Source of the DNA: Actinocrinis puniceicyclus
GTDB taxonomy: Bacteria > Actinomycetota > Actinomycetes > Streptomycetales > Catenulisporaceae
DNA: 63,147 nucleotides
Assembly: GCF_018283645.1 (NCBI RefSeq)
Contig: NZ_JAGSXH010000025.1
Location: 1-63,147 of the forward strand
Reading direction: 5' to 3'
A program made the position numbers and the translations under genes. The notes beneath the pieces were generated by a model. That model worked only from the letters and a program-made list of their open reading frames with translations, ran no database searches and was not told the origin of the DNA. Below are positions 1 to 63,147 of this stretch, piece after piece (position 1 is the stretch's first letter; every line of letters begins with the position of its first letter).

Positions 1-91
1 GGCCTGGTAGCCGCCGAGCACCCCGGGCACCGGCAGCGGCTGTAAGGCCACGTACTCGCTGGTCAACAGCTGGCCCGGCGGCTACCAGGCC
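1..91. repeat. Fold-back inverted repeat at window edge
   Basis: Bases 1-16 are the exact reverse complement of bases 76-91, and the match runs to the very first base. It lies in coding sequence and creates an in-frame TAG at 8-10 just before the linker of the CBM2 protein. The simplest reading is a chimeric or fold-back read at a contig end, so the first 16 bases probably do not belong to the gene. A genuine inverted repeat cannot be excluded. Confidence 0.7.
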
Positions 92-337
92 AACGTGGTG
101 GTGGCCAACAGCGGCTCGTCGACGCTGAACGGCTGGACCGTGCACATGACCCTGGCGAGCGGACAGAGCATCAGTAGCCTGTGGAGCGGGGTGAACAGCG
201 GCAGCAGCGGATCGATAAGCGTCAAGAACGCCGCATACAACGGAACGATCAGTGCGGGTGCCTCGACGTCGTTCGGTTTTACCGCCAACGGTGACGGGTC
301 ACTCGCCCCCAGCGGCGTCAGCTGCACGAGCCCGTGA
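11..337 (+). CDS. C-terminal CBM2 carbohydrate-binding domain of a secreted protein (5' partial)
   Basis: About 105 residues remain. A short Pro/Ser/Thr-Gly linker leads into a family 2 carbohydrate-binding module that starts GCKATYSLVNSW and ends GVSCTSP, giving the usual pair of terminal cysteines, with the conserved Trp pattern (NSW, LNGW, SLW). CBM2 domains bind crystalline cellulose, chitin or xylan and are normally attached to a secreted glycoside hydrolase or lytic polysaccharide monooxygenase. The catalytic part lies outside the window. The apparent TAG at 8-10 falls in the suspect fold-back segment and is not taken as evidence of a pseudogene. It converges with the next gene across a strong hairpin. 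Confidence 0.85.
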   Translation, partial: PPSTPGTGSGCKATYSLVNSWPGGYQANVVVANSGSSTLNGWTVHMTLASGQSISSLWSGVNSGSSGSISVKNAAYNGTISAGASTSFGFTANGDGSLAPSGVSCTSP

Positions 338-371
338 TCGCACACTGACACGACGGCCGCCGACGACCGGG

Positions 372-399
372 CCGGTGCGGTGGGTTCCCACCGCACCGG
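372..399. terminator. Hairpin terminator after the CBM2 gene
   Basis: A perfect 13-bp inverted repeat (CCGGTGCGGTGGG and its complement) has a 2-nt spacer and begins 34 nt after the CBM2 stop codon. There is no T-tract, as is usual in GC-rich actinomycetes. It could end transcription of both convergent genes. Confidence 0.65.
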
Positions 400-490
400 T
401 TCGGCCTCGTCCGGCCTCGCGCCGCGCGACGGCCCCCGCCAGGATGGGACCGCGCCCGCGGCGCGGTCGTCTGCTTTCCGGGAAACACAT

Positions 491-546
<56 letters not shown>

Positions 547-610
547 CCGAGTGGAACCGTCCCGCCGAACGATGCCGACTCGCGCTCGACCCGACGCCCG
601 CCGTCTCAGC

Positions 611-2353
611 TCACGATTGCGCGTCGGGCGTCTCCGGCCGCTGTGGCGTCACACACAGCGCCGGCAGCAGGAACCAGCGCAACGCCTCGACGTGCTCGGG
701 AAGGCCGGTCGGTCCCTCGTCGACGGCGTCGGGAAGCTCCTCGAACACCCGGCGCGCACGCTCCAGCTGCTGGGGCAGCACCTCCTCGCCGGCGGTCGTC
801 CGGTTGCGCGGGTAGTCCAGGCCGTCCTCGGTGAACCGCACGTCGGCCAGCCGCAGCGGCGGCTCGGTGATCTCGCCGCGGTGCCGCCACAGCCCGGTGG
901 CGCTGTTGAAGGAGTAGTGCGGCAACAGCCGGTGCCCGTACCGGGCCAGCAGATCGACCGCCTCGACCAGGTAGTCGCGGACCGTGTCCGAGATGAAGTA
1001 GTTGAAGTTCACCCGGACCCAGCCCGGTTTTATGCCCTCGCAGCCCAGGCCGATCTCGTGCTCGAAAGCCCGCGATCGCTCGGCGTCGATCGACAGCAGC
1101 CGGTGCCCGTACGGGCCGGCGCAGGAACAGCCGCCGCGGGCCTGGATCCCGAACAGGTCGCTGAGCACCGCGACCACGAAGTTGTGGTGCAGGAACATCT
1201 CCGGCCGCGCCGCGCGCAGCTGGAAGGAGACGATTGACAGGCGCCGTGCGTCGCGGTTGCCGAGGATGTCGATCGCCGGGTTCGCCGACCAGCGCTCAAG
1301 GGCGTGCCGCCACAGCCGCTCCTCGCGCGCCTGGATCAGCTCCGTGCCCACCGCCTGCTTGAGCGCGAACACCAGCCCGGCGCGGATCGACTCCACGATC
1401 GCCGGGGTGCCCCCCTCCTCCCGGGCGACCGGGTCGTCGAGGTAGCGGTGTCCGAGCGGGTCCACGAACAGCACGGTGCCGCCGCCGGGGACGGTCGGCA
1501 CGGCGTTGCGCACCAGTTCCCGCCGCACCACCAGCACGCCGGGGGTCTGCGGCCCACCGGGGAACTTGTGCGGGGAGAGGAACACCGCGTCCTTGTGGTC
1601 CCCGCGGCCCGGCGCGCTCTCCCGCATCCGGATCGGCACGTACGGCCCCGCCGCGGCGAAGTCCCAGAACGACAGCGCGCCGTGCTCGTGCAGCAGCGCG
1701 GCGATCGCGTCGGTGTCGGACAGCAGGCCGGTCACGTTCGAGGCAGCCGAGAAGCTGCCGATGCGCAGCGGCCGGTCGGCGTGCTTGCGCAGCTGCTCGG
1801 CCAGGTACTCCTGGTCGATGTGCCCGTCCCGGTCCTCCGGCACGGTCACCACGTCTGCGATCGACTCGCGCCAGGGCAGCTCGTTCGAGTGATGCTCGAA
1901 CGGTCCGACGAACACCACGGGCCGTGGTTCGCCGGGCTCCGACTCGACCCGCTGCGCCGCGGCGAGCCCGCGCAACTCGAGGATGGCGACGAGCTTGTTG
2001 ATCGCGCCGGTCGCCCCGGAGCCGGTGAAGATCACCAGGTCGTCCGCGGTCCCGCCGACCGCGTCGCGGATGATCCGGCGGGCGTCCTCGCGCAGCCCGC
2101 TGGTGGCGCGGCCGGTACTGGAGCTCTCCGTGTGCGTGTTGGCGTAGCGGGGCAGCACCTGGCCGCGGATGAAGTCCTCGATGAAGTCCAGCGCGCGGCC
2201 CGACGCGGTGTAGTCGGCGTACACGACGCGGCACGGACCATACGGTCCGTCGAGCACCTCGTCGTCGCCGATCAGGCCGCGGCGCACCCGCTCCAGCAGC
2301 GGTGAACTTGGCAGAACCGATGCGCTCTGGGAACCGGTGGACACACCGCTCAC
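611..2353 (-). CDS. Aminotransferase class V-fold PLP-dependent enzyme
   Basis: The 580-residue protein has the fold-type I pattern of cysteine desulfurase relatives: an N-terminal YADYTASGRAL segment, a glycine-rich phosphate site (FTGSGATGAINK) and the Schiff-base lysine in LSPHKFPGG near the middle. A later RGGCSCAGPYGH stretch has cysteines where desulfurases carry the catalytic loop. It is clearly longer than NifS/IscS/SufS (about 400 residues) because of a C-terminal extension of about 150 residues. The start is GTG at 2353, divergent from furA. No Fe-S assembly genes lie nearby, so desulfurase activity is not assigned and the substrate is unknown. Confidence 0.85.
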   Translation of the reverse strand: MSGVSTGSQSASVLPSSPLLERVRRGLIGDDEVLDGPYGPCRVVYADYTASGRALDFIEDFIRGQVLPRYANTHTESSSTGRATSGLREDARRIIRDAVGGTADDLVIFTGSGATGAINKLVAILELRGLAAAQRVESEPGEPRPVVFVGPFEHHSNELPWRESIADVVTVPEDRDGHIDQEYLAEQLRKHADRPLRIGSFSAASNVTGLLSDTDAIAALLHEHGALSFWDFAAAGPYVPIRMRESAPGRGDHKDAVFLSPHKFPGGPQTPGVLVVRRELVRNAVPTVPGGGTVLFVDPLGHRYLDDPVAREEGGTPAIVESIRAGLVFALKQAVGTELIQAREERLWRHALERWSANPAIDILGNRDARRLSIVSFQLRAARPEMFLHHNFVVAVLSDLFGIQARGGCSCAGPYGHRLLSIDAERSRAFEHEIGLGCEGIKPGWVRVNFNYFISDTVRDYLVEAVDLLARYGHRLLPHYSFNSATGLWRHRGEITEPPLRLADVRFTEDGLDYPRNRTTAGEEVLPQQLERARRVFEELPDAVDEGPTGLPEHVEALRWFLLPALCVTPQRPETPDAQS

Positions 2354-2412
2354 GATACGGCCTGCCGGCCGCCTGCGTGAGACCCGGGTTTCCGAAACAC
2401 GGCATATTCGTT

Positions 2413-5168
<2,756 letters not shown>

Positions 5169-5188
5169 CAGCGTTCTGATCCGGTGCC

Positions 5189-5230
5189 CGGGCCGGTCAG
5201 CCCCGACGCGCGTCGGGGCTGACCGGCCCG
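5189..5230. terminator. 42-bp perfect palindrome, bidirectional terminator
   Basis: Bases 5189-5230 form a perfect palindrome centred at 5209/5210, able to fold a stem of about 19 bp with a tetraloop. It starts 20 nt after the katG stop and ends 5 nt before the stop of the convergent PIN gene, so it can end both transcripts. Confidence 0.85.
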
Positions 5231-5235
5231 TCACG

Positions 5236-5640
5236 TCACGGCGGTTCGAGCAGTTCGTGCAGCGGCGCGACCCTGACGAACGCCCGCGCCGCGTCGGCGA
5301 CCTCGTCGTCGAGGGTGACCAGCGCGTCCGCCTGAAGGCGCGTCAGCGCGATGTATTCGGCCGCGTACGTATCCGGCCAGTCCAACCGGCGCGCCACTTC
5401 CCACGCGCCGGCCTGCAGGACACGGTCGCCGAGCAGCCGGATCCGCAGCGCGCGGATACCGTCGAGCACCCTGCGGGCGGACCACTCCTCGATCCGGCCC
5501 TCGCGCACTGCCGCGTACATGAGCGCCAGCACCTGGGAACGCAGCAGGGTCGGGGCGACCAGCGCATGGCCGACCGGGATCACCGCCCGGTCGGTGGCGA
5601 TCCGGATGGCCACCGGCGCATCGATGACGAATCGAGTCAT
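5236..5640 (-). CDS. PIN-domain protein (VapC-like), no partner gene
   Basis: A 134-residue protein with the PIN layout: an N-terminal beta strand with the first acidic residue (TRFVIDAPVAIR, Asp8), a middle helix region with acidic residues (REGRIEEW), and the C-terminal DTYAAEYIALTRLQADALVTLDDE segment seen here in pieces, carrying the remaining carboxylates. PIN proteins are Mg-dependent RNases and usually the toxins of VapBC pairs. No antitoxin-like gene precedes it; 5641-5836 holds no credible coding frame. ATG at 5640 is chosen because the PIN fold starts there. It may be a solitary PIN RNase or a toxin that has lost its antitoxin. Confidence 0.75.
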   Translation of the reverse strand: MTRFVIDAPVAIRIATDRAVIPVGHALVAPTLLRSQVLALMYAAVREGRIEEWSARRVLDGIRALRIRLLGDRVLQAGAWEVARRLDWPDTYAAEYIALTRLQADALVTLDDEVADAARAFVRVAPLHELLEPP

Positions 5641-5836
5641 GCTCCAACATTGCCAGGCTGCGCTGACATCCGCGGTAAGAGCGGACGCGGCGCACCTCCG
5701 GATCACCCGGCCACGGCGTCGGCGCCGGGGCCGTGGACCGTCTCACCTCCCGGCCCGCTCCACGATGTCAGTACACGAGCGTAGTCGGCTACTATCGGCG
5801 CAGGAACACTCGTGCGGCAGCAGCGTGGAGGCAGCT

Positions 5837-6688
5837 ATGACCGACTCGCAGTCCACCCCGTGGCACGCCACGGAACTGCTCACCGGCGGCTGGCAGGTCG
5901 CCGAGATAGATACCAGCGTCGCGCACACCGCCCGCATGTACGACTACTACCTCGGCGGCAGGGACAACTACGAGGTAGATCGTGACGCCGCCGAACAGGC
6001 GCTGGCCATCTACCCGCACATACGCGCGCTGGCCCGGGAGAACCGGGCCTACCTCGGCCGCGCCGTCCGGTTCCTCGCCGCCCAGGGGATACGGCAATTC
6101 CTCGACATCGGCACCGGAATCCCCTCGCCGGGCAACACCACCGAGTCCGCCCGCGAGGTCGCCCCCGACGCGCGGGTCGTCTACGTCGACAACGACCCGA
6201 TCGTGATGGCCCACGCCAGCGCGCTGCTGGCGGAACACGACCCCGCGCACACCAGCGTCGTCTACGGCGACCTGCGCGACCCGCGCTCGATCCTGGAGGA
6301 TCCGCGCGTGCGCGCCGTGCTCGACTTCGACCAGCCGATAGCGGTGCTGCTGGTCGCGGTCCTGCACTTCATCCAGGACACCGAGCGTCCCGCCGAGATC
6401 GTCCGCGAGTTGATGGACGCCGTGGTGCCCGGAAGCTACCTGGCCTTTTCCCATGCCACCGCCGACGGGCAGAGCGAGACCGCGCGGGAAGCGGCGCAGA
6501 CATACGACCGGGCCACCGCGCGCCTGATCCTGCGCAGCAAGGCCCAGATCACCCCCTTCTTCGCCGGACTGGAACTGGTCGAGCCCGGGCTGGTCGCCCT
6601 TCCGTGGTGGCAGCCGGACCACGAGGTGACCGCGGACCCGGAGCAGAACTGGGGATACGCCGCCGTCGCGATCAAACCCGCGCGGTAG
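5837..6688 (+). CDS. SAM-dependent methyltransferase, DUF574 / Methyltransf_19 type
   Basis: The 283-residue protein carries the family signature ARMYDYYLGGRDNYEVDR near residues 32-49, a glycine-rich SAM site (FLDIGTGIPSPGN), the acidic residue after beta-2 (VVYVDNDPIV) and a post-site VYGDLRDP. The family is strongly expanded in actinomycetes; substrates are largely unknown. The ATG at 5837 follows GGAGGCAG, a good ribosome site. It stands alone, between the divergently oriented PIN gene and the convergent TetR gene. Confidence 0.88.
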   Translation: MTDSQSTPWHATELLTGGWQVAEIDTSVAHTARMYDYYLGGRDNYEVDRDAAEQALAIYPHIRALARENRAYLGRAVRFLAAQGIRQFLDIGTGIPSPGNTTESAREVAPDARVVYVDNDPIVMAHASALLAEHDPAHTSVVYGDLRDPRSILEDPRVRAVLDFDQPIAVLLVAVLHFIQDTERPAEIVRELMDAVVPGSYLAFSHATADGQSETAREAAQTYDRATARLILRSKAQITPFFAGLELVEPGLVALPWWQPDHEVTADPEQNWGYAAVAIKPAR

Positions 6689-6716
6689 CCGTCGCGGGAG
6701 CGCGCGGCCTCCTGCG

Positions 6717-6754
6717 GGGTGATCCGGTCGACGCCGAAAGCGGCGCGATCACCC
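6717..6754. terminator. Two-part hairpin between convergent genes
   Basis: An outer 8-bp stem (GGGTGATC 6717-6724 with GATCACCC 6747-6754) encloses an inner 5-bp stem-loop (CGCCG-aaag-CGGCG). It lies between the methyltransferase stop (6688) and the stop of the convergent TetR gene (6791). Probably a bidirectional terminator. Confidence 0.55.
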
Positions 6755-6790
6755 GGCCGCGTCCCACCCCCGGCCGCGTCCCACCGGGTC

Positions 6791-7426
6791 CTACGGCCGG
6801 TCGGTCTGCTTGGCGCGAAGCCCGCGCAGCAGCAGGTCGACGGTCTCGGCGGGTTCGGCGAGCCACCGCTGCGCCCCCGCCGCACCGAGCAGCCGGTGAT
6901 ACGCGCGCTGATACGCGGCGCCGACCAGTAGCATCGCGGCCGCGCGTAGGTCGGCATCCGGGGGCAACTCGCCGGCAGCCTGTCGCGCCGCCAGGAACGC
7001 CGCGGTGCCTTCGATCGCGCGGTGCGGCCCTATGTCGTGCCGGCGGCTGCGTTCCCGGAACGCCTCGCGCACCTCGCTGTCGGCCTGCACGGCGGCGACG
7101 ACGGGCGCGGTGCGCAGGAAGAAGGACTCCAGGCCCTCGAACAGCGCAAGCAGGTCCGCGCGCAGCGTGCCGTGCCGCAGTCGCTCGCCGAAGAAGAGCT
7201 CGACCACCTGCGGAAGGTACTCGCCCACCACGGCCAGCAGCAGCCCCGGCCGGTCGCCGAAGTGGTAGAAGACGCTCGCCTCGGCTACCCCGGCGCGCTG
7301 CGCCACCGCCCGCGTGGTGAGCCGGGCGGCTCCGGACTCGCTGAGTACCGCCTGCGCCGCTTCGAGCAGCGCCTCGCGCACTCCCGTCGAGGGGCGCCCG
7401 GCCCTGCCGGTGCTGCGCTCGGGCAT
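6791..7426 (-). CDS. TetR-family repressor of the adjacent nitroreductase
   Basis: A 211-residue one-component regulator. The N-terminal helix-turn-helix is typical (LTTRAVAQRAGVAEASVFYHFGDRPGLL, residues about 35-62, shown here as two adjoining parts LTTRAVAQRAGVAEAS and VFYHFGDRPGLL), followed by an all-helical ligand domain. The ATG at 7426 is chosen because AGGAGG sits 5 nt upstream; a longer frame exists but lacks a ribosome site. It is divergent from the F420-type nitroreductase, and the 156-bp spacer holds a strong palindrome, so it probably represses both genes. The inducer is unknown. Confidence 0.88.
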   Translation of the reverse strand: MPERSTGRAGRPSTGVREALLEAAQAVLSESGAARLTTRAVAQRAGVAEASVFYHFGDRPGLLLAVVGEYLPQVVELFFGERLRHGTLRADLLALFEGLESFFLRTAPVVAAVQADSEVREAFRERSRRHDIGPHRAIEGTAAFLAARQAAGELPPDADLRAAAMLLVGAAYQRAYHRLLGAAGAQRWLAEPAETVDLLLRGLRAKQTDRP

Positions 7427-7530
7427 CGAACCTCCTGCGCGCGGCTCGGTCGGCCGCCGTTCGGCTGGTAATTGCCTGTGGATCGGCACCGAAGCGTTGC
7501 ACGCCCCGCCGACCGGGTCTAGCGTAGCCA

Positions 7531-7552
7531 TTACTGATGTAACACTCAGTAA
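7531..7552. promoter_or_regulatory. Palindromic TetR operator
   Basis: TTACTGA (7531-7537) and TCAGTAA (7546-7552) are perfect inverted arms separated by 8 nt, inside an unusually AT-rich stretch between the divergent TetR and nitroreductase genes. Arm length, spacing and placement fit a TetR-family operator controlling both promoters. Confidence 0.75.
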
Positions 7553-7582
7553 ATCATCGATCGGCGGCAAGGAGCAGGGGCC

Positions 7583-8086
7583 ATGTCATCCGAATCAACG
7601 CCGGCCACCGCGTACGGCAGGCCGACCACAACGGGGCCGCAGCCGCTCGCGTCGTACCAGGGCGCGCTCAACGGCGTCATGAAGGTTCTGCTGCGCGTGC
7701 CGGTGATCTCGCGCGGGATCGGCAGCAGGCTGTTGACGTTCACCGTGGTGGGCCGCAAGTCCGGCAAGACGTACGTCATCCCGGTCGCCTACACGCGGCA
7801 CGAAGGCAAGCTGCTGGTCGGCACGCGCCTTTGGCCGTGGACCAAGAACCTTCGCCCCGGCGAACCGGCGACGGTGCGCGTGAAGGGTCGCCAAAGGCTG
7901 GCCGACTGGGAACTGTTCACCGACGAGCAGGGCGTCGTCGAACTCTTCGGCGTCATCGCGCGGGACAACCACACCAACGCCAAGTTCAACGGCATCGGCT
8001 TCGAGCCGGACGGCTCGCCGAGCCTCGCCGACCTGCATCAGGCCTGGGCGAAAGGCTGCGCCGTCATCCGGCTGACCCTGCGGTGA
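7583..8086 (+). CDS. F420-dependent nitroreductase family protein (Ddn-like)
   Basis: The 167-residue protein matches the deazaflavin-dependent nitroreductase family of split-barrel proteins: LLTFTVVGRKSGK, then VIPVAYTRHEGKLLVGT and a C-terminal HQAWAKGCAVIRLTL. Members use reduced coenzyme F420 to reduce quinones, nitroaromatics or other electrophiles. ATG at 7583 follows GGCAAGGAGCAGGGGCC. Control by the divergent TetR protein suggests induction by a small hydrophobic compound. The substrate cannot be read from sequence. Confidence 0.85.
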   Translation: MSSESTPATAYGRPTTTGPQPLASYQGALNGVMKVLLRVPVISRGIGSRLLTFTVVGRKSGKTYVIPVAYTRHEGKLLVGTRLWPWTKNLRPGEPATVRVKGRQRLADWELFTDEQGVVELFGVIARDNHTNAKFNGIGFEPDGSPSLADLHQAWAKGCAVIRLTLR

Positions 8087-8202
8087 ACCGGATGACGCGT
8101 ACGGCGCGTAACCCGGCGGTCGGGTAGTCGCTTCACGGATACGGGCGCCGTCGGCCACGCTGCGCGATGTCCGGACGATCCGCCTCGAAGACGTCGCCTG
8201 TC

Positions 8203-8252
8203 AGGGCTCGTGTTTTCTCCTCGGTCTCGATCGAGCAGAAAGCACGAGCCCT
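8203..8252. other. Long imperfect stem-loop in a 476-bp non-coding stretch
   Basis: Arms 8203-8217 and 8238-8252 are 15 bp with one mismatch (core AGGGCTCGTG with CACGAGCCCT) around a 20-nt loop that itself contains CTCGATCGAG. It lies 116 nt after the nitroreductase stop. It may be that gene's terminator or the remains of an insertion. In the rest of 8087-8562 I see no gene, only a short AT-richer patch near 8290. Confidence 0.5.
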
Positions 8253-8562
8253 GCGGCGTGGTGAGCCTGCGCTGCCGTATGGTCTCAGCGATATACCCTC
8301 TCTGATCACGTAACCCTGCTCGGTGCGCAATCCACCGATCGAAGCCAGAGCCGACCCCGCGTTACGGGCAGCAACCCAGCACATATGGGCAGCAGGGTCA
8401 GCCGCCGCAGGAAGAAAGTCCGTGGCCCCGGCAGCGAACTGACCCCCGCCCGACAGCGTCGGCGATTATCCGCCTACGACGCGTTCGCGACGGGTCTGAC
8501 GTGCACCATCGGTCATCGCCGGAAACCTCCCGGAATGTCCGCGACTGTGAAACCATCACGGT

Positions 8563-8706
8563 ATGCCGAGGGTCTACGAGCGGTACACCGAAGAACTCCA
8601 TCGTGAGTTCGGCTACCTCGCCGCGTGGCTGCCCAATTCAAGGATCGAACTCGGCGACGTCGGCACTCTGCGTCGCGACCGATTCGAGCGCCTGACCTTC
8701 TATTCG
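8563..8706 (+). pseudogene. 5' fragment of an unrecognised gene
   Basis: About 48 residues from an ATG read like real protein (MPRVYERYTEELHREFGY followed by LAAWLPNSRIELGDVG), then the frame collapses into low-quality Arg/Ser-rich sequence while a different frame takes over with radical SAM homology. I do not recognise the family. There is no clear ribosome site. It appears to be the beginning of a gene cut off by a rearrangement that joined it to the truncated radical SAM gene. Confidence 0.45.
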
Positions 8707-9436
8707 GTCCGGACAACGCGGTCTTCGGGCAGTGGAATCGCCTCGTCGCCGCGTGCCGCGTTCCGCACTGCCGTCAGTTCCCCGCGCACGGCGGCGAGAT
8801 CATCCCCGGCGCCCTCGCCGACCACGTGGCCCGCATCCGGCGAGGGGTGCGATACGGCGAGCAGCCCCCGGTGCAGGTGGACCTTGATGTCAGCATGGCC
8901 TGCCCGTCCTCGTGCGGATTCTGCTTCTCCGCCGGCTACCGTGCGGCGCGTACGAGCGGGCGGCTCATGGCGACGGACCTGATCAAGAGCCTGCTGCAGG
9001 CCTGGGCCGCGGCAGGAGTCCGGCTCATCAGGTTCGACGGAGGCGGAGATCCCCTCTCCCACCCGGACCTGCCGGCGCTCATCGAACACTGCGACGCGCT
9101 GGGCCTGCGCACGGCAGTGCTCACCGCGGGCGACCTGCTCGCGCCGCGCCAGTTCGCCGCGTTCATTCGTGCCCGCACCTACATGCGGATCAGCCTGAAC
9201 GCCGCCACCGACGCCACCCGGGCCGCCCTGCACGGTACCTCGCCGGCGCGCCACGGAGTGCGCCGGATCCTCGACACCGTCGCGCAACTCGACGCGCAGC
9301 GCCGCGCGGTCTTCGGCGACGAGGCCGGTACGCTGATGCCCCTCGGCGCCACCTCGATGATCCATCCTGGCAACGCGACGAGCAGACTTGGTCCCGGATC
9401 GAGGCACGCACCGCCGTCTGGACCCCGTTGGCGTGA
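8700..9436 (+). pseudogene. Truncated radical SAM enzyme gene
   Basis: One frame from about 8700 encodes a radical SAM core: GPDNAVFGQWNRL, then CPSSCGFCF with the CX3CX2C cluster ligands, RFDGGGDPLSHPDL (the GGD/E region) and a barrel continuing to MIHPGN near 9376. No start codon precedes the conserved part in this frame, and after MIHPGN the sequence shifts to another frame whose last residues (TWSRIEARTAVWTPLA) end at 9436. So the gene lacks its start and most of its C-terminal third, consistent with an internal deletion. It lies 38 bp upstream of the NUDIX gene, and probably belonged to one functional unit with it and the PfkB kinase. Confidence 0.7.
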
Positions 9437-9474
9437 CGGGACACCGGCGGCCCACTTCCACGCGGAGCGGAGAC

Positions 9475-9936
9475 ATGCAGCAGACCGAGGCGAACCACAA
9501 CCCGTCCAGCCGGTACCTGGGCGGCGCGTTCGCGTTCCTATTCGATGACAAGGGCAGGTTCCTGCTGCTCGGCGAGCGCCCGGACACCCGCAAGTACATG
9601 TGGGACCTGCCCGGCGGCACCCTCACCGACGAGGAGCCGCCGGTGGAGGCGCTGCACCGCGAGGTGTTCGAGGAGACCGGGCTGCGGCTGCGCCTGCTCT
9701 CGCCGCTGTGCTGGCTCAAGTGGGACCGGCATCGCAGCGGCGCGCCGATCCTGGTGGCGTTCTACGTCGCGCACGTCGTGGCCCCGGACGACGTGCGGCT
9801 GTCTGAGGAGCACACCGAGTACCGCTGGGTCACCATGGAAGAGTTCGAATACGAGCGCCTCGCCGTCTCGGCGGAGGAGGAGATCGTGCGCGAGTGCTTC
9901 GCGCTGTACCGGCAGTGTCAGTGCACGGATCGCTGA
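9475..9936 (+). CDS. NUDIX hydrolase
   Basis: The 153-residue protein contains a perfect NUDIX box: G followed after five residues by E, then after seven residues REVFEETGL (within GTLTDEE and ALHREVFEETGLRL, residues about 50-71). Such enzymes cleave nucleoside diphosphates linked to another moiety, using a metal bound by the REVFEE glutamates. ATG at 9475 follows GGAGCGGAGAC. The stop TGA is followed at once by the GTG of the PfkB gene, so the two are translationally coupled. Together with the damaged radical SAM gene this suggests a lost nucleotide- or sugar-modifying pathway. Confidence 0.9.
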   Translation: MQQTEANHNPSSRYLGGAFAFLFDDKGRFLLLGERPDTRKYMWDLPGGTLTDEEPPVEALHREVFEETGLRLRLLSPLCWLKWDRHRSGAPILVAFYVAHVVAPDDVRLSEEHTEYRWVTMEEFEYERLAVSAEEEIVRECFALYRQCQCTDR

Positions 9937-10827
9937 GTGGCGGCGGTGACGGTCCTCGGCGACGTCAATGTCGAGATCACCGGGCGTATCGGCGAGCGGT
10001 TCGCTGACATCCACCGCAACCGGCTCGTGTACGCGCCGCTCGGGCTCGCCATCGGGGGCACGGCTGCCAACTTCGCGCTCGCGGCCGGCGGCGCCTTCAC
10101 CAAGGTGCGGCTGCTCGGGGCGATCGGCGAGGACCGCCTCGGCGAACTGGTCGAGCGGGAACTGCGCGAGGCAGGCGTGGACGCCCGTCTGCAGCGGGCG
10201 CCGGACCTGCCGACCGGCCTGGCCGTGGGAATCCGCGACGCGCGCCCGGGCGGCGGGACCAGGCTGCTGATGGTCCGCCCAGCGAGCGCGAACTGCGCCC
10301 TTGACCGCGCGCACCTCGCTGCGAACGCACCGTGCCTGACCGACACCGACTTCCTCGTCGCCGACGGCTACTCGATGCTCGGGGAACCGCGCCGCAGCGC
10401 GGTGCTCGGCGCGCTGAGCGCGGCGGCATGCGGCGGCGTACACGTGGTGTTCGACCTGGTGCCGCACGACTGCTACCGCTTCGCCGACCTTGACGAGGTC
10501 CACGGGTGGCTTCGCGACGTACACACGGCGATCACCGAGGTCGACACGATCCGCCGCCTGCTCGGCCTGGATCGCGGCGACGACGGACCAGGCCGCACGA
10601 GCCTCGGCCGCGTCCTGGCCACCCTGGAACCGCTGACCGAGACGCTTCCGGGGCGCAACTTCTTCCTGCGCTTCGGCCGTGACAACGCGAACGAGTCGCT
10701 GGTCTTCCGCCCCGGCCGCAAGCCCGTGCACACGTTCACCGGCTACTCGCGCACCGCGAACCTGCACGCATTCGGCGACCGGCTGACGATCCGCCAGATG
10801 GTCAAGCACCTGATGGAAGCGCCGTGA
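9937..10827 (+). CDS. PfkB-family carbohydrate kinase with altered anion-hole motif
   Basis: The 296-residue protein has the PfkB/ribokinase start (VTVLGDVNVEITG) and the first signature region (GGTAANFALAAGG, RLLGAIGEDRLGELV). In the C-terminal part the usual DTxGAGD signature is replaced by NLHAFGDRLT: the catalytic-type Asp is present but Gly-Ala is Ala-Phe. The protein is also a little short at the C-terminus. It starts with GTG directly after the NUDIX stop. A sugar or nucleoside kinase is likely, but reduced or changed activity is possible because of the motif. Confidence 0.8.
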   Translation: MAAVTVLGDVNVEITGRIGERFADIHRNRLVYAPLGLAIGGTAANFALAAGGAFTKVRLLGAIGEDRLGELVERELREAGVDARLQRAPDLPTGLAVGIRDARPGGGTRLLMVRPASANCALDRAHLAANAPCLTDTDFLVADGYSMLGEPRRSAVLGALSAAACGGVHVVFDLVPHDCYRFADLDEVHGWLRDVHTAITEVDTIRRLLGLDRGDDGPGRTSLGRVLATLEPLTETLPGRNFFLRFGRDNANESLVFRPGRKPVHTFTGYSRTANLHAFGDRLTIRQMVKHLMEAP

Positions 10828-10956
10828 GCGGCGCGGCCGGCGACCGCGGGCGCTGCGGAACGGTCGGCCGCAACCGGCTCAGACCTGCCTGCCCCCGGTC
10901 AGACGCAACCGGTTCATCAAGCCCTCGGCTTGGACGGTCCGGGACCGGCCGGGCCG

Positions 10957-10973
10957 GCTGAGATCACCTCAGC
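10957..10973. terminator. Possible small terminator hairpin
   Basis: GCTGAG and CTCAGC form a 6-bp stem with a 5-nt loop between the convergent PfkB and 10969 genes, flanked by GC-rich sequence that may extend pairing. It overlaps the stop codon of the minus-strand gene. Weak evidence. Confidence 0.3.
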
Positions 10974-11412
10974 GGGCCGGTGCCGGTGCAGCCGCGGCAC
11001 CGGAAACGCGCCGCAACGCTGCCTGCTGCGCGCCGGCGAACGCCGCCGCGATGCAGCCGTCGATGATCGCCGCGCGCCGGTACTTGCGGTCGGCCACGGC
11101 CAAGCCCGCCATCGACAGTGCGTGCAGCACATCCACCGCCGTCGCGAGCCGGTGCGCGAGCGGTGCGCGCGTGCTGCCGACCAGTGCGGCCTGCGCGCAG
11201 TGACGCGCGCCGAGGATCCGCGCCACCCGCCTGGCCTGCGGGTCGGCCGGATGCGCCGACGAGAACCGGATCAAGGCGTCCGGGCGGGCCAGCAGCGCCA
11301 CACCGTAGACCAGTCGCGTGAGCGCGAGCCCCCGTACGGCGCCCAACGGCACCTGCGCTTCGGCAGGACCCACGGGCGCGTGTACGAGAGCACGCACATC
11401 GGTGAGCTTCAT
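10969..11412 (-). CDS. Small hydrophobic-helix protein, last gene of the oxidase operon
   Basis: 147 residues, not recognised with certainty. It starts MKLTDVRALVHAPVG and contains two to three moderately hydrophobic Ala/Leu-rich helices (VRGLALTRLVYGVALL, a segment around residue 95, and AAIIDGCIAAAFAG), suggesting a small membrane or membrane-associated protein. ATG at 11412 lies 8 bp after the SDR stop, so it is the distal gene of the minus-strand operon beginning at 17251. Its role is unknown; placement suggests an accessory to the oxidoreductases. Confidence 0.65.
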   Translation of the reverse strand: MKLTDVRALVHAPVGPAEAQVPLGAVRGLALTRLVYGVALLARPDALIRFSSAHPADPQARRVARILGARHCAQAALVGSTRAPLAHRLATAVDVLHALSMAGLAVADRKYRRAAIIDGCIAAAFAGAQQAALRRVSGAAAAPAPAR

Positions 11413-11420
11413 CGGCGCGT

Positions 11421-12443
11421 TCACCTGCGCCGCGCGCCGAGGACTCGCGCGCTGAGCACGCCCAGGCCGGCGGCCACGCCGCCCGCGGCCGCGCCGGCCC
11501 CGGCGAGCCGCGCGTGCCGGGACACCCACACCTGCGGATCCCGGGTGTGCGAGCGGTCGTCGAACACCCCGTGCGCGCCGAAGTCGTGGCCGTCATCGCC
11601 GTCGGCCGCCTCCCACAGGTTCTGCGGCCGGTCCGCGGCGGCCTTCTGGTCCGTCTGCTGGGAATCGAACCCGGTCTTCGCCAGGTACCGGTCCAGTACC
11701 GGCGAGAAGAACTTCTCCGCGGTGATCGTCAACGCCGTGGACAGCCCGACGTAGTACTGCTTGCGTCGCGGATGGTCCGCCGCGAACACCACCGCGCGCG
11801 CCGCCACCTCCGGCTGGTAGATCGGCGGAACCGGCTGCGGATGGTTCGGCATCCGCGAGAGCACCCAGGAGAACTGCGGGGTGTTGACCGCGGGCATCTG
11901 CACTATCGTCAACCCCACCTTGCTGCCCTGGTGCATCAGCTCCGTGCGGATCGACGAGACCACGCCGTTGACCGCGTGTTTCGCCCCGCAGTAGGCCGAC
12001 TGAAGCGGGATCGAGCGGAACCCGAGCGCCGAGCCGACCTGGACGATCACGCCGTGGTCGCGCGGCTGCATCCGGCGCAGCGCCGTGCGCAGCCCGTTGA
12101 CCGACCCGAGGTACGTCACCTCGGTCACCCGGCGGAACTCCTGCGGCTCGATCTCGGTGAACGGCGCGAACACGGAGGTGAAGGCGACGTTCACCCACAC
12201 GTCGATCGGGCCGAACTCCTGCTCCACCCGGGCGGCCGCGGCCTCCAGCTGCTCGGGGTCGGCCACGTCGACCGGAAGCACCAGCGCGGTGCCGCCCAGC
12301 TGCTCGACCTCCTTGGCCGCGGCTTCGAGACCGGTCTCGCCGCGCGCGATCAGCCCGATCCGGGCGCCACGCCGGGCGAACTCGCGCGCGCTCGCCCTCC
12401 CGATACCGCCGCTGGCCCCGGTGATGACAATGGTCTGGCTCAC
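11421..12443 (-). CDS. SDR-family oxidoreductase with C-terminal membrane tail
   Basis: 340 residues. A Rossmann start (VITGASGGIGRASA, TGxxxGIG), the active-site Ser in VQVGSALGF and the YxxxK pair in YCGAKHAVNG make this a classical short-chain dehydrogenase/reductase. Unlike typical SDRs of about 250 residues it has an extra 80 residues ending in an Ala/Gly/Leu-rich stretch and RRR, a likely membrane anchor. The GTG start overlaps the GMC stop by 4 nt (GTGA), with GAGGAG upstream. It probably reduces or oxidises the carbonyl/alcohol pair handled by the GMC enzyme. Substrate unknown. Confidence 0.88.
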   Translation of the reverse strand: MSQTIVITGASGGIGRASAREFARRGARIGLIARGETGLEAAAKEVEQLGGTALVLPVDVADPEQLEAAAARVEQEFGPIDVWVNVAFTSVFAPFTEIEPQEFRRVTEVTYLGSVNGLRTALRRMQPRDHGVIVQVGSALGFRSIPLQSAYCGAKHAVNGVVSSIRTELMHQGSKVGLTIVQMPAVNTPQFSWVLSRMPNHPQPVPPIYQPEVAARAVVFAADHPRRKQYYVGLSTALTITAEKFFSPVLDRYLAKTGFDSQQTDQKAAADRPQNLWEAADGDDGHDFGAHGVFDDRSHTRDPQVWVSRHARLAGAGAAAGGVAAGLGVLSARVLGARRR

Positions 12444-14161
12444 GTTGAATACTCCTCGTGTTGCGTCGGATCGGGGGAGCGCATGCCCGCGCGGGCCCCG
12501 TCGGCCAGCAGCCGGGCCGCGCGGTCGACAAGCGCCATGATGGTCAGGGCCGGATTCACCGAACCCTGAGTCGGGAACACACTGCCGTCGGTGATCAGCA
12601 GGTTCGGGATCGAGAAGGTGCGCAGGCTGGCATCCACCACACCCTCCTGCGCGGTGCGGCCCATCCGCGCGCCGCCGACCAGGTGCGCGAAGCGCTGGAT
12701 GGTCATCACCTCGGCGGCCCCGGCCGCGTGCAGGATCTCCTCCATCCTGGCCTGAGCCGCCTTCATCAGCGCTCGATCGTTGTCGCACATGCTGTACGAC
12801 ATGTCGACCACCGGCAGCCCGTACCGGTCCCGCTGGTCGGCCAGGGTCACCCGGTTCTGCGGCAGCGGCAGGAACTCGCACAGCGCGCCGAGAGTGGACC
12901 AGTGCACGTAGTCGCTCATGTACGTGCGCAGATTCTCGCCCCAGTGCCCCTGCGCCGAGACGTGCTCGGCCCAGGTGATCGGCAGCGGCGAGACGTTCTG
13001 AACGGAGAACCCGCGCCGGTACGGTTTGGCCGGATCCGTCTCGTAGAACTCCTCGCAGCTGACCTCCGGAGGCGGCGCCTTGTACATGCGCACCTCCTCG
13101 GCGAACCGTCCCGCGGTCTGCGGCGCGCCCTGCACCATCAGGTAGCGGCCGACCAGATCGTGCTCGTTGCACAGGCCGTCCGGGTGGTGCTTGTTCGCGG
13201 AGTTCAGCAACAGCCGCGGCGTTTCCAGCGAGTACCCGGCCACCGCGACCATCCGCGCGGCCTGGAAGTGCTCGCGCCCGCGCAGGAAGTAGCGCACCCC
13301 GGTGACGTACCGGCCCTCACGATCGGTCTCTATCGCGCTGACCATCGCGTCCGAGCGGATTTCCGCGCCGTGCGCCAACGCGTCCGGCACGTGCGTGATC
13401 AGCGGCGAAGCCTTGGCGTTGACCTTGCAGCCCTGCAGGCAGAAGCCGCGGTAGATGCAGTGCGGCCGGTTGCCGAAGCGGCCGTTGGTGATCGCCACGG
13501 GACCGACCCGCGCCTCGATGCCCAGGGCGGCGGCGCCGCGCAGGAAGACCTCGCCGTTGCCGCCGACCGGGTGCGGCGCGTGCGGATAACCGTGCGGGTC
13601 GCCCCAGGGCCAGTGCTGCCCGGCCACCGGCAGTTCCCGCTCGATCCGCTCGTAGTAGGGCCGCAGGTCCGCGTACTCGATCGGCCAGTCCTGGCCGACG
13701 CCGTCCACCGTGCGCGTGTGGAAGTCGGAGGGATGCAGCCGCGGCGCGTACCCGGCGAAGTGCACCATCGAGCCGCCGACGCCGCGCCCGGAGTTGTTCG
13801 AACCCAGCGGCACCGGATCCGAACCGGAGATCACCCGCGGCTCGGTCCAGTACAGGTGGTGCGAACCGGCCTCGTCGCTGACCCAGTGCGCGTCCGGATC
13901 CCAGAACGGACCGGCCTCCAGAACCACCACCGACCAGCCGGCCCGCGCCATCCGCTGCGCGAGCGTGGAGCCGCCCGCGCCGCACCCGACGATCACCAGG
14001 TCCACCTCGTCGGCGTCCCGATGCCGCCGCATGTTCTCGATCAGCGCCTTGTCGAAGCGGGTGCCGTCGTTCGGCAGCAGCCACGCGGACTCGTTGCGCG
14101 CCCGCACCCGCCGCGTCGAGAGCCTCTCGGTCAGAGCATTGACGTCAGTGAACGAACTCAC
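12440..14161 (-). CDS. GMC-family FAD oxidoreductase (gluconate 2-dehydrogenase large-subunit type)
   Basis: 573 residues. The FAD-binding motif is VDLVIVGCGAGGSTLAQRMA about 40 residues from the start, with a second flavin region (SNNSGRGVGGSM). The Cys-containing FCLQGCKVNAK segment and the C-terminal LITDGSVFPTQGSVNPALT are typical of membrane-linked sugar/polyol dehydrogenases. GTG at 14161 overlaps the stop of subunit 3 (GTGA) and follows GGAGGAAG. It should oxidise an alcohol or sugar hydroxyl and pass electrons to a respiratory acceptor; no cytochrome subunit is encoded nearby, which is unusual. Confidence 0.9.
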   Translation of the reverse strand: MSSFTDVNALTERLSTRRVRARNESAWLLPNDGTRFDKALIENMRRHRDADEVDLVIVGCGAGGSTLAQRMARAGWSVVVLEAGPFWDPDAHWVSDEAGSHHLYWTEPRVISGSDPVPLGSNNSGRGVGGSMVHFAGYAPRLHPSDFHTRTVDGVGQDWPIEYADLRPYYERIERELPVAGQHWPWGDPHGYPHAPHPVGGNGEVFLRGAAALGIEARVGPVAITNGRFGNRPHCIYRGFCLQGCKVNAKASPLITHVPDALAHGAEIRSDAMVSAIETDREGRYVTGVRYFLRGREHFQAARMVAVAGYSLETPRLLLNSANKHHPDGLCNEHDLVGRYLMVQGAPQTAGRFAEEVRMYKAPPPEVSCEEFYETDPAKPYRRGFSVQNVSPLPITWAEHVSAQGHWGENLRTYMSDYVHWSTLGALCEFLPLPQNRVTLADQRDRYGLPVVDMSYSMCDNDRALMKAAQARMEEILHAAGAAEVMTIQRFAHLVGGARMGRTAQEGVVDASLRTFSIPNLLITDGSVFPTQGSVNPALTIMALVDRAARLLADGARAGMRSPDPTQHEEYST

Positions 14162-14826
14162 AGGGGATCTTCCTCCGGATGCGTGTCGGCGACCTCCCAG
14201 GGTTCGCGCTGCCCGACGCCGCGCCGCATGTAGCCGCGCGGATAGGCGGGGCCGCCGAAACCGATCTCGTTCCACGCCCACGGATGCGAGTAGAACGCGG
14301 TGCACGCGTACCTGGTCCACAGGCTCCAGACATGCCCGGCCGGCATGCCGTGCCAGGGCTTGCTCTCCAGGCTCTGCACCGTGCGGATGATGTCGGCCTG
14401 CTCCTCCCGGCTCAGGTTCGCGAAGCAGACCCCGTCCTCACCGGCCGCGGCGCGGGCGTCCACGTCCAGCGCGGCCAGCGAGCGGCGCCAGGCCTCGCCG
14501 TCCTCGGGCATGTCCTCGTAGCGCCAGCCGTCGGTCTGCCCCTCGGCCAGGCGCGCGTCCACCATCTGAACCACCGGCACCCTCGGTTCCTCCCACTGCG
14601 CGAGCAGGTGATCGAACAGGGCGCCGGCGGCCGCCTCCTCGGCCGGTCCGAAGAACCGCAGATCCGGTTGCAGGCCGAGCCTTTCCAGCACCACGCCGGA
14701 GGTCGTCGCGTCCCAGGTGTGCGCCTGCTCGATGACGTCGAAGCCGGGGAAGCGCTCGTTCTCACCGCCGCCGGGCACCCGCTCGCGCTCCGCGGCACGC
14801 AGCTCGCGCCCGGACGCCCGGCTCAT
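14158..14826 (-). CDS. Gluconate 2-dehydrogenase subunit 3 family protein
   Basis: 222 residues with the small-subunit pattern: an N-terminal half rich in charged helices, FANLSREEQADIIRTVQS near residue 140, and the C-terminal Trp/Tyr-rich TAFYSHPWAWNEIGFGG and AYPRGYM. This subunit normally pairs with the FAD subunit encoded next to it and carries a Tat signal; none is evident here, so the complex may stay on the cytoplasmic face. ATG at 14826 overlaps the upstream stop (ATGA), and its stop overlaps the GMC start (GTGA): three genes in tight translational coupling. Confidence 0.85.
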   Translation of the reverse strand: MSRASGRELRAAERERVPGGGENERFPGFDVIEQAHTWDATTSGVVLERLGLQPDLRFFGPAEEAAAGALFDHLLAQWEEPRVPVVQMVDARLAEGQTDGWRYEDMPEDGEAWRRSLAALDVDARAAAGEDGVCFANLSREEQADIIRTVQSLESKPWHGMPAGHVWSLWTRYACTAFYSHPWAWNEIGFGGPAYPRGYMRRGVGQREPWEVADTHPEEDPL

Positions 14827-15407
14827 CGCTCCCGCCGCAGCACGGAGGCCACCAGGCCCATCCCGCCGACCATCGTCACCAGCAGCGGGGCGAACAGCGG
14901 CGGGCCCAGTTCCACGTTGTAGCGCGCCATCGACCAGCCGCCGGGCTTCTGCGCGATGCCGCGCACGTGCAGGTAAGTGCCCTGCAACCCGTTCGCCACG
15001 ATCGCCGCCGAGGCGAGCGGCAGCACCGTGCGGGCCGCCCGGTCGCTGCGGAAACCGGCCACGCCCGCGGCCGCGCCGAGCGGGCCGAGCACCACCGGCC
15101 ACCACATCATCTTGTTGCCGAAGCTGGCCCGGTCGTGCTCCAGGTAGATCTCGGCCGCGGTGACCATCGAACCGGCCGCGGTCAGCAGCGAGAGCGTGCG
15201 CTCGAAGCGGCCGTGGCGCACGTTCCACAGCAGCCGCGCCGCGAGGCCGGCCGCCTCGCCGCCCTCGGCGAGCGCGGCACCCTTGACCGCCGCGCCGACG
15301 CCCTTGACCGCCGCCCCGACCGCCGCCGCGCTCCCCGCGGTAGCAGGACCCTTACGCAACGCGGCAGCCTCCGCGAGCACCGTCCTCGGGTGAACAAGCA
15401 GACCCAT
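14823..15407 (-). CDS. Multi-pass membrane protein of the oxidase operon
   Basis: 194 residues. An N-terminal Ala/Gly-rich region with two near-identical pieces (AAVKGVGAAVKGAALAEG) precedes three to four hydrophobic segments (around LLTAAGSMVTAAEIYLEH, MMWWPVVLGPLGAAAGVAGF, TVLPLASAAIVANGL and FAPLLVTMVGGMGLVASVL). No heme-binding CXXCH is present, though HDR and HVR histidines sit beside the membrane segments. It is always tied to the oxidoreductase genes here by 20-bp and 4-bp junctions and may be the membrane anchor or electron-transfer partner in place of a cytochrome. That role is inference. Confidence 0.75.
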   Translation of the reverse strand: MGLLVHPRTVLAEAAALRKGPATAGSAAAVGAAVKGVGAAVKGAALAEGGEAAGLAARLLWNVRHGRFERTLSLLTAAGSMVTAAEIYLEHDRASFGNKMMWWPVVLGPLGAAAGVAGFRSDRAARTVLPLASAAIVANGLQGTYLHVRGIAQKPGGWSMARYNVELGPPLFAPLLVTMVGGMGLVASVLRRER

Positions 15408-15427
15408 GGTCCCCTCGCCTCTCACGT

Positions 15428-17251
15428 TCACTGGCCTTCTTCGGCGCCCGGCCGGTCCTGGCGGTCCCGGCCTCCCGGCAGGAACTCCTGGATCTTGGCC
15501 TTGACGCCCTGCCGCACCATCCCGGCGCGATCCGGGTCGCCGTGGATGACCGCGGCGGCGGCCGCCTCGATCTGCTCGAGCGTCGCGTGCGGCGGGATCG
15601 GCGGCACCGCGGGGTCGGTGCGGAAATCGATGACGAACGGCCGGTCCGCGGCCAGCGCCTGCTGCCAGGCCGCCTCGACCTGGTCCGGCTTCTCCACCCG
15701 CACCCCGTCCAGGCCGATCGAGCGGGCGAAGTCCGCGTAGTGCACGTCGGGGATCGCCTGCGAGGGCACGAACTGCGGCGCGCCCTCCATCGCGCGCATC
15801 TCCCAGGTCACCTGGTTCAGGTCCTGGTTGTTGAGCACCGCGACGATCATCCGCGGGTCGCTCCACTGCTCCCAGTACTTCGCCGCGGTGATCAGCTCGG
15901 CCATGCCGTTCATCTGCATCGCCCCGTCGCCGACCAGCGCGACCACCGGCCGGTCCGGGTGCGCGAACTTCGCGCCGATGGCGTACGGCACGCCGGGGCC
16001 CATCGTCGCCAGCGTGCCCGAGAGCGAGCCGCGCATCCGCCCGCGCATGCGGATGTGCCGCGCGTACCAGTTGGCGGACGAACCCGAGTCGCTGGCCAGG
16101 ATCACGTCGTCGGGCAGCAGGCCGTCCACCGCGTGCACGACGTACTCGGGGTTGATCGGCTCGGCGTCCACGGCGGCGCGCCGCTGCATGACCTCCCACC
16201 AGCGCGCGACGTTCTGCTCCACGCCCTCGCGCCAAGCACGCTCCTCCTTGCGGCGCAGCAGCGGAATCAGCCGGGTCAGCGTCTGCTCCGCGTCGCCGAC
16301 CAGATTCACCTCGAAGGGGTACCGCAGTCCGATCATCGACGGATCGATGTCGATCTGCACGGCCCGCGCCTGGCCGAACTTCGGCAGGAACTGCGTGTAG
16401 GGGAAGCTGGACCCGATCACCAGCAGGGTGTCGCAGTCGCGCATCAGCTCGTACGAGGGGCGCGTTCCCAGCAGGCCGATCGAACCGGTGACATACGGCA
16501 GTTCGTCCGACAGCGCGTCCTTGCCCAGCAGCGCCTTGGCCACGCCCGCGCCAAGCAGGTCGGCGACCTGCTCCACCTGCTGCCGGGCGCCGCGCGCGCC
16601 CTGCCCGACCAGCATCGCGACCTTCTCGCCCGCGTTCAGCAGGTCGGCGGCCCGCTGCAGGTCCGCGTCGTGCGGCACCGGGGCGTAACGGCTCAGGCCC
16701 AGGCTGGAGGGCACCATCTTGAACGCGTGCTCCGGCGCCTCGTATTCGAGTTCTTGTACGTCCGCCGGGATGATCACGGCGGTGACGGTGTGCCGCGCGT
16801 ACGCGATCCGGATCGCCCGGTCGATCACGTTCGGCAGCTGCTGCGGAACGGTGACCATCTCGCAGTACTCGGACGCCACGTCCTTGTACAGGCTCAGCAG
16901 GTCGACCTCCTGCTGGTAGGAGCCGCCCATCGCGCTGCGGTTGGTCTGCCCCACGATCGCCACCACCGGAACGTGGTCGAGTTTGGCGTCGTAGAGGCCG
17001 TTGAGCAGGTGGATCGCGCCCGGCCCCGAGGTCGCGGCGCACACCCCGACCTTCCCGGAGAACTTCGCGTAGCCCACGGCCTGGAACGCCGCCATCTCCT
17101 CGTGCCGGGCCTGGACGAACATCGGCCGGTTCTCGGCGCGCCCCCAGGCGGCGAGCAGGCCGTTGATACCGTCTCCGGCATATGCGAAGACGTGCTCGAC
17201 CCCCCAGTCGCGCAGGCGGTTGAGGACGAAGTCGGAAACCTTCTCGGCCAT
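15428..17251 (-). CDS. Thiamine-pyrophosphate enzyme, pyruvate oxidase/acetolactate synthase type
   Basis: 607 residues with the three-domain TPP layout. The cofactor-activating Glu is in ARHEEMAAFQAVGYAK, about residue 50; the TPP/Mg motif starts GDGAMQMNGMAE near residue 430 and ends about 28 residues later at VLNNQ. It resembles PoxB-like pyruvate dehydrogenases (quinone) more than acetolactate synthase, but the C-terminus lacks a clear PoxB lipid-binding helix. ATG at 17251 follows GGAGGGAG; the longer frame upstream has no homology. It is the first gene of the six-gene operon and could feed or remove 2-oxoacids in the same oxidative route. Confidence 0.88.
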   Translation of the reverse strand: MAEKVSDFVLNRLRDWGVEHVFAYAGDGINGLLAAWGRAENRPMFVQARHEEMAAFQAVGYAKFSGKVGVCAATSGPGAIHLLNGLYDAKLDHVPVVAIVGQTNRSAMGGSYQQEVDLLSLYKDVASEYCEMVTVPQQLPNVIDRAIRIAYARHTVTAVIIPADVQELEYEAPEHAFKMVPSSLGLSRYAPVPHDADLQRAADLLNAGEKVAMLVGQGARGARQQVEQVADLLGAGVAKALLGKDALSDELPYVTGSIGLLGTRPSYELMRDCDTLLVIGSSFPYTQFLPKFGQARAVQIDIDPSMIGLRYPFEVNLVGDAEQTLTRLIPLLRRKEERAWREGVEQNVARWWEVMQRRAAVDAEPINPEYVVHAVDGLLPDDVILASDSGSSANWYARHIRMRGRMRGSLSGTLATMGPGVPYAIGAKFAHPDRPVVALVGDGAMQMNGMAELITAAKYWEQWSDPRMIVAVLNNQDLNQVTWEMRAMEGAPQFVPSQAIPDVHYADFARSIGLDGVRVEKPDQVEAAWQQALAADRPFVIDFRTDPAVPPIPPHATLEQIEAAAAAVIHGDPDRAGMVRQGVKAKIQEFLPGGRDRQDRPGAEEGQ

Positions 17252-17499
17252 CGTTTTCTGGCACTCCCTCCGGTGATCATCAGTGGTGATCATCAGTCGG
17301 CGTCGCTCGGGGACGCGCGGCAATGACGCGGTCCATCCCGGGTAACCGGCCGGCGCTGCCGAAAACTGCGCGGTCCGGCTGACCGGCCAGTACTGCCCCG
17401 GTCCGCCGGAATCATTCGCCACCGCAACGATCGGCGTACCGGCGGCGGCGGGCCGTGCCTCACGGCCGGAAGCGCCCGCGCCCGCCGCGACGAGCGTCG

Positions 17500-18372
17500 T
17501 CACAGCCGGGTGCGCCCGGCCTGTCGCGACGACGCGGAGTTCGACGCGAGTCGCATCGCGCCCCACAGCATCAGGCCGATCCCGGCCGCCTCAAGCACTA
17601 TCCATCCGCCCAGCCGGATGCGCTCGCCGAACATCGTCACGCCCAGCAAAGTGCTGGCAATCGGGTCACTTGTGGTCAGCGCCGGCTGGGTGACGGCAAG
17701 CGTGGCGCTCTGCAAGGCGTACTGCAGCAGAAGCAGGCTGCCCACGCCCGCGCCGGCCATCGCGTAGAGCAGCCAGGAGCCGAACAGCGCGCCGAACCCG
17801 TGCGACGCGCGCTGCGTCGCGTCCTTCATCAGCGCCGCGGTCAGCGCAAAGCCGACGCCCGAGCCGGTGCCCAGCAGCGCGCCGCGCGGCGGTCCGTCGC
17901 GGCGGTGCCCGATCGCGGTCAAGGCGCCGGCCAGCGCTCCTGTCGAGGCCGCGGCGATCACCCACATCGTCGTCGACGGGGTGCGCTGGCCCGGCGACGG
18001 CGCCGCGCCGACCAGCAGCAGCGCGAGCCCCGCGGTCAGTGCCGCGATGGCGTGCCAGCCGGCGCGGTCCAGCGGGGTGCGCGAGAGCCGCGACGCGAGC
18101 AGCAGCGTGAACGGCAGTTCGGCGGTCAGCAGGGGCTGCACGAGCGAGAGCCCGCCGAGGTACAGCGCGACCGCCTGCAACAGGAAGGCCGCGATCAGGC
18201 ATCCGATCCCGGCGAGCCACACCCGGCGGCGGATCAGCTCCGTGATCAGGTTACGGCGGCTCTCCTGCTCGGGCGGGGAGCGCCGCGCGGCGCGGCGTTG
18301 CAGCACGGAGGCAGTCGCGTTGGCCGCCGCGGCTCCCAGCGCCGCCGGGACCGCGGCCAGTTGCGAGCTCAC
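17500..18372 (-). CDS. DMT-superfamily (EamA-like) permease
   Basis: 290 residues, about ten hydrophobic segments arranged as two halves, as in drug/metabolite transporters. The first segment contains NATASVLQRRAARR, closely matching NASASVLQRRAASE of the permease at 57076; the two proteins also share VALVQP/LSLVQP and QPxLT(I/T)xD motifs and are paralogues. GTG start at 18372. It lies 128 bp upstream of the TPP-enzyme operon on the same strand direction but its stop (17500) and the 248-bp gap suggest separate transcription. Substrate unknown. Confidence 0.8.
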   Translation of the reverse strand: MSSQLAAVPAALGAAAANATASVLQRRAARRSPPEQESRRNLITELIRRRVWLAGIGCLIAAFLLQAVALYLGGLSLVQPLLTAELPFTLLLASRLSRTPLDRAGWHAIAALTAGLALLLVGAAPSPGQRTPSTTMWVIAAASTGALAGALTAIGHRRDGPPRGALLGTGSGVGFALTAALMKDATQRASHGFGALFGSWLLYAMAGAGVGSLLLLQYALQSATLAVTQPALTTSDPIASTLLGVTMFGERIRLGGWIVLEAAGIGLMLWGAMRLASNSASSRQAGRTRL

Positions 18373-18511
18373 GGCCAGGCGCCGCGGCCGGCAGCGGAAG
18401 GGGAGTCAGCGGGAGGAATCGGCACGGATCACTACTGACCGGTTTCGTCCTGGTGACACGGCTCCTGTGACACGGCTCCCGGTGGCACGGGTGGTTCTAC
18501 TCGGCGGGCTC

Positions 18512-19318
18512 TCAACACAGCGCCGTACGCAGTCGGGCGAGCACGGAGGCGAGCAGCCGCGAGATGTGCATCTGCGAACAACCGAGGCGCGCCCCGATCT
18601 CCCGCTGGGTCATCCCGTGGAAGAAATGCATCATCAGGATGCTGCGATCCCGCTCGTTCAGCTGCGCGATCAGCGGTTTGAGCGCCGTACGGTTCACCAC
18701 CGTCTCGAAGCGCGCGTCCTCGCCGCCGATCAGGTCGCCCAGGCTCGGGGCACCCGGTTCGCCGCGCAGCGGCCGGTCCAGCGAGGCGACGGTGTAGCCG
18801 TCCAGCGCCACCAGCGCCTCGGTCACCAGTTCGGCGGGCGCGCCGACGTGCTCGGCGAGCTCGGCGACGGACGGCGAGCGGGCCAACTGCCGGGTGAGCT
18901 GTTCGGCGGCGGCGCGCACCGTGCGCGTCAACTCCTGGACGGACCGCGGCACGTGTACGTCCCAGGTCGCGTCCCGGAAGTACTTCTTGATCTCGCCGAG
19001 CATCACCGGCGTGGCGTAGCCCAGGAACGCCGTGCCGCGCTCCGGGTCGAACTGGTCCACTGCCTTCACCAGCGCCAGGTAGGCCACCTGGACGAAGTCC
19101 TCGACCAGTTCTCCGCGGCCGCCGTAGCGCAGCGCGATGTGGCGCGCATAGGTCAGATGGTCCTCGATCAGCGCGGCGCGCAGCGCGCCGCGTTCCGGAT
19201 CGTCGTCGTTCAGCGCGCGCAGCCTGCGGAAGCGGCGTAGCGTCTCCGCGCGCTGCTCGGCGCGTGCGCCCGTGTTCCGGGCGGTGGCCTGCGCGTTCGG
19301 GTCTTGGTTACATGCCAC
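18512..19318 (-). CDS. RNA polymerase sigma factor, SigB/SigF/SigG stress family
   Basis: About 268 residues. Region 2 is clear (HLTYARHIALRYGGRGELVE, VAYLALVKAVDQFDPERG, ATPVMLGEIKKYFRD) and is followed by HVPRSVQEL, region 3 and a region 4 helix-turn-helix (MTQREIGARLGCSQMHISRL). This is the group controlled by partner switching with anti-sigma kinases and STAS antagonists. The start is uncertain; GTG at 19318 begins just before a family-like N-terminus and has no strong ribosome site. No anti-sigma gene is adjacent, but MEDS-STAS and MEDS-ATPase proteins occur at 23.6-25.4 kb and 43.7 kb. Confidence 0.88.
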   Translation of the reverse strand: MACNQDPNAQATARNTGARAEQRAETLRRFRRLRALNDDDPERGALRAALIEDHLTYARHIALRYGGRGELVEDFVQVAYLALVKAVDQFDPERGTAFLGYATPVMLGEIKKYFRDATWDVHVPRSVQELTRTVRAAAEQLTRQLARSPSVAELAEHVGAPAELVTEALVALDGYTVASLDRPLRGEPGAPSLGDLIGGEDARFETVVNRTALKPLIAQLNERDRSILMMHFFHGMTQREIGARLGCSQMHISRLLASVLARLRTALC

Positions 19319-19411
19319 GGCAGCGACGATTCCGAGTCGGCCACCGTGACGGTGTGGCTGTGTGCATCGCTTGCATGAGGACCACGGTAGTAAGATCCAA
19401 CAGATCGCTGT

Positions 19412-19437
19412 ATTGCGCAAATGTGACCGTGCGCAAT
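19412..19437. promoter_or_regulatory. Palindrome upstream of the sigma factor gene
   Basis: ATTGCGCA (19412-19419) and TGCGCAAT (19430-19437) are perfect 8-bp arms with a 10-nt spacer, roughly 100 nt upstream of the proposed sigma-factor start and in the only AT-richer part of the 342-bp gap 19319-19660. This could be an operator or contain its promoter elements. I see no gene in the gap. Confidence 0.5.
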
Positions 19438-19660
19438 CAACGGGCTTCGCTTCCTGCGCCTTCGTCCGGCGACGGCGGCGTCTTGCGCGTGCCGCAGATC
19501 GATCGAAGGGATGATGGGGCCGGCGCGGCCCGGGTGGCACGCTGTGCGCCGCCTCGCAGCACCGATCGCCCACATGGCCGTATCGCCGGAAGGTACGGGC
19601 TGGCCGCGCGTCACGCCGCGCGCGTCACGCAGAGACCGGTGAGAACGTGGGGGAATGTCG

Positions 19661-20425
19661 TCACGATTCGGGGTGGCCTTCAGCCGCACCGCCTACCGAG
19701 CCCCGGATGCCGTGTGCGCCCAGCGGTCCGACCGCCAGTCCGGCGGCCCGGCAAGCGCCGACCACGAGGGGCAAAGCCGCGAGGGCGGCGCGCCAGGAAC
19801 CGGCGGCACCGGTCCGGTCGCTGTCGTGCAGCAGCAGCGTCGCGCCTCCGCGCAGGCCGGGCCGCAGCGTCCGGTAGACGGAGCGCGCGGTCGCCTGAGC
19901 CGTCCAGTCCCTGCCCCAAGCCGACCACAGCACGGTTCGCAGCCCGCAGCGCGCGGCCGCGGCCCAGCGTTCGCCGGTCAGGATCCCGTAGGCCGGCCGG
20001 TACCAGCCCGCCGGGCTCCCGGTCGCCAGCTCGATCGTCTCCTGGGTGCGCCGGATCCCGGCTCCTTGCCGTGGATCGCAGGCGAGCCACGGGTAGTCGT
20101 GGGTCCAGCCGTGCACGCCCAGTTCGTGTCCGCGTTCGGCCAGCTCCCGGGTCAGCCGAACGTGCCGCGCGGCGTGCTCGCCGAGCAGGAAGAAGGTGGC
20201 GCGCACCCCGAGCCGGTCGAGTTCGTCGAGGAAGAACGGGGTGGAGGCCGGGTCGGGTCCGTCGTCGAAGGTCAGCGCCACATGGCCGGGCGCGCCCAGT
20301 CCGGCCAGCGCCGGAAAGAGTGTCCGGCGCACCGGTGGCAGCCACGTGCCGGCCGGCAGCACGTGCGCGGTGAGGGCGAGCAACCCGGCGGCACGCAGTG
20401 CGCGGGGCAAACGCAGGTCGGCCAT
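19661..20425 (-). CDS. Polysaccharide deacetylase (NodB homology) family protein
   Basis: 254 residues. Catalytic motif 1 TFDDGPDP is at residues 52-59, motif 2 HGWTHDYP supplies the metal-binding histidines, motif 3 is WYRPAYG and motif 5 LLLHDSD. These Zn-dependent enzymes remove N- or O-acetyl groups from peptidoglycan, chitin or other glycans. An N-terminal hydrophobic helix (LRAAGLLALTAHVLPA) may be a signal anchor. ATG at 20425 is chosen because GAGGAG lies 5 nt upstream; a GTG 21 nt further up is less likely. It is divergent from a glycosyltransferase, suggesting a cell-envelope module. Confidence 0.88.
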   Translation of the reverse strand: MADLRLPRALRAAGLLALTAHVLPAGTWLPPVRRTLFPALAGLGAPGHVALTFDDGPDPASTPFFLDELDRLGVRATFFLLGEHAARHVRLTRELAERGHELGVHGWTHDYPWLACDPRQGAGIRRTQETIELATGSPAGWYRPAYGILTGERWAAAARCGLRTVLWSAWGRDWTAQATARSVYRTLRPGLRGGATLLLHDSDRTGAAGSWRAALAALPLVVGACRAAGLAVGPLGAHGIRGSVGGAAEGHPES

Positions 20426-20550
20426 CGCACTCCTCGCACTTATCACCGGCCTGGCGACAGGTCTCGACAGGCAACGCCTTACCCAGGCGCTACCGGGGTA
20501 ACCCGGCGTTGCCGCCGAGGCGTTGCGGAGGCGGAGAGGGGTGCAGCTGA

Positions 20551-21636
20551 ATGGATTCGGTGTTGATCCTCGACGCGGCGATGGGGGCCGGGCACCGGGT
20601 GGTCGCGGAGGAGCTGGCCTCTCGGCTGCGCGCGGGCGGCCACCGCGCCCACCGCGCCGACATCCTCGAACTGCTGCCGCCCGGCGTGGGCGGCGTACTG
20701 CGCGGCTTCTATCGCACGGCCGTGCGCCGCGCGCCCTGGCTCTACGACGGGATCTACGCAGCCTTCTTCCAATCCGAGCGCGGACCGCGCAGCACGCCGC
20801 TGGCCGCGCTCGCCGCGAGCGGGGTGCGCGAAGCCGTCGACGCGTGCGAGGCAGATCTCGTCGTGCCGGTCTTTCATCTCGCGGCGCAGGTCACCGGCCG
20901 CATGCGGGTGCGTGGGGAACTGGCGGCGCCGACGGCGGTGCTGGCGACCGATTTCGCCGTGCACCGGCAGTGGTTGCACCCGGGCAACGACATCTACCTG
21001 TGTGTGAGCGCCGACGCGGCCGAACAAGTGCGTGAGGGGATCGGCCGGCCGGCCTACGCGCCCGGTCCGGTGGTGCCGCAGCGGTTCCATCGCGCCGCGG
21101 CGACGGGGGGCGGCCGCTGGGCCGGCATGCTGCGGCGCGCCGGCGACGGCAGGATTCCGGTGCTGATATCGACCGGCTCGTGGGGTGTCGCGCGCGGCCT
21201 TGTGCGGACCGCGCGGGCCCTGCGGCGCGACGGCTACCTTCCGCTGGTGCTCTGTGGCCGCGACCAGCGCGTCCGCGCGCAGATGGCGCGCATCCCGGGC
21301 GTGTTCGCGTGCGGGTGGGTGGAGGACATCGAGGCGCTCATGGCCGCGTCGGGCGCGCTGATCGACAACGCGGCCGGACAGACCGCCGTGCAGGCGCTCG
21401 CCGCCGGCCTGCCTGTGATCGGCTATCGGCCGATCGCAGGGCACGGGCGTGCCGGGGTGCTGCGCATGGCGCGGCTCGGCGTCACCGACTACGCCGCGGA
21501 CCGCGATCAACTGCTCGACGCTCTCGCGCGTCTGACGCGTCCGGGCCGCTTGCGCGAGGAGCGGGTGCGCGCCGGACGCTCGCTGTTCGCCGCGGACGCG
21601 GCCGAGGAGATACGCCGGCTCGGAGCGCAGCGGTGA
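20551..21636 (+). CDS. MGDG-synthase/MurG-like glycosyltransferase
   Basis: 361 residues of GT-B type. The N-terminal half has the MGDG-synthase features (LILDAAMGAGHRVVAEELA, HRADILELLPPG, RGFYRTAVRRAPWLYDGIY); the C-terminal half has a donor-site pattern (ALIDNAAGQTAVQALAAGLP followed by VIGYRPIAGHG). Relatives transfer a sugar from a nucleotide donor to diacylglycerol or a related lipid on the cytoplasmic membrane face. ATG at 20551 follows GGAGAGGGG. The neighbouring deacetylase (divergent) and SDR (downstream) suggest glycolipid or envelope modification. Confidence 0.82.
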   Translation: MDSVLILDAAMGAGHRVVAEELASRLRAGGHRAHRADILELLPPGVGGVLRGFYRTAVRRAPWLYDGIYAAFFQSERGPRSTPLAALAASGVREAVDACEADLVVPVFHLAAQVTGRMRVRGELAAPTAVLATDFAVHRQWLHPGNDIYLCVSADAAEQVREGIGRPAYAPGPVVPQRFHRAAATGGGRWAGMLRRAGDGRIPVLISTGSWGVARGLVRTARALRRDGYLPLVLCGRDQRVRAQMARIPGVFACGWVEDIEALMAASGALIDNAAGQTAVQALAAGLPVIGYRPIAGHGRAGVLRMARLGVTDYAADRDQLLDALARLTRPGRLREERVRAGRSLFAADAAEEIRRLGAQR

Positions 21637-21745
21637 AGCGGCTGGCGAGCCGGGGTTCGCCGGCCGCGTCGCGGGCAACGGCCGCGAGTCATTGCGTAGG
21701 GAACGAATTCGGGCGCCTCCCGGACGGCTTGGAGACAGCCAGGTG

Positions 21746-21775
21746 ATCGAAGAACACTGAATCGGAGAACACTGA
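21746..21775 (+). repeat. 15-bp direct duplication carrying the ribosome site of the SDR gene
   Basis: AGAACACTGA occurs at 21751-21760 and again at 21766-21775 with a 15-nt period. The second copy is preceded by GG, giving GGAG (21764-21767) 7 nt before the ATG at 21775, so the duplicated unit forms the translation start of the SDR gene. The flanking intergenic stretch 21637-21745 shows nothing else. Confidence 0.55.
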
Positions 21776-22635
21776 TGTCGCATTTCCTGTGGTCGGCGCA
21801 GCAGTCCGGCCCGACCGCGGTGCGCGGCGGGCCGCGGCGTATCGCCGACCCGCGCGGCGGGCGCGAGCATCCGGCCGTGGATCCCGTCGCGCGGCGCGTG
21901 GCGCTCATCACCGGAGCCTCGTCCGGCATCGGCGCAGCGCTCGCGCAGCGGCTGGCGGAGCAGCACGGCTGGCGGCTGCTGCTCAGCGGCCGGGATCGGG
22001 GGCAGCTCAAGCAGATCGCCGATCGCCTCGGCGCGACGCCGCTGCACGCCGACCTGGCCGCCGCGGGCAGCGGCGAACGGCTCGCGCTCAGCGCGCTCGG
22101 CACGGCCGGGCGGGTGGACATGGTCGTCGCGGCGGCCGGGATCGGCTGGTGCGGCCCCTTCGAGTCGATGCCTCCGGCGAGTATCGACCGGGTCATCGCG
22201 GTGGACCTGGTGGCGGCGATCCAGCTGGTGCGGCTGCTGCTGCCGCACATGATCGCGCGCCGCAGCGGTCACGTGGTGCTGGTCGGGTCGGTCGCCGGCT
22301 GCGCCGCGGTCGCCCGGGAAGCGGTGTACTCGGCGGCCAAGGCGGGGCTGAGCGCCTTCGCGGAGAGCCTGCGCTTCGAGCTGGCGGGCACGGGCGTGCG
22401 GGTCACGCTCGTCGTGCCCGGAGTCGTGGACACGCGGTTCTTCGAGCGGCGCGGCGTGCCCTATATGCGCACGTTCCCCCGGCCGGTGCCGGCCGTCCGG
22501 GTCGCCGACGCGACGATCGGCGCGATCCTGCGCGGCCGCGACGAGGTCTACGTGCCGCGCTGGATGGGACTGCCCGGGCGGGTCCGCGGCGCCGCTCCGA
22601 GGCTTTACCGCACGCTGGCCGCACGCTTCGGTTGA
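21775..22635 (+). CDS. SDR-family NAD(P)-dependent oxidoreductase
   Basis: 286 residues. After a 40-residue N-terminal extension comes ALITGASSGIGAALAQRLAE (TGxxxGIG), then AAAGIG (NAG-like), the Ser in VLVGSVAG and YSAAKAGLSAF with the YxxxK pair. A C-terminal RFFERRGVPYMRTFP stretch is typical of the DltE/Sadh-like acyl-chain or polyol SDRs. Start ATG 21775 with GGAG upstream. It follows the glycosyltransferase by 138 bp and may act in the same envelope pathway, but its substrate cannot be read. Confidence 0.85.
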   Translation: MSHFLWSAQQSGPTAVRGGPRRIADPRGGREHPAVDPVARRVALITGASSGIGAALAQRLAEQHGWRLLLSGRDRGQLKQIADRLGATPLHADLAAAGSGERLALSALGTAGRVDMVVAAAGIGWCGPFESMPPASIDRVIAVDLVAAIQLVRLLLPHMIARRSGHVVLVGSVAGCAAVAREAVYSAAKAGLSAFAESLRFELAGTGVRVTLVVPGVVDTRFFERRGVPYMRTFPRPVPAVRVADATIGAILRGRDEVYVPRWMGLPGRVRGAAPRLYRTLAARFG

Positions 22636-22782
22636 TCATGCGCACCGCAACGTTTGCCGTATGCATATATGGGCAGGGCGAGTAGTGCGGGCGGTTTGGG
22701 GGTCTCGCGAAGCGTGGCGCCGCATCGCCCCGGCCGGCCGCACGACGTACGTGCAGGATGGCTCGCCCGCGCGGAGGCGTGG

Positions 22783-23037
22783 ATGCTCAGCGACTGGGAA
22801 CGGCGCAGGCTCGCCGAGATCGAGCGCGGCCTGGCTCAGGACGCGCCGAGCCGTCGCGCGCGCCGCAGGCTCGGCGGGATCGGTCCGTTTACGCTCGCGA
22901 GCGTTCTGCTCGCCCTCGCCTGCGTAGCCGCATTGGCCGCCGCCGGCGTCCGGTACGCCGCGCTCGCGCCGGCTGTTCTCTACGCCCTGGCGGTCATGAC
23001 CAGCCGCGCCCGCCGACGCGATCGCCACCGCCGCTGA
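22783..23037 (+). CDS. DUF3040-type small membrane protein
   Basis: 84 residues. MLSDWERRRLAEIERGLAQD matches the N-terminal charged helix of DUF3040 proteins, which are common and uncharacterised in actinomycetes; two adjacent hydrophobic helices (FTLASVLLALACVAALAAAG and a second segment starting YAALAPAVLYALAVM) and a basic tail follow. ATG at 22783 has GGAGG 6 nt upstream, so the longer frame beginning further upstream is rejected. Confidence 0.75.
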   Translation: MLSDWERRRLAEIERGLAQDAPSRRARRRLGGIGPFTLASVLLALACVAALAAAGVRYAALAPAVLYALAVMTSRARRRDRHRR

Positions 23038-23157
23038 TCGTATGCTCGCGATGTCCCGAATCGGCATGAACCGGCACAGGAGGGGTACGCGCGGTCGTCC
23101 GGCTCAAGGTCTGGAGACGGCGCCGATGACAGCCGGTGGGAACGAGGAGGAGATTCG

Positions 23158-23412
23158 ATGAGCCAGTGGTCCGAGGAGATGCGCAAGGCCGAGCAGTTGG
23201 CCAAGGAGCACCCCGAGCAGGCGAAGCAGGCGCTCCAGAAGGGAGAGCAGTTCGCCGAGCAGCGGACCGATCACCGCTTCGATCAGCAGATCGACGCGGC
23301 CGGCCGGCAGGCCGAGCAGCGCTTCGGCGGTGGCCAGGACCCGGGCCAGGCGCAGAGCGGGCAGCAGGACCAGGGCGCGCAGCCGGAGCAGGGCCAGCAG
23401 CAGGACCGGTAG
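23158..23412 (+). CDS. MT0933-like antitoxin-family small protein, Gln/Glu-rich
   Basis: 84 residues, highly charged and hydrophilic. The first half (KAEQLAKEHPEQAKQALQKG, then EQFAEQRTDHRFDQQIDAAG) resembles the MT0933/Rv0909 antitoxin family, in which a helix of paired Lys/Asp residues precedes an RTxxRFxxQI-like stretch. The second half is Gln/Gly/Asp low complexity. ATG at 23158 follows GAGGAGGAG. No toxin gene is adjacent, so a CsbD-like or general stress role is as likely as an antitoxin role. Confidence 0.6.
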   Translation: MSQWSEEMRKAEQLAKEHPEQAKQALQKGEQFAEQRTDHRFDQQIDAAGRQAEQRFGGGQDPGQAQSGQQDQGAQPEQGQQQDR

Positions 23413-23618
23413 CGCGGCAGACGGCACGTCGTAAGCACCGCGCGTCCGCGGCGCAGCCCGAACCCACGCCAGGTATGGACTCGTTCGCACCAAACGCAGT
23501 TGAGCTATTGTCGGGTGCGACCTGGCGCGGCCGGGTTGGCCGCGGGCGTCGCTGTCTCATTCGCTGTTGAGCGCCGTGGCCGGCAGCGACGGCTCCGAGA
23601 TGGCGGTGGCTTCGGAAG

Positions 23619-24449
23619 ATGGTCGAGGCGGCGCGACTTGCGGAGGGTTTTCGCGCGCTTGGACCAGGCGAGCACGTGTGCTGGCTCGTCGGTTCGAGCG
23701 AGGATTACGCGCTCGGCGCGGAGACATTCGCGGCGCAGGGAAAGTCCTTGGATGAGCGTTTGCTCATCGTCGGTCGGCACCCCGGTGGCGAGCACACCCG
23801 TCTTGGCGGCGCTGTCGTCATCGACCCTGTGGCCGACGGTCGTCTGGCCGCAAACGGGCCGACCGCGCCATGGGATTTCATCAACCGCCGCATAAACCGC
23901 CGCGTCGGCGGGATGGACGTCGGGGCCGGCCGCGGGGGTACGCTTCGGGTGTTGGCACAGATGGAGCGCCTCGTGCCACCCGGCTGCGGCCTCAACGACC
24001 TGGTCGAGCTCGAACTCGGCTGGGGTCAGTGGGCCGCGAGCAGCGGAGCGAGCGTGGTATGCGCTTACCGGCAGGACGCCTGGCAGGAGTCGATCTTGCG
24101 GGATGTCTCGTGCGTGCATTCCGGTCAGATGGGTAACCGGCGGCTCGCGGTCAGCTTCCGGATGAGTTACGTCGCGGCCGGCTGCTGGAGGGTGGACGGC
24201 GTGATCGACTTCGTCGCCGCTCCGGCCTTCGGCACCGCGACGCGCGCGGCGCTGACCCGCAACGGGCTGGTGCGGCTCCGATTCGACGGACTGGACATGA
24301 TCGACGCGGCGGGCATCCAGGCACTCGCACACGCGGTGCGGGCGGTGCGCGGCGCGAAAGTACGCGTCGAGGGGGCGAACACGACGGTGCGCCGGCTCTG
24401 GCAGCTCTCCGGGTTCAACACCGCGGCAGTGGCGGTGGAGATCGCGTGA
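23619..24449 (+). CDS. MEDS-STAS sensor protein (anti-anti-sigma-like)
   Basis: 276 residues. The N-terminal part (about 15-175) is a MEDS domain, starting GEHVCWLVGSSEDYALGAE; MEDS domains were named from DcmR-type sensors and are thought to bind small ligands. The C-terminal part (about 195-276) is a STAS domain with RLRFDGLDMIDAAGIQALAH. At the loop where SpoIIAA/RsbV carry the phosphorylated Ser (DSSG/DSTG) it has D229-A230-A231-G232, so no Ser or Thr is available. The stop overlaps the GTG of the MEDS-ATPase gene (GTGA). It probably binds an anti-sigma kinase without being switched off by phosphorylation. Confidence 0.8.
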   Translation: MVEAARLAEGFRALGPGEHVCWLVGSSEDYALGAETFAAQGKSLDERLLIVGRHPGGEHTRLGGAVVIDPVADGRLAANGPTAPWDFINRRINRRVGGMDVGAGRGGTLRVLAQMERLVPPGCGLNDLVELELGWGQWAASSGASVVCAYRQDAWQESILRDVSCVHSGQMGNRRLAVSFRMSYVAAGCWRVDGVIDFVAAPAFGTATRAALTRNGLVRLRFDGLDMIDAAGIQALAHAVRAVRGAKVRVEGANTTVRRLWQLSGFNTAAVAVEIA

Positions 24450-25411
24450 CCCCGCTCAGCCCGCCCGCCACCGGATCGCAGTCGACCGGTCTACGCCACG
24501 TCTTCTATCCCTACGAGGGCCAGGATCAGTACCTGCCGGGCATCGTCTCCTATGTCGAGATGGCGCGTGCGGACGACGCGACCGTGTTGGTATGCGCTCC
24601 CGAGCCGCGCTCGCACGTGCTGCGCCAGGCGCTGCCGGACGACGGCACCGTCTGCTTCCTCGATCCCACCGCGCTGGGCCGCAACCCCGGCCTGCTGATC
24701 GGCGCCTGGCAGGACTGGATCGGCGAACGCACCCGCGAAGGGCGTGCGGTCTGCGGGCTGAGCGAGTACCAGTGGACCGGGCGCACGAGTGCGCAGCTGT
24801 CCGAGATGCGATACCGCGAATGGCTGCTTAACCTCGCGTTCGCGCAGGCACCGACGTGGTCGCTGCTGTGTCCATACGACACGGCCGACCAATCGCCGCA
24901 GGACGTGCTCGCGATCGCGCGCAGCCACCCGCTGCTGTGGGACGGCGCCGGGTTCGCGCCGGGCCGCGACTACGTCGAGGGCCCGTACGAATTCGACCCG
25001 CTCTCCGAACCGCCCGAAGCGGTGGAGGAAATGCCGTACACGATCTCCGAACTGGCGCTGTTGCGTCACACCGTGGCGACGCGCGCTGCGGCGCTGGGCC
25101 TGTCGCCGGAACGGGTGCGCGATTTCGTGGTCGCGGTGAGCGAGGTCGCGTCGAACAGCATCCGCCACGGTGGCGGGCGCGGCGTGCTGCGCGCGTGGGC
25201 CGGATGCGGTTATCTCGTGTGCGAGTTGACCGACTCGGGTTACATCTGCGATCCGCTGGCCGGGAGGTTGCGCCCCACCGGAGACCAGATGGGCGGCCGC
25301 GGCCTGTGGTTCGCGCACCAGTTGTGCGACCTCGTGCAGATCCGGTCGACCCGCAGCGAGGGCACGCGCGTGCGCCTGCACATAGAGCTGCCTGACCCGA
25401 AGGAGCGTTGA
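24446..25411 (+). CDS. MEDS domain plus HATPase_c (RsbW-like) anti-sigma kinase
   Basis: 321 residues. A MEDS domain (about 16-170; HVFYPYEGQDQYLPG) is followed by a GHKL ATPase (about 200-315) with N-box [12 protein letters not shown] (Glu233, Asn237), G1 box DSGYICDP and G2 region [13 protein letters not shown]. There is no HisKA dimerisation domain or phosphorylated His, so it is an RsbW/SpoIIAB-type serine kinase, not a two-component sensor. The GTG start overlaps the MEDS-STAS stop, implying a stoichiometric pair. A paralogue lies at 43722. The likely target is a SigB-type sigma factor such as that at 18512. Confidence 0.82.
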   Translation: MTPLSPPATGSQSTGLRHVFYPYEGQDQYLPGIVSYVEMARADDATVLVCAPEPRSHVLRQALPDDGTVCFLDPTALGRNPGLLIGAWQDWIGERTREGRAVCGLSEYQWTGRTSAQLSEMRYREWLLNLAFAQAPTWSLLCPYDTADQSPQDVLAIARSHPLLWDGAGFAPGRDYVEGPYEFDPLSEPPEAVEEMPYTISELALLRHTVATRAAALGLSPERVRDFVVAVSEVASNSIRHGGGRGVLRAWAGCGYLVCELTDSGYICDPLAGRLRPTGDQMGGRGLWFAHQLCDLVQIRSTRSEGTRVRLHIELPDPKER

Positions 25412-25517
25412 GCCCGGCCGCGAGAACGGGCAGGCGTACGCCGCCGAAATCCGGGCACTCGGAAGCCGGACGCGCGGCGGTCAGGCGCGCCCGCAGGCGC
25501 GAGAGTCAGGAGCGGCA

Positions 25518-26012
25518 ATGACGAGTGACCCGGATTTCGCTGATTCGGCGCAGGGCGCCCCGCCTCCCGTGACCCCGGCGGCGACGGCCCCGGTGAGCCC
25601 GACCGCGCCGGTGAGTCCTGCCGTGCCGCCGGCGCCGGTTGCGCCGGCCGCGCCGACCAAGCCGACCAAGCCGACCAAGGCGGCCAAGCCGGTGGAGCGC
25701 AGCCGGCTCGGCGGCCTGTGGGTCGTGCTGACTTCGGGAGCGGTCGTGCTCCTGGTGTTGCTGATCTTCATCCTGGAGAACGGCCAGCACGTCGACATCG
25801 CCTTCTTCGGCGCGCACGGCAACCTGCCGCTCGGTGTGGCGCTGTTGCTCGCGGCGATCTTCGGGATCCTGCTGGTCGTCGTGCCAGGCGGTGGCCGGAT
25901 GGTCCAGCTGCGCATGGCCGCGCGCCGGCAGGCCCGACGCGCCCGGCCGCAGCCCCCGGCCCAGCAGGACCGACCCCGGCAGCCCGAAGCGCAACACTCC
26001 CCACCGCAATAG
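25518..26012 (+). CDS. LapA/DUF1049-domain membrane protein
   Basis: 164 residues. A Pro/Ala/Thr-rich N-terminus (with PTKPTKPTK from a 9-bp tandem repeat) is followed by two transmembrane helices of the LapA domain (VVLLVLLIFILENGQHVDIA, then LPLGVALLLAAIFGILLVVV) and a basic, Pro/Gln-rich tail (RMAARRQARRARPQ). LapA proteins in Gram-negatives act in lipopolysaccharide assembly; in actinomycetes the role is unknown. ATG at 25518 follows GGAGCGGCA. It converges with the GH15 gene only 35 bp away. Confidence 0.8.
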   Translation: MTSDPDFADSAQGAPPPVTPAATAPVSPTAPVSPAVPPAPVAPAAPTKPTKPTKAAKPVERSRLGGLWVVLTSGAVVLLVLLIFILENGQHVDIAFFGAHGNLPLGVALLLAAIFGILLVVVPGGGRMVQLRMAARRQARRARPQPPAQQDRPRQPEAQHSPPQ

Positions 26013-26047
26013 CCTCGGCAGCCGCGCCCGCGGCTTCCCCCTCCCAC

Positions 26048-27832
26048 TCACCCGGAAGTGAGCCCGTCAGTCTGCTCCGCGATGCGGGCGGCGCTCTCGA
26101 TCAGCATCGAGTGCACGAAAGCCTGCGGCAGATTGCCGCGCAGCTGGCGCTGCTTGACGTCGTACTCCTCCGAGAACAGGCCGGTCGCGCTGCACGCGGC
26201 CCGGTTGCGCTCGAACCAGCGGGCCGCGTCCAGCTTTCGGCCCTGCTGGAGCTGCGCCAGCGCGGTCACGAAGCCACAGAGCACGAACGCGCCTTCGGCC
26301 TGGTCGAGGGCCCGCGAATCGTGGCGGAACCGGTAAGCGAAGTGATCGACCGTGAGCTCCTGCACGTACGCGTCGAGCGTCTGACGCGTGCGCGGGTCGT
26401 CCGCGGGCAGCGCGCCGCGCAACGGCGGCAGCAGGAGGGCGCCGTCCAGGCGGTCGTCGTCCGGCGCACGCTGCCAGCGGCCGGAAGGATGCAGCGCGTG
26501 TTTCGCGGTGTCCGCCACGATCTCGTCCGCCAGGCTCGTGAAGTCCACCGCGCGGATCGCGGCGCCGGCCGCCGGGACGCCCGCGACCGCCCGCAGGCCC
26601 GCCGCGCAGGTCAGGCGGCTGTGCGTCCACGGTCTGTCGTCCAGCTCCCAGATGCCCGCGTCCGGCTCGCGCCAGCGCCGCTGGATCGCCCGCGCGGCGA
26701 GTTCGGCCGCGCGCCAGCCGTCGGTGTCCAGCCGGCCGTGCCGGGCCGCCGCCGCGAACAGCAGCAGCGCCTCACCGAACGCGTCCAGCTGGAACTGCTT
26801 GGTCACCCAGTTGCCCACCAGGTCGTATCCGCCCGGGTAGCCCGGCAGGTCCAGCCGCCGCTGGTCGGGGATGCGCTCGCCGCGCGCAGTGTACGCCGGC
26901 GACAGATTCGGGCCGTCATCCAGGAGCCGCTGCGCCACGAAGCGCACCGCGTCGTCGAGCAGCGGATGAGGCCCGGCCGCCGCGATCGCCTGTCCGATGA
27001 AGCACTGGTCACGTATCCACACGTACCGATAGTCGTAGTTACGGCCTTCCTCGGCGCGTTCCGGCAGGCTCGTCGTGGTCGCCGCCACCGTGCCGCCGCC
27101 CGTCGAGGTCAACCCGCGCAGAACCGCGTACGACTGGCGTGCGTCCTGGGACGCGAGCGTGTTGTCCATGCGCGGGATCTGGTCGGCCCAGGCGCGTTCC
27201 GTCGAACGCCAAGCCTCGGTCGGATCGACCGGTTCCCCGAGCGCCCGGTCGCCGATCTCCAGCACGAGGTCGTGTTGCCCGCCTTCCGGCACGGTCACCT
27301 CCAGGGTGAGCCGCTGCGCGGGATCGCCACTGACATGCCGTGCCTGTTGCGCGCCGCTCCAGCGGAAACGCAGCGAACCCGCCTGCGCCGTCCACAGACC
27401 GTGCTCGTCCTTGGTCAGCCGCCGTGCCCGGTCCGCGCCGAATCCGGCCGCCGGTTCGAACACGACGCGTACGGTGCTTTCCCCCTTCCGAGCCATGATC
27501 CGGCGCAGGAGCACGGCCTTGCCCGGGTCGCCGGGGAACGCCAGCGCCTCACGGCACTCCACGATGCGGTCGCCGACGACCCAGCGGCTGCGCCAGACCA
27601 GCGAGTCGTCCTCGTAGTAGCCGCCCCACACGAACCGGCCCGCCGGCGTGACCGCGTATGTGCCGGCGCCGCCGATCAGCCTGGAGAACACCGCGTCGGA
27701 ATCCCAGTGCGGCGCGCACAGCCACGCGACCTCGCCGCGCGGGCCGATCAGCGCGCCGCGTTCGCCGTCCGCTATCAACGCGTAGTCACGCAGTGAGGTG
27801 GGAGAATACAGGTCGTCCGCGGTGCCGTTCAT
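26048..27832 (-). CDS. Glycoside hydrolase family 15 protein (glucoamylase/trehalase-like)
   Basis: 594 residues. An N-terminal beta-domain (DYALIADGERGALIGPRG, WLCAPHWDSDAVFSRL) precedes an (alpha/alpha)6 catalytic domain with RNYDYRYVWIRDQCF, the acid-type Glu in EPDAGIWELDDRPW, and a later Glu in FSEEYD. This matches cytosolic actinomycete GH15 proteins, several of which are trehalases or alpha-glucosidases. No signal peptide is seen. ATG at 27832 has GGATGCTGCG upstream, a weak site. Probable substrate: trehalose or short alpha-glucans; not proven. Confidence 0.88.
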   Translation of the reverse strand: MNGTADDLYSPTSLRDYALIADGERGALIGPRGEVAWLCAPHWDSDAVFSRLIGGAGTYAVTPAGRFVWGGYYEDDSLVWRSRWVVGDRIVECREALAFPGDPGKAVLLRRIMARKGESTVRVVFEPAAGFGADRARRLTKDEHGLWTAQAGSLRFRWSGAQQARHVSGDPAQRLTLEVTVPEGGQHDLVLEIGDRALGEPVDPTEAWRSTERAWADQIPRMDNTLASQDARQSYAVLRGLTSTGGGTVAATTTSLPERAEEGRNYDYRYVWIRDQCFIGQAIAAAGPHPLLDDAVRFVAQRLLDDGPNLSPAYTARGERIPDQRRLDLPGYPGGYDLVGNWVTKQFQLDAFGEALLLFAAAARHGRLDTDGWRAAELAARAIQRRWREPDAGIWELDDRPWTHSRLTCAAGLRAVAGVPAAGAAIRAVDFTSLADEIVADTAKHALHPSGRWQRAPDDDRLDGALLLPPLRGALPADDPRTRQTLDAYVQELTVDHFAYRFRHDSRALDQAEGAFVLCGFVTALAQLQQGRKLDAARWFERNRAACSATGLFSEEYDVKQRQLRGNLPQAFVHSMLIESAARIAEQTDGLTSG

Positions 27833-28031
27833 CGCAGCATCCGCTCAAGCGAGTCTTGGTGAGCCATGCCCTGCACGTAACCGGTCGCCCCGGCTTTATT
27901 CGCCACCGCAAGGTTTGTGCTCCGCGACCAACGGCTTTGTTCGGCAGGCCGCGCGGTCGTGCGGATCCTTGACTGCCGCGTGGCCGGGCACCGTGTGGCC
28001 GGTTGGCCCGGCGAACGGTAGAAATGTGCGT

Positions 28032-28523
28032 ATGCATGCACCCGGTGAGTCGTCCGTTTCCGCGGCCGACGAAGGCGCGCAGGAGTTGGTGGGCGCGCTG
28101 CTGACCGCCTCGCGGCTGTTCGTCGCCATAGCCACTCGCTCGGTCGCGTCGGTCGACGCCACGCTGACCGTGGCGCAGTTCCGGATGCTCGTGGTGCTTG
28201 AGACACACGGCCCCAGCAGCCTGGTGCGACTGGCCGAGCGGCTGGGCGTGAACTCGTCGAACGCTCTGCGCATGGTCGAGCGGCTGTCGGCGGCCGGGAT
28301 GCTGGAGAAAGCCGCCAGCCCGAGCAGCCGGCGCGAGGTGCGGCTCAAGCTCACCGCCCGCGGACGCCGCATCGTGCGGCAGGTCACCGAGGCGCGCCGG
28401 GCCGAGATCGGGCGGATCGTGGCCGCGATGCCCGCCGAGCGGCGCGCGGACCTGGTGCTGGCCCTTCGCGCTTTCACGGACGCGGGCGAGGAACCGCCCG
28501 CGCAGTTGCCGGGCTGGCCCTAG
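28032..28523 (+). CDS. MarR-family transcriptional regulator
   Basis: 163 residues with a winged helix (LVRLAERLGVNSSNALRMVE, then SSRREVRLKLTARGRRIV, the wing). It is similar in layout to the MarR proteins at 31146 and 31822. ATG at 28032 is chosen over longer frames because the conserved region starts soon after. The stop TAG (28521-28523) is the outer end of an inverted-repeat element. It is divergent from the GH15 gene; 27833-28031 has no obvious operator apart from TGCATGCA beside the start codon. Ligand and targets unknown. Confidence 0.83.
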   Translation: MHAPGESSVSAADEGAQELVGALLTASRLFVAIATRSVASVDATLTVAQFRMLVVLETHGPSSLVRLAERLGVNSSNALRMVERLSAAGMLEKAASPSSRREVRLKLTARGRRIVRQVTEARRAEIGRIVAAMPAERRADLVLALRAFTDAGEEPPAQLPGWP

Positions 28524-28608
28524 GCGGTGTTGGGGAATGTATCAAGGCAACGATTCGACCGCCGCTTTGTCTGGATTCGCCCCTTGAGGCATTCCCCAAC
28601 ACTGCCTA
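28521..28608. mobile_element. 88-bp inverted-repeat element (MITE-like or double terminator)
   Basis: Ends TAGGCGGTGTTGGGGAATG (28521-28539) and CATTCCCCAACACTGCCTA (28590-28608) are 19-bp inverted repeats with one mismatch; a weaker inner match (ATCAAGGC with GCCCCTTGA) follows. The outer TA at each side would fit a TA target duplication. Each arm begins with the TAG stop codon of a gene: MarR on the plus strand and cytochrome oxidase on the minus strand. A non-autonomous transposon remnant is plausible; a long bidirectional terminator is the alternative. Confidence 0.5.
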
Positions 28609-30315
28609 ACCGGTCGGGCCCTGCGCGCCGGCGGAGTCGCGCCGGCCGCGTTCCAGTTCCCGTCGCACGACGTCCGGATGGTGCAGGTCGAAGGCCGGGG
28701 ACTCGGAACGGATGCGCGGCAGTGAACTGAAGTTGTGCCGCGGCGGCGGGCAACTGGTCGCCCACTCCAGCGAGCGGCCCCAGCCCCACGGGTCGTCCAC
28801 GGTCACCCTCTTGCCGGACTTCGCCGTCTTGTAGACGTTGTACAGGAACGGGAAGGTCGACAGGCCCAGCAGGTACGAGCCGATCGTCGAGATCGTGTTC
28901 AGCGTGGTCCAGCCGTTGGAGGCCATGTAGTCGGCGTAACGCCGGGGCATGCCCTCCGCGCCGAGCCAGTGCTGCACCAGGAACGTGGTCTGGAAGCCGA
29001 TGAACAGCGTCCAGAAGTGGATCTTCCCGAGCCGTTCGTCGAGCATCTTCCCGGTCCACTTCGGCCACCAGTAATAGAACCCTGCGAACATGGCGAACAC
29101 CACCGTGCCGAACAGCACGTAGTGGAAGTGCGCGACGAGGAAGTACGAGTCCTGCACCTGGAAGTCCAGCGGCGGCGAGGCCAGGATGATGCCGGTCAGG
29201 CCGCCGAGCAGGAAGGTCACCAGGAAGCCGACCGACCACAGCAGCGGGGTGTCGAAGGAGAGCGACCCGCGCCACATGGTGCCGATCCAGTTGAAGAACT
29301 TCACCCCGGTGGGCACCGCGATCAGGTAGCTCATCAGCGAGAAGAACGGCAGCATCACCGCTCCGGTGGTGAACATGTGGTGCGCCCAGACCGTGGACGA
29401 CAGCCCGGTGATCGCCATGGTCGCGAACACCAGGCCGCTGTAGCCGAAGATCGGCTTGCGGCTGAACACCGGGAAGATCTCCGAGACGATGCCGAAGAAC
29501 GGCAGCGCCACGATGTACACCTCGGGGTGCCCGAAGAACCAGAACAGGTGCTGCCACAGGATCGCGCCGCCGTTGGCCGCGTCGAAGATGTGCGCGCCCA
29601 TGCGCCGGTCGACCTCCAGCGCGAACAGCGCCGCGGCCAGGACCGGGAACGCCAGCAGCACCAGCACCGAGGTGAACAGGGTGTTCCACACGAAGATCGG
29701 CATCCGGAACATGGTCATCCCGGGCGCCCGCATCGTGATGATGGTGGTGATGAAGTTCACCGCGCCGAGGATGGTGCCGAAGCCGGACATCGCCAGGCCC
29801 ATGATCCACAGGTCGCCGCCGACGCCGGGGGAGTGCACCGAACTGGAGAGCGGCGAGTAGGCGAACCAGCCGAAGTCAGCCGCGCCCTGCGGGGTGAGGA
29901 AGCCGCTGACCGCGATCAGCGAACCGAACAGGAACAGCCAGTAAGACAGGGCATTGAGGCGTGGCAGCGCCACGTCCGGCGCGCCGATCTGCAGCGGCAT
30001 GATCGCGTTGGCGAACCCGGCGAACAGCGGCGTCGCGAAGAGCAGCAGCATGATCGTGCCGTGCATGGTGAAGGTCTGGTTGTACTGCTCCGGGCTGAGG
30101 ATCTGCAGTCCCGGCCGGGCCAGTTCGGTGCGCAGCAGCAGCGCGAGCAGGCCGCCGAAGCCGAAGTAGATCGAGGCGGTGGTGAGATAGAGATAACCGA
30201 TCGTCTTGTGATTGGTCGAGGTGAGCAGCTTGGTGAACAGCGAGCCGGGCTCACGGCCGGTGACGGTCGTGGGAGCCGGTGCGGTGGCTGAAGCCGCAGG
30301 GTGGACAGTCGTCAT
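28606..30315 (-). CDS. ctaD: Cytochrome c oxidase subunit I, stand-alone copy
   Basis: 569 residues, twelve transmembrane helices. Heme-copper ligands are visible: [17 protein letters not shown] (CuB His and cross-linked Tyr), WAHHMFTTG (the two further CuB His) and [12 protein letters not shown] (heme a/a3 His). N-terminal [11 protein letters not shown] is the usual start of the fold. It catalyses O2 reduction with proton pumping in the membrane. Subunits II, III and assembly genes are absent from the window, so this is a detached second-type copy or relies on a distant cta cluster. ATG at 30315. The stop is inside the inverted-repeat element. Confidence 0.95.
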
Positions 30316-30588
30316 CGGTTGGCGCCTCTGGGTCGGACGGAATCGGGCGGCCGGCGCGGGCCACGCGCGCCGGCCGCCGCCGAGCGCGCACCGCGGGCCG
30401 CGGCGCGTATTGCCCAGACTAGAGCCGATGAATCCGGACATCCGCGTATCAGTGCCGTTTCGGCGTGCCGTGTCCTGTGTCGCTTCCGAGAAGCAGCGTC
30501 GGATCGGAGTGCTCGCGGCCGCCGGCGCGCGCGATCGCACGGCGGCGGATCACCCCCGCGCCGATTGACCCGGCACAACCCTGTCGTG

Positions 30589-30610
30589 CCCGGGACCCGC
30601 CGGTCCCGGG
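30589..30610 (+). other. Leader hairpin in a 347-bp non-coding gap
   Basis: CCCGGGACC and GGTCCCGGG (9 bp, perfect) enclose a CGCC loop about 70 nt upstream of the DUF2269-like gene. It may be a leader structure or a terminator. The remainder of 30316-30662 is extremely GC-rich, holds no credible gene, and must contain the promoters of the two divergent genes; TTGACC at 30565-30570 is a possible -35 box. Confidence 0.35.
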
Positions 30611-30680
30611 TTGCTCGCCGGCCACGTAAGGTGGGCGTCCGGCGGCTGATGACGACGGCGGAATGGGTGGGCGCGGCGAC

Positions 30681-31082
30681 ATGCTTGCGGTTTCCTGGGA
30701 CACGGTAAGGCTGTTTCTGCACGTGTTGGCGGCCACGGTGTGGGTCGGCGGCCAGCTCACCCTGGCCGCGCTGGTACCCGTGCTGCGCGGCGTCGGCACC
30801 GAAGTGCCGGCGACGGCGGCGCGCCGCTTCAACCAGGTCGCCTGGCCGGCTTTCGCGGTACTGGTCGCCACCGGCGTGTGGAACGTGATCGCCGAGCGGG
30901 ACAAGCTCGACGGCGCCTACAACAATACGTTGATGCTCAAGCTGGTCCTGGTGGTGCTCTCCGGCGTCAGCGCTTTCGTGCACACACGCGCCCGCAGTTC
31001 CGCGGCTCTGGCCGTTTTCGGCGCGCTGACCGGGCTCAGCGCCCTCGGCGCGTTGTTCGTCGGCATCCTGCTCGCGGGCTGA
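30681..31082 (+). CDS. Small four-helix membrane protein (CopD/DUF2269-like)
   Basis: 133 residues with four hydrophobic segments: VRLFLHVLAATVWVGGQLTL, FAVLVATGVWNVIAE, MLKLVLVVLSGVSAFVHTRA and ALGALFVGILLAG. The HVLAATVWVGG start with a histidine in the first helix is typical of CopD-related membrane proteins, some of which bind copper or heme. ATG at 30681 is preferred to one 18 nt upstream on homology grounds; neither has a strong ribosome site. Its position beside a copper/heme oxidase subunit makes a role in copper or heme supply possible, but this is inference. Confidence 0.7.
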   Translation: MLAVSWDTVRLFLHVLAATVWVGGQLTLAALVPVLRGVGTEVPATAARRFNQVAWPAFAVLVATGVWNVIAERDKLDGAYNNTLMLKLVLVVLSGVSAFVHTRARSSAALAVFGALTGLSALGALFVGILLAG

Positions 31083-31145
31083 GTATCGGACACCCTCCGG
31101 GCCGACCATGAACCACCGGCCGGCCGAGCCGGCCCGCGGTCGCGG

Positions 31146-31667
31146 CTACTCGCCGCGCCGCTGCGATTCCCGGTCCGTGCCCGCGTCGAACCACCAGTCG
31201 CGTTCCGGCGGCTCGCCGACCGCGCCGCTGAAGGCATGGAGAGCCGCCGTGACGTGCCGGTAGCTTTGCAGCGGAATCGACTCGACGTAGTGGGCGAGTT
31301 CGGCGCGGCGGCGGTCGGCCAGCGCGAGAACCAGGTTCTGCCCGTTCGGCGTCAGGCTCAGCCGCACCTCGCGCCGGTTGGCGGCGGTGCGGTACCGCCG
31401 AATCAGACCCTTGCGCACCAGGCGGTCGCACATGCGCGTCGCCGTGGACGGAGCCACCGCGAGATCCGAGGCGATGTCCGTCACGCGCTGCGGGCCCCGG
31501 GAGGCCAGCACGATCAGCGCCCGCGACTGCGGCAGGGTGACCTCCGGATCGAGGTCGGCCAGTGTGCGCGCGGCCAGCGCCACCATGGCGCGGCTGGCCA
31601 GCAGCAGCGCCTCGATGACCTCGTCGCGGGAGTCCGCGTCCGCGCGGTCCCCGTCCTGAGAGTGCAT
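31146..31667 (-). CDS. MarR-family transcriptional regulator
   Basis: 173 residues with the MarR winged helix (QRVTDIASDLAVAPSTATRM for the HTH, RTAANRREVRLSLTPNGQ for the wing). A second start 33 nt upstream is possible, but the palindrome GCAATcATTGC (31671-31681) would then be coding, so 31667 is preferred. It converges with the DUF2269-like gene and is divergent from the third MarR gene at 31822; the 154-bp spacer between the two MarR genes has a separate palindrome near each start. Ligand unknown. Confidence 0.82.
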   Translation of the reverse strand: MHSQDGDRADADSRDEVIEALLLASRAMVALAARTLADLDPEVTLPQSRALIVLASRGPQRVTDIASDLAVAPSTATRMCDRLVRKGLIRRYRTAANRREVRLSLTPNGQNLVLALADRRRAELAHYVESIPLQSYRHVTAALHAFSGAVGEPPERDWWFDAGTDRESQRRGE

Positions 31668-31670
31668 GTC

Positions 31671-31681
31671 GCAATCATTGC
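31671..31681. promoter_or_regulatory. Short palindrome at the MarR start
   Basis: GCAATcATTGC is a perfect 11-bp palindrome 3 nt upstream of the MarR ATG at 31667. It is a candidate autoregulatory operator and shares the GCAA/TTGC core with the palindrome before the next MarR gene. Confidence 0.45.
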
Positions 31682-31784
31682 ACGCCCTAAAGCCGATCAT
31701 CCGGCGCTCGCACCCGGACTCCCCCTCCCGCCGCGGCGTGCTCCAGTCTGCTCCCGTGCGCCGTACCGCGCGGCTCGTTCGCGG

Positions 31785-31811
31785 TTGACAGAAAGACTTG
31801 CACTAAGCAAG
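31785..31811 (+). promoter_or_regulatory. TTGACA box and MarR-type palindrome upstream of MarR-ClC operon
   Basis: TTGACA (31785-31790) is a consensus -35 box. Within the expected spacer lies CTTGC-actaa-GCAAG (31797-31811), a palindrome of the TTGC/GCAA kind often bound by MarR proteins. It ends 10 nt before the GTG start of MarR at 31822. No clear -10 hexamer is seen. Repression by the adjacent MarR protein is the natural reading. Confidence 0.5.
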
Positions 31812-31821
31812 CCTTGTCTAT

Positions 31822-32313
31822 GTGAATAGTTTTTCCCAGGTTGAAACGCGCACCACGCCGCGGGCGGACGTCGCCGCGTTCGAACAGCTGGCCCGGGCCC
31901 TGGTGGGGATCACGCTCAAGAGCCTCAGCGTGCTGGACGGCGCGGTGAGCGTGCCGCAGTTCCGGCTGCTGCTCGCGCTCGACGGGCTCGGCAGGGTGCC
32001 GTCCTCGGCGCTGGCCGAGGCGCTGAGCATGGCGGCCTCCTCGGTCACGCGCCTGGCCGACCGGTTGCAGGCGGCCGGCCTGGTGGAACGCGGCAGTGTG
32101 GAGCACAGCCGCAGCATCGTCACCGTCGAGGTGACCGCTCGGGGACGCGACCTGGTCACCGCGGTGCTGGACCGGCGGCGCGCGATTCTGGAGGACGTGC
32201 TCGACCGGATGGAGCCGCGGCAGCGGGAACTCGCCCGAAACCTCGCCGCCGCATTCGTCGACCTGGCCGGTGACGCGGTGGCACTCGGTGTGAACGGTCC
32301 GGTGCCGCTGTGA
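31822..32313 (+). CDS. MarR-family regulator coupled to a ClC chloride protein gene
   Basis: 163 residues with a MarR winged helix (SSALAEALSMAASSVTRLAD, then HSRSIVTVEVTARGRDLV as wing). GTG start at 31822 directly after a palindrome. The stop overlaps the GTG of the ClC gene by 4 nt (GTGA), so regulator and channel are translated together; this predicts that the regulator controls the channel operon, for example in response to halide, pH or a phenolic compound. Such coupling is not standard for ClC genes. Confidence 0.85.
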   Translation: MNSFSQVETRTTPRADVAAFEQLARALVGITLKSLSVLDGAVSVPQFRLLLALDGLGRVPSSALAEALSMAASSVTRLADRLQAAGLVERGSVEHSRSIVTVEVTARGRDLVTAVLDRRRAILEDVLDRMEPRQRELARNLAAAFVDLAGDAVALGVNGPVPL

Positions 32314-34097
32314 CCGCGTCCCGCGCCGCGAGTGAGCGCCCGGCGCACCTGGGCGATTTCACGCTCGGCCCCCGGGTCCTGCTGATCGCGCTGCTGGCCC
32401 TGCCGGTCGGCGGGGCGAGCGCGGTGGCCGCCTTCCTGCTGCTGCGCCTGATCGGCCTGATCACGAACCTGGTGTTCTATCAGCGCGTCGCCACGGGCCT
32501 GATCGCCCCGGGCGCCGTGCACCACCCCGGCTGGCTCGTGCTCGCCGCGCCGGTCGGCGGCGGCCTGGTCGTCGGGCTGATGGCCCGCTACGGCTCGGAG
32601 AAGATCCGTGGCCACGGCATGCCCGAGGCCATCGAGGCGATCCTGATCGGCGGCAGCCGGGTGGCCCCGCGGGTGGCCGTGCTCAAGCCGGTGTCCGCGG
32701 CGGTCAGCATCGGGACCGGCGGGCCGTTCGGCGCCGAGGGGCCGATCATCATGACCGGCGGCGCGGTTGGCTCGATCCTCGCGCAGGGCCTGAAGCTGTC
32801 CGCCGACGAACGCAAGACCCTGCTGGTGGCCGGGGCCGCCGGCGGCATGGCGGCGACCTTCAACGCGCCGCTGGCCTCGGTGCTGCTCGCGGTCGAACTC
32901 CTGCTGTTCGAATGGCGTCCCCGAAGCCTGATACCAGTCGCCACCGCCGTGTCGATCGCCACGATCTGCCGCGGGCTCATGTCGGGCACCGGTGCGATCT
33001 TCCCGGTGGAGCACGTGGTGCGCCCGGGAGCCGGCGAGCAGCTGCTCACGCTGATCCCCGGGCTGACCGGCGGACTGCTGGCGGTCGGCGCGACCGGGCT
33101 GGTGTACCTGGCCGAGGACGCCTTCAGCCGGCTGCGCCTGCACTGGATGTGGTGGCCGGCCGTCGGCGGCCTGGTCATCGGGCTCGGCGGCTTGGTCGAG
33201 CCGCGGGCGCTGGGCGTCGGCTACGACGTGATCGACCAGCTGCTGACCGGGCGGGCCGGGCTCTCGCTGATCCTCGGCATCCTCGTCGTCAAGACCCTGA
33301 TCTGGTCGCTCTCGCTGGGCTCCGGGACCTCGGGCGGAGTACTCGCCCCGGTGTTTATGATCGGCGGCGCGCTCGGCGCGCTGGAAGGCACCGTACTACC
33401 GCACGTGTTCCCCGGCTTCTGGGCGATGGCCGGCCTGGCCGCGGTGGTCGGCGGCGTGATGCGCTCCCCGTTCACCGGGGTGGTGTTCACCCTGGAACTC
33501 ACCCGCGCCTGGTCTGTACTGCCGGCCCTGCTCATCGCCTCCGTCAGCGCGTACGCCCTGTCCGCGCTGGTGCTCAAGCGCTCGGTGCTCACCGAGAAGA
33601 TCGCGCGCCGCGGCCTGCATCTGACCCGCGAGTACAGCACCGACCCGCTTGAGGCCCTGTTCGCACACGAGGTGATGACGCGCAATCCGGTCGAACGGCC
33701 CGCTGACCTGACCGTGCCCGGTGAATCGGCCGGGGCCCGCGACGGCGCTGCGCTGCGCGACGGCTTCGGGCCGCCGGGCAACGGACGCCCGGCGCTGCCC
33801 GGCCGCGCCGTGGTTTTCGCCGATCACACGCTGCGCGAGGTCGCGAACATCCTCGCGCACCACAACGTGACGCGGGCGTTGGTGGTCCACCGCCGTGCCC
33901 CGCACCGGCTGGCCGGCCTGATCACCCTCGACCAGTTACTGCACGCACGCCGCCGCGACCTGCACGAGGAACTGCACCGCGAGCGCCTGTTGCCGACCCG
34001 GCGGTCCGCCAGAGCGGTGAAGGTTTCCGAGGCGGCACCGGGCGCCGGCGACAGTTCCGGTGCACCGGACGAGAAGGTAGGCGCAGAATATAAATGA
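32310..34097 (+). CDS. ClC-family chloride channel/transporter with degenerate CBS region
   Basis: 595 residues. ClC signatures: GHGMPEAIEAIL (where EcClC has GSGIPE), GPFGAEGPI with the external gate Glu143, FNAPLASVLLAVEL and GSGTSGGVLAPV. By eye, E196 aligns with E202 of EcClC and Leu197 with the proton-path Glu203, so proton coupling may be lost and the protein could be channel-like. The C-terminal 130 residues hold one recognisable CBS-like half (VFADHTLREVANILAHHNVT) and a less clear first half. GTG start overlaps the MarR stop. Confidence 0.88.
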   Translation: MTASRAASERPAHLGDFTLGPRVLLIALLALPVGGASAVAAFLLLRLIGLITNLVFYQRVATGLIAPGAVHHPGWLVLAAPVGGGLVVGLMARYGSEKIRGHGMPEAIEAILIGGSRVAPRVAVLKPVSAAVSIGTGGPFGAEGPIIMTGGAVGSILAQGLKLSADERKTLLVAGAAGGMAATFNAPLASVLLAVELLLFEWRPRSLIPVATAVSIATICRGLMSGTGAIFPVEHVVRPGAGEQLLTLIPGLTGGLLAVGATGLVYLAEDAFSRLRLHWMWWPAVGGLVIGLGGLVEPRALGVGYDVIDQLLTGRAGLSLILGILVVKTLIWSLSLGSGTSGGVLAPVFMIGGALGALEGTVLPHVFPGFWAMAGLAAVVGGVMRSPFTGVVFTLELTRAWSVLPALLIASVSAYALSALVLKRSVLTEKIARRGLHLTREYSTDPLEALFAHEVMTRNPVERPADLTVPGESAGARDGAALRDGFGPPGNGRPALPGRAVVFADHTLREVANILAHHNVTRALVVHRRAPHRLAGLITLDQLLHARRRDLHEELHRERLLPTRRSARAVKVSEAAPGAGDSSGAPDEKVGAEYK

Positions 34098-34120
34098 CAT
34101 GATCATATAATGAATACCGC
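34089..34120 (+). promoter_or_regulatory. AT-rich promoter with TATAAT before the cupin gene
   Basis: A sharp AT-rich island spans the end of the ClC gene; it holds a consensus TATAAT (34106-34111) and the palindrome ATGATCAT (34100-34107). The cupin ATG lies 42 nt after the hexamer. No good -35 box is seen at the right distance, so an activator or alternative sigma may be needed. Confidence 0.5.
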
Positions 34121-34152
34121 AATCACACCCGGACGACACTGTCGAGGTACTG

Positions 34153-34695
34153 ATGGAGACCGCAGATCGCGGCACCGCCGCGTACCAGGGACCGAGGCTG
34201 CTGGCGGACCTGGACTGGTGCCTGGCTCAGGCCGCGGACGACCAGCGCGGAGCGCTGTGGCGGCTGGCTGAGCCCGGACGGCAACTGGACGCCAACCTGG
34301 TGCGCCTGCCCCCGGGAGCCACTGTGGAGCCGCACACCGAGCCAGACGTGGACGTGCTGCTGCTGCCCGTCGCGGGCCACGGCACGCTGCGTACCGAACA
34401 GGGCCAGATCGCGCTCACGGCGCACGCGCTGACATGGCTGCCGCGCGGTTCGCGACGGTCGATCACGGCGGGTCCGGACGGCCTGGCCTATCTGACCGTG
34501 CACCGCGCCCGTACCGGCCTGCGCATCCGGCTGCCGACCGACCCGCAGGCACTGGCGCGGCTGGAACAGCGCGAAGAGGAACAGGAGGGTGGCGAGGCCG
34601 CGTGCCTGCTGCCGAGGTTGTGCCCGCACTGCGGAGAGGTCGCCGCCGGAGCCAAGCCGGCGGTGTGCCCGGCCTGCGGCGAGCCCTGGGACTGA
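34153..34695 (+). CDS. Cupin-fold protein with C-terminal zinc ribbon
   Basis: 180 residues. A small beta-barrel cupin-like domain (residues about 40-120; LPPGATVEPHTEPDVDVLLL, then HGTLRTEQGQIALTAHALTW) is followed by a Glu-rich linker (EQREEEQEGGE) and a four-Cys zinc ribbon (CPHCGEVAAGAKPAVCPACG). Cupin part could bind a small molecule or metal; the ribbon suggests a protein or nucleic-acid contact. The combination is known in uncharacterised actinomycete proteins. ATG at 34153, 42 nt after TATAAT. Confidence 0.75.
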   Translation: METADRGTAAYQGPRLLADLDWCLAQAADDQRGALWRLAEPGRQLDANLVRLPPGATVEPHTEPDVDVLLLPVAGHGTLRTEQGQIALTAHALTWLPRGSRRSITAGPDGLAYLTVHRARTGLRIRLPTDPQALARLEQREEEQEGGEAACLLPRLCPHCGEVAAGAKPAVCPACGEPWD

Positions 34696-34700
34696 CGATC

Positions 34701-34740
34701 ACGGGTTGTACGGGTTATACGGGTTATACGGGTAATACGG
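34701..34740. repeat. 9-bp tandem repeat, about 4.4 units
   Basis: Units ACGGGTTGT, ACGGGTTAT, ACGGGTTAT, ACGGGTAAT and a partial ACGG run head to tail just after the cupin stop and before the GNAT gene. They are AT-richer than the surroundings. Slippage could change the leader of the GNAT gene. Confidence 0.8.
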
Positions 34741-34774
34741 ACCGACCGAGGAGAGGAGGAGCGGGCCCCGACGA

Positions 34775-35239
34775 ATGACCGTCCGGCCATCGCCGACCCC
34801 GCGCCCAGCCATGGCATTCGAGATCAAGGCTGAGCAAGACCGCGAACGCTACAGCGCGTACCTGGACGGCCGGCTGGTCGGCTGGGCGCAATGCGTGCTC
34901 GTCCGGGACACCGTGCTGGTGCCTTACGTCCGGGTCGACCCGGCGGACCACGACAAGGGCATCGGTTCCCTGCTGCTGCGCCGGATCTTCGACGACGCCC
35001 GAGCGGGCGACCGTACCGTCCTGGCGCTGTGTCCCTTCGCGAAGCGCTGGAAGCAGTTGCACCCGGGTTACCGGGACATCGCCCGGGAGCCGAGATGGGG
35101 CGAACGCGCCGCCGTCCGCGCACTGCTGCTGGCCGCGCGCACGCGCAGGCGACTTGACGAATTCACCGAGACCCCGGCGGATTCGAACCGGGCCGGCCCG
35201 GTTAGTGCGATGGATGCCGGAACGAGACAGACCGCCTGA
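34775..35239 (+). CDS. GNAT-family N-acetyltransferase (NATD1/YjdJ-like)
   Basis: 154 residues. The short GNAT type is clear: ERYSAYLDGRLVGWAQCVL, then VLVPYVRVDPADHDKGIGSL with the acetyl-CoA loop (HDKGIGS), then TVLALCPFAKRWKQLHPGY with the family CPF motif. ATG at 34775; the alternative at 34811 (MAFEIK) would keep the whole domain. A C-terminal 40-residue tail is extra. GGAGAGGAGGAG lies 14 nt upstream. Substrate unknown. Confidence 0.82.
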   Translation: MTVRPSPTPRPAMAFEIKAEQDRERYSAYLDGRLVGWAQCVLVRDTVLVPYVRVDPADHDKGIGSLLLRRIFDDARAGDRTVLALCPFAKRWKQLHPGYRDIAREPRWGERAAVRALLLAARTRRRLDEFTETPADSNRAGPVSAMDAGTRQTA

Positions 35240-35289
35240 GCGGCGGCAACACGAGGAGTGACACGAGAGACGGAAGAAGGCGGATCACG

Positions 35290-35526
35290 ATGCACGAGAG
35301 CGACCCCGACGAGACGGTCCGCGACGAAGGCGCGCCGCACGACGCGTTCGGACCCGGCGATCCGACGGACGCGGACGAGACGCGCGAGCGGCTCAGCGAC
35401 CAGGGCGAAGCGCCGATCCCCGACGTGATGGGCGAACCCGGCGCGGTCACCCCGAACGTCATGGGCACCAAGCAGCCCCGGGCCGACAAGGCACTGGGGG
35501 ACAGCCGCGAGGAGGACCTGCCGTAA
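35290..35526 (+). CDS. Small acidic disordered protein
   Basis: 78 residues, rich in Asp/Glu/Pro (MHESDPDETVRDEGAP, then IPDVMGEPGAVTPNVMG, an internal near-repeat of PDVMGEP/PNVMGTK) with no hydrophobic core. The family is not recognised. ATG at 35290 follows GAAGAAGGCGG and the codon use matches neighbours, so it is probably real. It lies 50 bp after the GNAT gene and may be in its operon. Confidence 0.6.
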   Translation: MHESDPDETVRDEGAPHDAFGPGDPTDADETRERLSDQGEAPIPDVMGEPGAVTPNVMGTKQPRADKALGDSREEDLP

Positions 35527-35542
35527 CCGAACGCGCTCCACG

Positions 35543-37180
35543 TCAGACCACGGTGACGACGACTCTCTCCCATCCGCTGGCGCCGTCGGGCAAGGGGTCC
35601 GCCCGCGCTTCGGTCTGAAACCGGCCGCTGGAGTCGGCCGCACGCACCTGGAGACCATGGCTGCCGGGCGTGGCGTGCCAGTCGTAGGTCCACTGCCGCC
35701 AGGTGTCCGGGCCGTCCTGGGCCGCGAGGCGGGCGCTCTGCCACGGGCCCTGGTCGACCCGGACCTGCACGTCCTGGATCGCCCGGCCGGTCGCCCATGC
35801 GATACCCGCGACGGTGACCGGCCCGGCCGCCACGCGCGCGAAGGGTTTGGGCACGTCGATGCGCGACTGGGTCTTCATCGTGCCGACGCGCGCGTAGCCG
35901 CGCTGCACCCAGTACGCGGTGCTCGCGGCGAAGGTGGTGACGTACAGATCCGTCACCCACTTGCATGCCGAGGCGTAGCCGTAGAAACCGGGTACGACCA
36001 CCCGAGCCGGGAAGCCGTGCGCAACGGGCAGCGGCTCGCCGTTCATCGCCACCGCGATCAGGGCCTCGCGCCCGTCCAGCACGGAGCCGAGCGGCGTGCC
36101 GATCGTCATGCCCTCCACCGAGCGCGCCAGCAACTGGTCCGCCCCGCGCCGCACGCCGGCGGCGCGCAGCAGATCGGGCAGCGAAGCGCCGATCCAACGC
36201 GCGTTGCCCACGTACGGGCCGCCCACCGGGTCGGAAACGCAGGACACTGTTACGTCGTGCTCGTGCAGCGGCAGGTGCAAGAGGTCGGCGAAACTCAGTT
36301 CGATGGGACGGTCCACCATGCCGTGGACCCGCAGTGTCCAGGAATCCGGACGCACCTGCGGCAGGACCAGCGCGGTGTCGACTCGGTAGAACACCTCGTT
36401 GTCGGTGAAGAAGGGGCTGAGGCCCGCCACATTCGGATGCACGCCGTACGGAAGCGGGGCGGCGGGGTAGGCCGGGCGCGGGATTCGCACTGCGGCGCGC
36501 GCCGCCGCGACACTCGATCGCCGCGTGGCGATCAGATCGGCGCCGACGCCGACCACAGCCGATCCGGCCGCCAGCCCGGCGGCGGTGGCGACGAACCGGC
36601 GCCGACCGGGGTCATGCCGTATCCGGGTGCTGTGATCATGCTCTGTCCGGGTGCTGTGATCGGGCTGTATCCCGGCACTGCGATCAAGTTGTGTCCGGGC
36701 TGCGTGATACGCGCGCGTCAGCAGCCGCAGCGCGCCGATCCCGGCGGCTGCGCCGAGGACGCTGGGCAGCGCCCACGACGGTCCGCTCTGCGGCTGTGTC
36801 TCCGCGGCCGCCACGCCGACGGCGCCGAACAGGGCGATCAGCGCCGCGCCGAGCGCGAAGCCGCGCATCGCCGCGATCCCTGCCAGTAGCGCGATCCCGG
36901 TCAACGCGGCCAGGATCCCGGCGATCAACAACTGTTTGTCGTGAACGCCGAAGTGAGCGACGGCGTAATCCTTCAGCGGCGCGGGCGTGAGGTTCACCGC
37001 CGCGGCACCCACCGCATATACCGGGGCGCTGGAGGCCCCGGTGAAGATCGCGACGACCTGGCCGGCGGCCAGCGCCGCGGCCGCCGCGAGCGCGCCGAGC
37101 AGCGCCGCGGTTCCCAGCCGCGCCAGCCGCGCCGGTTTCGCGTCGCGCGACCTTCGCGGCCCGGTCTGGGAGTCCCGCAT
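35543..37180 (-). CDS. Membrane-anchored molybdopterin oxidoreductase, sulfite-oxidase fold
   Basis: 545 residues. Four N-terminal transmembrane segments (LARLGTAALLGALAAAAALA and following) lead, after a low-complexity His/Asp linker, to a twin-arginine-like GRRRFVATAAGLAAGSAV and a sulfite-oxidase-type domain with the Mo-binding Cys in VTVSCVSDPVGG and the FPARVVVPGFYGY segment, ending in a dimerisation domain. Oxidation of a sulfur or other small substrate outside the membrane is likely. ATG at 37180; GTG starts up to 21 nt upstream are possible. Fasciclin lipoprotein precedes it in the same direction, a common actinomycete pairing. Confidence 0.88.
   Translation of the reverse strand: MRDSQTGPRRSRDAKPARLARLGTAALLGALAAAAALAAGQVVAIFTGASSAPVYAVGAAAVNLTPAPLKDYAVAHFGVHDKQLLIAGILAALTGIALLAGIAAMRGFALGAALIALFGAVGVAAAETQPQSGPSWALPSVLGAAAGIGALRLLTRAYHAARTQLDRSAGIQPDHSTRTEHDHSTRIRHDPGRRRFVATAAGLAAGSAVVGVGADLIATRRSSVAAARAAVRIPRPAYPAAPLPYGVHPNVAGLSPFFTDNEVFYRVDTALVLPQVRPDSWTLRVHGMVDRPIELSFADLLHLPLHEHDVTVSCVSDPVGGPYVGNARWIGASLPDLLRAAGVRRGADQLLARSVEGMTIGTPLGSVLDGREALIAVAMNGEPLPVAHGFPARVVVPGFYGYASACKWVTDLYVTTFAASTAYWVQRGYARVGTMKTQSRIDVPKPFARVAAGPVTVAGIAWATGRAIQDVQVRVDQGPWQSARLAAQDGPDTWRQWTYDWHATPGSHGLQVRAADSSGRFQTEARADPLPDGASGWERVVVTVV
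36622..36713 (-). repeat. 24-bp repeat encoding an eight-residue linker motif
   Basis: About four imperfect 24-bp units inside the molybdopterin gene encode IQPDHSTR, TEHDHSTR, IRHDPGRR and a diverged first copy, in the linker between the membrane part and the catalytic domain. Length may vary between strains by slippage. The histidine-rich repeats could bind metal; this is speculation. Confidence 0.7.
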
Positions 37181-37346
37181 CGTGTCCACCTTCGTGCTCA
37201 CCCGACTCTCGGAGAGCTCTGCGTCCGCCCCGAAAGCGGACCGCGAACCCCGCTGGTTCACTGGGCTGCCGGCGCGCGGCAGGTTCACATCCGCGCGCCG
37301 GCAGCGATCGTGGTGACGCGTGGCCGCGTCGATCGGCCGGCGAGGC

Positions 37347-38018
37347 TCAGCTCGCCGCCGGCATCAGGACCGAGTCGATGATGTAGACAGTGGCGTTCGC
37401 GGTCTGCACGTCGCCGCACACGACGTTCGCGGTGTTGCCCGCGGAGCCGCCGGTGACGGTGAAGTTCGTGCCGCTGCCGGCGACGGTCACGGTGCCGCCG
37501 TTGAGGGTGGCGTGGGTGCCCGCGAGCTGGCCGGGGGCCAGACGGCCGGCGACCACGTGGTAGGTCAGGATCTTGGTCAGCTCGGCCTTGTCGGCCAGCA
37601 CGCCGTTGAGCGTCGCGGCGGGGATCTTCTTGAACGCGTCGTTGGCCGGCGCGAACACGGTGACGCCCTGGGCGTTGTTGAGCGTGTCGACGAGTCCGGC
37701 CGCCTTGACCGCGGTGACCAGGGTGGAGAGCACCGGGTTGTTCGAGGCGGCGGTCGCCACCGGGTCCTGGGCCATCCCGGTGAAGCTGCCGGCGCCGCCG
37801 GCGGGCACGGCGGAGCAGGCCGGGCCGAACTCGGTGCCGGCCGCCGCGGCGGATGCCGCCATGGACGGGCTGTCTGCGGCCATCGGGCTGGACGCGGCGC
37901 TGCCCGGGGTGCCGGAGGCGGTCGGGTTCGTGCCGCTGGAGGAGCAGGCGGCGAGCCCTGTGGCCAGCGCGGCGGCGGCGACGGCGGCCGACAGGCGACG
38001 GGCGGTGAATGCGCGCAT
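37347..38018 (-). CDS. Fasciclin (FAS1) domain lipoprotein
   Basis: 223 residues. A lipoprotein signal with lipobox LAAC (Cys25) is followed by a Ser/Ala/Thr/Pro-rich linker and one FAS1 domain (PVLSTLVTAVKAAGLVDTLN, VTVFAPANDAFKKIPAATL, the H-box YHVVAGRLAPGQL, C-terminal TVYIIDSVLMPAAS). Such surface proteins mediate adhesion or contacts. In actinomycetes it is often found next to sulfite-oxidase-like genes; the molybdopterin gene starts 167 bp downstream. ATG 38018 follows GGAGTGACGTTCC. Confidence 0.9.
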   Translation of the reverse strand: MRAFTARRLSAAVAAAALATGLAACSSSGTNPTASGTPGSAASSPMAADSPSMAASAAAAGTEFGPACSAVPAGGAGSFTGMAQDPVATAASNNPVLSTLVTAVKAAGLVDTLNNAQGVTVFAPANDAFKKIPAATLNGVLADKAELTKILTYHVVAGRLAPGQLAGTHATLNGGTVTVAGSGTNFTVTGGSAGNTANVVCGDVQTANATVYIIDSVLMPAAS

Positions 38019-38254
38019 GGAACGTCACTCCAAGTCAGGTGTACGGGCGTGGATTTACGAACAGCGGACGCCTCTGCATGGAGCGGCCCGCTCCGGATCA
38101 GGCCGCCGTCCGGCGTCTCACGATCACTGATTCGGTACGGGCGGCGCGGCGGATTGGCCGCGCCCTGCCGTTCCCTCGATCGGGCGACGGGCCCGGAACC
38201 GGGCGGGTCTTGACCCCATGGCCGTCCGCTTCTAGCCTGTGACCGAGCCGAACT

Positions 38255-38268
38255 GGAAAGCGCTTTCC
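38255..38268. promoter_or_regulatory. LacI-type operator before the Gfo/Idh operon
   Basis: GGAAAGCGCTTTCC is a perfect 14-bp palindrome with the central CG step typical of LacI-family sites, 37 nt upstream of the proposed TTG start. A half-copy (CGCTTTCGC) follows. Its sequence differs from the operator at 50378, so it is probably read by a LacI protein encoded outside the window. Confidence 0.65.
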
Positions 38269-38304
38269 TCGCTTTCGCATCCCCACTGTCATCGCGGAGT
38301 CGCC

Positions 38305-39456
38305 TTGTCTCGCAGGACGATCGGTATCGCGCTGGCCGGTGTGACCGGGCGCATGGGCTACCGGCAGCATCTGGTGCGCTCGCTGCTCGCCATCCGCGAG
38401 CAGGGCGGGCTCGAACTCCCGGACGGCACGGTGCTGTGGCCCGAACCGGTGCTCGTCGGGCGCAGCGCCGACAAGCTGCGGGCGATCGCCGCGCGCCACG
38501 GTCTGGAGCGCTGGACCACATCGCTGGACGAGGCTCTCGCCGACCCCGCTGTCGAGGTCTACTTCGACGCGCAGGTGACCTCCGCGCGCATCAAGGCACT
38601 GAATGCGGCGATCGCGGCAGGCAAGCACGTGTACACCGAGAAGCCGCTGGCCGAGTCGCTGGCCGAGGCGCTGGACGTCGCCGCGCTCGCCGACCGCGCC
38701 GGAGTGAAAGGCGGGGTGGTGCAGGACAAGATCTTCCTGCCCGGGCTGCGTAAACTCAGACGTCTGATCGAAGGCGGCGCGCTCGGCAGGGTGCTGTCCG
38801 TGCGGGGCGAGTTCGGCTACTGGGTCTTCGAGGGGGACTGGCAGCCGGCGCAGCGGCCCTCGTGGAACTACCGCCGCGCCGACGGCGGCGGGATCGTGCT
38901 CGACATGTTCCCGCACTGGAGCTACATCCTCGAAGGCTTAATCGCCCCGGTGCGGTCGGTGTACGCGCACGCTGTCACACACCTGCCCGAGCGCTGGGAC
39001 GAGCAGGGCCGCGCGTACACGGCCGACGCGGACGACGCGGCGTACGCGGTCTTCGAGCTCGAAGGCGGAGCCGTGGCGCAGATCAACTCCTCCTGGGCGG
39101 TGCGCGTGTACCGCGACGAACTGGTCGAGTTCCAGGTCGACGGCACCGAGGGCAGCGCCGTCGCGGGACTGCGCGAGTGTCGGGTCCAGCACCGCGCGGT
39201 CAGTCCGCGGCCGGTGTGGGACCCGGACGTGCCGAACGGTGAATCGTTCCGCGGACAGTGGGCGCGGGTGCCGGACAACCAGGAATTCGACAACGGGTTC
39301 AAAGCGCAGTGGGAACAGTTCCTCGCGCACGTCGTGGCCGGCACGCCGTTCCCGCATGATCTGCGCTCAGGGGCCCGCGGCGTGCAGCTGGCCGAACTCG
39401 CGCTGCGCTCCGCCCGAGAGGGCAGGCGCGTCGAGGTGCCGGAGCTGCCGCGGTGA
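38305..39456 (+). CDS. Gfo/Idh/MocA-family sugar oxidoreductase
   Basis: 383 residues. A Rossmann start (GIALAGVTGRMGYRQHL), AAIAAGKHVYTEKPLAESL with the EKP catalytic Lys motif, and a C-terminal alpha/beta domain (GGIVLDMFPHWSYILEGL) define the family. It oxidises a sugar or cyclitol hydroxyl with NAD(P). TTG at 38305 is chosen because GGAG lies 5 nt upstream and homology starts there; the GTG at 38239 would put the operator inside the gene. Its stop overlaps the GTG of the DUF993 gene. First gene of a three-gene operon. Confidence 0.88.
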   Translation: MSRRTIGIALAGVTGRMGYRQHLVRSLLAIREQGGLELPDGTVLWPEPVLVGRSADKLRAIAARHGLERWTTSLDEALADPAVEVYFDAQVTSARIKALNAAIAAGKHVYTEKPLAESLAEALDVAALADRAGVKGGVVQDKIFLPGLRKLRRLIEGGALGRVLSVRGEFGYWVFEGDWQPAQRPSWNYRRADGGGIVLDMFPHWSYILEGLIAPVRSVYAHAVTHLPERWDEQGRAYTADADDAAYAVFELEGGAVAQINSSWAVRVYRDELVEFQVDGTEGSAVAGLRECRVQHRAVSPRPVWDPDVPNGESFRGQWARVPDNQEFDNGFKAQWEQFLAHVVAGTPFPHDLRSGARGVQLAELALRSAREGRRVEVPELPR

Positions 39457-40586
39457 CCGGGACGCAGCCTCTGGACGGGGTCGCGGTGCACCGGCCGCCG
39501 GCCCGCAGCCGGGTCTTCCTCGCCGCCGCCCATGTCGTCGCCGACCCCACCGCACCCCAGGGGCCCGGCGTGCCGGCGGCGCTGGACTGGGACGCCACCC
39601 TGGCTTTCCGCCACCGCCTCTGGTCGCTCGGGCTCGGCGTGGCGGACGCCATGGACACCGCGCAGCGCGGCGCCGGCCTCGACTGGGCCGCGACCAGGGA
39701 ACTGATCGAGCGCTGCGGCGCCGAGGCCCGCAGCGTCAACGGCCTGCTGGCCTGCGGCGCGGGCACCGACCAGCTCGATCCCGCGGCGCAGCCCGACCTC
39801 GCGCGGATCGCCGCCGCCTACGAGGAACAGATTTCAGTGGTCGAAGACGCCGGGGCTCGGGTGGTGCTCATGGCCAGCCGGGCGCTGGCCGCCGCGGCCC
39901 GCGGCCCCGAGGACTACGCCGCGGTGTACGGCCGCCTGCTGCCGCAGCTCGCGCGCCCCGCGATCCTGCACTGGCTCGGCCCCGCCTTCGACCCGCAGCT
40001 CGCGGGCTACTGGGGCGCCGCGGACGTGGACGCCGCAGCCGAGAGCCTGCTGGCGATCATCCGCGAGCACCCCGGGAAGGTCGACGGGGTCAAGCTCTCG
40101 CTGCTGGACGCGCCGCGTGAGATCGCGCTGCGCCGCGCGCTGCCTGCCGGGGTGCGCCTGTACACGGGCGACGACTTCGACTACGCCGAACTGATCAAGG
40201 GCGACGAATACGGGCACAGCGACGCCCTGCTCGGCGTCTTCGACCCGATCGCCGAGCAGGCCGCCGCGGCGCTGGCCGCCCTCGACCACGACGACGCAGA
40301 GGGCTTCGACGCCGCGCTCGGCCCGACCCTGCCGCTGGCCCGGCACCTGTTCGCGGCGCCGACTCGGCACTACAAGACCGGAGTGGTGTTCCTGGCCTTC
40401 CTCGCCGGGTATCAGGACCATTTCACGATGGTCGGCGGCGCGCAGCGCGAGCGGTCCGCCGCGCACCTGGCCGGCCTATTCGAACTGGGCCGCGACGCCG
40501 GGATCTTCCCGGATCCGCAGCGCGCCCGGGCCCGTATGCGCACCGCGCTCGCGGGCTGCGCCCTGGAAGGGAGAGAGGTGCTATGA
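39453..40586 (+). CDS. DUF993 / dihydrodipicolinate synthase-like aldolase
   Basis: 377 residues. The pattern is that of DUF993 proteins, TIM-barrel relatives of dihydrodipicolinate synthase: LDWDATLAFRHRLWSLGLGV, the Lys in KVDGVKLSLLDAP as probable Schiff-base residue, and LYTGDDFDYAELIKGDEYGH. It probably cleaves or dehydrates a keto-sugar acid. GTG start overlaps the Gfo/Idh stop and its stop overlaps the isomerase ATG (ATGA). The exact reaction has not, to my knowledge, been widely established. Confidence 0.82.
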   Translation: MTGTQPLDGVAVHRPPARSRVFLAAAHVVADPTAPQGPGVPAALDWDATLAFRHRLWSLGLGVADAMDTAQRGAGLDWAATRELIERCGAEARSVNGLLACGAGTDQLDPAAQPDLARIAAAYEEQISVVEDAGARVVLMASRALAAAARGPEDYAAVYGRLLPQLARPAILHWLGPAFDPQLAGYWGAADVDAAAESLLAIIREHPGKVDGVKLSLLDAPREIALRRALPAGVRLYTGDDFDYAELIKGDEYGHSDALLGVFDPIAEQAAAALAALDHDDAEGFDAALGPTLPLARHLFAAPTRHYKTGVVFLAFLAGYQDHFTMVGGAQRERSAAHLAGLFELGRDAGIFPDPQRARARMRTALAGCALEGREVL

Positions 40587-41464
40587 GCGCACTGCCGGCG
40601 CCGGCGCGCCTGGCGCTCAACAGCGCCACGACCAAGCGCTGGAGCGCTGCCGAGGCGATCGAGGGCTGCGCCCGCGCGGGCATCCCGGGTATCGGGCTGT
40701 GGCGCGACCAGGTGGCCGCGAGCGGCCTGGAGCGGACCGCCGACCTGATCTGGACCACCGGGGTGAAGGTCTCCAGCCTGTGCCGCGGCGGCTTCTTCAC
40801 CGCCGCCGACGAGCGCGGCCGGCGCGCGGCGATCGAGGACAACCTGCGCGCGGTCGAGGAGGCGGCCCAACTCGGCACCGACGTGCTGATCCTGGTCTGC
40901 GGCGGCCTGCCGCCCGGCAGCCGGGACCTGGCCGGGGCGCGGCGGATGGTCGCGGACGGCATCGCGCAGGTGGCCCCCTACGCCGAGCAGCAGGGCGTGC
41001 GCCTGGCGATCGAGCCGCTGCACCCCATGTTCTGCGCGGATCGCAGCGTCGTGTGCACGCTCGGGCAGGCGCTCGACCTGGCCGAGGAGGTCGACGGCGT
41101 GCTCGACGGCCCGATCGACGGCGCGGGGCGGGCCGCGGGCGACCTGGCGGTCGGCGTCGCGGTGGACACCTACCACGTGTGGTGGGACCCGCAGTTGCAC
41201 GAGCAGATCGCGCGCGCCGGCCGCCGCATCCTCGCCTTCCAGGTCGGCGACTGGACCGTGCCGCTGCCCGCCGACGCGCTCCTGGGCCGAGGCCACGTCG
41301 GCGACGGGCACATCGACGTGCGCGAGATCGCGGACTCGGTCGCAAAGGCCGGATACACCGGTTATACGGAGGTTGAGATCTTCAGTCAACGGGTGTGGGA
41401 CACGCCGGGTGACGAGACCCTGCACACGCTCATCGAGCGTTACGAAGAGTACCTCGCCTCCTGA
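40583..41464 (+). CDS. Sugar phosphate isomerase/epimerase (xylose-isomerase-like TIM barrel)
   Basis: 293 residues. The AP-endonuclease-2 fold is indicated by LIWTTGVKVSSLCRGGFFTA, GVRLAIEPLHPMFCADRSVV with metal-binding Glu, VAVDTYHVWWDPQL and the C-terminal TGYTEVEIFSQRVW. Members isomerise or epimerise sugars or keto-sugars with a divalent metal. ATG overlaps the DUF993 stop. With the two preceding genes it forms an oxidise-isomerise-cleave set for an unknown sugar, under LacI-type control. Confidence 0.85.
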   Translation: MSALPAPARLALNSATTKRWSAAEAIEGCARAGIPGIGLWRDQVAASGLERTADLIWTTGVKVSSLCRGGFFTAADERGRRAAIEDNLRAVEEAAQLGTDVLILVCGGLPPGSRDLAGARRMVADGIAQVAPYAEQQGVRLAIEPLHPMFCADRSVVCTLGQALDLAEEVDGVLDGPIDGAGRAAGDLAVGVAVDTYHVWWDPQLHEQIARAGRRILAFQVGDWTVPLPADALLGRGHVGDGHIDVREIADSVAKAGYTGYTEVEIFSQRVWDTPGDETLHTLIERYEEYLAS

Positions 41465-41529
41465 GGCGCTCTGCCAGGGTGCCTGCGTCCCGGTCGCCGT
41501 CGCGAAGCCGGAGCCGCGTTCGCGGCGGC

Positions 41530-41578
41530 CAGGCTTGGCGCAGCGGCGGCCCGGTCTGCCGCCGCTGCGCCAAGCCTG
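41530..41578. terminator. 20-bp perfect stem-loop terminator
   Basis: Arms 41530-41549 and 41559-41578 are perfectly complementary around a 9-nt loop. The hairpin lies between the isomerase stop (41464) and the stop of the convergent protease gene (41610), and should end both transcripts. Confidence 0.88.
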
Positions 41579-41609
41579 CGTGCTTGTCAGCGGTACTCGC
41601 GTTGCCGGA

Positions 41610-42983
41610 TCAGCAGGGGCAGGGATGCCCGCCTATCATCCGGTTGACGGCTTCCCAGGGGGTGAAGAAGAAGAAACTGCCGCCGTCGCCGCCGGCGATG
41701 ACGCCGCGGACCTGCATGGGACTGCCGGAGATGACCGGGCCGCCGGAGTCGCCGGGCTGGGACAGCGGGCCGGTACCGCCGACGGGGTGCCCGGTGCACA
41801 TGTCGTATTCGGTGGCTCCGTCTGCCGGCACGGAGACGGTCTGGCCGCAGGCGTCGATCTGCCCGGTGCAGATCTCCTGGCTGTAGGAGCCGTCGGTGCA
41901 GAACTGGTTGCCGGCGAAGTTGTACGCCTCGCCGACGTAGGGCCAGTAGGTGTTGTTGCGGGTGTAGATGTCCGGGGCCAGGGTGGTGCCCTGCAGGGTG
42001 ATCAGCGCGGCGTCGGTGTGGCCGTTGTTGAAGCTCTGCCAGCCGGTGATGCCCATGAACTGCCCGGTCCAGCCGTTGTTCTGGCTGGCGTTCCACCAGT
42101 AGGCGCCGGAGGCGCCGCAATGGCCGGCGAACAGCATCTGCGCGGGGGCGTAGTACGGGTCGGTGTAGCCGAATCCTGCGGTGCAGGACACGACAGCGGT
42201 GTGGCTGTTGGTGAAGGTGTCGATACGGTCGCCGCCGAACCAGGGGGCTGCGTCGCTGTAACGGCTGTACGAACTGCTGTCGTGGGGGCTGACGGTGTGC
42301 GCGCGCTGGTCGCGGTGCACGTACGCGTCGGCGGCCGCCGCGTTCGGGAACTGGATCCGCTTGACCATGTCGGAGACAGGGCCCTGCTTGACCACGCGGA
42401 CGAGGTCGCCGTACTGGGCCCGCAGCCGCGCGGCGAGCTTCGCGGTGGGGTTGGTGACGCCGACGAAGACCTGATTGGCCTTCGGGTTGGGACCGACGAC
42501 GTTCCAGGGGACGCCGTCGATCGTCCTGTGGGCGGTGATCGCGGCCTGCGCCGCGAGCATGGCCTGCTGGGAGTGCTTCACCGCGACGTACTGAACGCGG
42601 TAACTGGTCGTGGCGGCCAGGGCCGGGCTCTCGCGGGTGGCCAGGCGCGGACTGGCGTTGTGCTGCGCGGCGAGCGCGGAGCGGGCCTCGGCGACCGCGG
42701 AGGCCCCGGCGGTGTAGACGGTGATGGTGTGGTGGGCCTCGTCCACGTAGAGCCCGGCGAAATGCTTCGTGTCGCCGTTGACGGCCTGCCCGAACCCGCC
42801 CAGGTCGAAGGTCTTGTTCAGCGCGATGCTGTCGGTGACCGGCGCGGCTTGTGCGGCAGCGCCGCTCGCGGCGCCGGTGCCCAGGGCGGTGGTGACGGCT
42901 GCGGCGGCTATGCCCACCGCCAGCCACCGCCGAGGCGTGCGCGTTCTGCGAAGCCCGACACGTCTGCCTTTGATCATGTGCAT
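41610..42983 (-). CDS. Secreted S1-family serine protease with long propeptide
   Basis: 457 residues. A signal peptide (basic MHMIKGRRVGLRRTRTPRRW, then a hydrophobic AVGIAAAAVTTALG) and a propeptide of about 200 residues with alternating helical segments precede a trypsin-like domain. The catalytic triad is His288 (LFAGHCG), Asp324 (GHTDAAL) and Ser413 (PGDSGGP); cysteines around CTAGF, AGHCG, CTDGS and CTGHP form disulfides. It resembles streptogrisin/alpha-lytic-type proteases. A second ATG 6 nt downstream is possible. Exported, probably digests protein. Confidence 0.92.
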   Translation of the reverse strand: MHMIKGRRVGLRRTRTPRRWLAVGIAAAAVTTALGTGAASGAAAQAAPVTDSIALNKTFDLGGFGQAVNGDTKHFAGLYVDEAHHTITVYTAGASAVAEARSALAAQHNASPRLATRESPALAATTSYRVQYVAVKHSQQAMLAAQAAITAHRTIDGVPWNVVGPNPKANQVFVGVTNPTAKLAARLRAQYGDLVRVVKQGPVSDMVKRIQFPNAAAADAYVHRDQRAHTVSPHDSSSYSRYSDAAPWFGGDRIDTFTNSHTAVVSCTAGFGYTDPYYAPAQMLFAGHCGASGAYWWNASQNNGWTGQFMGITGWQSFNNGHTDAALITLQGTTLAPDIYTRNNTYWPYVGEAYNFAGNQFCTDGSYSQEICTGQIDACGQTVSVPADGATEYDMCTGHPVGGTGPLSQPGDSGGPVISGSPMQVRGVIAGGDGGSFFFFTPWEAVNRMIGGHPCPC

Positions 42984-43105
42984 GGATCATTCCCCGATTT
43001 CACAGTGCTCTGACGATGGTGCGCCTGGGCTGTGGACCGGCGATGCGCGGGCCACAACCGAAGAGCTGGTACAACGATCGCCTCGTGAGAAGCCGGGCGG
43101 CTAGG

Positions 43106-43127
43106 CTTTTGCGCGAGAATGCAAAAG
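43106..43127. promoter_or_regulatory. Palindrome in the 335-bp gap upstream of the protease
   Basis: CTTTTGC (43106-43112) and GCAAAAG (43121-43127) are perfect 7-bp arms with an 8-nt spacer, 123 nt upstream of the protease start and also upstream of the DUF1737 gene. An operator is likely. The rest of 42984-43318 holds no gene that I can support. Confidence 0.4.
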
Positions 43128-43318
43128 GTCTGAGACCGACTGCGGAGGCACGGGGGTGCCGGGTTGGGGTCCAACCGGATCGGCACGCCGCGACCGGCGC
43201 CCGAATGATCCGGGTAGGCGGCGGTATGAGTGATACTCGGATGTGCAGCGTCGCGCGCATTCGCCGACAGCGAACGCGTTACGGCCCTCGCGGCGCGCCC
43301 CCGTGGCATGCTCGTTTC

Positions 43319-43561
43319 ATGGCGAAACCTCCGAACGACCTTCCCCGTTACCGCGTTCTGACCGGCCCCGACGACGAGACCTTCTGTCGCCGGGTCAGCG
43401 AGGCGCTGGACCTCGGCTACGTCCTGCACGGCGGTCCGGCGCTGGCCGCCAACGACGAGCAGATCATCGTCGCCCAGGCCGTGGTCTGGCCCGAGCCGGC
43501 CGCCGCGGTGCGGACCGTCGGCTTCGCCGCCACCGCGAGCGGTGCCGCGGGGCGCGGCTGA
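43319..43561 (+). CDS. DUF1737 small protein
   Basis: 80 residues. RYRVLTGPDDETFCRRVSEA and LDLGYVLHGGPALA match DUF1737, a short uncharacterised family usually found alone or fused to a methionine-rich or Fe-S protein. ATG at 43319 is chosen because the domain begins within ten residues; longer frames are unsupported. No strong ribosome site is seen. It is followed after 160 bp by the second MEDS-ATPase. Confidence 0.75.
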   Translation: MAKPPNDLPRYRVLTGPDDETFCRRVSEALDLGYVLHGGPALAANDEQIIVAQAVVWPEPAAAVRTVGFAATASGAAGRG

Positions 43562-43721
43562 ACCCGCCGCCCCGGCGGCCGGCAATGGTACATCCGTGCC
43601 AAGCTGCCGAGCCCCGGCGTCGGTACGGCCCACCGTGCGCTATGGTCGGGAGCGACTTCGCGCCCGGCAGGGCGTTGATCCGAGGCGGCTCTGACGTGGA
43701 AATGGCGCGGGAGACCTGACG

Positions 43722-44681
43722 GTGAGCGACACACCCGTCCCCTCCGACCCGCTCGAGACCGGGCTGCGCCATCTGCTCTACCCCTACACCGGTGCGCAGA
43801 ACTACCTGCCCGGGCTGCTCGCGTACGTGGATGAGGCGCTCGCCGTCGGCGCGAGCGTCGTCGTGTGCGCGCCCGAGGAGCGCGTCCATCTGCTGCGCAA
43901 GCACGTGGCCGCGCACGACGCGGTCGCCTACATGGACGCCGGTACGCTCGACGCCAACCCCGGGCGGCTGATCCCGATGTGGAAGGACTGGGTCGACCAG
44001 CGCGGCCGGAAGGGGCCGGTTTACGGCATCGCCGAGTCGGTCTGGCGCGGACGCAGCGCCGCACACCTGTCCGAGCTGTGGTACCACGAATGGCTGCTCA
44101 ACCAGGCGTTCACCCGGCATCCGGCGTGGTCGCTGCTCTGCCCGTTCGACACGGCCGACCAGTCTCAGGCCACCGCACGGGCGCTGAGCCGTTCGCACCC
44201 GCTGATCTGGGACGGCGCGACGAGCGTCACCGGAACGCAGTACGACCCCGGGCCGTACCCATACGAGCCGTTCCCTGATCCGCGAGACTCGTACCAGGAG
44301 ATGCCGTACACGATCGACGACCTGACAAGGGTCCGCGAACACATCGGCGCCTGGGCCTCCTGCCGGGGCATGGCGCAGGCGCGGACCGGCGACCTGCTGC
44401 TCGCGGTCACCGAGATAGCCTCCAACAGCATCCGGCACGGCGGCGGCCGCGGCGTGCTGCGCACCTGGGCAGAGGACGGCGCCCTGGTGTGCGAGTTCCG
44501 CGACGACGGGCTGATCGCCGACCCGATGGTCGGCCGCAGGCGCCCCATGGCGGACCAGATCGGCGGCTGCGGACTGTGGTTCGCGCACCAGCTGTGCGAT
44601 CTGGTGGAGATCCGTTCCGCTCCGCGCGTCGGCACGAGCGTGCGCCTGCACATGAACCTGGCGCGCGAGGAGGCGGCGTGA
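43722..44681 (+). CDS. MEDS domain plus HATPase_c protein, paralogue of 24446
   Basis: 319 residues. Same architecture as the protein at 24446: MEDS start [18 protein letters not shown], shared [14 protein letters not shown] and [13 protein letters not shown], then a GHKL ATPase with N-box [13 protein letters not shown]1 DDGLIADP and [19 protein letters not shown] (G2). No HisKA domain. Here the partner is not STAS but an alcohol dehydrogenase: the stop overlaps that gene's GTG (GTGA). GTG at 43722. It probably binds and inhibits a sigma factor or its antagonist in response to a small molecule. Confidence 0.82.
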
Positions 44682-45733
44682 ACGGGCGCGGCGGGGCCGG
44701 CGCGCGGGACGCTCCAGGCGAGATCCCCGACACGATGGATGCCTGGGTCGTACACGATCCGGGCCCGATGGCGGGTAGGCCGCTGCGCAGAGTCAGCCGC
44801 GCGGTGCCGCGGCCCGGGCCGCGGGATCTGCTGCTTCGCGTCGAAGCGTGCGGTGTGTGCCGCACGGACCTGCATCTGGCCGAAGGCGACCTCAAACCGC
44901 GCCGCCCGCAGTGCGCGCCCGGGCACGAAGTCGTCGGGCGGGTCGTGGGCTTGGGCGCGCAGGCGCTCGGGTTCGCCCTCGGCGACCGCGCCGGCATCGC
45001 CTGGCTCGCCTGGACCTGCGGTGAGTGCGAGTACTGCGTCCGTGGCGATGAGAACCTGTGCCCGCGGTCCCGCTACACCGGATGGGACGTGGACGGGGGT
45101 TATGCGCCTTATGCCACCGTCGACGCAGACTACGCATACAGACTGCCGAAGCAGCCGCCGGCCGAGGAACTCGCCCCGCTGCTGTGCGCCGGAATCATCG
45201 GTTATCGGGCCCTGAAACGAGCGGAGTTGCCGCCGGACGGCCGCCTGGGCATCTACGGATTCGGAGCGTCGGCGCACCTGACCGCGCAGCTGGCGATCGA
45301 CGCCGGAGCCACGGTCCATGTGCTGACCCGCTCCGCCGAGGCCAGGCGGCTCGCGCTCGACCTGGGCGCGGCCTCGGCGGCCGGAGCCTACGACGCCCCG
45401 CCGGAGCCGCTCGACGCCGCGATCCTCTTCGCCCCGGTCGGCGACCTCGTCCCGGTCGCGCTCGCGGCCCTCGACCGCGGCGGCACCCTGGCCATCGCGG
45501 GAATCCACCTGAGCGACATCCCTTCGCTCGACTATGACAGGCACCTGTTCCAGGAACGTTCGATACGCAGCGTCACGGCCAACACCCGCGAGGACGGCCG
45601 GGAGCTGTTAGCCGCCGCCGAATCGGCGCGACCGCGCATCGCGGTCACCCGGTACGCCCTCGCGCAGGCGGACCGGGCGCTGACCGACCTGGCCGCCGAC
45701 CGCGTCACCGGTGTCGCCGTCCTCGTGCCCTGA
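44678..45733 (+). CDS. Zinc-dependent alcohol dehydrogenase
   Basis: 351 residues of the medium-chain family. Catalytic zinc ligands Cys61 (CGVCRTDLH) and His83 ([10 protein letters not shown]), four-Cys structural zinc site [15 protein letters not shown], and nucleotide fold [19 protein letters not shown]. The GTG start overlaps the MEDS-ATPase stop; an ATG 57 nt further in also gives a full domain. It probably oxidises a primary alcohol or reduces an aldehyde. Its tight coupling to a signalling ATPase is unusual and suggests that the alcohol/aldehyde is the sensed compound. Confidence 0.9.
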
Positions 45734-45760
45734 CGCTCTGCGCTCTGACGCTCTGCGCTC
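45731..45760. repeat. 15-bp tandem duplication at the alcohol dehydrogenase stop
   Basis: TGACGCTCTGCGCTC occurs twice in a row (45731-45745, 45746-45760), followed by diverged CTCTG-containing sequence. The first copy begins with the ADH stop codon, so a second stop follows in the same frame. A weak 6-bp hairpin (45779-45795) after it may serve as terminator. Confidence 0.7.
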
Positions 45761-45829
45761 TGGCTCTCAGCCCTCTGCCGTGCCGCGCGGGCACGCGGCT
45801 CTGGGATACGCCGCCTGGCCCGGGTACTG

Positions 45830-46681
45830 TCAGGATTCCGCAAGCGCGTAGACGCGCGCCGCCGTTGCGCCGAAAACCGCGGCCCGCTCGCCCGGCGACA
45901 GCCCGGCGGTCAGCTCCCGCGCCGCGTCGACGACCTGCCCGTAGGAGGCCGCCAGCAGGCAGACCGGCCAGTCCGAGCCGAACATCAACCGGTGCGCGCC
46001 GAATGCCTCGAACCCGGTCTGTGCGTATCGCTGCAGGTCGGCGACCGTCCAGTGGTCCTGATCCGCTTCGGTGACCATGCCGGAGAGCTTGCAGTACACG
46101 TTCGGCTCGGCGGCCAGCTCGCGCAGCAGCGTCGCCCACGGCTCCAGCCGGCCCGAGGCGATCGGCGGCTTGGAGAGGTGGTCGAGCACGAAGGTCAGCT
46201 GCGGCAGCGCCCGTACCGTCTCGATCGCCGCCGGCAGCTGGTGCGGGAGGGTGAGCAGGTCGTAGCAGAGCCCTGCGTCGGCGAGTGCCCGCAGGCCGCG
46301 GCGCACGTCCGCCCGGCACAGCCACCGCGGGTCCGGCTCGCCCTGCACCAGGTGGCGCACGCCGACCAGCCGGTCGCCGCCCGGAGCCTCGCGCAGCCCG
46401 GCCAGCGTCTGCGCGACGTCCGCCGCGGTCAGATCCAGCCAGCCCACCACTCCCGCGACCAGCCGCGAGCCGGCCGCCACGGCGAGGAACTCACGGGTCT
46501 CCTGCGCGTCCGGCAGCACTTGAACCAGGATACTGCGACTCACGCCGGCCGCCGCCGCGACTGCCGCGTAGTCCCGCACCGCAAAGGTCCGACGGATCGC
46601 AGCCATCCGCGGGCCGTCCAGCCACGGCTGCGCGCGACGACTCAGGTCCCAGAGATGGTGGTGCGCGTCGATCGTGTTCAT
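45830..46681 (-). CDS. Amidohydrolase-family lactonase (L-fuconolactonase-like)
   Basis: 283 residues. MNTIDAHHHLWDLSRR supplies the HxH metal-type motif (AHHHLW); QLTFVLDHLSKPPIA and the C-terminal LMFGSDWPVCLLAASY carry the conserved His and Asp. This matches the TIM-barrel lactonase group that opens sugar lactones such as L-fuconolactone. It is read in the same direction as GH3, 187 bp downstream, and may open a lactone formed by the local dehydrogenases. ATG at 46681. Confidence 0.87.
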   Translation of the reverse strand: MNTIDAHHHLWDLSRRAQPWLDGPRMAAIRRTFAVRDYAAVAAAAGVSRSILVQVLPDAQETREFLAVAAGSRLVAGVVGWLDLTAADVAQTLAGLREAPGGDRLVGVRHLVQGEPDPRWLCRADVRRGLRALADAGLCYDLLTLPHQLPAAIETVRALPQLTFVLDHLSKPPIASGRLEPWATLLRELAAEPNVYCKLSGMVTEADQDHWTVADLQRYAQTGFEAFGAHRLMFGSDWPVCLLAASYGQVVDAARELTAGLSPGERAAVFGATAARVYALAES

Positions 46682-46868
46682 CGGCCGGCCGCCCCGCCTC
46701 GGCCGGCGTTCGGGCGGACTGCGGGGGCGGATCGGCCGGGCGCGCCGCCGCGCGGGCAGCCGGCCGCCGCGCCGCACCCCGGAACCGATCCGCAAGCACG
46801 CTGAGAAGCCATGGGCAGGACTGTACCGGGCCACCGCCGCTTCGCCCAGGAGATCGGCTCTCTCGCGA

Positions 46869-49256
46869 CTACCGGGCCGACAGGCTGCCGTTCCCGAGCG
46901 CCGCCGCGCCGTCCACGCCGCCGATCCCGTCCGCCACCGTCACCACCGGCTCCATCACCCGGTCGAACCCGACCTCGCGGCGCGCACCCGTCATGGTGAC
47001 GCTGACCGTACGGCGGATGTCCGCGCTCGAAGCGCCGACGCGCAGTTCGACCTCGCCCGGATCGACCTGCCGCAGCCCGTCCCGGCCCGTGTACGCGGTC
47101 AGATCGGCGTGCAGGTCGATCGTGACCGTGCGGGCCGCGCCCGGCTCCAGATCCACCCGCGGCGCCGCGATCAGCTTCTGCACCGGCCGCGCCACATCCG
47201 CCACCGGGTCGTGCAAGTAAACCTGCACCACCTCGGACGCGGGCAGCGGCGAGTCGTTGCGCAGCGAGACCGACAGCCGATACGTCCCGTCGGTCGGCCA
47301 CAGCCCGCCGCCCTGACCCGCCTCGACCCAGGTGACCGGGGCGTACGACAGACCGTGCCCGAACGGATAGAGCGCGCTCTGCTCGATGTTGCTGACCCCG
47401 CCACCGTGCCCGAGCGGCGCGGCCAGGTAAGTCCACGGCTGGTTGACCCCCGCCGCGGGGAAGCTGACCGGCAGCCGGCCCGAAGGGTTGACCCGGCCGC
47501 TGAGCACGTCCGCGAGCGCGTGCGCGCCCTCCTCACCGGGGAAGAACCCGCACACCACGGCGGCCAGCCGGTCGGCCTGCCGGGACAGCTCGTACGGCCG
47601 CCCGACCAGCAGCACCAGCACCACCGGCGTGCCGGTTTCCAGCAGCGCCTCGAGCAACTGCTCCTGGCGGCCGGGCAGCCGCAGGTCGGTCGCGTCGCAG
47701 CCCTCGCCCGAGGTGCCGGCGCCGAACAGGCCCGCCTTGTCGCCGAGCACCACGACGCAGACCTCTGCCTCGCGGGCCGCGCGCACCGCCTCGGCGATCC
47801 CCTCCTCGTCGCCGCCGAGCACCGGCACGCCCTGCGCGTACGTAACCTGATATCCGGCCGGGTCCTCGCGCAGCGCGGCGAGGACCGTGGGCACCTCGAC
47901 ACCCATCGGCACGTCGGGGTGGTGCACGCCCACGTGCAGCGGGAACGAGTAGCAGCCCATCAGCGCCCCGGCCTCGTCGGCCCGCGGCCCGACCACCGCG
48001 ATCCGGCGGCCCGGTGCCAGCGGCAGCGCGCCGCCCTCGTTGCGCAGCAGCACGATCGAGCGCTGCGCCAGCTGCCGGGCCAGCGCGCGGCTCTCCGCGT
48101 CGTCGATCTCGCCGTCGCCCTCTTCGAGCGCCGCCGGCTGCGGCGACCAGTGCGCGTCCAGCAGCCCGAGTTCGCACTTCTGCCGCAGCACCCGCTCCAG
48201 CGCCCGATCGATCAGCGCCGGCTCCACCTCGCCGGACTCGACCGCGTCCAACAGCGGCTGCCCGAAGCACTTGACCGTCGGCAGCTCCACGTCGATGCCC
48301 GCGCGCAGCGCCAGCGCCGCGGCCTGAGCCTCGGAACCGGCCACGTTGTGCAGCGTCTGCAGGAAAGTGATCGCGAAGTAGTCCGCCACCACCGTCCCGG
48401 TGAAGCCGTAGGTGCCGCGCAGCAGGTCGGTGAGAATGCCCGGATCGGAGGCGGCCGGCATGCCGTCCATGTCCGTGTACGCGTTCATCACCGACCGCAC
48501 GCCCGCGCGCAGCGCCATCTCGAACGGCGGCAGCAACACGTCGGCCCGCTCGCGCGGGCCGATCGACACCGGAGCCAGGTTGCGCCCGGCTCGCGAGGCC
48601 GAGTAGCCGACGAAGTGCTTGAGCGTGGCCACGATGCCGGCCGACTCGACCCCGCGGACGTAGGCGCTGCCGATCGTGCCGACCAGGTACGGATCCTCGC
48701 CGATCGTCTCCTCGACCCGTCCCCACCGCAGGTCGCGGGCCACGTCCAGCACCGGGGCCAGACCCTGGTGCACGCCCAGGCGGCGCATGGTGCGCCCGAT
48801 GCGTGCGCCCATCCGCTCCACCAGCTGCGGGTCGAAGCTCGCGCCCCAGCACAGCGGCGACGGGTAGACGGTCGCCTGCCAGGCGGCCAGCCCGGTCAGG
48901 CACTCCTCGTGCACCACGGCCGGGATGCCGAACCGCCCGGCCTGCATGATCTGCCGCTGGGTGCGCGCCACCGCCCGGGCCCCGGCCAGCGGTTCCACCG
49001 GCACGGTGCCGAAGGCGCGGGTCAGCTGCCCGATGCCGTCGCGGATCAGCTCGTCCCAGTCGGAGGCGATGACGGCCAGCTCGTGCTGGTGCGGGGCGAC
49101 GTCACCGCCCGCGCTGTCTATGCCGACCCACACTCCGAAGAGCTGCGCCACCTTCTCCCGGACGGTCATCCGGGCCATCAGGTCGCCGACTCGCGCGCCG
49201 ACGTCGGCCGCCGCGTCGCGCCAAACCTCAGCGGTCAGTTGATTGTCGATAGCCAC
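46869..49256 (-). CDS. Glycoside hydrolase family 3 beta-glycosidase (BxlA-like)
   Basis: 795 residues. The GH3 N-terminal barrel shows GRVEETIGEDPYLVG, ATLKHFVGYSASRAGRN and the nucleophile Asp in GTVVADYFAIT; the second domain carries LPGRQEQLLEAL and the C-terminal fibronectin-III-like domain starts after ALYPFGHGLSYAPV. No signal peptide, so it acts on imported oligosaccharides. LacI and ABC genes adjacent suggest beta-xylosidase or beta-glucosidase action on xylo- or cello-oligosaccharides. GTG at 49256; the octamer TTGTCGAT, shared with the LacI operator core, lies just inside the gene and again at 49312. Confidence 0.92.
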   Translation of the reverse strand: MAIDNQLTAEVWRDAAADVGARVGDLMARMTVREKVAQLFGVWVGIDSAGGDVAPHQHELAVIASDWDELIRDGIGQLTRAFGTVPVEPLAGARAVARTQRQIMQAGRFGIPAVVHEECLTGLAAWQATVYPSPLCWGASFDPQLVERMGARIGRTMRRLGVHQGLAPVLDVARDLRWGRVEETIGEDPYLVGTIGSAYVRGVESAGIVATLKHFVGYSASRAGRNLAPVSIGPRERADVLLPPFEMALRAGVRSVMNAYTDMDGMPAASDPGILTDLLRGTYGFTGTVVADYFAITFLQTLHNVAGSEAQAAALALRAGIDVELPTVKCFGQPLLDAVESGEVEPALIDRALERVLRQKCELGLLDAHWSPQPAALEEGDGEIDDAESRALARQLAQRSIVLLRNEGGALPLAPGRRIAVVGPRADEAGALMGCYSFPLHVGVHHPDVPMGVEVPTVLAALREDPAGYQVTYAQGVPVLGGDEEGIAEAVRAAREAEVCVVVLGDKAGLFGAGTSGEGCDATDLRLPGRQEQLLEALLETGTPVVLVLLVGRPYELSRQADRLAAVVCGFFPGEEGAHALADVLSGRVNPSGRLPVSFPAAGVNQPWTYLAAPLGHGGGVSNIEQSALYPFGHGLSYAPVTWVEAGQGGGLWPTDGTYRLSVSLRNDSPLPASEVVQVYLHDPVADVARPVQKLIAAPRVDLEPGAARTVTIDLHADLTAYTGRDGLRQVDPGEVELRVGASSADIRRTVSVTMTGARREVGFDRVMEPVVTVADGIGGVDGAAALGNGSLSAR

Positions 49257-49352
49257 GTACGGTCCATCCGTCCTTCACCGTGCACAGAGCGTTCGTCGAA
49301 GCAGCTGGCGTTTGTCGATGTGGTGGTTTTCGTTGGTGCGGTGGGTATTGCG

Positions 49353-50357
49353 TCACAGCGCGCGGGTCGACTGGCGCACGACCAGCCTCGTCGCGAGTGT
49401 TATGTGCGTCCGGGGCGGCGATTCGCCCCGGATGAGCTGGACCAGGATCTCGATCGCGTGCTGGCCCATCGTCCGGATGGGCTGCTCGACCGTGGTCAGC
49501 GGGGGAGTGCTGAGCACCGACTCCGGGATGTTGTCGAAGCCGACGATGGACAGGTCCTGCGGCACGCGCAGCCCCAGTTCCCGAGCCACCTCGATGGTCG
49601 CGATGGCCGACAGGTCGTTCGCCGCGAACACCGCCGTGGGCCGATCGGGTGAACTGAGCAGCTCCCTGGCCGGCTTGACCGAGACCTCCGGGTCGTATGC
49701 GCCGACCTGCACCAGCCGCTCGTCCACAGGCACCCCGGCCGCGGTCAGCGCTTCCCGGTAACCCTGCTCGCGCAGCTGAGCCGACTGCAGGTCGGGCCGG
49801 CCGCCGAGCAACGCGATGCGCCGGTGCCCGAGATCGAGCAGGTGCTCGGTGGCCAGCCGCGCGCCGCGCAGATTGTCCGAGTCGATCGTCGGCAGGTCGC
49901 TGGGGCCCGTGTGCGGGTCGACCGCGACCACGGGGGCGCCGTACTGCACGTCCACCACGGTCGGGGTGACCAGCACCGCGCCGTCCACGAGGGTGCCGCT
50001 GAGCCGGGACAGGTACCGGCGCTCCCAGCCGACGTGGTCGCTGGTGCGCCCGCCGGCCGAGTAGACGACCAGTTCGAAGCCCGTGCCGCGGATCGCGTCG
50101 CCCGCGCCCTTGAGTAGTTCGGTGCTGAACGGCTCCAGGTCGGCGACCAGGATTCCGATGACGTTGGTGCGGTGGTTGCGCAGGCTCTGCGCCACCAGGC
50201 TGGCCTCGTACCCGAGCTCGTTGATCACGGCCTGGACTCGCGCGAACGTGTCCGCGGACACCCCGTAGCGCTGGTTTATGACCTTGGACACGGTGGCGAC
50301 CGACACGCCGGCGGCGGCCGCGACGTCGCGGATGGTCACACGGGAGCTTGGCTGCAC
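49353..50357 (-). CDS. LacI-family repressor of the GH3/ABC cassette
   Basis: About 334 residues. The N-terminal HTH and hinge (TIRDVAAAAGVSVATVSKVI, then RVQAVINELGYEASLVAQSL) and the periplasmic-binding-protein-like ligand domain (VIGILVADLEPF, AVFAANDLSAIATIEVA, IVGFDNIPES) are complete. Start is GTG at 50357 or 50339. Divergent from the ABC genes with a 20-bp palindrome between, and in line with GH3 96 bp downstream. It should repress both operons until an oligosaccharide is bound. Confidence 0.9.
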   Translation of the reverse strand: MQPSSRVTIRDVAAAAGVSVATVSKVINQRYGVSADTFARVQAVINELGYEASLVAQSLRNHRTNVIGILVADLEPFSTELLKGAGDAIRGTGFELVVYSAGGRTSDHVGWERRYLSRLSGTLVDGAVLVTPTVVDVQYGAPVVAVDPHTGPSDLPTIDSDNLRGARLATEHLLDLGHRRIALLGGRPDLQSAQLREQGYREALTAAGVPVDERLVQVGAYDPEVSVKPARELLSSPDRPTAVFAANDLSAIATIEVARELGLRVPQDLSIVGFDNIPESVLSTPPLTTVEQPIRTMGQHAIEILVQLIRGESPPRTHITLATRLVVRQSTRAL

Positions 50358-50377
50358 CGGGTCAGGATAGCGTTGTA

Positions 50378-50397
50378 AATCGTTATCGACAACGATT
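50378..50397. promoter_or_regulatory. LacI operator between regulator and ABC operon
   Basis: AATCGTTATCGACAACGATT is a 20-bp palindrome with a single mismatched pair and a central CG step, the layout of LacI-family operators. It lies 21 nt upstream of the LacI start and 92 nt before the substrate-binding-protein gene, so one site could control both directions. Confidence 0.8.
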
Positions 50398-50489
50398 GAC
50401 ACGATCACCCGCAGCGCGCAAACTCTCTGCCATCCTGGGCTCACTTCGCCCGGTCCAGTTCGGCCGACGTCGTCAGGAATGGACCAGTC

Positions 50490-51791
50490 ATGCGCAAAAT
50501 CCGCACAGTCAGCTTCGTCGCCGCAGCCGCGGCTCTGGCACTGACCGCCTCCGCGTGCTCCAGCAGCAGCGGCGGTGCAGCCGCCAAGAACAACGCAAGC
50601 GCCGGGCCGGTCAACCTGACCTGGTGGCACAACGGGACCACGGACCCGGTCAAGAGCCTTTGGGCGCAGGCCGCGAGCGACTACACCGCGGCCCACCCGA
50701 ACGTGAAGTTCACCGTGGACCCGATCCAGAACGAGCAGTTCACCACGAAGGTGCCGGCCGCTCTGGCGGGCGGCAATCCTCCCGACATCTACCAGCAGTG
50801 GGGCGGTGGCCAGGAGGCCAGCCAGATCACCTCCGGCAAGGTGATGGACCTGACCTCCGCGGTGTCAAGCTGGATCGGCCAACTCGGCCCCGTCGCGCAG
50901 GGCTGGCAGGTCAACGGCAAGCAGTACGGCATCCCGTACGACCAGCACGTCGTCGGATTCTGGTACCGCAAGGACCTGTTCGCGCAGGCCGGAATCACCG
51001 CCCCGCCGACTACGATGGACGAGCTCAACGCCGACGTGGCCAAGCTCAAGACCAAGAACATCGCGCCGATCGCCATCGGCAGCAAGGACCGCTGGCCCGA
51101 CGCGTTCTACTGGGACTACTTCGCCGTGCGCGAATGCTCCACCGACGTGCTTAAGCAGGCCTCCAAGGACCTGAAGCTGAGCGACCCGTGCTGGACCAAG
51201 GCGGGCGACGACGTCAAGGCCTTCCTGGCCACCAACCCGTTCCAGACCGGCTTCCTCGGCACCCCGGCCCAGCAGGGTGTGGGCAGCTCGGCCGGTATGA
51301 TCGCCGCGGGTAAGGCCGCGATGGAACTGCAGGGCGACTGGGAACTGCCGACCATGGAGGGCCTGCTGCCCAACGGCACCTTCAAGTCGCAGATGGGCTG
51401 GTTCCCGTTCCCGGCGGTGACCGGCGGCCAGGGTGACCCGACCGTGGCGCTCGGCGGCGGCGACGGGTTCTCCTGCACCACCGGCGCGGGCGCGTCCTGT
51501 GTGGACTTCCTCAAGTACCTGGCGAGCACCGCGGTCCAGGACAAGATCGCCTCGCAGGGCATCGCACTGCCCGCGAACCCGGCCTCGGCCTCCAAGCTGA
51601 CGGACCCGAACCTGCAGGCCATCTCCTCCTACGCCGGCAAGGCGCCGTACATCCAGATGTACTTCGACACCGCCTTCCCGACGAACGTGGGCCAGTCACT
51701 GGACAACGCGGTAGCCGACTTCTTCGCCGGCAAGGGTACGCCGCAGACGATCGTCCAGAGCGTCACGAACGCCGGTTCGGGCGGGAAGTAA
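50490..51791 (+). CDS. Sugar ABC transporter substrate-binding lipoprotein
   Basis: 433 residues. Lipoprotein signal with lipobox SACS (Cys23), then an extracellular binding-protein fold: NLTWWHNGTTDPVKSLWAQA, GNPPDIYQQWGGGQ, GIPYDQHVVGFWYRKDLF, MELQGDWELPTM. It captures an oligosaccharide at the cell surface and hands it to the two permeases encoded 6 bp downstream. The organisation (binding protein, two permeases, divergent LacI, GH3) mirrors bxlEFGA of streptomycetes. ATG at 50490. No ATPase gene is present; a shared MsiK-like ATPase elsewhere is expected. Confidence 0.93.
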   Translation: MRKIRTVSFVAAAAALALTASACSSSSGGAAAKNNASAGPVNLTWWHNGTTDPVKSLWAQAASDYTAAHPNVKFTVDPIQNEQFTTKVPAALAGGNPPDIYQQWGGGQEASQITSGKVMDLTSAVSSWIGQLGPVAQGWQVNGKQYGIPYDQHVVGFWYRKDLFAQAGITAPPTTMDELNADVAKLKTKNIAPIAIGSKDRWPDAFYWDYFAVRECSTDVLKQASKDLKLSDPCWTKAGDDVKAFLATNPFQTGFLGTPAQQGVGSSAGMIAAGKAAMELQGDWELPTMEGLLPNGTFKSQMGWFPFPAVTGGQGDPTVALGGGDGFSCTTGAGASCVDFLKYLASTAVQDKIASQGIALPANPASASKLTDPNLQAISSYAGKAPYIQMYFDTAFPTNVGQSLDNAVADFFAGKGTPQTIVQSVTNAGSGGK

Positions 51792-51797
51792 GAGTTC

Positions 51798-52802
51798 ATG
51801 AACAGAGCAGATGTCACGGCGGGAGCGGCCTCGGCCGGTCCCGCCGTGGCGGGCGGCAGGACCGCCGGTCGTCCCGCCCGCGCCGCCACGGCGCGGGCGG
51901 GACGCTCCGGCGGGCGGCGCAGAAGACTCGAACTCGCGCTCCTGCTGGCGCCCGCGACGGTGCTGTTCACCGCGTTCGTCCTGGCGCCGATGGCGCTGGC
52001 GGCGTACTACAGCTTCTACAACTGGAACGGCTACGGGGCGCTGACCTCCGCCGGCCTGTCGAACTACACCAGCGCGATCCGGGGCGCCAACTTCCAGCAC
52101 TCGGTCGGCCACAACCTGATCATCGTCGGGCTCTCGCTGATCATCCAGCTGCCGCTGAGCATCGGCCTGGCGATGCTGCTCAACCGCAGGATCAAGGGAC
52201 GCGCGTTCCTGCGCTTGGTGGTCTTCGCGCCGTACGTGCTGTCCGAGGCGATCACCGCCGTGGTCTGGTACCAGATGCTGCAGCCGAACGGCTTCGTCGA
52301 CCAGGTGCTCGTCTCGCTCGGCCTCGGCAGTCAGGTGCACGACTGGCTGGGCAGCACCAGCCTGGTGCTCTACACCCTGTTCGTGGTGATCACCTGGAAG
52401 TACATCGGGTTCGGCATCATCCTGCTGCTCGCGGGACTGCAGGGGGTCCCGGTCGAACTGCGCGAAGCCGCCGCGCTCGACGGCGCAAGCTCCTGGCAGA
52501 TCACCCGGCACGTGGTGATGCCGCTGCTGGGCCCGACCATCCGGATCTGGATCTTCCTGTCCGTGATCGGTTCGCTCCAGCTGTTCGACCTGGTGTGGAT
52601 CATGACCGGCGGCGGACCTGCCGAGGCGTCGAACACGATGGTGACCTACATCTACACCTTCGGCATCCGCCAGCAGCAGTACGGCTTCGCCAGCGCGGTC
52701 GCCGTGATCCTGTTCATCATCTGCTTCGCTTTCGCGCTGGTCTACCAGCGCTTCGTCCTGCGCCGCGACACCGAGGGCGCACTGACCCGGGTGGTGGGGT
52801 GA
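51798..52802 (+). CDS. Carbohydrate ABC transporter permease (MalF type)
   Basis: 334 residues. After a basic/Ala-rich N-terminus come six membrane helices (LLLAPATVLFTAFVLAPMAL as first). The cytoplasmic EAA loop is present (LREAAALDGASSWQITRHVV) and is where the ATPase binds. ATG at 51798, 6 bp after the binding-protein stop, with AAGTAAGAG upstream. Followed after 4 bp by the second permease. Confidence 0.93.
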   Translation: MNRADVTAGAASAGPAVAGGRTAGRPARAATARAGRSGGRRRRLELALLLAPATVLFTAFVLAPMALAAYYSFYNWNGYGALTSAGLSNYTSAIRGANFQHSVGHNLIIVGLSLIIQLPLSIGLAMLLNRRIKGRAFLRLVVFAPYVLSEAITAVVWYQMLQPNGFVDQVLVSLGLGSQVHDWLGSTSLVLYTLFVVITWKYIGFGIILLLAGLQGVPVELREAAALDGASSWQITRHVVMPLLGPTIRIWIFLSVIGSLQLFDLVWIMTGGGPAEASNTMVTYIYTFGIRQQQYGFASAVAVILFIICFAFALVYQRFVLRRDTEGALTRVVG

Positions 52803-52806
52803 CGGC

Positions 52807-53685
52807 ATGTCGGCGACTGTGAACACGACGGCCGGGGCGGCCGCACTCCGGCGCCGGCGCGGCCCGCGCGAAGGGCGCTCCTGGGTGGCGTACCTGGTGG
52901 CGATCGTCGTCATCGGGATCACCGTGGTGCCGCTGCTGTTCGTGGTCCTCGGCGGCTTCCGCACCAACGCGGAGCTGAACTCGGACCCGGCGGCGCTGAT
53001 ACCGCACCACTGGGTGTGGTCCAACTACACCAGTGTGCTGACCAACGCGCAGTTCTGGCGCAACATCTACAACAGCCTGCTGATCGCCGTGGTGGCCACC
53101 GCGGTCGCGGTCGGGGTCGGCTCGATGGCGGCCTACGCGCTCTCGCGCTACAACTTCCGAGGCAGCGAGGCGTTCTACGGGTTCTTCGTCATCGGCCTGC
53201 TCTTCCCGATCGGCGTCGCGGCGCTGCCGCTGTTCCTGCTGCTGCACGACCTGCACATGCTGGAGCACTGGTGGGGCGTGGCGATCCCGGAGGCGGCCTT
53301 CTCGCTGCCGGCCACGATCGTGATCCTGCGGCCGTTCATGCGGGCCGTCCCCGGGGAGATCGAGGACGCCGCGATGATCGACGGCACGAGCAGGCTGGGT
53401 TTCTTCTGGCGCATCCTGCTCCCGCTCTCCCGGCCCGCGTTGATCACGGTCGCCATCCTGGCGTTCGTGACCAGCTGGAACGCGTACCTGCTGCCGCTGC
53501 TGGCGTTCAACGACCAGAGCAACTTCACCCTGCCGCTGGGTGTGGCGAACTTCCAGACCCAGTACACGCAGGACACCGCGAAGATCCTGGCGTTCACGGG
53601 GCTGTCCATGGTGCCCGCCCTGGCATTCCTGGCGGTCGCGGAACGCCGCATCGTCGGCGGCCTGACGGGAGCGGTGAAGGGGTGA
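52807..53685 (+). CDS. Carbohydrate ABC transporter permease (MalG type)
   Basis: 292 residues with six helices (first: WVAYLVAIVVIGITVVPLLF) and an EAA loop (IEDAAMIDGTSRLGFFWRIL). It partners the preceding permease to form the channel. ATG at 52807. The operon appears to end here; the acyl-CoA dehydrogenase start at 53725 is 39 bp on and may be read through, though function is unrelated. Confidence 0.93.
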   Translation: MSATVNTTAGAAALRRRRGPREGRSWVAYLVAIVVIGITVVPLLFVVLGGFRTNAELNSDPAALIPHHWVWSNYTSVLTNAQFWRNIYNSLLIAVVATAVAVGVGSMAAYALSRYNFRGSEAFYGFFVIGLLFPIGVAALPLFLLLHDLHMLEHWWGVAIPEAAFSLPATIVILRPFMRAVPGEIEDAAMIDGTSRLGFFWRILLPLSRPALITVAILAFVTSWNAYLLPLLAFNDQSNFTLPLGVANFQTQYTQDTAKILAFTGLSMVPALAFLAVAERRIVGGLTGAVKG

Positions 53686-53724
53686 CCCGCGCGTCGGTCA
53701 ACACACGGTGATACAGATGGGTGT

Positions 53725-54945
53725 GTGACCGACACCGCGATGAAGCACCCCGGCGGCGCCGCAGCCCGGCGCCCGATGACGGACCCGCTCGACCTGCTGG
53801 ACGTGGCCTTCCTGCTGGGGCAGGACGAGCGGGACATCCAGCGCTCCGTGCGCGATCTGCTGGCGGATCGCGCGCGGCCGCACATCGGGCGCTGGTTCGA
53901 GCAGGGGCACTTCCCGCGCGACCTGGTGCCGGAACTCGGCGCGCTCGGCCTGCTCGGCATGCACCTGGAGGGCTACGGCTGCGCCGGCACCAGCGCCACC
54001 GCGTACGGCCTGGCCTGTCTCGAACTCGAGGCGGTGGACTCGGGGCTGCGCAGCTTCGTGTCCGTGCAGGGGTCGCTGTCGATGTACTCGATCCACAGGT
54101 ACGGCAGCGAGGAGCAGAAGCAGCAGTGGCTGCCACGGCTGGCCGCCGGCGAGGCGATCGGCTGCTTCGGCCTGACCGAGCCGGATTTCGGTTCCGATCC
54201 GGCGAACATGCGCACCCGCGCGGTGCGGGAGGGCGACGGTCAGGGCGACTGGATCCTCGACGGCGCGAAGATGTGGATCACCAACGGCGGCGTCGCGGAC
54301 GTGGCCACGGTCTGGGCGCAGACGCAGGACGGGATCCGCGGCTTCCTCGTCCCGCGCGGCACCCCGGGCTTCACCACCCGCGACATCGAGAACAAGCAGT
54401 CGCTGCGCGCGTCGGTCACCTCGGAGCTGGCGTTCGACGGGGTCAGGCTGCCGGATCGGGCGCGCCTGCCGCACGCCCGCGGTCTCGGTGCGCCGCTCTC
54501 GTGCCTGAACGAGGCGCGTTTCGGCATCCTGTTCGGCGCGGTCGGCGCGGCCCGCGACTGCCTGCAAAGCGCCCTTGGCTACGCCGATCAGCGCGTCCAG
54601 TTCGGCCGGCCGATCAGCGCGTTCCAGCTCACCCAGCGCAAACTGGCCGGCATGGCGCTCTCGCTGAACACCGCGATGCTGCTGGCGCTGCACCTGGGCC
54701 GCCTCAAGGACGCCGGGCGCATCCGGCCGGAGCAGATCAGCGCCGGCAAGCTCAACAACGTGCGAGCGGCCATCGAGATCGCCCGCGAGTGCCGCACCAT
54801 CCTCGGCGCCAACGGCGTCTCGCTGGAGTACCCCCCGATCCGGCACGCGAACAACCTCGAATCAGTGCTCACCTATGAGGGAACCGAGGAGATCCACACC
54901 CTGGTGGTCGGCCAGGCGCTGACCGGCCGGGCCGCCTACCGCTGA
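53725..54945 (+). CDS. Acyl-CoA dehydrogenase, glutaryl-CoA dehydrogenase-like
   Basis: 406 residues. Characteristic segments: CFGLTEPDFGSDPANMRTRA, GAKMWITNGGVADVATVWAQ, FGRPISAFQLTQRKLAGMAL and the catalytic base Glu in VLTYEGTEEIHTLV. The YEGT context and ANMRTRA resemble glutaryl-CoA dehydrogenase, an FAD enzyme of lysine/tryptophan breakdown that oxidises and decarboxylates glutaryl-CoA to crotonyl-CoA. GTG at 53725. No pathway partners adjoin it, so the substrate assignment stays tentative. Confidence 0.88.
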   Translation: MTDTAMKHPGGAAARRPMTDPLDLLDVAFLLGQDERDIQRSVRDLLADRARPHIGRWFEQGHFPRDLVPELGALGLLGMHLEGYGCAGTSATAYGLACLELEAVDSGLRSFVSVQGSLSMYSIHRYGSEEQKQQWLPRLAAGEAIGCFGLTEPDFGSDPANMRTRAVREGDGQGDWILDGAKMWITNGGVADVATVWAQTQDGIRGFLVPRGTPGFTTRDIENKQSLRASVTSELAFDGVRLPDRARLPHARGLGAPLSCLNEARFGILFGAVGAARDCLQSALGYADQRVQFGRPISAFQLTQRKLAGMALSLNTAMLLALHLGRLKDAGRIRPEQISAGKLNNVRAAIEIARECRTILGANGVSLEYPPIRHANNLESVLTYEGTEEIHTLVVGQALTGRAAYR

Positions 54946-55010
54946 GCCCGGCCGGCTCGGCCCGCCGGCTCGACCGCCGGCTCGGCCCGGCCGCCGAGGT
55001 TCCGCGTTGA

Positions 55011-55511
55011 TCAGGAGGTGAGTGCGCCGGCCGGTGAATCGCCGCGCTGTTCGGGTTCCCCCGCCTCGGCGAGCCGGCGCAACCCCTGGATCGCCAGCGG
55101 ATAACCCTCCACGCCGAAACCGACCACGATCCCCGCGGCGACCGGTGAGATGTACGAGTGGTGCCGGAACGCCTCGCGTGCGTGCACGTTGGAAATGTGC
55201 ACTTCGACGACGCGTGTGCGCGCGCCCTTGATCGCGTCGTGCAGCGCGATCGAAGTGTGCGAATACGCCCCCGCGTTGAGTACGACCCCGATGAGCCGGC
55301 CGGCGCGCTGTTCGGCTCCGGCCTCCTGGATCCAGTCCACCAGGTGACCCTCGTGGTTGGACTGGCGGCACTCGGCCTCCAGCCCGAGCGCGGCAGCGCT
55401 GCGGTGGCACAGCGCCTCGACGTCGGCGAGCGTCTGTGCGCCGTAGACGCCCAGTTCGCGGGTGCCCAGCAGGTTCAGGTTCGGGCCGTTGAGGATCAGT
55501 ACCGAGGACAT
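55011..55511 (-). CDS. aroQ: Type II 3-dehydroquinate dehydratase
   Basis: 166 residues. Family motifs: ILNGPNLNLLGTRELGVYG (active-site lid with Tyr), NHEGHLVDWIQEA, LNAGAYSHTSIALHDAI, VEVHISNVHAREAFRHHSYI. It dehydrates 3-dehydroquinate to 3-dehydroshikimate in the shikimate or quinate pathway. ATG at 55511. No other aro genes are nearby, so it may serve quinate catabolism or be a dispersed biosynthetic copy. C-terminal 15 residues are a variable tail. It converges with the acyl-CoA dehydrogenase. Confidence 0.93.
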   Translation of the reverse strand: MSSVLILNGPNLNLLGTRELGVYGAQTLADVEALCHRSAAALGLEAECRQSNHEGHLVDWIQEAGAEQRAGRLIGVVLNAGAYSHTSIALHDAIKGARTRVVEVHISNVHAREAFRHHSYISPVAAGIVVGFGVEGYPLAIQGLRRLAEAGEPEQRGDSPAGALTS

Positions 55512-55608
55512 GGCCAGATCCTCCCGCGAACGGCCCGCCTTTGCACAGATCCGGGCTCCGGGGGCCCGCACCGTTGACGGGACGGCGCGACCGGTCGAGC
55601 CTACGGGA

Positions 55609-57012
<1,404 letters not shown>

Positions 57013-57075
57013 GAGGGCTTCGGTGGCGCGGGAACATTTCGCCGGCGCTCGTCGTTCATTCGCGTCATAGGACCC

Positions 57076-58029
57076 GTGGTCGGGTGTCGGGGGCGGCAGA
57101 GCGGGAAGCTGATTTTCGTGATCTGTGTGTTGTTCGCGGTGTTGACGGCATTGAGCAACGCCTCGGCGTCGGTCTTGCAGCGCCGTGCCGCGAGCGAGGC
57201 ACCCGCGGACGGGGCGTTCCGGCTTTCGCTGTTCGCGTATCTGGTGCGCCGCCGGATCTGGCTGGCCGGCATCGGCATGGTCGCCGCCGCGGCGCTGTTC
57301 CAGGCCACGGCCCTGGCGACCGGGCCGGTCGCCCTCGTGCAGCCGATCTTCATCATCGAACTTCCGCTCGCGCTGCTGATCGCGGGCCTGCTCTTCCGCG
57401 TCTCGCTGCCGCCGCGCACCTGGGTGGCGGTCGCTGCGGTGACCGCCGGGCTGGCGGTGGCGCTGGCCGCCGCGGCCCCCTCCGGCGGCGTGGACCGGGC
57501 GTCGAACCAGCTGTGGGTGCTGGCGCTGATCGCCACCGGCGGTTTCGAAGCGGTGCTGCTGGTGTCGGCTGTGCGCGCCCACGGCGAACCGCGCGCCGCG
57601 CTGCTCGGCCTCGCGGCGGCCTGCGGCTACGCGCTCACCGCCGCGCTGATGAAGCAGGCGATGGCCTCGCTCGCGGACGGCCCCGGGGCGTTCTTCACCA
57701 CCTGGCAGCTGTACGCGACCGCGGCGGCCGGGGTCGGTTCGCTGTTCCTGCTGCAGAATGCGCTGCAAGCGGGCACGCTGGTCGCCTCACAGCCCATGCT
57801 CACCATCGGCGACGCGCTGATCAGCGCCTGCTACGGCGGCCTGCTGTTCGCCGAGGACATCCGGTTCGGCTGGTGGCTGGCGGCGCAGGTGCTCGGCCTC
57901 ATCGCGATCGCGGCCGGGTACATCGAACTGGCCCGCTCGCCGTTGGCCTCCGGTCAGGGCGTGGCTCCGGCCGAGGCGGAGGCCGGCGGCGAGTCCGCCG
58001 ACCGGCTTGAGCGCACGACGGCGTCCTGA
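57076..58029 (+). CDS. DMT-superfamily permease, paralogue of 17500
   Basis: 317 residues with about ten hydrophobic helices in two halves. NASASVLQRRAASE, GPVALVQPIFIIELPLALLI, LTAALMKQAMASLADG and LVASQPMLTIGDALI correspond closely to segments of the permease at 17500. GTG at 57076 is used; a GTG at 57118 that begins at the first helix is an alternative. A 40-residue acidic C-terminal tail is extra. Substrate unknown. A terminator-like hairpin follows. Confidence 0.8.
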   Translation: MVGCRGRQSGKLIFVICVLFAVLTALSNASASVLQRRAASEAPADGAFRLSLFAYLVRRRIWLAGIGMVAAAALFQATALATGPVALVQPIFIIELPLALLIAGLLFRVSLPPRTWVAVAAVTAGLAVALAAAAPSGGVDRASNQLWVLALIATGGFEAVLLVSAVRAHGEPRAALLGLAAACGYALTAALMKQAMASLADGPGAFFTTWQLYATAAAGVGSLFLLQNALQAGTLVASQPMLTIGDALISACYGGLLFAEDIRFGWWLAAQVLGLIAIAAGYIELARSPLASGQGVAPAEAEAGGESADRLERTTAS

Positions 58030-58083
58030 CCCCCAGCCGCTGCCGCTGCCGCAGCGCTCAGCGAATACCGGATCACGCGGGCC

Positions 58084-58107
58084 GTCCGCGGCGAGCGCCC
58101 CGCGGAC
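58084..58107. terminator. 8-bp stem hairpin between convergent genes
   Basis: GTCCGCGG and CCGCGGAC (58084-58091, 58100-58107) pair perfectly around an 8-nt loop, between the permease stop and the stop of the convergent dehydratase. Confidence 0.55.
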
Positions 58108-58127
58108 AGCCCGGGTGGCGGTTCGCG

Positions 58128-59132
58128 TCAAACCCCGCCTGCGCCGCCGGTCGAGAACCAGCCAGTCAGAATTCTGCTATAGGCGTCCATCGCGACATTG
58201 CCGCCGCTGACCACCGCGACATAGCCGCGACCGGCCGGCAACTGATCGAGCCGTGTGAGGTAGGCGGCCACGCCCACGGCGCCGCCCGGCTCGGCAACCA
58301 GGTGCGCGCTGTCCGCGAGGGTGCGGACCGCGTCGAGGATCGCGGTCTCGGACACCGTCAGCACGCTCGCCGTCAGGGTCCGCAGATGCCGCCATGTCAG
58401 CTCACCGACGGCGGTGGAGCGCAGCGCGTCGGCGACGGTGCGCCAGGTATCGCTCACCGGCCACGTCGTGCGCTCGCCGCGCCGGAGCGAATCGTGCGCG
58501 TCGGCGGCGAGTTCCGGCTCGACGCCGTGCACCGCGACGCCTGGCATCAGCGCGTTCGCGGCGACCGCGATGCCGCAGAGCAGTCCGCCGCCGCCGACCG
58601 GCACGAGGATCGCGTCCACCTCGATGCCCAGTTCCCGCGCCTGCTCGGCGATCTCCGCCCCGATCGTGCCCTGGCCGGCGATGACCCGGGGATCGTCGAA
58701 GGGGTGTATCAGCGTTCGCCCGGTCTGCGCCGCGAGGCTGCGTGCGGCCTGCTCCCGTTCCTCGGCGGGTACCCGCACGATGGTCGCGCCCAGCGCCCGT
58801 GTCGCGGCGACCTTGTTCTCGGCCGAGCCGTGCGGGATGACGATCAGCGCGTCCACGCCGAGGCGAGCCGCCGCGTACGCCACGGCCCGGCCGTGATTCC
58901 CGCTGGAGACCGCGATCACGCCCGCGTCCCGCTCCCGCGGTTCGAGGGACGCCAGGGCGTTGACCGCGCCGCGGATCTTGAACGTGCCGGTGTTCTGGAG
59001 GCATTCGGCCTTGATCCACAGCGGCCGGTCGGCGTCCGCCCAGGGGCACGGCAACAGCGGGGTCCGTACTGCGATGCCCTCGATCCGTTTGCGCGCCTCA
59101 AGAATCTCGGCGATCCGCACCAGCTCGGTCAT
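58128..59132 (-). CDS. Threonine/serine dehydratase-family PLP enzyme
   Basis: 334 residues of fold type II. PLP lysine in NTGTFKIRGAVNAL, SSGNHGRAVAYAA phosphate/substrate loop, and PVGGGGLLCGIAVAA glycine-rich phosphate site. No regulatory ACT domain, so it is a catabolic or racemase-like form that deaminates Thr/Ser or acts on a related amino acid. ATG at 59132 with GGGAGAG upstream. Confidence 0.9.
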   Translation of the reverse strand: MTELVRIAEILEARKRIEGIAVRTPLLPCPWADADRPLWIKAECLQNTGTFKIRGAVNALASLEPRERDAGVIAVSSGNHGRAVAYAAARLGVDALIVIPHGSAENKVAATRALGATIVRVPAEEREQAARSLAAQTGRTLIHPFDDPRVIAGQGTIGAEIAEQARELGIEVDAILVPVGGGGLLCGIAVAANALMPGVAVHGVEPELAADAHDSLRRGERTTWPVSDTWRTVADALRSTAVGELTWRHLRTLTASVLTVSETAILDAVRTLADSAHLVAEPGGAVGVAAYLTRLDQLPAGRGYVAVVSGGNVAMDAYSRILTGWFSTGGAGGV

Positions 59133-59225
59133 TCCGCTCTCCCTTTACCGGGGCCATGCGCCTCGTGGTCGATCCTATGAGGGCCGGGGCTCCGGATCTC
59201 CGGACGCCCGATCGACCGGTGACGC

Positions 59226-59258
59226 GCGCCCCGTCCGCGCCCCGTCCGCGCCCCGTGC
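59226..59258. repeat. 11-bp tandem repeat, three units
   Basis: GCGCCCCGTCC, GCGCCCCGTCC and GCGCCCCGTGC are head to tail in the intergenic space between divergent genes at 59132 and 59367. No function evident. Confidence 0.7.
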
Positions 59259-59366
59259 GCACGCAGTCCGCGCCGCGGACGGAACCGATTCGCTCACGCA
59301 GATCGTCCGCACAGTCACACGGTGGATTTTCCGGCGGTCGCGGGCTGCGGGGAACGGGGAGGAACG

Positions 59367-59684
59367 ATGAGGCCGATAACGTATTTGCAGGGTGCTGTCG
59401 TTCTCGCCGACGTCGGCAGCGGGGCGCAGGCGCTGGCGCTGCCACAGGACGAGTTGACCGCGCTCGTGCGGATCGCGGCGATCCTGGCGCGCAACTTCGG
59501 CAGCCGGCTGCCCGGCGAGTACCGCGCGGTCCTGCGGGACGCCGACGGATCGCACCGGGTGATCACGGAAGACGACCCGCGGATCGCGCAGGCCCGCGAC
59601 CTGCTGCGCGCCATCGCGCAGGACCGGGACTACACCGCGCCGGAACTCGAACAGGTGCGCCAAGCGCTCTCAAACGCTGCGTAG
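59367..59684 (+). CDS. Conserved-looking hypothetical protein, about 105 residues
   Basis: MRPITYLQGAVVLADVGSGA opens a small soluble protein predicted to be mixed alpha/beta, with a hydrophobic helix LTALVRIAAILARNF and C-terminal amphipathic helices (ARDLLRAIAQDRDYTAPELE). Family not recognised. ATG at 59367 has GGGGAGGAACG directly upstream, which supports translation; a longer frame at 59322 is rejected for that reason. Confidence 0.65.
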   Translation: MRPITYLQGAVVLADVGSGAQALALPQDELTALVRIAAILARNFGSRLPGEYRAVLRDADGSHRVITEDDPRIAQARDLLRAIAQDRDYTAPELEQVRQALSNAA

Positions 59685-59730
59685 CACGAGGGCATCATGT
59701 CGTCTCGATGCGCCCGCCGTGTCACGCCTG

Positions 59731-59758
59731 CCCTGTTACGGCCGCCCTGTCACGGCCG
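59731..59758. repeat. 14-bp tandem duplication
   Basis: CCCTGTTACGGCCG and CCCTGTCACGGCCG are adjacent, differing at one base. The second copy runs over the stop codon of the DUF2071 gene. It could be part of a terminator between the convergent genes but has little hairpin potential. Confidence 0.6.
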
Positions 59759-60514
59759 CGTCTGGTCCCGCAGTGGTGCCCCGAAACGCACCGGCACGCC
59801 GGGGGAGTACAGCACGCTGTCCGGCGGCCCGTCCGGCGCGGGCAGCCCGGCCGCCGTGACCAGGTTCTCGCGCAGCTCAAGCAGATGCGCGCGGAACAGC
59901 GGCCACCGCGGATGCTCGTTCGGCAGGTACAGCGTGCGGCGCAGCGGCGCGTAGTGCAGGCCCCAACGCGCCGTCACGAAGTGTTCGACCGCGCTCGGCC
60001 GCGCCACCGGCTCACCGATTCGAACCTTGATATGCGAGCTCGTCGACGGATTGCCCGGCCGGTGCCTGCGGCCGGCGTACTCGATCACGTCGCCCTCGCG
60101 TCGCACCGACATCCGGGACCACACGTAAGGCAGCCGGAAACCGAGCCGCGCCGTGAGCACCGGCAGCAGCCGCGACGCGTCCAGCGAGCGGAACACCACG
60201 GCGCGCCGTCCCGCGGCGTCGACCGAGTAGAGCCGTACGTTCGTCTCGGGGAAGCTGCCCAGCCACGGCAGGCCCGGCAGCCCCAGCCAGCCGATGCGGT
60301 GCATGCGGAAGGCGATCAGGCCCACGTACGTCCGGCCGTCGATGACGTCAGGCCGCGTCCCGGAGGGCAGCAGGGGTTGCACCACCTGCGGCGCGACCGC
60401 CCAGTGCAGGAAAGCCAGATCCAGCCAGGACTGCGTCAGCAGGGCGCGGCGCACCGGGCGGGCCGGGTCCGGCGTGACCGGTTCGACCCCGCCGGAAGGC
60501 GCGAGTGACGACAC
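59750..60514 (-). CDS. DUF2071 (YqjF-like) protein
   Basis: 254 residues. LLTQSWLDLAFLHWAVAPQV, LPSGTRPDVIDGRTYVGLIA and NVRLYSVDAAGRRAVVFRSL match DUF2071, an uncharacterised acetoacetate-decarboxylase-like beta-fold. GTG start at 60514, weak ribosome site. It is 36 bp after the glycosyltransferase stop on the same strand, so it may be the last gene of the polysaccharide operon. Confidence 0.85.
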   Translation of the reverse strand: MSSLAPSGGVEPVTPDPARPVRRALLTQSWLDLAFLHWAVAPQVVQPLLPSGTRPDVIDGRTYVGLIAFRMHRIGWLGLPGLPWLGSFPETNVRLYSVDAAGRRAVVFRSLDASRLLPVLTARLGFRLPYVWSRMSVRREGDVIEYAGRRHRPGNPSTSSHIKVRIGEPVARPSAVEHFVTARWGLHYAPLRRTLYLPNEHPRWPLFRAHLLELRENLVTAAGLPAPDGPPDSVLYSPGVPVRFGAPLRDQTRP

Positions 60515-60550
60515 CGCAACAGCATGACACAGCCGGCCGGCCCGGCAGGA

Positions 60551-61735
60551 TCACGCGGCCGGCGACACAGCCTCCAGGTACCGCCGCGCCGACGCCTCCC
60601 ACGAAAGCTGCGCCGCGAAGATCTCGCGCAGCCGTTCGCCCACCTCCGCGCGCTCCTTCTCGGGCATGCGCACCACGGCCTCCAGCGCGTCGGCGAACGC
60701 CGGCAGGCTCATGTCCTTGGCGACCACGCCCGAGTCCGCGACCAGCATGGCGTTCTCCCGCAGCGGCCGAAGCACGACCGGGATGCCGCGGGCCATCGCG
60801 TGCGTAACCTTGTTCATCGCGCAGTAGTGGTTGAACTCGACATCCGGGTCGGGCACCGTCATCGCGTCGATCCCGTCGAGGAACGGGACCAGTTGCCCCG
60901 GCCCGAGCCAGCCGCGCAGCCGCACCAGATCGTCGAGCCCGCGCCGCGTCACCTGCTCGCGTACCGCGGCGAGCGCGGGTCCGTCGCCCGCCACCTCGAC
61001 CCGGAAACCGGTGAGCCCCCGCCCGCGCAGCACGTCGACGGCCTCGATCAGATCGCAGACCCCGTCCTGCTCCCCGATCACGCCCAGGTAGCCGAGGACA
61101 CACCCGTCCGCTTCGTCGCGCTCGCGCCCGCCGGCCGCGCCGGCCGCGCCGGCCACGACCGACGCCGTGCGCACCACCACGGCCTCGCGGCCGTAGAGCC
61201 GCCGCAGCCGCTGCGCCTGCTGCGTGCTCGGGGTCAGCACCGCGTCGGCGGCCGCGACGGTGCGCCGCTCGCACGCGAGGAAGAAGGGTTCGAGCTTGCG
61301 GAACGCAGGGCGCGAACCGGCCAGAGCGGGCACCACGTCGTGCTGGTCGTACACCGTGCGGCAGCCGCGCCGGCGCGCCCAGCGCAGCAGGCCGAACAGC
61401 ATGTCCGGCGGGTTGCACACCTGAAGCGTCCGGGCGCTCGAAGGCCGCCGCAGCGCCCGCTTCGCCGCGCGCGTCGAGACGAGCGTCGTCCAGGCTCCCT
61501 CGACGATCGTGCCGAGCCGTCCCGCGCCCTCGAAGGACCTGAAGTAGACCACGTCGACGCCGTCGATCCTCGCGCGCCCGGGCGTCTTATCCCGGATCGC
61601 AGGACACACCACGGTCACGGCCACGCCGTCGTCCCGCAGCGCCAGCGCCTGCGCCCACACCCGATGGTCATCGGGCACCGGCAGGTTCAGCACGACGATC
61701 ACCGCGCGCCGCGGGCGGGCAGCCGTCCCGCTCAT
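60551..61735 (-). CDS. Glycosyltransferase family 4 protein
   Basis: 394 residues of GT-B fold. N-terminal VIVVLNLPVPDDHRVWAQAL and VYDQHDVVPALAG, then donor-domain GYLGVIGEQDGVCDLIEAVD, RVEVAGDGPALAAV, and FNHYCAMNKVTHAMARGIPV carrying the nucleotide-binding acidic/Lys pattern with a family-like NK. It should add a sugar to a lipid-linked or growing glycan on the cytoplasmic face. ATG overlaps the upstream gene's stop (ATGA). Confidence 0.88.
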   Translation of the reverse strand: MSGTAARPRRAVIVVLNLPVPDDHRVWAQALALRDDGVAVTVVCPAIRDKTPGRARIDGVDVVYFRSFEGAGRLGTIVEGAWTTLVSTRAAKRALRRPSSARTLQVCNPPDMLFGLLRWARRRGCRTVYDQHDVVPALAGSRPAFRKLEPFFLACERRTVAAADAVLTPSTQQAQRLRRLYGREAVVVRTASVVAGAAGAAGGRERDEADGCVLGYLGVIGEQDGVCDLIEAVDVLRGRGLTGFRVEVAGDGPALAAVREQVTRRGLDDLVRLRGWLGPGQLVPFLDGIDAMTVPDPDVEFNHYCAMNKVTHAMARGIPVVLRPLRENAMLVADSGVVAKDMSLPAFADALEAVVRMPEKERAEVGERLREIFAAQLSWEASARRYLEAVSPAA

Positions 61736-62430
61736 GCGGCGCCGGCTTCCGCGTCGGCGCGGCTGCGCGGGTCGGTGCCGGCTTCCGCCAAAAGGCCGTC
61801 CGTCTCGACGTACACAGCGCCCGTCCGCGGGCACACGAACCGCCCGTCGCCTTTCGCGCCTTCCGGGGCGAGCCGCACCCCGGCCCGCCCGACCCAGCCG
61901 ACCTGCCGGGCCGGAACACCCAGCACCAGCGCGAAGTCAGGCACGTCACGCGTGACCACGGCGCCCGCCGCGACCATCGCCCACCGCCCGATCGTCACGG
62001 GTGCGACACACACCGCCCGCGCGCCGACCGAGCCGCCCTCCAGCACCGTCACTCCGACCGCGTCCCAGTCCTCGGCGTTCTTCAAGCGGCCCTCAGGCGT
62101 CACCGCGCGCGGGTTGACGTCATTGGTGAACACCACGCTCGGACCCACGAACACACCGTCGCCGAGGACCGCAGGCTCATATACGAGCGCGTAATTCTGA
62201 ATCTTGACATTGTCGCCGACGCGCACGCCGGGCCCGAGATACGCGCCCCTGCCCACCACGCAAGAGCGCCCGAGCGTGGCGTCCTCGCGCACGGCCGCGC
62301 CGTTCCACACCGACGTGCCCTCGCCGAGAACCGCGGTGGTGTGCACGTCCGCGTCCGCGGCGATGCGGGTGCCCGGCCTTCCCGGCGCACTCGCGGTGGC
62401 CGTCGTGCTCGCGGTGTTGCCCATACTCAT
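61732..62430 (-). CDS. Left-handed beta-helix acyltransferase
   Basis: 232 residues. Hexapeptide repeats are evident (IAADADVHTTAVLGEGTSVW, LGRSCVVGRGAYLGPGVRVG, GDGVFVGPSVVFTNDVNPRA, IGRWAMVAAGAVVTRDVPDF). The layout with FTNDVNPRA is typical of UDP-sugar 3-N-acetyltransferases (WlbB/WbpD group). It probably acetylates an amino sugar for the surface glycan. Both ends overlap the neighbours by 4 nt. Tail of about 35 residues after the helix. Confidence 0.85.
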   Translation of the reverse strand: MSMGNTASTTATASAPGRPGTRIAADADVHTTAVLGEGTSVWNGAAVREDATLGRSCVVGRGAYLGPGVRVGDNVKIQNYALVYEPAVLGDGVFVGPSVVFTNDVNPRAVTPEGRLKNAEDWDAVGVTVLEGGSVGARAVCVAPVTIGRWAMVAAGAVVTRDVPDFALVLGVPARQVGWVGRAGVRLAPEGAKGDGRFVCPRTGAVYVETDGLLAEAGTDPRSRADAEAGAA

Positions 62431-63128
62431 GCGGGGACCCTCTCCGACACGTCCGCTGACCCTTCCGTGCTCTTGTTCCGCTTGTCCCGCAGGCGCCCGC
62501 CGCCGCCCCTGGTGCGCCGGCTCCCGCGCCGCACGTACCGGTCGAACCAGAGCGGAAGGACCACGCAGCCCGTCGCGCCGAGCACCGCGACCCCGGCGAG
62601 CCCCCGAAGCTTCGAACCGTGCACCTGAGCGACCGCCGGCGCCACCAACTGCTGGGTGGTGATGCGCAGCGACTGCGGCACTCCGGCGCGCGTCTGCAGG
62701 TCGGCCAGTTCCTCGACGAACATCTTCGACAATGCATTGATGCTCGCGAGCAGCGCGTCCGGATCGGCCCCGGTCACCGTCAGCTGCTCGGCCGGGACCG
62801 TGTACTTCGGCGTCTGCACCGTGCCGTTGTTGCGCGGCAGTAGCGAGTAATCGCCCGTCACCCCGGCCTCGCGCAGCCTGTCCGCCGACGAGGAGTCGTT
62901 GAGGATCGTGTCCACGACCAGGCCGGTCGCCGCGATCGAGGGGGTCGCCGCCGCCAGCGCGTTCGGCGCGCTCGGCTCCTGCGGCGGCACCAACAGCAGC
63001 ACCGATGTGGCCTGGTAGACCCGCGGCGGATGGTCGACCTTCCAGCCCATCGCCAGCGTCATCAGCAGCACGACGGCGGCGACCTGCCACCGCAGCCGCA
63101 CCGTCTCGATCACTTCGCGAAACGACAC
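62427..63128 (-). CDS. Wzz-like polysaccharide chain-length / biosynthesis membrane protein
   Basis: 233 residues. A cytoplasmic start MSFREVIETVRLRWQV, first helix AAVVLLMTLAMGW, extracytoplasmic domain with VYQATSVLLLVPP, second helix LAGVAVLGATGCVVLPLWF and a basic tail: the two-helix topology of Wzz/Wzc N-terminal domains. No kinase domain follows. GTG at 63128 with GGGGAGGGG upstream. It is the most upstream gene visible of the operon; earlier genes lie beyond the edge. Confidence 0.8.
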   Translation of the reverse strand: MSFREVIETVRLRWQVAAVVLLMTLAMGWKVDHPPRVYQATSVLLLVPPQEPSAPNALAAATPSIAATGLVVDTILNDSSSADRLREAGVTGDYSLLPRNNGTVQTPKYTVPAEQLTVTGADPDALLASINALSKMFVEELADLQTRAGVPQSLRITTQQLVAPAVAQVHGSKLRGLAGVAVLGATGCVVLPLWFDRYVRRGSRRTRGGGGRLRDKRNKSTEGSADVSERVPA

Positions 63129-63147
63129 CGCAGCCCCTCCCCTGGTC

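Follow-up and report, generated by a model that had tools for sequence, protein, structure and literature searches.

Descriptions of partner switching usually centre on a kinase/phosphatase cycle acting on an antagonist protein. The locus described here raises the question of whether such a switch can be run by an antagonist that offers no residue to phosphorylate at the usual site. In the window, by which we mean the whole stretch of 63,147 nucleotides from Actinocrinis puniceicyclus that was analysed, two overlapping genes encode a STAS protein and an RsbW-like ATPase, both carrying a MEDS domain, and the STAS domain reads DAAG at the place of the phosphorylated residue.

The gene pair and its domains

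Both open reading frames lie where the first-pass annotation had placed them, and their overlap, of 4 nt, was confirmed. The composition of the pair can be read directly from the sequence, while the folds come from models:

23619..24449, plus strand: MEDS-STAS protein, 276 aa, putative unphosphorylatable antagonist (ORF, Pfam; AlphaFold2 model with mean pLDDT 91.9)
23673..24119, plus strand: MEDS domain of MEDS-STAS, residues 19-167 (Pfam), RecA/KaiC-like in the model, without Walker A
24186..24419, plus strand: STAS domain of MEDS-STAS, residues 190-267 (Pfam), top structural match RsbV 6m36_B
24303..24314, plus strand: DAAG motif of MEDS-STAS, residues 229-232, with Ala230 at the canonical phospho-serine position
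24446..24449, plus strand: GTGA overlap of 4 nt between the MEDS-ATPase start and the MEDS-STAS stop (read from the sequence)
24446..25411, plus strand: MEDS-ATPase, RsbA-family anti-sigma-like protein, 321 aa (ORF, Pfam, NCBIfam; model with mean pLDDT 89.8)
24494..24931, plus strand: MEDS domain of MEDS-ATPase, residues 17-162 (Pfam), RecA-like fold in the model, without Walker A
25043..25378, plus strand: GHKL ATPase domain of MEDS-ATPase, residues 200-311, with N-box Glu233 and Asn237

All four Pfam domain matches exceed the cut-offs: over the residues listed, MEDS-STAS matches MEDS with E 1.7e-11 and STAS with E 2.7e-8, and MEDS-ATPase matches MEDS with E 2e-17 and HATPase_c_2 with E 6.5e-15. 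With Pfam MEDS (PF14417) scores of 44.7 and 64 bits, respectively, against a cut-off of 29.8, both proteins are members of this family. They had been described as fused to the same MEDS domain, which holds at the level of the Pfam family; the sequences themselves, however, are strongly diverged, comparison of the two MEDS alignments with hhalign giving a probability of 66, an E-value of 5.6e-5 and 16% identity. In the NCBIfam scan, MEDS-ATPase belongs to NF041045 (“RsbA_anti_sig”, anti-sigma factor RsbA family regulatory protein; 298.7 bits over residues 17-313, cut-off 210), and no model reaches its cut-off with MEDS-STAS. A small ORF just 5' of the pair (23158-23412, plus strand) matches Pfam MT0933_antitox (E 3e-13).

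Recurrence and linkage of the pair

A profile of five MEDS-STAS proteins was compared with 293 genomes of the order, with scoring limited to the top 8 candidates in each. This gave 30 strong MEDS-STAS loci (265-387 bits) in at least 28 of the 293 genomes, followed by a gap down to 89.5 bits or less. The search across genomes that had been proposed for this gene pair thus shows a recurrent arrangement, which is for this reason not due to chance. A MEDS-ATPase directly follows MEDS-STAS in all 30 loci of this order sample, and a start codon placing the two genes in a 4-nt overlap is present in 29 of them (17 ATG, 12 GTG), none being found for L066; these overlaps represent available start codons, which the script favoured wherever present. 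An additional 14 distant MEDS-STAS loci (13 from the order profile search, and L038) are referred to as type B; a related ORF follows in 13 of the 14, with overlaps of 4, 11 or 14 nt, the ORF at L070 being partial.

A second sample, the named-genome set, results from an ATPase-alignment scan that yielded 55 loci in Streptomyces, Kitasatospora, Actinacidiphila and Actinospica. MEDS-STAS is found directly upstream of MEDS-ATPase in 53 of these (52 by script and L109 by eye), with no MEDS-STAS detected by tblastn at L125 and L133, and all 52 scripted pairs have a start codon giving the 4-nt overlap (26 ATG, 25 GTG, 1 TTG). The two samples appear to overlap, and a single strain accounts for both L117 and L118, which give the same reading, so that the counts are not independent. 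Outside the order, among 396 genomes of the phylum that were scanned, a strong MEDS-STAS occurs in another class (genome G558, locus L161), with DVAG and a MEDS-ATPase overlapping by 4 nt; the two other such proteins that were read, at L185 (DCAG) and L189 (DVDG), have no MEDS-ATPase in the ~1.4 kb downstream. Since the scans of the order and of the phylum scored between 5 and 8 candidates in each genome, the numbers of genomes are minimum values.

L069, a MEDS-STAS fragment with a stop, was left out before counting, and a STAS-only match on another contig of the A. puniceicyclus genome (C111) was counted with the STAS-only class described below. In L069 the stop codon breaks the MEDS-STAS match before the MEDS-ATPase frame, and the locus is possibly a pseudogene. 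The protein alignments contain 46 of the 52 scripted named pairs (L100, L107, L117, L118, L134 and L135 being left out) and that of the window. A correlation of 0.96 between the distances of the two proteins over 47 pairs was set aside as evidence, as it is explained by shared species history.

Desaturase-like FAD genes of one cluster are present in the flanks of the pair at L090, L092, L103, L127 and L134 (the one scanned, at L090, being an Amino_oxidase), and a polyprenyl-synthase-like cluster is also found at L090, L103 and L127; these neighbours are suggestive of carotenoid clusters. Another neighbour cluster, from 12 loci, was considered as PP2C phosphatases and proved to be mixed: the four members scanned are two SpoIIE proteins, one of them in a large multidomain frame, and two histidine kinases.

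A STAS domain without a phospho-acceptor

AlphaFold2 models were built from 47 MEDS-STAS and 48 MEDS-ATPase sequences. The MEDS-STAS sequence gives weak STAS matches when compared with solved structures, and its STAS domain is predicted to adopt an RsbV-like fold, superposing on RsbV chain 6m36_B with Z 14.3 (rmsd 1.8, 95 aligned residues). This chain has M-D-S-T-G at the site that aligns with a DSSG STAS from the same genome as the pair. RsbV Ser56, which directly follows the Asp, is presented in the available portion of PMC7340262 as the residue that RsbW phosphorylates and as contacted by RsbW Glu49. Because of the 6m36_B alignment and the position of Ser56 directly after the Asp, Ala230 is assigned to the phospho position, as expected from the earlier observation of DAAG at this place, and MEDS-STAS lacks the Ser/Thr after the conserved Asp that characterizes canonical RsbV and SpoIIAA.

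The same is true of the other MEDS-STAS proteins. The phospho position is Ala in 30 of 30 proteins of the order sample (type A), with Ser/Thr in 0/30; in the named-genome set, it is Ala in 49 and Val in 3 of 52, and Gly in L109, with Ser/Thr in 0/53. Type B proteins have Leu (13) or Val (1) and Ser/Thr in 0/14, and the three proteins read outside the order have Val, Cys and Val. As to whether DAAG is conserved, Ser/Thr is therefore absent throughout both the order sample and the named set, Ala being usual and Val or Gly rare. A Ser/Thr just one residue after the phospho position is found in 3 of 30 proteins of the order sample and 3 of 52 of the named set. The natural variants L111, L123 and L127 read DASG, as does the SpoIIAA S58A mutant that was crystallised with SpoIIAB (1tid); the change in this mutant is Ser58 to Ala, as given in the part of PMC13373217 that was available.

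As a control, 14 other STAS domains of the same genome were read (excluding those of the window and of the C111 sister locus): an acceptor is present in 8 of them (Ser in 7, Thr in 1) and missing in 6, and one, L141, also has DAAG, so that the idea of a motif unique to this pair was rejected. Since 6 of the 14 lack Ser/Thr, acceptor loss is not special to the pair. Judged from these sequences, it is not rare in such a genome, and what is special is its constancy in the linked MEDS-STAS family. In contrast, Ser occupies the phospho position in 8 of 8 ORFs of one other STAS cluster near the named loci (7 of 55 loci). Altogether, the sequence comparisons support the notion that phosphorylation of the MEDS-STAS antagonist at the canonical site is impossible.

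An ATPase that retains its catalytic residues

A single MEDS-ATPase sequence returned no match among solved structures, and a profile search led to RsbW; the modelled GHKL domain matches both SpoIIAB (1l0o_A, Z 16.2) and RsbW (6m36_G, Z 15.9). Glu233 and Asn237 align with the RsbW N-box and are present in 48 of 48 aligned MEDS-ATPases (47 paired ones and a second one of the window, listed below), as are the Asp-x-Gly and Gly-x-Gly motifs. Both Glu and Asn are also kept in 11 of 11 MEDS-ATPases filed with a STAS-only partner (L196 included) and in 43 of 45 others, two having a gap. This suggests that MEDS-ATPase is a working kinase, pointing to some substrate, and kinase chemistry may persist even though the linked antagonist offers no serine. 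The N-box Asn is lost in six MEDS-ATPases paired with type B proteins (L072, L074, L076, L077, L079 and L080), which are apparently degenerate ATPases.

43722..44681, plus strand: second MEDS-ATPase of the window, sharing 51% identity with the paired one; possible competitor or paralogue

No STAS gene was found upstream of this second gene, nor in 46 of 66 MEDS-ATPase rows (repeats included), with a home-made STAS profile that diverged STAS domains can escape.

The pair had been taken to make the usual phosphorylation cycle impossible. This stands for the canonical site of MEDS-STAS, given the lack of Ser/Thr, but does not extend to the whole cycle, since the catalytic Glu and the N-box Asn are kept in every aligned ATPase and a DSSG STAS adjoins some loci. 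Indeed, an ordinary DSSG STAS frame opens less than 100 nt after MEDS-ATPase, on the same strand, at L108, L112 and L125 (the latter without MEDS-STAS). MEDS-ATPase could thus be an active kinase on a second, ordinary STAS; MEDS-STAS would then be a constant partner, itself not regulated, that sets a threshold as a buffer, scaffold or decoy. The main evidence for such a switch with two antagonists is the conserved N-box residues, intact in 48 of 48 aligned ATPases, together with the DSSG STAS of these three loci; DSSG/DSTG STAS ORFs are found in 7 of 55 loci in all, the genome itself encodes several DSSG/DSTG STAS proteins, and what is available of PMC8346170, on coelicolor, has been cited in favour. 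However, 48 of the 55 loci have no ORF of that STAS cluster within flanks of up to 6 kb, and the six distant-subfamily loci without the N-box Asn imply that kinase activity is not always needed. We regard this possibility as tentative and, on balance, unlikely.

MEDS domains and a sister arrangement

Both MEDS domains resemble RecA/KaiC-type proteins in the models, with many tied matches of this type in each case: that of MEDS-STAS matches Elp456 with Z 12.8 (rmsd 3.4, 157 aligned) and KaiC with Z 12.1 (rmsd 3.2, 157 aligned), and that of MEDS-ATPase matches Elp456 with Z 12.8 (rmsd 3.4, 159 aligned) and KaiC with Z 11.7 (rmsd 3.5, 156 aligned). Despite this fold match, a Walker A pattern is found in 0 of 47 MEDS-STAS and 0 of 48 MEDS-ATPase sequences, which does not fit an active RecA/KaiC-type ATPase. 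A bare GK[S/T] occurs in the first 60 residues of one MEDS-STAS among 47, and the GKS of the window protein (residues 41-43) sits where the first RecA-like helix ends, rather than behind the first strand. MEDS is accordingly modelled as a RecA/KaiC-like domain without P-loop. Cys148 and His167 are invariant in MEDS-STAS (47/47), and His19 is present in all 34 sequences having that position; His18, Cys142 and His161 are invariant in MEDS-ATPase (48/48).

According to the accessible text of PMC11507031, which draws on a 2005 paper, MEDS is typically found in regulators whose ligands are simple hydrocarbon derivatives. Ligand binding by the MEDS domains of this pair is putative and carried over, by analogy, from that family description.

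The first-pass annotation had further named MEDS-MEDS contact as a possible driver of release. A sister arrangement weakens this as an obligatory feature. On contig C111 of the same genome (L151 / L001), a third MEDS-ATPase shares a 4-nt overlap with a STAS gene that lacks MEDS and reads DVAS, and nine further distinct loci of the order have a gene with a STAS match and no MEDS match, reading DVAG or DVDG, in a 4-nt overlap with a MEDS-ATPase. In these STAS-only pairs, Ser/Thr is again absent from the phospho position (0/10); the Pfam STAS family is matched in 10/10 (E 4e-6 or better, L013 and L019 scoring less than the curated cut-off) and none of the 10 matches MEDS. L196 was dropped from this class, its 63-aa frame being without any Pfam match. 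Because the STAS partner of the sister class has no MEDS, MEDS on both sides is not essential, and such a requirement was rejected for the wider family.

It could also be imagined that the amount of protein alone matters: the anti-sigma would always be neutralised and release would occur via transcription, proteolysis or an excess of unpaired MEDS-ATPase, such as the one at 43722, with MEDS as an assembly domain. The frequency of MEDS-ATPases for which no STAS was found upstream and the RecA-like, P-loop-less MEDS models are both consistent with this scenario, but the invariant His/Cys/His of the MEDS domains in both proteins seem more than a pure scaffold needs, and we consider it improbable.

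Links with sigma factors

The window contains one candidate target:

18512..19573, minus strand: SigB/F/G-family sigma factor (TIGR02980, 253 bits, cut-off 234.35)

A pull-down with this sigma factor had been proposed; as the target of the pair, it finds no support in the comparative data: SigB-like genes are present within ~6 kb of only 4 of the 55 named-set loci (3 of the 53 with MEDS-STAS), and none is adjacent. As there is no conserved link and the genome has three SigBFG sigma genes above cut-off, 18512 among them, it is kept as no more than a candidate target.

The sister loci differ in this respect. At L015, the STAS (DVAG)/MEDS-ATPase pair is followed, 127 nt past the ATPase stop, by a SigB/F/G-family gene (282 aa, 295.9 bits, cut-off 234.35), and the order of these predicted genes, STAS - MEDS-ATPase - sigma, is that of rsbV-rsbW-sigB. 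A SigB-like gene is also found downstream of the STAS-only pair L008, and just upstream of a MEDS-ATPase without STAS partner at 8 loci (66 rows, repeats included). From the comparison of these neighbours with those of the named set, a link with SigB-type sigma factors emerges for MEDS-ATPases taken together, but not for the MEDS-STAS pair. The scarcity of SigB-like genes around the pair could mean that it controls a target other than a sigma factor; this is very unlikely, given that sister MEDS-ATPases adjoin SigB-like genes in 10 distinct loci (66 rows, repeats included).

Phosphorylation of MEDS-STAS at a moved site, such as Thr256, with persistence of the cycle, is highly improbable: this residue is Thr in 43 of 47 MEDS-STAS and no other column of the STAS part exceeds 90% Ser/Thr, but it is Ile in 4 of 47 and, in the available text of PMC7340262, RsbW Glu49 contacts RsbV Ser56, the equivalent of Ala230.

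A proposed partner switch with an unmodified antagonist

The reading that we favour, and to which we give about an even chance, is that the pair forms a partner-switching module whose antagonist is permanently without phospho-acceptor, sigma release being set via MEDS and/or ATP/ADP rather than by a kinase/phosphatase cycle on this antagonist. Such a switch would probably operate without phosphorylation of this antagonist. What we infer here is the binding, the ligand, the sigma target and the direction in which the switch works. MEDS-STAS and MEDS-ATPase would be produced in matched amounts, and the STAS domain would bind the ATPase domain, as RsbV binds RsbW, to form a stoichiometric complex. 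STAS would be locked in the binding-competent state, which canonical systems reach only via dephosphorylation. The tightness of the pair would then decide the hold of MEDS-ATPase on a SigB/F-type sigma factor, and would itself be set through MEDS (by a ligand, a redox state or an oligomer change in the RecA-like scaffold) and/or by ATP/ADP on the ATPase.

In a more speculative and rather doubtful version of this module, the P-loop-less RecA/KaiC-like MEDS domains might pair across both proteins in the way that RecA-like subunits associate into rings; the resulting assembly, read via the invariant His-Cys-His, might then hold or free the anti-sigma domain. If so, the partner switch would be under the control of a RecA-like sensor, the antagonist staying unphosphorylated, and would be scattered through a large actinobacterial group. 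The pair in any case provides an opening for studying what MEDS domains sense.

Comparison with known systems

The description of the pair as an undescribed signalling system is too strong. The ATPase is a full-length member of a named NCBIfam family (NF041045, RsbA), although this model covers the ATPase protein only and not its MEDS-STAS partner, and a role for MEDS in SigB control has already been proposed: in the portion of PMC11507031 at hand, this 2024 paper, citing a 2005 paper, gives MEDS as a hypothesised negative regulator of SigB in actinobacteria. No paper on the MEDS-STAS/MEDS-ATPase pair was found among the literature matches listed. The ATPase family, MEDS and STAS are thus already known, and what was not met among these matches is the conserved association of the ATPase with a MEDS-STAS antagonist that cannot be phosphorylated.

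DcmR-type MEDS regulators share the same Pfam domain, but those described in the available part of PMC11507031 are DNA-binding or two-component regulators, unlike the pair studied here. Another STAS / RsbW-like system of actinobacteria is SipA / SigSsdA of Actinoplanes missouriensis, where a constitutive interaction is reported between the antagonist and anti-sigma domains of SipA (PMC10733313). The architecture differs, however: one STAS is joined in a single protein with the RsbW-like domain, another is carried by the sigma factor, and the word MEDS is absent from the portion of PMC10733313 that was available.

The closest parallels remain RsbV-RsbW-SigB and SpoIIAA-SpoIIAB-SigF, which also combine a STAS antagonist with a GHKL anti-sigma factor of the same predicted folds, and whose STAS - ATPase - SigB order is kept at the sister locus L015. 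The present pair differs from them by its STAS domain without phospho-acceptor, by MEDS on both proteins and by the absence of a fixed adjacent sigma gene among the loci compared. As a natural equivalent of SpoIIAA S58A, associated with an ATPase that looks catalytically intact, it makes a phosphorylation-free mode of partner switching directly testable in tractable Streptomyces.
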